A DNA stretch of 13,033 nucleotides, taken from the NCBI GenBank assembly GCA_030549815.1, contig JAUQQQ010000017.1:1-13033 (forward strand), written 5' to 3'. This stretch comes from a bacterium (GTDB taxonomy: Bacteria > DRYD01). Position 1 is the stretch's first letter; each line of letters begins with the position of its first letter. Under the pieces are notes generated by a model. The model was not told the DNA's origin. It worked only from the letters and a program-made list of their open reading frames with translations, and made no database searches. The translations under genes were made by a program, and so were the position numbers. Positions 1-13,033 of the stretch are shown here, piece after piece.

Positions 1-860
1 TATCCTTTCCTCCAGTTCCAAAACCAATACCTTATGTTTACTACACAAGAGAAGAAGCAGAAAAAGGCGGAAATCCTGAGATAGAGGAAGAATTAAAAAA
101 TAAAATACCTAAGGATACAACTTCTAATTATCCTTTAGTATTTATACAAAGTGGCGATAACTTAGGTTTTGCGGGTGGTAATAATGTTGGAATTAGGTAT
201 GCATTGGCTAGAGGTGATTTTGATAGTGTTGTTCTTTTAAATAATGATACAGTAATAAAAAAAGATACTATTTCAAATTTAATAAGTGCAAGAATAAAAC
301 CTGTAGAAAAAGCAATTTACGGAGGAAGAATTTTTTATTATTCTGATCCTGAAAAAATTTGGTATGATGGTGGAAAATTTAATGAATTGGTAGTAAGAAG
401 CAGTCATTTAAATATGGGTAAATATAGACATGAATTAGAAAATACACCAGATATAAAAGAAGTAAATTTTATTACTTTTTGCTATGTTCTGATTCCCAAA
501 TTTATTTTAGAGAAAATAGGTTTACTTGATGAATCTTATTTTATGTACGTAGAAGATTTAGATTATTCATATAAAGTGTGGAAATCTGGATTTAAGTTAT
601 ATCATGTAGTTAATTCAGAAATCTGGCATAAGGTTGGCGCAAGTTCTGGAGAGGAAGAAGTAAGTGAATTTTCGGCTTATTGGATGATGCGTAATAAAAT
701 AAAATTTATAATATCAAAAATCCCTAATTTACAAAAAATAATTTCTATTTTTTTTCTTTTAATCTCTAGACCTATTCGTTTCGTATCTTTTTACTTAAAC
801 GGGAAAAAATATACAATAAAGAGTCAAATTAAAGGCTTTTTAGATGGTATTAAGAAGTAA
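1..860 (+). CDS. GT2-family glycosyltransferase, rhamnosyltransferase-like (5' partial)
   Basis: The reading frame is open from the first bases (frame starting at base 3), so this is the 3' 285 codons of a longer gene. The TTG at 204 is an internal leucine, not a start. The product is predicted to transfer a sugar from an NDP-sugar to a lipid-linked acceptor at the cytoplasmic face of the membrane. Visible signatures are NLGFAGGNN, typical of WbbL/RfbF-like rhamnosyltransferases, then LNNDT, the GT-A metal/nucleotide-binding motif, and VEDLDYSYKVWKSGFKL, which carries the ED-type catalytic acid. The C-terminus has a hydrophobic stretch (KIISIFFLLISRPI) and a basic tail that probably associates with the membrane. 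A charged, Glu/Lys-rich segment precedes NLGFAGGNN. It overlaps the next gene by 17 bp. The rhamnose genes at the far end of the window fit a rhamnosyl donor, but the true donor cannot be read from sequence. Confidence 0.9.
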   Translation, partial: SFPPVPKPIPYVYYTREEAEKGGNPEIEEELKNKIPKDTTSNYPLVFIQSGDNLGFAGGNNVGIRYALARGDFDSVVLLNNDTVIKKDTISNLISARIKPVEKAIYGGRIFYYSDPEKIWYDGGKFNELVVRSSHLNMGKYRHELENTPDIKEVNFITFCYVLIPKFILEKIGLLDESYFMYVEDLDYSYKVWKSGFKLYHVVNSEIWHKVGASSGEEEVSEFSAYWMMRNKIKFIISKIPNLQKIISIFFLLISRPIRFVSFYLNGKKYTIKSQIKGFLDGIKK

Positions 861-2148
861 ACATAAAAATAAATTACTGTATTCATTCCTTTTTCTATTA
901 ATGTGCATAGGGATGGTGTTTACTGATTTGCCTATTTATAATTTTACTGTAGCTCATAGTTTAATGATATTTATTGCCCCTTTGGTTTTTATGTTTATTT
1001 TGATTATAAATAACTTCAAAATACCGCTTACAAAAAATTTAAAATTTTTTGCATTATATATAACTATTACATTTTTTTTCTCGCTACTATTACTTGTTTT
1101 TTTAATTTTAACAAGAGGCGGAGATTTTTTTATATACAATAAAAATTTACTTGTTAAGGATTTTGAAGCTTTTATATCATTTTCTTTATTGCATTTTATG
1201 GTATACTTCTGCCTAATTTGGATTTCAATTAATTTAAGTTTACCCACATTAAAAAAATTTATTTATTTTATTTTTATATTTTTAACACTTGCAGGGTTTG
1301 CAGAATACTTAAATCCTCAAATATTAAACATGTTCCATTCTTTTCCAGTATATTACACAAGATTACGTTTATTCACTCCTGAACCATCTCAAGCAATTTT
1401 ATTATATACAATATTTGGTTTATTTAGCTTGTATTTTGCTAAAAGTGTTTATTCAAAAATTTTAATACTAATTCCGTTTAGTATAATCCTTATTTTAATA
1501 GGTTCCAAGGGTGGATTCATAGTTATGTTTTTGATCTCTATTGTTTTGTTTTTTAAAAAATTACATAATGTAAAGTATCTTTTTATTTTTTTAATAATTC
1601 TGCTAACGACAACCTATTTTTTCTTTAAATTCGTCATCCCCAGCTTACAAATAGATATTAAATATTTTACATCATTTGCGACAAGATCTTCAAGTCTAAT
1701 TTCTCTTATTATCATTCTTTTTACACATCCTTTTGGGTTAGGATATGGAAGTTACCTGGCTTATTATCCAAAAATCTTGAATCAAAGCTATGAAATAGCA
1801 AATAATCTATTTACAAATTTATTCGGCATTCCTCTCTCTTATGATGAAATCTTTAATATGGTGTCTACTGGTGAGAATTTAGGAGCAAAAGCTGGCATAC
1901 CACAAAGCATTGTTTTTAACGGATGGTTTGCGGTGATATTTTGGCTGTTAATTTTTAGGAATTGCATGAATTATATAAAAAAGCTCATAAATAATCCAAG
2001 CAAAATCATACTTGAGTTTTTAGTTTTTTTTATTTTTATTCAACTCTTAATAGGTTCAGATTTGACATTAATGTATGCCGCATGGCTCCCGATTGGCTTT
2101 ATTGAAGCATTGTATTATAAGCAACAAACAGGAGGGTATACAGAATGA
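844..2148 (+). CDS. Wzy-like O-antigen/polysaccharide polymerase (multi-spanning membrane protein)
   Basis: This is a 434-residue, extremely hydrophobic protein with about 11-12 predicted membrane segments (roughly residues 11-27, 36-56, 67-90, 108-130, 137-153, 182-200, 205-237, 244-264, 280-296, 352-370 and 384-423). It has a longer soluble loop at about 297-350. RLRLFTPEPSQAILL is the EPS-type motif common in Wzy/O-antigen-ligase-like proteins, and HPFGLGYGSY is a second family-like motif. Wzy proteins join undecaprenyl-diphosphate-linked repeat units in the periplasm. The ATG at 844 lies inside the previous gene, with AAAGG at 831-835 as a plausible RBS. The next gene starts within its stop codon (ATGA). 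Base composition is among the most AT-rich in the window. Sequence alone cannot separate a Wzy polymerase from a WaaL-type ligase. Position among repeat-unit glycosyltransferases favours Wzy. Confidence 0.75.
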   Translation: MVLRSKHKNKLLYSFLFLLMCIGMVFTDLPIYNFTVAHSLMIFIAPLVFMFILIINNFKIPLTKNLKFFALYITITFFFSLLLLVFLILTRGGDFFIYNKNLLVKDFEAFISFSLLHFMVYFCLIWISINLSLPTLKKFIYFIFIFLTLAGFAEYLNPQILNMFHSFPVYYTRLRLFTPEPSQAILLYTIFGLFSLYFAKSVYSKILILIPFSIILILIGSKGGFIVMFLISIVLFFKKLHNVKYLFIFLIILLTTTYFFFKFVIPSLQIDIKYFTSFATRSSSLISLIIILFTHPFGLGYGSYLAYYPKILNQSYEIANNLFTNLFGIPLSYDEIFNMVSTGENLGAKAGIPQSIVFNGWFAVIFWLLIFRNCMNYIKKLINNPSKIILEFLVFFIFIQLLIGSDLTLMYAAWLPIGFIEALYYKQQTGGYTE

Positions 2149-3374
2149 AACCTAAGCTTTTATTTTTAGCACCTCAAAATCCATATCCTCCAACTGACGG
2201 CGGGAAAATAGGCATTTATTATCCAATAAAGTATTTGAGTAATTTTTTTGAAATTTATTTTATAACACCCGTTAATATTGTAGATGATAAGGTTAAAGAA
2301 ACAATAGATCATTTTAAAAGCTTTAATGTCAAATATTTTCCTGTTGCAAAAAATACTAATGATAATGCAATTGATCTTTTTAAGAATGTATTTTTAGATA
2401 TCCCATTTAAGTGGTACAAATATTACTCTGATGATTTATATAATTTATGTCAAAATCTTGTCATTTCTAACGATATTAATTATATATTTACAAGCGCACC
2501 ACATATGGCTTTATATAGCATAAGATTAAAAAGAAAATATCCCAATGTAAAAATATTTTTGCGAGAACATAATATAGAGTTTTACTTAGTGGAACAGTTT
2601 ATTTATTTTACAAATAATCCGCTATATAAGCTAATCGGTAAATGGCAATTTAAAAAATCAAAAATATTAGAACAAAAATATTGGGAGTTATTTGATAAGA
2701 TATTTTTTATTTCTGATTATGATTATAATATAGCAAAAAATTTAAGACCAGATTTAATTAATAAATATTATGTATTGTATGATGGTTTTGAATTGAATAG
2801 GACTTGTGAAGAAGACAGATACAATAATACGTTTATTATACCTTCCAATGTAAAAACACAGCAAAATCAAGTAAGTGTAAAATGGTTTATAGAAACAATC
2901 TGGACACCATTGCTTGATTGGATTAAACAAAATAATTTTAGTCTTTCAATAACAGGTGGTTCAGGGAGTGAATGGGCAAAAGTTTTATCTATCAATAATT
3001 TAGAAAACTTAAACATTAAAATTTTAGGTTTTGTGGAGGATGTAGATAAAGAATTGTGTAAACATAAGTATATAATATCACCAACAATTATGGGAAGCGG
3101 GCTAAGACTTAAAATACTCCACAGTATGGCTTTAGGTAAAGTTGTTTTTGCTACAGGATATGATGTTAAAACCGTAAAAATATTTAAAGATATGGATAAT
3201 ATCGTAGAATTTAATAATCAAGTTGAATTTATTGAAAAAGTAAAAATAATTGAAGAAAAACCATCTTTATATAATAATTTAAGTAATAAAGCTTTTGAAA
3301 CAGTTCAAAAATATTTTAATTGGAACTATTACGCTGCAATCATATTTAAAAATTTCACTGGAGGAAAATCATGA
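2145..3374 (+). CDS. Glycosyltransferase, GT4-like (GT-B fold)
   Basis: A 409-residue soluble glycosyltransferase of two Rossmann-like domains. The N-terminal half opens with KLLFLAPQNPYPPTDGGK, the acceptor-side glycine loop of GT4 enzymes, and contains FLREHNIEFYLVEQF (about 138-152), the family's usual 'EHNIE' segment. The C-terminal donor-binding half carries ILGFVEDV (about 293-300) and GSGLRLKILHSMALGK (317-332), followed by VVFATG. In relatives the last motif usually reads KxLEAMAxGKPVV. Here His326 stands in place of the expected Glu. The start codon overlaps the wzy-like stop by 4 bp (ATGA) and GGAGGG lies a few bases upstream, so translation is coupled. The last codons carry the RBS of the next gene (GGAGG). 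It probably adds one sugar of the repeat unit on undecaprenyl-diphosphate; linkage and donor are unknown. Confidence 0.85.
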   Translation: MKPKLLFLAPQNPYPPTDGGKIGIYYPIKYLSNFFEIYFITPVNIVDDKVKETIDHFKSFNVKYFPVAKNTNDNAIDLFKNVFLDIPFKWYKYYSDDLYNLCQNLVISNDINYIFTSAPHMALYSIRLKRKYPNVKIFLREHNIEFYLVEQFIYFTNNPLYKLIGKWQFKKSKILEQKYWELFDKIFFISDYDYNIAKNLRPDLINKYYVLYDGFELNRTCEEDRYNNTFIIPSNVKTQQNQVSVKWFIETIWTPLLDWIKQNNFSLSITGGSGSEWAKVLSINNLENLNIKILGFVEDVDKELCKHKYIISPTIMGSGLRLKILHSMALGKVVFATGYDVKTVKIFKDMDNIVEFNNQVEFIEKVKIIEEKPSLYNNLSNKAFETVQKYFNWNYYAAIIFKNFTGGKS

Positions 3375-4480
3375 AAATAATTCATCTTGGTAAATTCTGC
3401 CCTCCTAACGAAGGTGGTATAGAGGTTTTTTCTTTTGACCTACTTGAGACATTAAATAAAAAAGGCATAAAGGCGGATTTACTTTGCTTTGGCGATTCCA
3501 CAAAAGAGGATATTTGTAATAACTTTAAATATTTTGCTTGCAAGATGAATATAAAATTAAACTCTGCTCCATTATCGTATGATTTTGTAAAAACCTTTCA
3601 GAAAATAGCCAATGATTACGACATAATTCATATTCATAGTCCAAATCCCTTAGCTGAAGTTTTATCTTTATTTACTGACAAAAAAATGATAATCCACTGG
3701 CATTCAGATATAGTTAAGCAAAAAGTAACCTATCAGATTTACAAGCCTATTCAAAAAAAAGTTTTACAAAAAGCAAAAAAAATTATAGCAACTTCTCCAC
3801 AATACCTTAATACCTCCGATCAATTAAAAGATTATAAAGATAAAGCGGTAAACATACCATTGGGCTTGAATACTAAAAGACTTGAAATTAAAAATGAAAA
3901 CATAGAAGAATTTGAAAAAATAAAGAATAAAATCGATAATAAAAAAATCGTCTTAGCTGTTGGAAGACTTGTGGAACATAAAGGTTTTGAGTATCTTGTT
4001 GAAGCAAGCAGGTTTTTAAAAGATGACACAATAGTACTTATAGCTGGAGGAGGGCTTTTGTATGATCGCCTTCAAAATAAAATCAATGATCTGAGCCTAA
4101 GTAATAAAGTTTTATTACTTGGTAGAATTAATATTAATAATGTCTCTATATTTATGAAAAACTCTGATTTATTTTGTTTACCTTCAATTAATGAGTCTTT
4201 TGGCCTTGTATTGGTAGAAGCTTTATATTTTGGTAAACCACTCGTCACAACCAATGTAGAGGGATCTGGTATGAACTATGTAAATATACACAATGAAACA
4301 GGTCTTGTTGTTCCTCCAAAAGATCCAAAGGCATTAGCAGAGACTATAAATATGATATTGTCAGATAAAAACCTTTACAGCCGATTTTCAAAAAATGCTA
4401 AAGAGAGATTTAAAGAGTTTGAAATTAATTCAATAGCTGATAGGTTAATAAATCTATATCAGGAGGTTTTAAAATGCTAA
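3371..4480 (+). CDS. Glycosyltransferase family 4 (GT-B, retaining)
   Basis: A 369-residue GT4 enzyme with every usual landmark. MKIIHLGKFCPPNEGGIE is the N-terminal glycine-loop signature. IIHIHSPNP and IIHWHSDI lie near residues 85-113. AVGRLVEHKGFEYLVEA (about 196-212) starts the donor domain. INESFGLVLVEALYFGKP (about 273-290) holds the E-x7-E pair (Glu275/Glu283) that contacts the nucleotide-sugar. It is expected to be cytoplasmic and to extend the lipid-linked repeat unit. The start codon overlaps the preceding stop by 4 bp, with GGAGGA just upstream. The 3' end overlaps hddA by 7 bp. Relatives include mannosyl- and heptosyl-type transferases, so a GDP-linked donor such as GDP-heptose is possible given the neighbouring genes, but this is inference. 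Confidence 0.9.
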   Translation: MKIIHLGKFCPPNEGGIEVFSFDLLETLNKKGIKADLLCFGDSTKEDICNNFKYFACKMNIKLNSAPLSYDFVKTFQKIANDYDIIHIHSPNPLAEVLSLFTDKKMIIHWHSDIVKQKVTYQIYKPIQKKVLQKAKKIIATSPQYLNTSDQLKDYKDKAVNIPLGLNTKRLEIKNENIEEFEKIKNKIDNKKIVLAVGRLVEHKGFEYLVEASRFLKDDTIVLIAGGGLLYDRLQNKINDLSLSNKVLLLGRININNVSIFMKNSDLFCLPSINESFGLVLVEALYFGKPLVTTNVEGSGMNYVNIHNETGLVVPPKDPKALAETINMILSDKNLYSRFSKNAKERFKEFEINSIADRLINLYQEVLKC

Positions 4481-5499
4481 TACGCTCTTGTGCACCTTTA
4501 AGGCTTGGGCTTGCTGGTGGTGGAACCGATGTTAGCCCTTATTCGGACATTTACGGAGGTGCTGTTTTAAATGCCACAATTTCTATGTATGCCTATGCCA
4601 CCATTGAGCCAAGAAACGACGGAAAAATTGAAATTATTTCATTTGATAGAAACGAATCTGTGTTAACAGATGCTATACCTGAGCTTGAGATTGACGGAAA
4701 GCTTGATATTATAAAAGGTGTTTACAATAGAATAGCAAGGGATTTTAATAAAAGTAATCCTCTTTCTTTTACTATTTGCACTTATGCTGATGCGCCTGCT
4801 GGTTCTGGACTTGGAACATCATCTACCTTAGTTGTTGCTGTTATAGGTGCTTTTGCTGAGTGGCTTGGACTTCCACTTGGAGAATACGATATTGCTCATC
4901 TTGCCTTTGAAATAGAAAGAATTGACCTAAACCAAGCAGGTGGAAAACAAGATCAATATGCTGCAACTTTTGGTGGTTTTAATTTTATGGAATTTTACGA
5001 TAATCACAAAGTCATTGTAAATCCACTAAGGATTAAAAGAGAAATAATTGACGAACTGCAGTTTAATCTTGTGTTATACTATACGGGAACAAGCAGATTA
5101 TCATCCAAAATTATAGAAGCTCAAGTAAAGAGCGTAGAAGCAGGTAAAAATAAATCAATAGAAGCTATGCATAAGCTTAAAGAACAAGCCATCTTGATGA
5201 AAGAGGCTATACTAAAAGGAAAACTTGATGAGATAGGGGAAATACTGCATTTTGGTTGGCAGTACAAAAAGCAAATGGCAGATAGCATAACAAACCCGGT
5301 TATAGATGAAATATATGAAGAAGCTTTACGTGCAGGCGCTACCGGTGGAAAAATTTCTGGAGCTGGTGGTGGTGGCTTTATAATGTTTTATTGCCCAAAA
5401 AACACAAGATACAGAGTAATTGAAGCTTTAAAAAAATTTGGTGGAGAATTCAGACGTTATCAATTTACAAAGTACGGATTAAACACATGGAGGTTGTAA
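4474..5499 (+). CDS. hddA: D-glycero-alpha-D-manno-heptose-7-phosphate kinase (GHMP kinase)
   Basis: HddA phosphorylates D-glycero-D-manno-heptose 7-phosphate at C1 with ATP, giving the alpha-1,7-bisphosphate on the route to GDP-D,D-heptose. The 341-residue length is normal for the family. Visible GHMP motifs are APLRLGLAGGGTDVSPY (residues 7-23, sugar binding), DAPAGSGLGTSS (106-117, ATP phosphate loop), GGKQDQYAA (156-164, with the probable catalytic Asp160) and GGKISGAGGGGF (291-302, third GHMP motif). The start is firm: ATG at 4474 follows AGGAGG (4461-4466) at good spacing and overlaps the upstream glycosyltransferase by 7 bp. gmhA and hddC follow after one intervening methyltransferase gene, which supports the HddA assignment over other GHMP kinases such as fucokinase. 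Base composition is noticeably less AT-rich than the flanking glycosyltransferase and methyltransferase genes. Confidence 0.95.
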   Translation: MLIRSCAPLRLGLAGGGTDVSPYSDIYGGAVLNATISMYAYATIEPRNDGKIEIISFDRNESVLTDAIPELEIDGKLDIIKGVYNRIARDFNKSNPLSFTICTYADAPAGSGLGTSSTLVVAVIGAFAEWLGLPLGEYDIAHLAFEIERIDLNQAGGKQDQYAATFGGFNFMEFYDNHKVIVNPLRIKREIIDELQFNLVLYYTGTSRLSSKIIEAQVKSVEAGKNKSIEAMHKLKEQAILMKEAILKGKLDEIGEILHFGWQYKKQMADSITNPVIDEIYEEALRAGATGGKISGAGGGGFIMFYCPKNTRYRVIEALKKFGGEFRRYQFTKYGLNTWRL

Positions 5500-5504
5500 A
5501 GATT

Positions 5505-6212
5505 ATGAATATGGTTAAACGGATGAGAATATTATTTACTCCAAAGTTTTTGTTTTTAAATAAGTTTATAAATAGTTATTCAGAAGATAAAATTAAATTA
5601 TTAGATGTAGGATGTGGCAACAAAAGTCCATCTATTACAGTATCACTATTTCCAAAAGTAGAATATTTTGGATTAGACAAAGAAGAATACAATCTAACAA
5701 ATGAAGATAAAAAGATATTAGAAAATAAATATTTTTTAGTAGATTTAGACAATTTATCTGAATTAGATAATGCTCTACCTAATAATTATTTTGATTTTAT
5801 CATAATGTCTCATGTTATTGAGCATACTAGAAAGGGTACGGAAATATTAGAAATACTTTCTAAAAAGTTGAAAGTTGGGGGGATATATATAGAATTTCCA
5901 AGTGTAAAAAGTATATCTTTTCCGTCTATGCCGGGAACCTTAAATTTCTGTGATGATTCTAATCATGTGAGGTTATATGATATTAAAGAAGTAGCTAATA
6001 CGTTAATAAAATGCGAATTTAAGATAATTAAAGCAGGAACAAGAAGAAATTATGTAAACTTGATATTGACACCACTAAAAGTAATTTATCATCTTATAAA
6101 GTACCGTCAAATTTATGGTAGTGCCTTTTGGGATATTTTAGGTTTTGCTGAATTTGTTTATACTGTAAAAATCAAGGATACACAAATAAGGAGTAAAAGC
6201 AATGAACAATAA
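5505..6212 (+). CDS. Class I SAM-dependent methyltransferase
   Basis: The product is a 235-residue Rossmann-fold methyltransferase. KLLDVGCGNKSP (about 31-42) is motif I for S-adenosylmethionine. EYFGLDKEE (about 53-61) carries the acidic residue of motif II. NYFDFIIMSHVIEH (about 94-107) is the usual post-II motif, and VGGIYIEFPS follows. The later HVRLYD (about 154-159) is common in methyltransferases of polysaccharide clusters. I prefer the ATG at 5505, since GGAGG (5489-5493) lies 11 nt upstream and it leaves 5 bp after hddA. An in-frame ATG at 5487 inside the end of hddA would add six residues but has no visible RBS. It overlaps gmhA by 11 bp. Lying between two heptose genes, it may methylate the heptose or another residue of the glycan. 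The substrate is not evident. Confidence 0.8.
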   Translation: MNMVKRMRILFTPKFLFLNKFINSYSEDKIKLLDVGCGNKSPSITVSLFPKVEYFGLDKEEYNLTNEDKKILENKYFLVDLDNLSELDNALPNNYFDFIIMSHVIEHTRKGTEILEILSKKLKVGGIYIEFPSVKSISFPSMPGTLNFCDDSNHVRLYDIKEVANTLIKCEFKIIKAGTRRNYVNLILTPLKVIYHLIKYRQIYGSAFWDILGFAEFVYTVKIKDTQIRSKSNEQ

Positions 6213-6801
6213 TTTGATAAGCGACATTAAAAAAAGTATTTCAGAATCAATCCAAGTTAAGCAAAATATATTAGAAAATCCTGATCTTTTATCTAAAATC
6301 TCACTAGTCTCGCAAGAAATAATCAATGCATTTAAAAACGATAAAAAAGTACTTTTTTGTGGAAATGGTGGTTCCGCAGCTGATGCTCAACACATAGCAG
6401 CAGAACTTTCTGGAAGGTTTTATTTTGATAGAGAACCTCTTTTTGCAGAAGCCTTACATGCAAATACCTCCTACCTTACAGCAGTAGCAAATGATTATTC
6501 TTATGATGAGGTTTTTTCGAGACTTGTAAAAGCTAAAGGAAGAGCTGGAGACATACTTATAGGTATTTCTACTTCTGGAAATTCCAAAAATGTTATAAAA
6601 GCCATAGAAGTAGCTAATGAAATCGGCATGATAAGTGTTGGGATGACCGGTAAAACTGGGGGTAAGATGAAAGATATATGTAAGCACCTTATTAATGTTC
6701 CATCAGCTGATACTCCAAGAATTCAAGAAGCACATATAATGATAGGTCATATAATTTGCGAAATAGTTGAAAAAGTTCTTTTTGAAAAACACAATGGTTA
6801 A
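6202..6801 (+). CDS. gmhA: Sedoheptulose-7-phosphate isomerase (phosphoheptose isomerase)
   Basis: GmhA isomerises sedoheptulose 7-phosphate to D-glycero-D-manno-heptose 7-phosphate, the first committed step to activated heptose, in the cytoplasm. The product is 199 residues, the normal length, and is a single SIS domain. LFCGNGGSAADAQHIAAELSGR (split here as LFCGNGGSAADA at about 51-62 and QHIAAELSGR after it) contains the phosphate-binding loop and His64/Glu68. GISTSGNSKNV (about 121-131) is the second sugar-phosphate loop. IQEAHIMIGH gives Gln175 and His183. These four residues sit at a constant +3 offset from the zinc ligands His61, Glu65, Gln172 and His180 of E. coli GmhA, so the active site is complete. 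AAGGAG at 6188-6193 lies 8 nt before the ATG. It overlaps the methyltransferase by 11 bp and hddC by 8 bp. Confidence 0.97.
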   Translation: MNNNLISDIKKSISESIQVKQNILENPDLLSKISLVSQEIINAFKNDKKVLFCGNGGSAADAQHIAAELSGRFYFDREPLFAEALHANTSYLTAVANDYSYDEVFSRLVKAKGRAGDILIGISTSGNSKNVIKAIEVANEIGMISVGMTGKTGGKMKDICKHLINVPSADTPRIQEAHIMIGHIICEIVEKVLFEKHNG

Positions 6802-7498
6802 AGAAGCTGTTATTCTTGCAGGTGGCTTTGGCACAAGACTTAGGTCTGTGGTAAAAGATATCCCTAAACCTATGGCAGAAGTCTGCGGAAGACCTTTTCT
6901 TAGTTATTTACTGGATTTTTTAAACAAACAAAAAATTGAAAGAGTTATATTATCTGTTGGATATAAATTTGATATTATCAAAAACTTCTTTGGTAGTAGA
7001 TACAAAGATTTAAAATTAGAGTATGCCATCGAAGACAAACCTCTTGGAACCGGCGGTGGATTAAAGAATGCTTTAAAGTATACATCCGAAAAAAATATTT
7101 ATGTTTTAAATGGCGATACTTTTTTTGATATAGACTTAATTATATTTTTCAATTTTCATAAAAATAAAAACTCAAAATTAACCATTGCATTAAAAAAAAT
7201 AGAAAATGCTGAAAGATATGGAGTTGTTGAGATTGATCACAACAACAAAATAATCTCTTTTCTTGAAAAAGGAAAAATGAATTCTGGATTTATAAACAGT
7301 GGTATTTATTTGTTAAATATAGAATTTTTTAAATCGTTAGCACTAGAAGATTCCTTTTCTTTTGAAAAAAACTTTTTAGAAAAGTACTATAAAAAATTTG
7401 AATTTTATGGCTTTCCCTTAGATAGATTTTTCATAGACATAGGAATACCCGAAGACTACGAAAGAGCTAATATAGAGTTTCAAAGATTTAAAGATTAA
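6794..7498 (+). CDS. hddC: D-glycero-alpha-D-manno-heptose 1-phosphate guanylyltransferase
   Basis: HddC transfers GMP from GTP to D,D-heptose 1-phosphate, giving GDP-D-glycero-alpha-D-manno-heptose. The 234-residue product is a nucleotidyltransferase (GT-A-like fold). Visible motifs are AVILAGGFGTRL (5-16, nucleotide loop), KDIPKPMAEVCGRPF (21-35), the metal-binding VLNGDTFFDID (about 104-114, Asp108), RYGVVEID and FLEKG, and the second metal-site region FFIDIGIPEDYERA near the C-terminus. I chose ATG 6794 because the protein then begins MVKEAVILAGG as in relatives. An in-frame TTG 27 nt upstream would add an unlikely leader. The start lies 8 bp inside gmhA. Specificity between GDP-heptose and other sugar-1-phosphate nucleotidyltransferases rests largely on linkage to hddA, gmhA and the gmhB stub. 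Confidence 0.9.
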   Translation: MVKEAVILAGGFGTRLRSVVKDIPKPMAEVCGRPFLSYLLDFLNKQKIERVILSVGYKFDIIKNFFGSRYKDLKLEYAIEDKPLGTGGGLKNALKYTSEKNIYVLNGDTFFDIDLIIFFNFHKNKNSKLTIALKKIENAERYGVVEIDHNNKIISFLEKGKMNSGFINSGIYLLNIEFFKSLALEDSFSFEKNFLEKYYKKFEFYGFPLDRFFIDIGIPEDYERANIEFQRFKD

Positions 7499-7583
7499 TA
7501 AAGACAAGACCTTATTTTTAGATAGAGACGGAGTTATAAACAAAAGATTGAAAAATTTCATTTTTTCACTACAATACCTTTAA
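7494..7583 (+). pseudogene. gmhB: 5' fragment of D,D-heptose bisphosphate phosphatase gene, truncated
   Basis: Directly after hddC, frame 3 reads INKDKTLFLDRDGVINKRL. This is the conserved N-terminus of GmhB/HisB-type HAD phosphatases, with the nucleophile and general acid of LDRDG. Homology stops after about residue 20 of the expected ~175-190. The frame then reads unrelated KNFIFSLQYL and stops at 7581-7583. No ATG, GTG or TTG is in frame back to the previous stop at 7473-7475, so the start would have to be ATT or another rare codon, or it has also decayed. GmhB removes the C7 phosphate of the heptose bisphosphate between the HddA and HddC steps, so its place here is exactly expected. The break falls at an 8-bp direct repeat that also occurs at 9264-9271, pointing to the downstream nuclease cassette as the cause or a later event. 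Confidence 0.8.
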
Positions 7584-7602
7584 GCATTTTTGCATTTATA
7601 AA

Positions 7603-7630
7603 TTTACATACAAAATTCTTTTTATATTTT
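7603..7630 (+). promoter_or_regulatory. Possible sigma70-type promoter for the nuclease gene
   Basis: TTTACA (7603-7608) and TATTTT (7625-7630) are separated by 16 bp in a very AT-rich leader about 30 bp before the GTG start at 7660. This is the first real intergenic gap in the window, so a private promoter is plausible. AT-rich sequence gives many such matches by chance, so this is a weak call. The 9-bp inverted repeat at 7608-7634 would overlap the spacer and -10 region. Confidence 0.25.
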
Positions 7631-7634
7631 GTAT
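7608..7634. repeat. Perfect 9-bp inverted repeat in the nuclease-gene leader
   Basis: ATACAAAAT (7608-7616) and its exact reverse complement ATTTTGTAT (7626-7634) are separated by nine T-rich bases. The dyad lies 25 bp before the GTG start of the nuclease gene and just upstream of its RBS. It could be an operator for a dimeric regulator or a weak hairpin in the mRNA leader. The symmetry is seen directly; any function is inferred. Confidence 0.5.
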
Positions 7635-7659
7635 TTCAACTCTTCGCAGGAGACAAAAA

Positions 7660-9213
7660 GTGAAAGATTTACCCATTGGAATCCAATCTTTTAAAAAAAT
7701 TAGAGAACAAAATTTCTACTACGTCGATAAAACTCCTTTCGTTAAAAAATTAGAACGCGGTGGTTACTACTTCCTTAGTAGACCCAGAAGGTTCGGCAAA
7801 TCCCTTTTCTTAGACACCCTAAAAGAAGCTTTCTCGGGCAATAAAGAACTCTTTCATGGCCTATTCCTCTACAATAATTGGAATTGGAACAAAAAACATC
7901 CCGTCATCAAAATCAGCTTCGCAGGCGGTAATTTCACTACCCCAGAAAATCTAAAAATCAAAATCCACGAAAACTTCTTAAACCTTCAAAGAGAATTTAA
8001 AGTTAACCTTACCTACCCTTCTTACAGCGGTAAACTCAGTGAACTGATTTATCTTCTCTACGAAAAATACAACGAACGTGTCGTCGTCTTAGTTGATGAA
8101 TACGATAGCCCCATTTTAGATGCAATCGAAAACATTGATTATGCTAAAGAAAATAGACAAATCCTCAAAGATTTCTACTCCATATTAAAAGATTCTGACC
8201 CTTACATTCAGCTTGTATTCCTAACAGGTGTGTCAAGATTTTCTAAGGTTTCAATATTCAGCGGACTAAATCAGCTAAACGATATCACAATAGACCCTGA
8301 ATTTTCTACTATATGTGGATATACACAAAACGACCTTGAAACAGTCTTCGCAGACAGACTAAAAGACTTCGACAAAGAAGAAATAAAAAGATGGTACAAT
8401 GGATACAGCTGGTTAGGAGAAAAAGTGTATAACCCTTTTGATATCCTTTTACTATTTGATAAAAAGACTTTTAAACCTTACTGGTTCGAAACAGGAACAC
8501 CCACATTTCTCATCAAGCTTTTTAAACAAAACAAATACTTCCTGCCAAAAACAGAAAATCTAAAAGTAGGAGAAGAGATTTTATCTAATCTGGATATTGA
8601 TAATATTCGCGTTGAAAATTTATTGTTTCAAACAGGATATTTAACAATTAAAGAACTTATAGAGGATTCCACAGGAAGAATCTATATTTTAAGCTATCCG
8701 AATTTCGAAGTCAAAAAAAGTTTTAACAACTATTTCTTGGCAAACTTAATACCAGATCCAACAGTAAAGACAGAAACAGATTTAGAAATCAAATCAGCAT
8801 TAAAAAACAACCAAATCGAAAAACTACCAGAAATTTTACACACCTTTTTTGCAAGCATCCCCTATGATTGGTATAGAAAAAACGATTTAGAAAGCTACGA
8901 AGGTTTTTATGCTTCTATCGTATATGCTCTCTTTAACGGTGCTGGATTCGATGTAGTCGCAGAAGATACCACAAACAGGGGCAGAATTGATCTAACCATT
9001 ACTTACAATAACAAGGCTTACATCATCGAGTTTAAAGTAGTTGAAGATCAACCAGAAAAATCAGCCTTACACCAGATAGAAGAAAAAAAATATTACGAAA
9101 AATATGTAGGAAAATACGAAGAGATTTGCCTTATCGGAATTGAATTTAGCAAAAAAGAGAGAAATATCGTAGATTTTGAATGGAAGAAAATCGAGGATAT
9201 GGAAATAAAATAA
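7660..9213 (+). CDS. AAA-ATPase-like protein with C-terminal PD-(D/E)XK nuclease domain
   Basis: A 517-residue, full-length member of the AAA-ATPase_like (PF09820) plus PD-(D/E)XK (DUF1703-type) family. Residues 2-24 carry the family's start, LPIGIQSFKKIREQNFYYVD followed by KT. RPRRFGKS (41-48) is the Walker A-like loop, and VVVLVDEYDS (141-150) is Walker B. The C-terminal nuclease core has Asp444 in GRIDLTI and Glu457/Lys459 in IIEFKV, a complete D-x12-E-x-K. The start is GTG with AGGAGA at 7648-7653, 7 nt upstream. It uses many C-ending codons (TTC, TAC, ATC), unlike its neighbours. It interrupts the heptose/rhamnose operon and has no link to glycan synthesis, so it is probably a horizontally acquired passenger. 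Family members are often present in many copies per genome. Their function is not established; defence or mobile-element roles are conjecture. No terminator follows, and rmlD starts 31 nt after the stop. Confidence 0.9.
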   Translation: MKDLPIGIQSFKKIREQNFYYVDKTPFVKKLERGGYYFLSRPRRFGKSLFLDTLKEAFSGNKELFHGLFLYNNWNWNKKHPVIKISFAGGNFTTPENLKIKIHENFLNLQREFKVNLTYPSYSGKLSELIYLLYEKYNERVVVLVDEYDSPILDAIENIDYAKENRQILKDFYSILKDSDPYIQLVFLTGVSRFSKVSIFSGLNQLNDITIDPEFSTICGYTQNDLETVFADRLKDFDKEEIKRWYNGYSWLGEKVYNPFDILLLFDKKTFKPYWFETGTPTFLIKLFKQNKYFLPKTENLKVGEEILSNLDIDNIRVENLLFQTGYLTIKELIEDSTGRIYILSYPNFEVKKSFNNYFLANLIPDPTVKTETDLEIKSALKNNQIEKLPEILHTFFASIPYDWYRKNDLESYEGFYASIVYALFNGAGFDVVAEDTTNRGRIDLTITYNNKAYIIEFKVVEDQPEKSALHQIEEKKYYEKYVGKYEEICLIGIEFSKKERNIVDFEWKKIEDMEIK

Positions 9214-9244
9214 AGGATAGTTTTGATGGTAGAATAGGAAAAAT

Positions 9245-10147
9245 ATGGTAGATTTTAGCATGATGAAAAATGGAATATTACTTAAACTTTCCCAATATTC
9301 AAAAATCCTAATCACTGGTGCAAATGGACAGTTAGGATATGATTTTAGGCGACTTTTAGACAGCATAGGTGCTAATTATATAGCCACAGGTCATAAAGAA
9401 CTGGATATTACGCAAAAAGACCGAGTATCCGATTTTGTAAAATCGATGGGATTTGATCTTATCATAAATTGTGCAGCCTATAATGATGTAGACAAAGCAG
9501 AAGATGATGTGGAAAACTGCTTTAAATTAAATGCTTATGCTCCACATGATTTAGCTAAGGTGGCAAAAGAGCTAAAAGCTACTTTTATCACTTATTCCAC
9601 AGATTTTGTTTTTGATGGCAATAAAAATGCACCTTATACAGAAAATGATAAACCAAACCCGCTTTCCACATATGGAAAAAGTAAACTAGAAGGAGAAAAC
9701 CTCGTATTAGAAGAATATGATAGATCCATAGTAATTCGCACCTCTTGGCTTTTCGGGATAAACAATAAGAATTTTAATACACAGGTTTTAAATTGGGCTA
9801 AAAATAATAAAGAATTAAAGATAGTAGATGATCAAGTCTCATCTCCTACGTATTCTTTTGATCTTGCTCTTTTTTCTCTTCTGTTACTTGAAAAAAAAGT
9901 TTTTGGTTTATTTCATTTTTCAAATGATGGGGTTGCAAGTAAATATGATCAGGCATTTTATCTTTTGAATAAGATAGGTTGGGATGGGGTGATACATAGA
10001 GGAAAAACATCAGAGTTTAATTTAAAAGCTCCAAGACCATCTTTTAGCAAGCTTGACAGTAGTAAAATAGAAAGTATAATGGGTATAAAAATACCTACCT
10101 GGCAATCTGGAATAGATAGATGGTGGGAGGAATTTAATGCCGTTTAG
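9245..10147 (+). CDS. rmlD: dTDP-4-dehydrorhamnose reductase with atypical N-terminal extension
   Basis: RmlD reduces dTDP-4-dehydro-L-rhamnose to dTDP-L-rhamnose with NAD(P)H, the last step of the pathway. The 300-residue product is an extended SDR: KILITGANGQLG (20-31, dinucleotide loop), IINCAAYNDVDKAE (about 73-86), STDFVFDG (118-125) and STYGKSKLEGE, with catalytic Tyr143 and Lys147. The usual family start would be MKILITGANG. Here that Met is replaced by Ser19 and about 19 extra residues precede it. Possible starts are ATG 9245 (AGGAA at 9236-9240, tight spacing of 4) or the tandem ATGs at 9260 and 9263. The extension NGILLKLSQYSKILI resembles the GmhB segment before its VTNQ motif, so the 5' end looks like a gmhB remnant fused to rmlD. 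It overlaps rmlC by 11 bp. Confidence 0.93.
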   Translation: MVDFSMMKNGILLKLSQYSKILITGANGQLGYDFRRLLDSIGANYIATGHKELDITQKDRVSDFVKSMGFDLIINCAAYNDVDKAEDDVENCFKLNAYAPHDLAKVAKELKATFITYSTDFVFDGNKNAPYTENDKPNPLSTYGKSKLEGENLVLEEYDRSIVIRTSWLFGINNKNFNTQVLNWAKNNKELKIVDDQVSSPTYSFDLALFSLLLLEKKVFGLFHFSNDGVASKYDQAFYLLNKIGWDGVIHRGKTSEFNLKAPRPSFSKLDSSKIESIMGIKIPTWQSGIDRWWEEFNAV

Positions 10148-10697
10148 TTTTGAAAAGACTTTTTTAGATGGGGTGATATTGGTTACTCCTAAGATTTTTT
10201 TAGATGAAAGAGGCTTTTTTTTTGAGAGTTATAAAAAGTCAGATTTTTTCGATATTGGGATAAGAGAGGAGTTTCTTCAGGACAATCATTCCAAATCGAT
10301 AAAAGGGGTTCTCAGGGGTTTACATTTTCAAAAAGAGCCATATGCTCAAGGGAAGTTAGTTAGATGTGTCCAAGGTGAGATTTTTGACGTTGCTGTGGAT
10401 ATCCGAAAAGATAGTCCTACATTTGGGAAATGGTATGGCACTATTTTAAGTGCGGAAAACAAAAAAATGTTATGGATACCCAAAGGGTTTGCCCATGGAT
10501 TTCTGACATTATCAGAAACAGCGGAAATTATCTACAAAGTATCAGGAAGTGAATACAACCCTTCTTATGATGCTGGGATTATATGGAACGATCCCTCTAT
10601 AAATATCGTATGGCCATTGGAAGATTATGGGATCAAAAAGCCGATCCTGTCGTCAAAAGATGAAAGTTTACCATTACTAAAAAATATTGAGGTATAG
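10137..10697 (+). CDS. rmlC: dTDP-4-dehydrorhamnose 3,5-epimerase
   Basis: RmlC epimerises dTDP-4-keto-6-deoxyglucose at C3 and C5 to the L-rhamno form. The 186-residue cupin has the normal length and signatures: [10 protein letters not shown] (23-32), [17 protein letters not shown] (49-65) with the catalytic base His63, [18 protein letters not shown] (73-90), [15 protein letters not shown] (113-127) and Tyr133, the likely acid. LSSKDESLP near the C-terminus gives Asp175, equivalent to the Asp that pairs with the catalytic His. The ATG follows GGGAGG (10125-10130) with 6-nt spacing, inside the last codons of rmlD, so translation is coupled. rmlB starts two bases after the stop. All active-site residues I can place are present. 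Confidence 0.96.
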
Positions 10698-10699
10698 AG

Positions 10700-11773
10700 A
10701 TGGATAATAGATATCAGTGTATTCTTGTAACGGGAGGGGCTGGATTTATCGGCTCCAATTTTATACGATACGTTTTTGAAAATACAGGTTTTGAAGGTAA
10801 GATTGTAAACATTGATAAATTGACCTATGCAGGCAATCTTGAAAATCTTGCAGATATAAATGAGAAATATTCTGACAGATATGTTTTCGAATGGGTTGAT
10901 ATTTGTGATTATGACAGAGTGGAGGATATCTTTAAAAGATACAGCCCAGATGCTGTGGTGCATTTTGCTGCTGAATCTCATGTAGATAGATCTATTCACG
11001 GGCCAAAAGATTTTATAAATACAAATGTTAACGGTACTTTTAATCTTATCGAAGCTGCAAGGAAATTTTGGCAAAATCGATTCGAATACACAAGATTTCA
11101 TCATATAAGCACAGATGAAGTATATGGCTCACTCGGTGATACAGGTTATTTTTACGAAACTACACCCTACGATCCTCGAAGCCCTTATTCTGCATCAAAA
11201 GCTGCATCAGATCATTTAGTAATGTCCTATTACCATACTTATGGGCTCAATGTTGTGATAACAAATTGTTCGAACAACTATGGTCCCTATCAATTTCCAG
11301 AAAAGCTCATCCCTCTTATGATCCTAAATATGCTCGATGAAAAGCCTTTGCCGGTATACGGCGATGGTAAAAATATTAGAGACTGGTTGTATGTGGAAGA
11401 TCATTGCAGTGGTATTTGGGCTGTATTAAATAGAGGCAAAACGGGAGAAAAATACAACATCGGTGGTGAAAACGAATGGCATAATATAGATCTTGTAAAT
11501 AAGCTCTGTGAAATTGTAGCAGAAAAGTTGGGTAAACCGAAAGATTATTTTAAGAGGTTGATCACTTTTGTTCAAGATCGACCAGGGCATGATAGAAGAT
11601 ATGCAATAAATTGCGATAAGATAAAAAATGAACTCGGCTGGCGACAAAGTGTAACATTCGAAGAAGGATTAAATATAACAGTTGAATGGTATTTAAACAA
11701 TAAAAAATGGGTACAAAACATAAAAACTGGTAAATATTTAGAATGGTTAGAAATTAATTATAAAAAAAGATAG
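10700..11773 (+). CDS. rmlB: dTDP-glucose 4,6-dehydratase
   Basis: RmlB converts dTDP-glucose to dTDP-4-dehydro-6-deoxyglucose using bound NAD+. The 357-residue extended SDR carries [19 protein letters not shown] (8-26, NAD loop), [14 protein letters not shown] (37-50), [12 protein letters not shown] (88-99), [10 protein letters not shown] (134-143) with the catalytic Thr138-Asp139-Glu140 set, [12 protein letters not shown] with Tyr163/Lys167, [25 protein letters not shown], and [10 protein letters not shown]. This pattern is diagnostic for RmlB rather than a general epimerase. GAGG (10689-10692), within the last codons of rmlC, lies 7 nt before the ATG. Only eight bases separate it from rmlA. 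The gene order rmlD-C-B-A is the reverse of the enzymatic order and differs from the common rmlBDAC or rmlBADC. Confidence 0.97.
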
Positions 11774-11781
11774 AGGAAAAT

Positions 11782-12672
11782 ATGAAAGGTATAATTCTTG
11801 CAGGTGGAAGTGGCACAAGACTTTATCCGATTACTATACCTGTATGTAAACAGCTTTTACCTATCTATGATAAGCCGATGATATACTATCCCCTTTCTAC
11901 CCTGATGTTGGCTGGTATTAGAGAGATTTTAATTATTTCAACCCCACAAGATATTTCAAGGTTTGAACAGCTATTTGGGGATGGCTCACATCTTGGTTTA
12001 AGTATCAGCTACAAGGTGCAGCCAAAGCCAGAGGGACTTGCTCAAGCTTTTATAATAGGTGAAGACTTTATAGGAAAAGAAAATGTTTGTCTTGTATTAG
12101 GAGACAACATTTTTTATGGACATAATCTTACTACCCTATTAAAAAGAAGTGTGGACAAGATCGAAAAAGATGGTGGAGCTGTGGTTTTTGGCTATTATGT
12201 AAAAGATCCAGAGAGATATGGAGTGGTGGAGTTTGATGGAAGTGGGAAAGTTTTAAGTATTGAAGAGAAGCCTAAGGAACCTAAATCCAATTATGCAGTA
12301 GTAGGGCTATATTTTTATGATAATAATGTGGTGGAGATAGCAAAAAATGTCAAACCCTCTTGGCGAGGGGAGCTGGAAATCACCACAGTAAATCAAGCTT
12401 ATTTGGAGAAAAATAGTCTTACAGTAGAATTGATGGGACGTGGATATGCTTGGCTTGATACAGGAACTGTGGATTCGCTTCTCGAAGCAAGCGAGTTTGT
12501 AAAGATCATAGAAGATAGGACTGGTCTAAAAATAGGATGTATTGAGGAGATAGCGTATAGAAATGGCTGGATCACAAAAGATCAGCTTCTCAAGCTTGCC
12601 GAAGATGTAATAAAAAGTGGATATGGAGAGTATTTGATAAGAATAGGGAAAACAGTAATAAGTGAGAAGTGA
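11782..12672 (+). CDS. rmlA: Glucose-1-phosphate thymidylyltransferase
   Basis: RmlA joins dTTP and glucose 1-phosphate to make dTDP-glucose, the entry and feedback point of the rhamnose pathway. The product is 296 residues, typical of the short RmlA class. Motifs in order are [17 protein letters not shown] (2-18, nucleotide loop), [18 protein letters not shown] (22-39), [11 protein letters not shown] (80-90), [11 protein letters not shown] (104-114, metal-binding Asp108), [31 protein letters not shown] (shown in parts: IEEKP and [11 protein letters not shown]), and [20 protein letters not shown] (second metal site). The start at 11782 follows GAGGA (11773-11777). It is the last intact gene of the window. 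No clear terminator hairpin follows, and the next bases are gene debris. Confidence 0.97.
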
Positions 12673-12758
12673 GGGGTGAAGCCTGGATGGAAACGATAAA
12701 AATCAGGAATATTACATCTCATACTTATGATGAGAAAATATTTCGTTTAGACATTTGA
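12669..12758 (+). pseudogene. Fragment of HI0074-family HEPN protein (nucleotidyltransferase-associated)
   Basis: Frame 3 from GTG 12669 reads GEAWMETIKIRNITSHTYDE, then KIFRLDI and a stop at 12756-12758. The stretch from W to DE matches the conserved block near the C-terminus of HI0074-type HEPN proteins, including the RN-x3-H (R-x4-H) HEPN signature (RNITSH). These proteins pair with a minimal nucleotidyltransferase in MNT/HEPN modules. All upstream helices are missing (a stop lies at 12663-12665, inside the end of rmlA), as is the final helix. A 24-codon ATG frame could start at 12687 but would not make a folded domain. I regard it as a decayed relic abutting rmlA. The match is by eye. Confidence 0.6.
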
Positions 12759-12901
12759 ATTAATTATCTCCTGCAATATCGATCTTTTTAATAAACTTGA
12801 GAAAAAATTTGTATTGTTGAAAAAAAGAAGAAAGTTTATTACAATAGACTTGGATGAATCAATCATTCAAAAGATAAAGTTTCTTTTAAAAGAAGAAAAA
12901 A
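12759..12901. other. Degenerate region between HEPN relic and epimerase relic
   Basis: No intact gene is visible here. One frame (codons from 12751 to the stop at 12916-12918) is open for about 55 codons without an early ATG. It reads DLFNKLEKKFVLLKKRRKF and then ITIDLDESIIQKIKF. It might be a relic of the minimal nucleotidyltransferase partner of the HEPN fragment, but the similarity is too weak to call. I see no tRNA, CRISPR array or strong terminator hairpin. Confidence 0.3.
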
Positions 12902-13033
12902 AGATTAATAGGAAGTAATTTAATCATTGCTTTATCTCAATTAGTTGGAGATTCTGGTAGAATCGTTGTTTTGGATAATTTATCATCTATAAAAGTACCT
13001 GATCCTTGGAATGTCACTCCTCTACCTAACATT
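12902..13033 (+). pseudogene. 5'-truncated NAD-dependent epimerase/dehydratase, continuing past the window
   Basis: From 12905 the frame reads LIGSNLIIALSQLVGDSGRI, then VVLDNLSS and DPWNVTPLPNI to the window end. LIGSNL matches the second half of the [10 protein letters not shown] dinucleotide loop of extended SDR epimerases, and VVLDNLSS is the usual end of beta-strand 2. The expected first ten residues ending in TGGAG are absent. Upstream in frame come Lys/Arg codons and then a stop at 12887-12889, with no start codon. The gene has therefore lost its 5' end, or suffered a frameshift in the A-rich run at about 12888-12902. Sugar-nucleotide epimerases are expected in this kind of locus. Confidence is limited by the short visible length. 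Confidence 0.5.

Follow-up and report, generated by a model that had tools for sequence, protein, structure and literature searches.

A truncated gmhB in a GDP-heptose gene set and an intact GmhB-type phosphatase elsewhere in the same assembly

Introduction

In Campylobacter jejuni the heptose genes of the capsule cluster are hddC (Cj1423), gmhA (Cj1424) and hddA (Cj1425), and the GmhB used for GDP-heptose, Cj1152, is encoded outside that cluster, among the ADP-heptose/LPS genes (PMC10680097). Bacteroidota clusters with the order hddA-gmhA-hddC-gmhB (loci L044, L085 and L113 for the hddC-gmhB part) include the phosphatase gene, which overlaps the end of hddC. The GmhB of Helicobacter pylori prefers the beta anomer by a factor of only about three, its kcat/Km being 10.38 per mM per s compared with 3.57 for alpha (PMC8204981).

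The locus described here is a polysaccharide gene cluster on C11, a contig of 13,033 bases that was analysed over its whole length (the window), and its GDP-heptose gene set consists of three full-length genes and a broken gmhB. It resembles the C. jejuni system in that the hdd cluster is without a working gmhB and the phosphatase of the genome is located among the genes of the ADP-heptose route or is part of that route, but differs in that the cluster's own gmhB has left a recognisable remnant and in that supply in trans is here what we infer. With the Bacteroidota clusters it shares the same genes, the same overlap of gmhB with hddC and 21 of 27 residues at the GmhB N-terminus; unlike those clusters, its gmhB is broken and is followed by an AAA-ATPase gene and then by rml genes.

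Results

Gene content of the window

Genes were named from family models and from reading of the translations. Glycosyltransferase genes on the + strand precede hddA, and from there the features are:

4474-5499, + strand: hddA (NF049969, 442 bits, 337 of 338 positions, cut-off 600)
5487-6212, + strand: SAM-dependent methyltransferase gene, between hddA and gmhA (PF08242/PF13489)
6202-6801, + strand: gmhA, sedoheptulose 7-phosphate isomerase, full length (TIGR00441, 208 bits, cut-off 209)
6794-7498, + strand: hddC, heptose 1-phosphate guanylyltransferase, full length, start ATG at 6794 (NF049965, 263 bits, cut-off 300)
7473-7475, + strand: TAG in place of the lost gmhB start, opposite the ATG of the gmhB genes of Bacteroidota in the alignment
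7476-7556, + strand: gmhB remnant, codons 2-28 (21/27 identical, ungapped; GmhB models)
7557-7659, no strand: DNA without GmhB similarity, from the break to the AAA-ATPase gene (no GmhB match)
7660-9213, + strand: AAA-ATPase_like/PDDEXK_9 gene (PF09820, 221 bits; PF08011, 81 bits)
9245-12672, + strand: rmlD, rmlC, rmlB and rmlA (rmlD by PF04321/TIGR01214, the other three by reading of translations)

The earlier note on this DNA described gmhA, hddA and hddC as intact, and all three are full length, yet each scores under its curated NCBIfam cut-off. The HddA of the window is mostly 50-69% identical to HddA proteins whose genes adjoin hddC in other genomes, and a homologue of the methyltransferase, 39% identical, adjoins hddA in another locus (L080).

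A 5' remnant of gmhB

The frame at 7476-7556 holds 27 codons that correspond to codons 2-28 of gmhB. Its translation, SFKDLKINKDKTLFLDRDGVINKRLKN, aligns without gaps with residues 2-28 (TLKDLNINKDWTLFLDRDGVINKKLDN) of the GmhB proteins encoded directly 3' of hddC in the Bacteroidota loci L049, L094 and L113, with 21 of the 27 residues identical and a BLOSUM62 score of 106. The DNA also aligns gap-free with Bacteroidota gmhB genes from the end of hddC to the DxDG codons, spanning the overlap of the two genes. Homology begins 5' of 7494, within the 3' end of hddC as is usual for this gene pair, and takes in DxDG, the N-terminal HAD motif, in surroundings typical of GmhB (LFLDRDGVIN). For the peptide at 7500-7583 the top NCBIfam match is the GmhB model NF006506 (19 bits, E 0.00075), a modest value because the query is only 27 residues long. 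A chance match was rejected in view of the ungapped protein match and the gap-free DNA alignment, and by these alignments the remnant is confirmed as a real gmhB 5' end, far beyond chance; the reservation that the short match might not be GmhB can thus be set aside.

The remnant had been placed at 7494-7583, with about 20 codons ending just after DxDG. The assignment to gmhB and the presence of DxDG hold, but the limits have moved: homology runs 8 codons past the motif and stops at about 7556, so that 7557-7583 is not gmhB. The decay had also been somewhat understated. Where the gmhB ATG should stand the window has TAG, and no ATG, GTG or TTG lies between this TAG and the DxDG motif, so the remnant is left without any of the usual start codons, even for a short peptide. 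The later HAD motifs and the zinc loop are missing as well, which makes the remnant a pseudogene fragment. No 3' part of gmhB was found anywhere in the window, including beyond the AAA-ATPase gene, and the approximately 100 bp at 7557-7659 match other parts of the genome over short stretches only.

The AAA-ATPase gene at the break

The product of 7660-9213 is the same two-domain PF09820/PDDEXK_9 protein as one encoded on pCALNI01, a plasmid of the hot-spring bacterium Calditerrivibrio nitroreducens, which is the closest plasmid relative at 60% identity; unlike the plasmid copy, the window gene adjoins a broken gene, on the 3' side of the break. The dozen or so PF09820 copies and fragments of its own genome are about 39-48% identical to it over longer stretches, and on these identities a separate acquisition of the window gene is likely. 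The break may stem either from insertion of the AAA-ATPase gene itself or from recombination that joined the hdd block to the rml block. An assembly error driven by repeats is unlikely at this gene, because its DNA matches the other copies over short stretches only.

PF09820 copies or fragments stand at about 12 places in the genome (G000); some are tandem neighbours, several are interrupted by internal stop codons, and contig C15 terminates inside one of them. At several sites within these paralogs, outside the window, there are inserts that are palindromic and rich in GC; they measure 19-22 bp, in most cases exactly 21 bp (7 codons), with a consensus of roughly G4-YA-G4-N-C4-TR-C4 (contigs C3, C5, C12, C15 and C19; loci L127-L130, L132, L134 and L135). 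All 16 genome occurrences of GGGGNCCCC are in or directly adjoin PF09820 paralogs; GGGGNNGGGGNCCCC matches this genome 14 times and has no match in six relatives from the same order, and one 21-base version of the insert has no match in viral contigs. From its distribution the insert looks like a short insertion element limited to one gene family. At the other side of the window gene, directly 3' of it, rmlD carries approximately 19-24 extra codons ahead of its usual start (9245-9301; KILITGANGQLG), and the rearrangement seen at the AAA-ATPase gene may also have altered this 5' end.

gmhB across hddC loci

In a sample of 80 hddC loci taken from named genomes, gmhB lies directly 3' of hddC in 57 and elsewhere in the locus in 4, while 3 loci end too early for a call. 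The remaining 16 have no gmhB nearby, with at least 700 nt of downstream sequence present, so an hdd cluster without gmhB is a common arrangement. A substitute HAD phosphatase directly behind hddC was also considered for these 16; on reading the translations of the first downstream ORFs, no obvious one was recognised.

A resident GmhB-type phosphatase

A search of the whole genome for other gmhB genes, as the earlier note had proposed, returned one GmhB-type gene besides the remnant, at C15:62940-63479, intact and encoding 180 aa. The DRDG, TNQSG, CPH...CRCRKP and GDSLVD motifs of the protein align to the GmhB structures 4pnh, 3l8e and 2gmw, and the protein has the full set of HAD motifs together with the Cys/His zinc loop. 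It scores below the curated GmhB cut-offs (NF006506, 132 against 178 bits; TIGR00213, 106 against 150; NF050049, 104 against 250), as does the HddC-linked Bacteroidota GmhB of L094. The scores from TIGR00213, the beta model, and NF050049, the alpha model, are alike, and family models therefore give no anomer preference for this protein; its activity on heptose alpha-1,7-bisphosphate is presumed.

The C15 gene is common to five relatives of the same family (52-71% identity), and hddC was not found in them at E <= 1e-40 (genomes 71-88% complete). In a tree with rough support values the C15 protein falls outside the Bacteroidota clade, on the same side as E. coli GmhB and HddC-linked GmhBs of Bacillota and others; by this placement its wider group includes members located in GDP-heptose clusters. 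We rejected the idea that the C15 gene is the operon's own gmhB relocated, because it lies outside the Bacteroidota clade and is present in relatives without a detected hddC. A role as histidinol phosphatase is unlikely, since seven genomes of the order were searched and none gave an imidazoleglycerol-phosphate dehydratase (IGPD) gene.

The same seven genomes all carry rfaE domain II. In this assembly hldE is split, its two halves (rfaE I and II) adjacent on C6 with domain I below cut-off, and a second gmhA is present on C5. A GmhA, the HldE kinase and adenylyltransferase and a GmhB are thus all encoded outside the window, and the simplest reading of these genes is a resident ADP-heptose route. 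The prediction that GDP-heptose synthesis should stall at the bisphosphate does not follow given this set, and the alternative offered beside it, a second gmhB elsewhere such as the one for ADP-heptose, has its counterpart in the intact C15 gene.

Discussion

The reading that we prefer, at a probability of roughly 0.55, is that the host acquired a GDP-heptose operon, that the gmhB belonging to this operon was then destroyed and that, provided the operon is functional, the resident GmhB stands in for it in trans. In this presumed order of events everything past codon 28 would have been lost, with a segment carrying the mobile-type AAA-ATPase/PD-(D/E)XK gene taking its place, and the start codon would have decayed to TAG. 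The loss would be tolerable because an ADP-heptose route, complete with a GmhB-type phosphatase, already existed in the host, and the C15 enzyme would most likely take the C7 phosphate off the HddA product. The frequent adjacency of hddC and gmhB (57/80), the aligned motifs of the C15 protein and its presence in relatives without a detected hddC all point this way, as do the ungapped match and lost start codon of the remnant, the hldE halves and second gmhA, the failure to find an IGPD gene, the GmhB outside the cluster in C. jejuni and the small beta preference of the H. pylori enzyme. As a second intact enzyme of the type is present in the same assembly, the acquired operon has probably lost gmhB through ordinary decay, the gene being redundant. 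However, the operon keeps its own gmhA despite the second gmhA, so redundancy alone does not account for gmhB being the one gene lost.

It is also conceivable, although we think it unlikely, that the operon is dead or dying, with no GDP-heptose made and the other three genes merely not yet degraded. The truncation of gmhB, the loss of its start codon and the unrelated gene inside the operon would all fit, and no relative in the order has hddC at E <= 1e-40, hence there is no comparison showing constraint. The full length and good family scores of hddA, gmhA and hddC argue the other way, as do the second GmhB-type enzyme in the assembly and the frequency of hdd clusters without gmhB.

Replacement in trans depends on C11 and C15 belonging to one genome. 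The assembly (1.59 Mb, 23 contigs, 90% complete) has an estimated contamination of 0.28%, but in tetranucleotide usage the window correlates with two host stretches at 0.44-0.46, where other host stretches reach 0.52-0.68, C11 has no terminal overlap with any other contig, and a search of the five family relatives gave no RmlB match at E <= 1e-60. C11 may therefore come from another genome, in which case the C15 enzyme says nothing about the operon, whose own genome could have a gmhB or lack one. The atypical composition and the lack of overlap would fit either horizontal transfer or mis-binning. Polysaccharide clusters are often foreign in composition, and although an overlap of exactly 127 bases is common among contig ends, some large contigs, C6 for example, are without overlaps too; we consider mis-binning quite improbable.

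Equally improbable, in our view, is the more specific proposal that the resident ADP-heptose-type GmhB serves both the beta (ADP-heptose) and alpha (GDP-heptose) routes and that the mobile-family AAA-ATPase/nuclease gene destroyed the operon gmhB by insertion. A phosphatase of non-GmhB type is very improbable for this step: some mature LPS was still produced by H. pylori after knockout of gmhB (PMC8204981) and other HAD proteins are present, such as a 192-aa protein on C9 with a weak histidinol-phosphatase domain match, but that protein covers only positions 102-143 of the 149 in the model and a full GmhB-type protein is available.

If replacement of the lost gmhB by the resident enzyme is correct, the locus would be a clear case of an acquired sugar-nucleotide operon that has one of its steps supplied by a resident pathway, and it would test how strict the anomer preference of GmhB is in vivo. 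More generally, with 16 of the 80 sampled hddC loci lacking a nearby gmhB, a gmhB missing from an hdd cluster does not mean that the pathway is missing.
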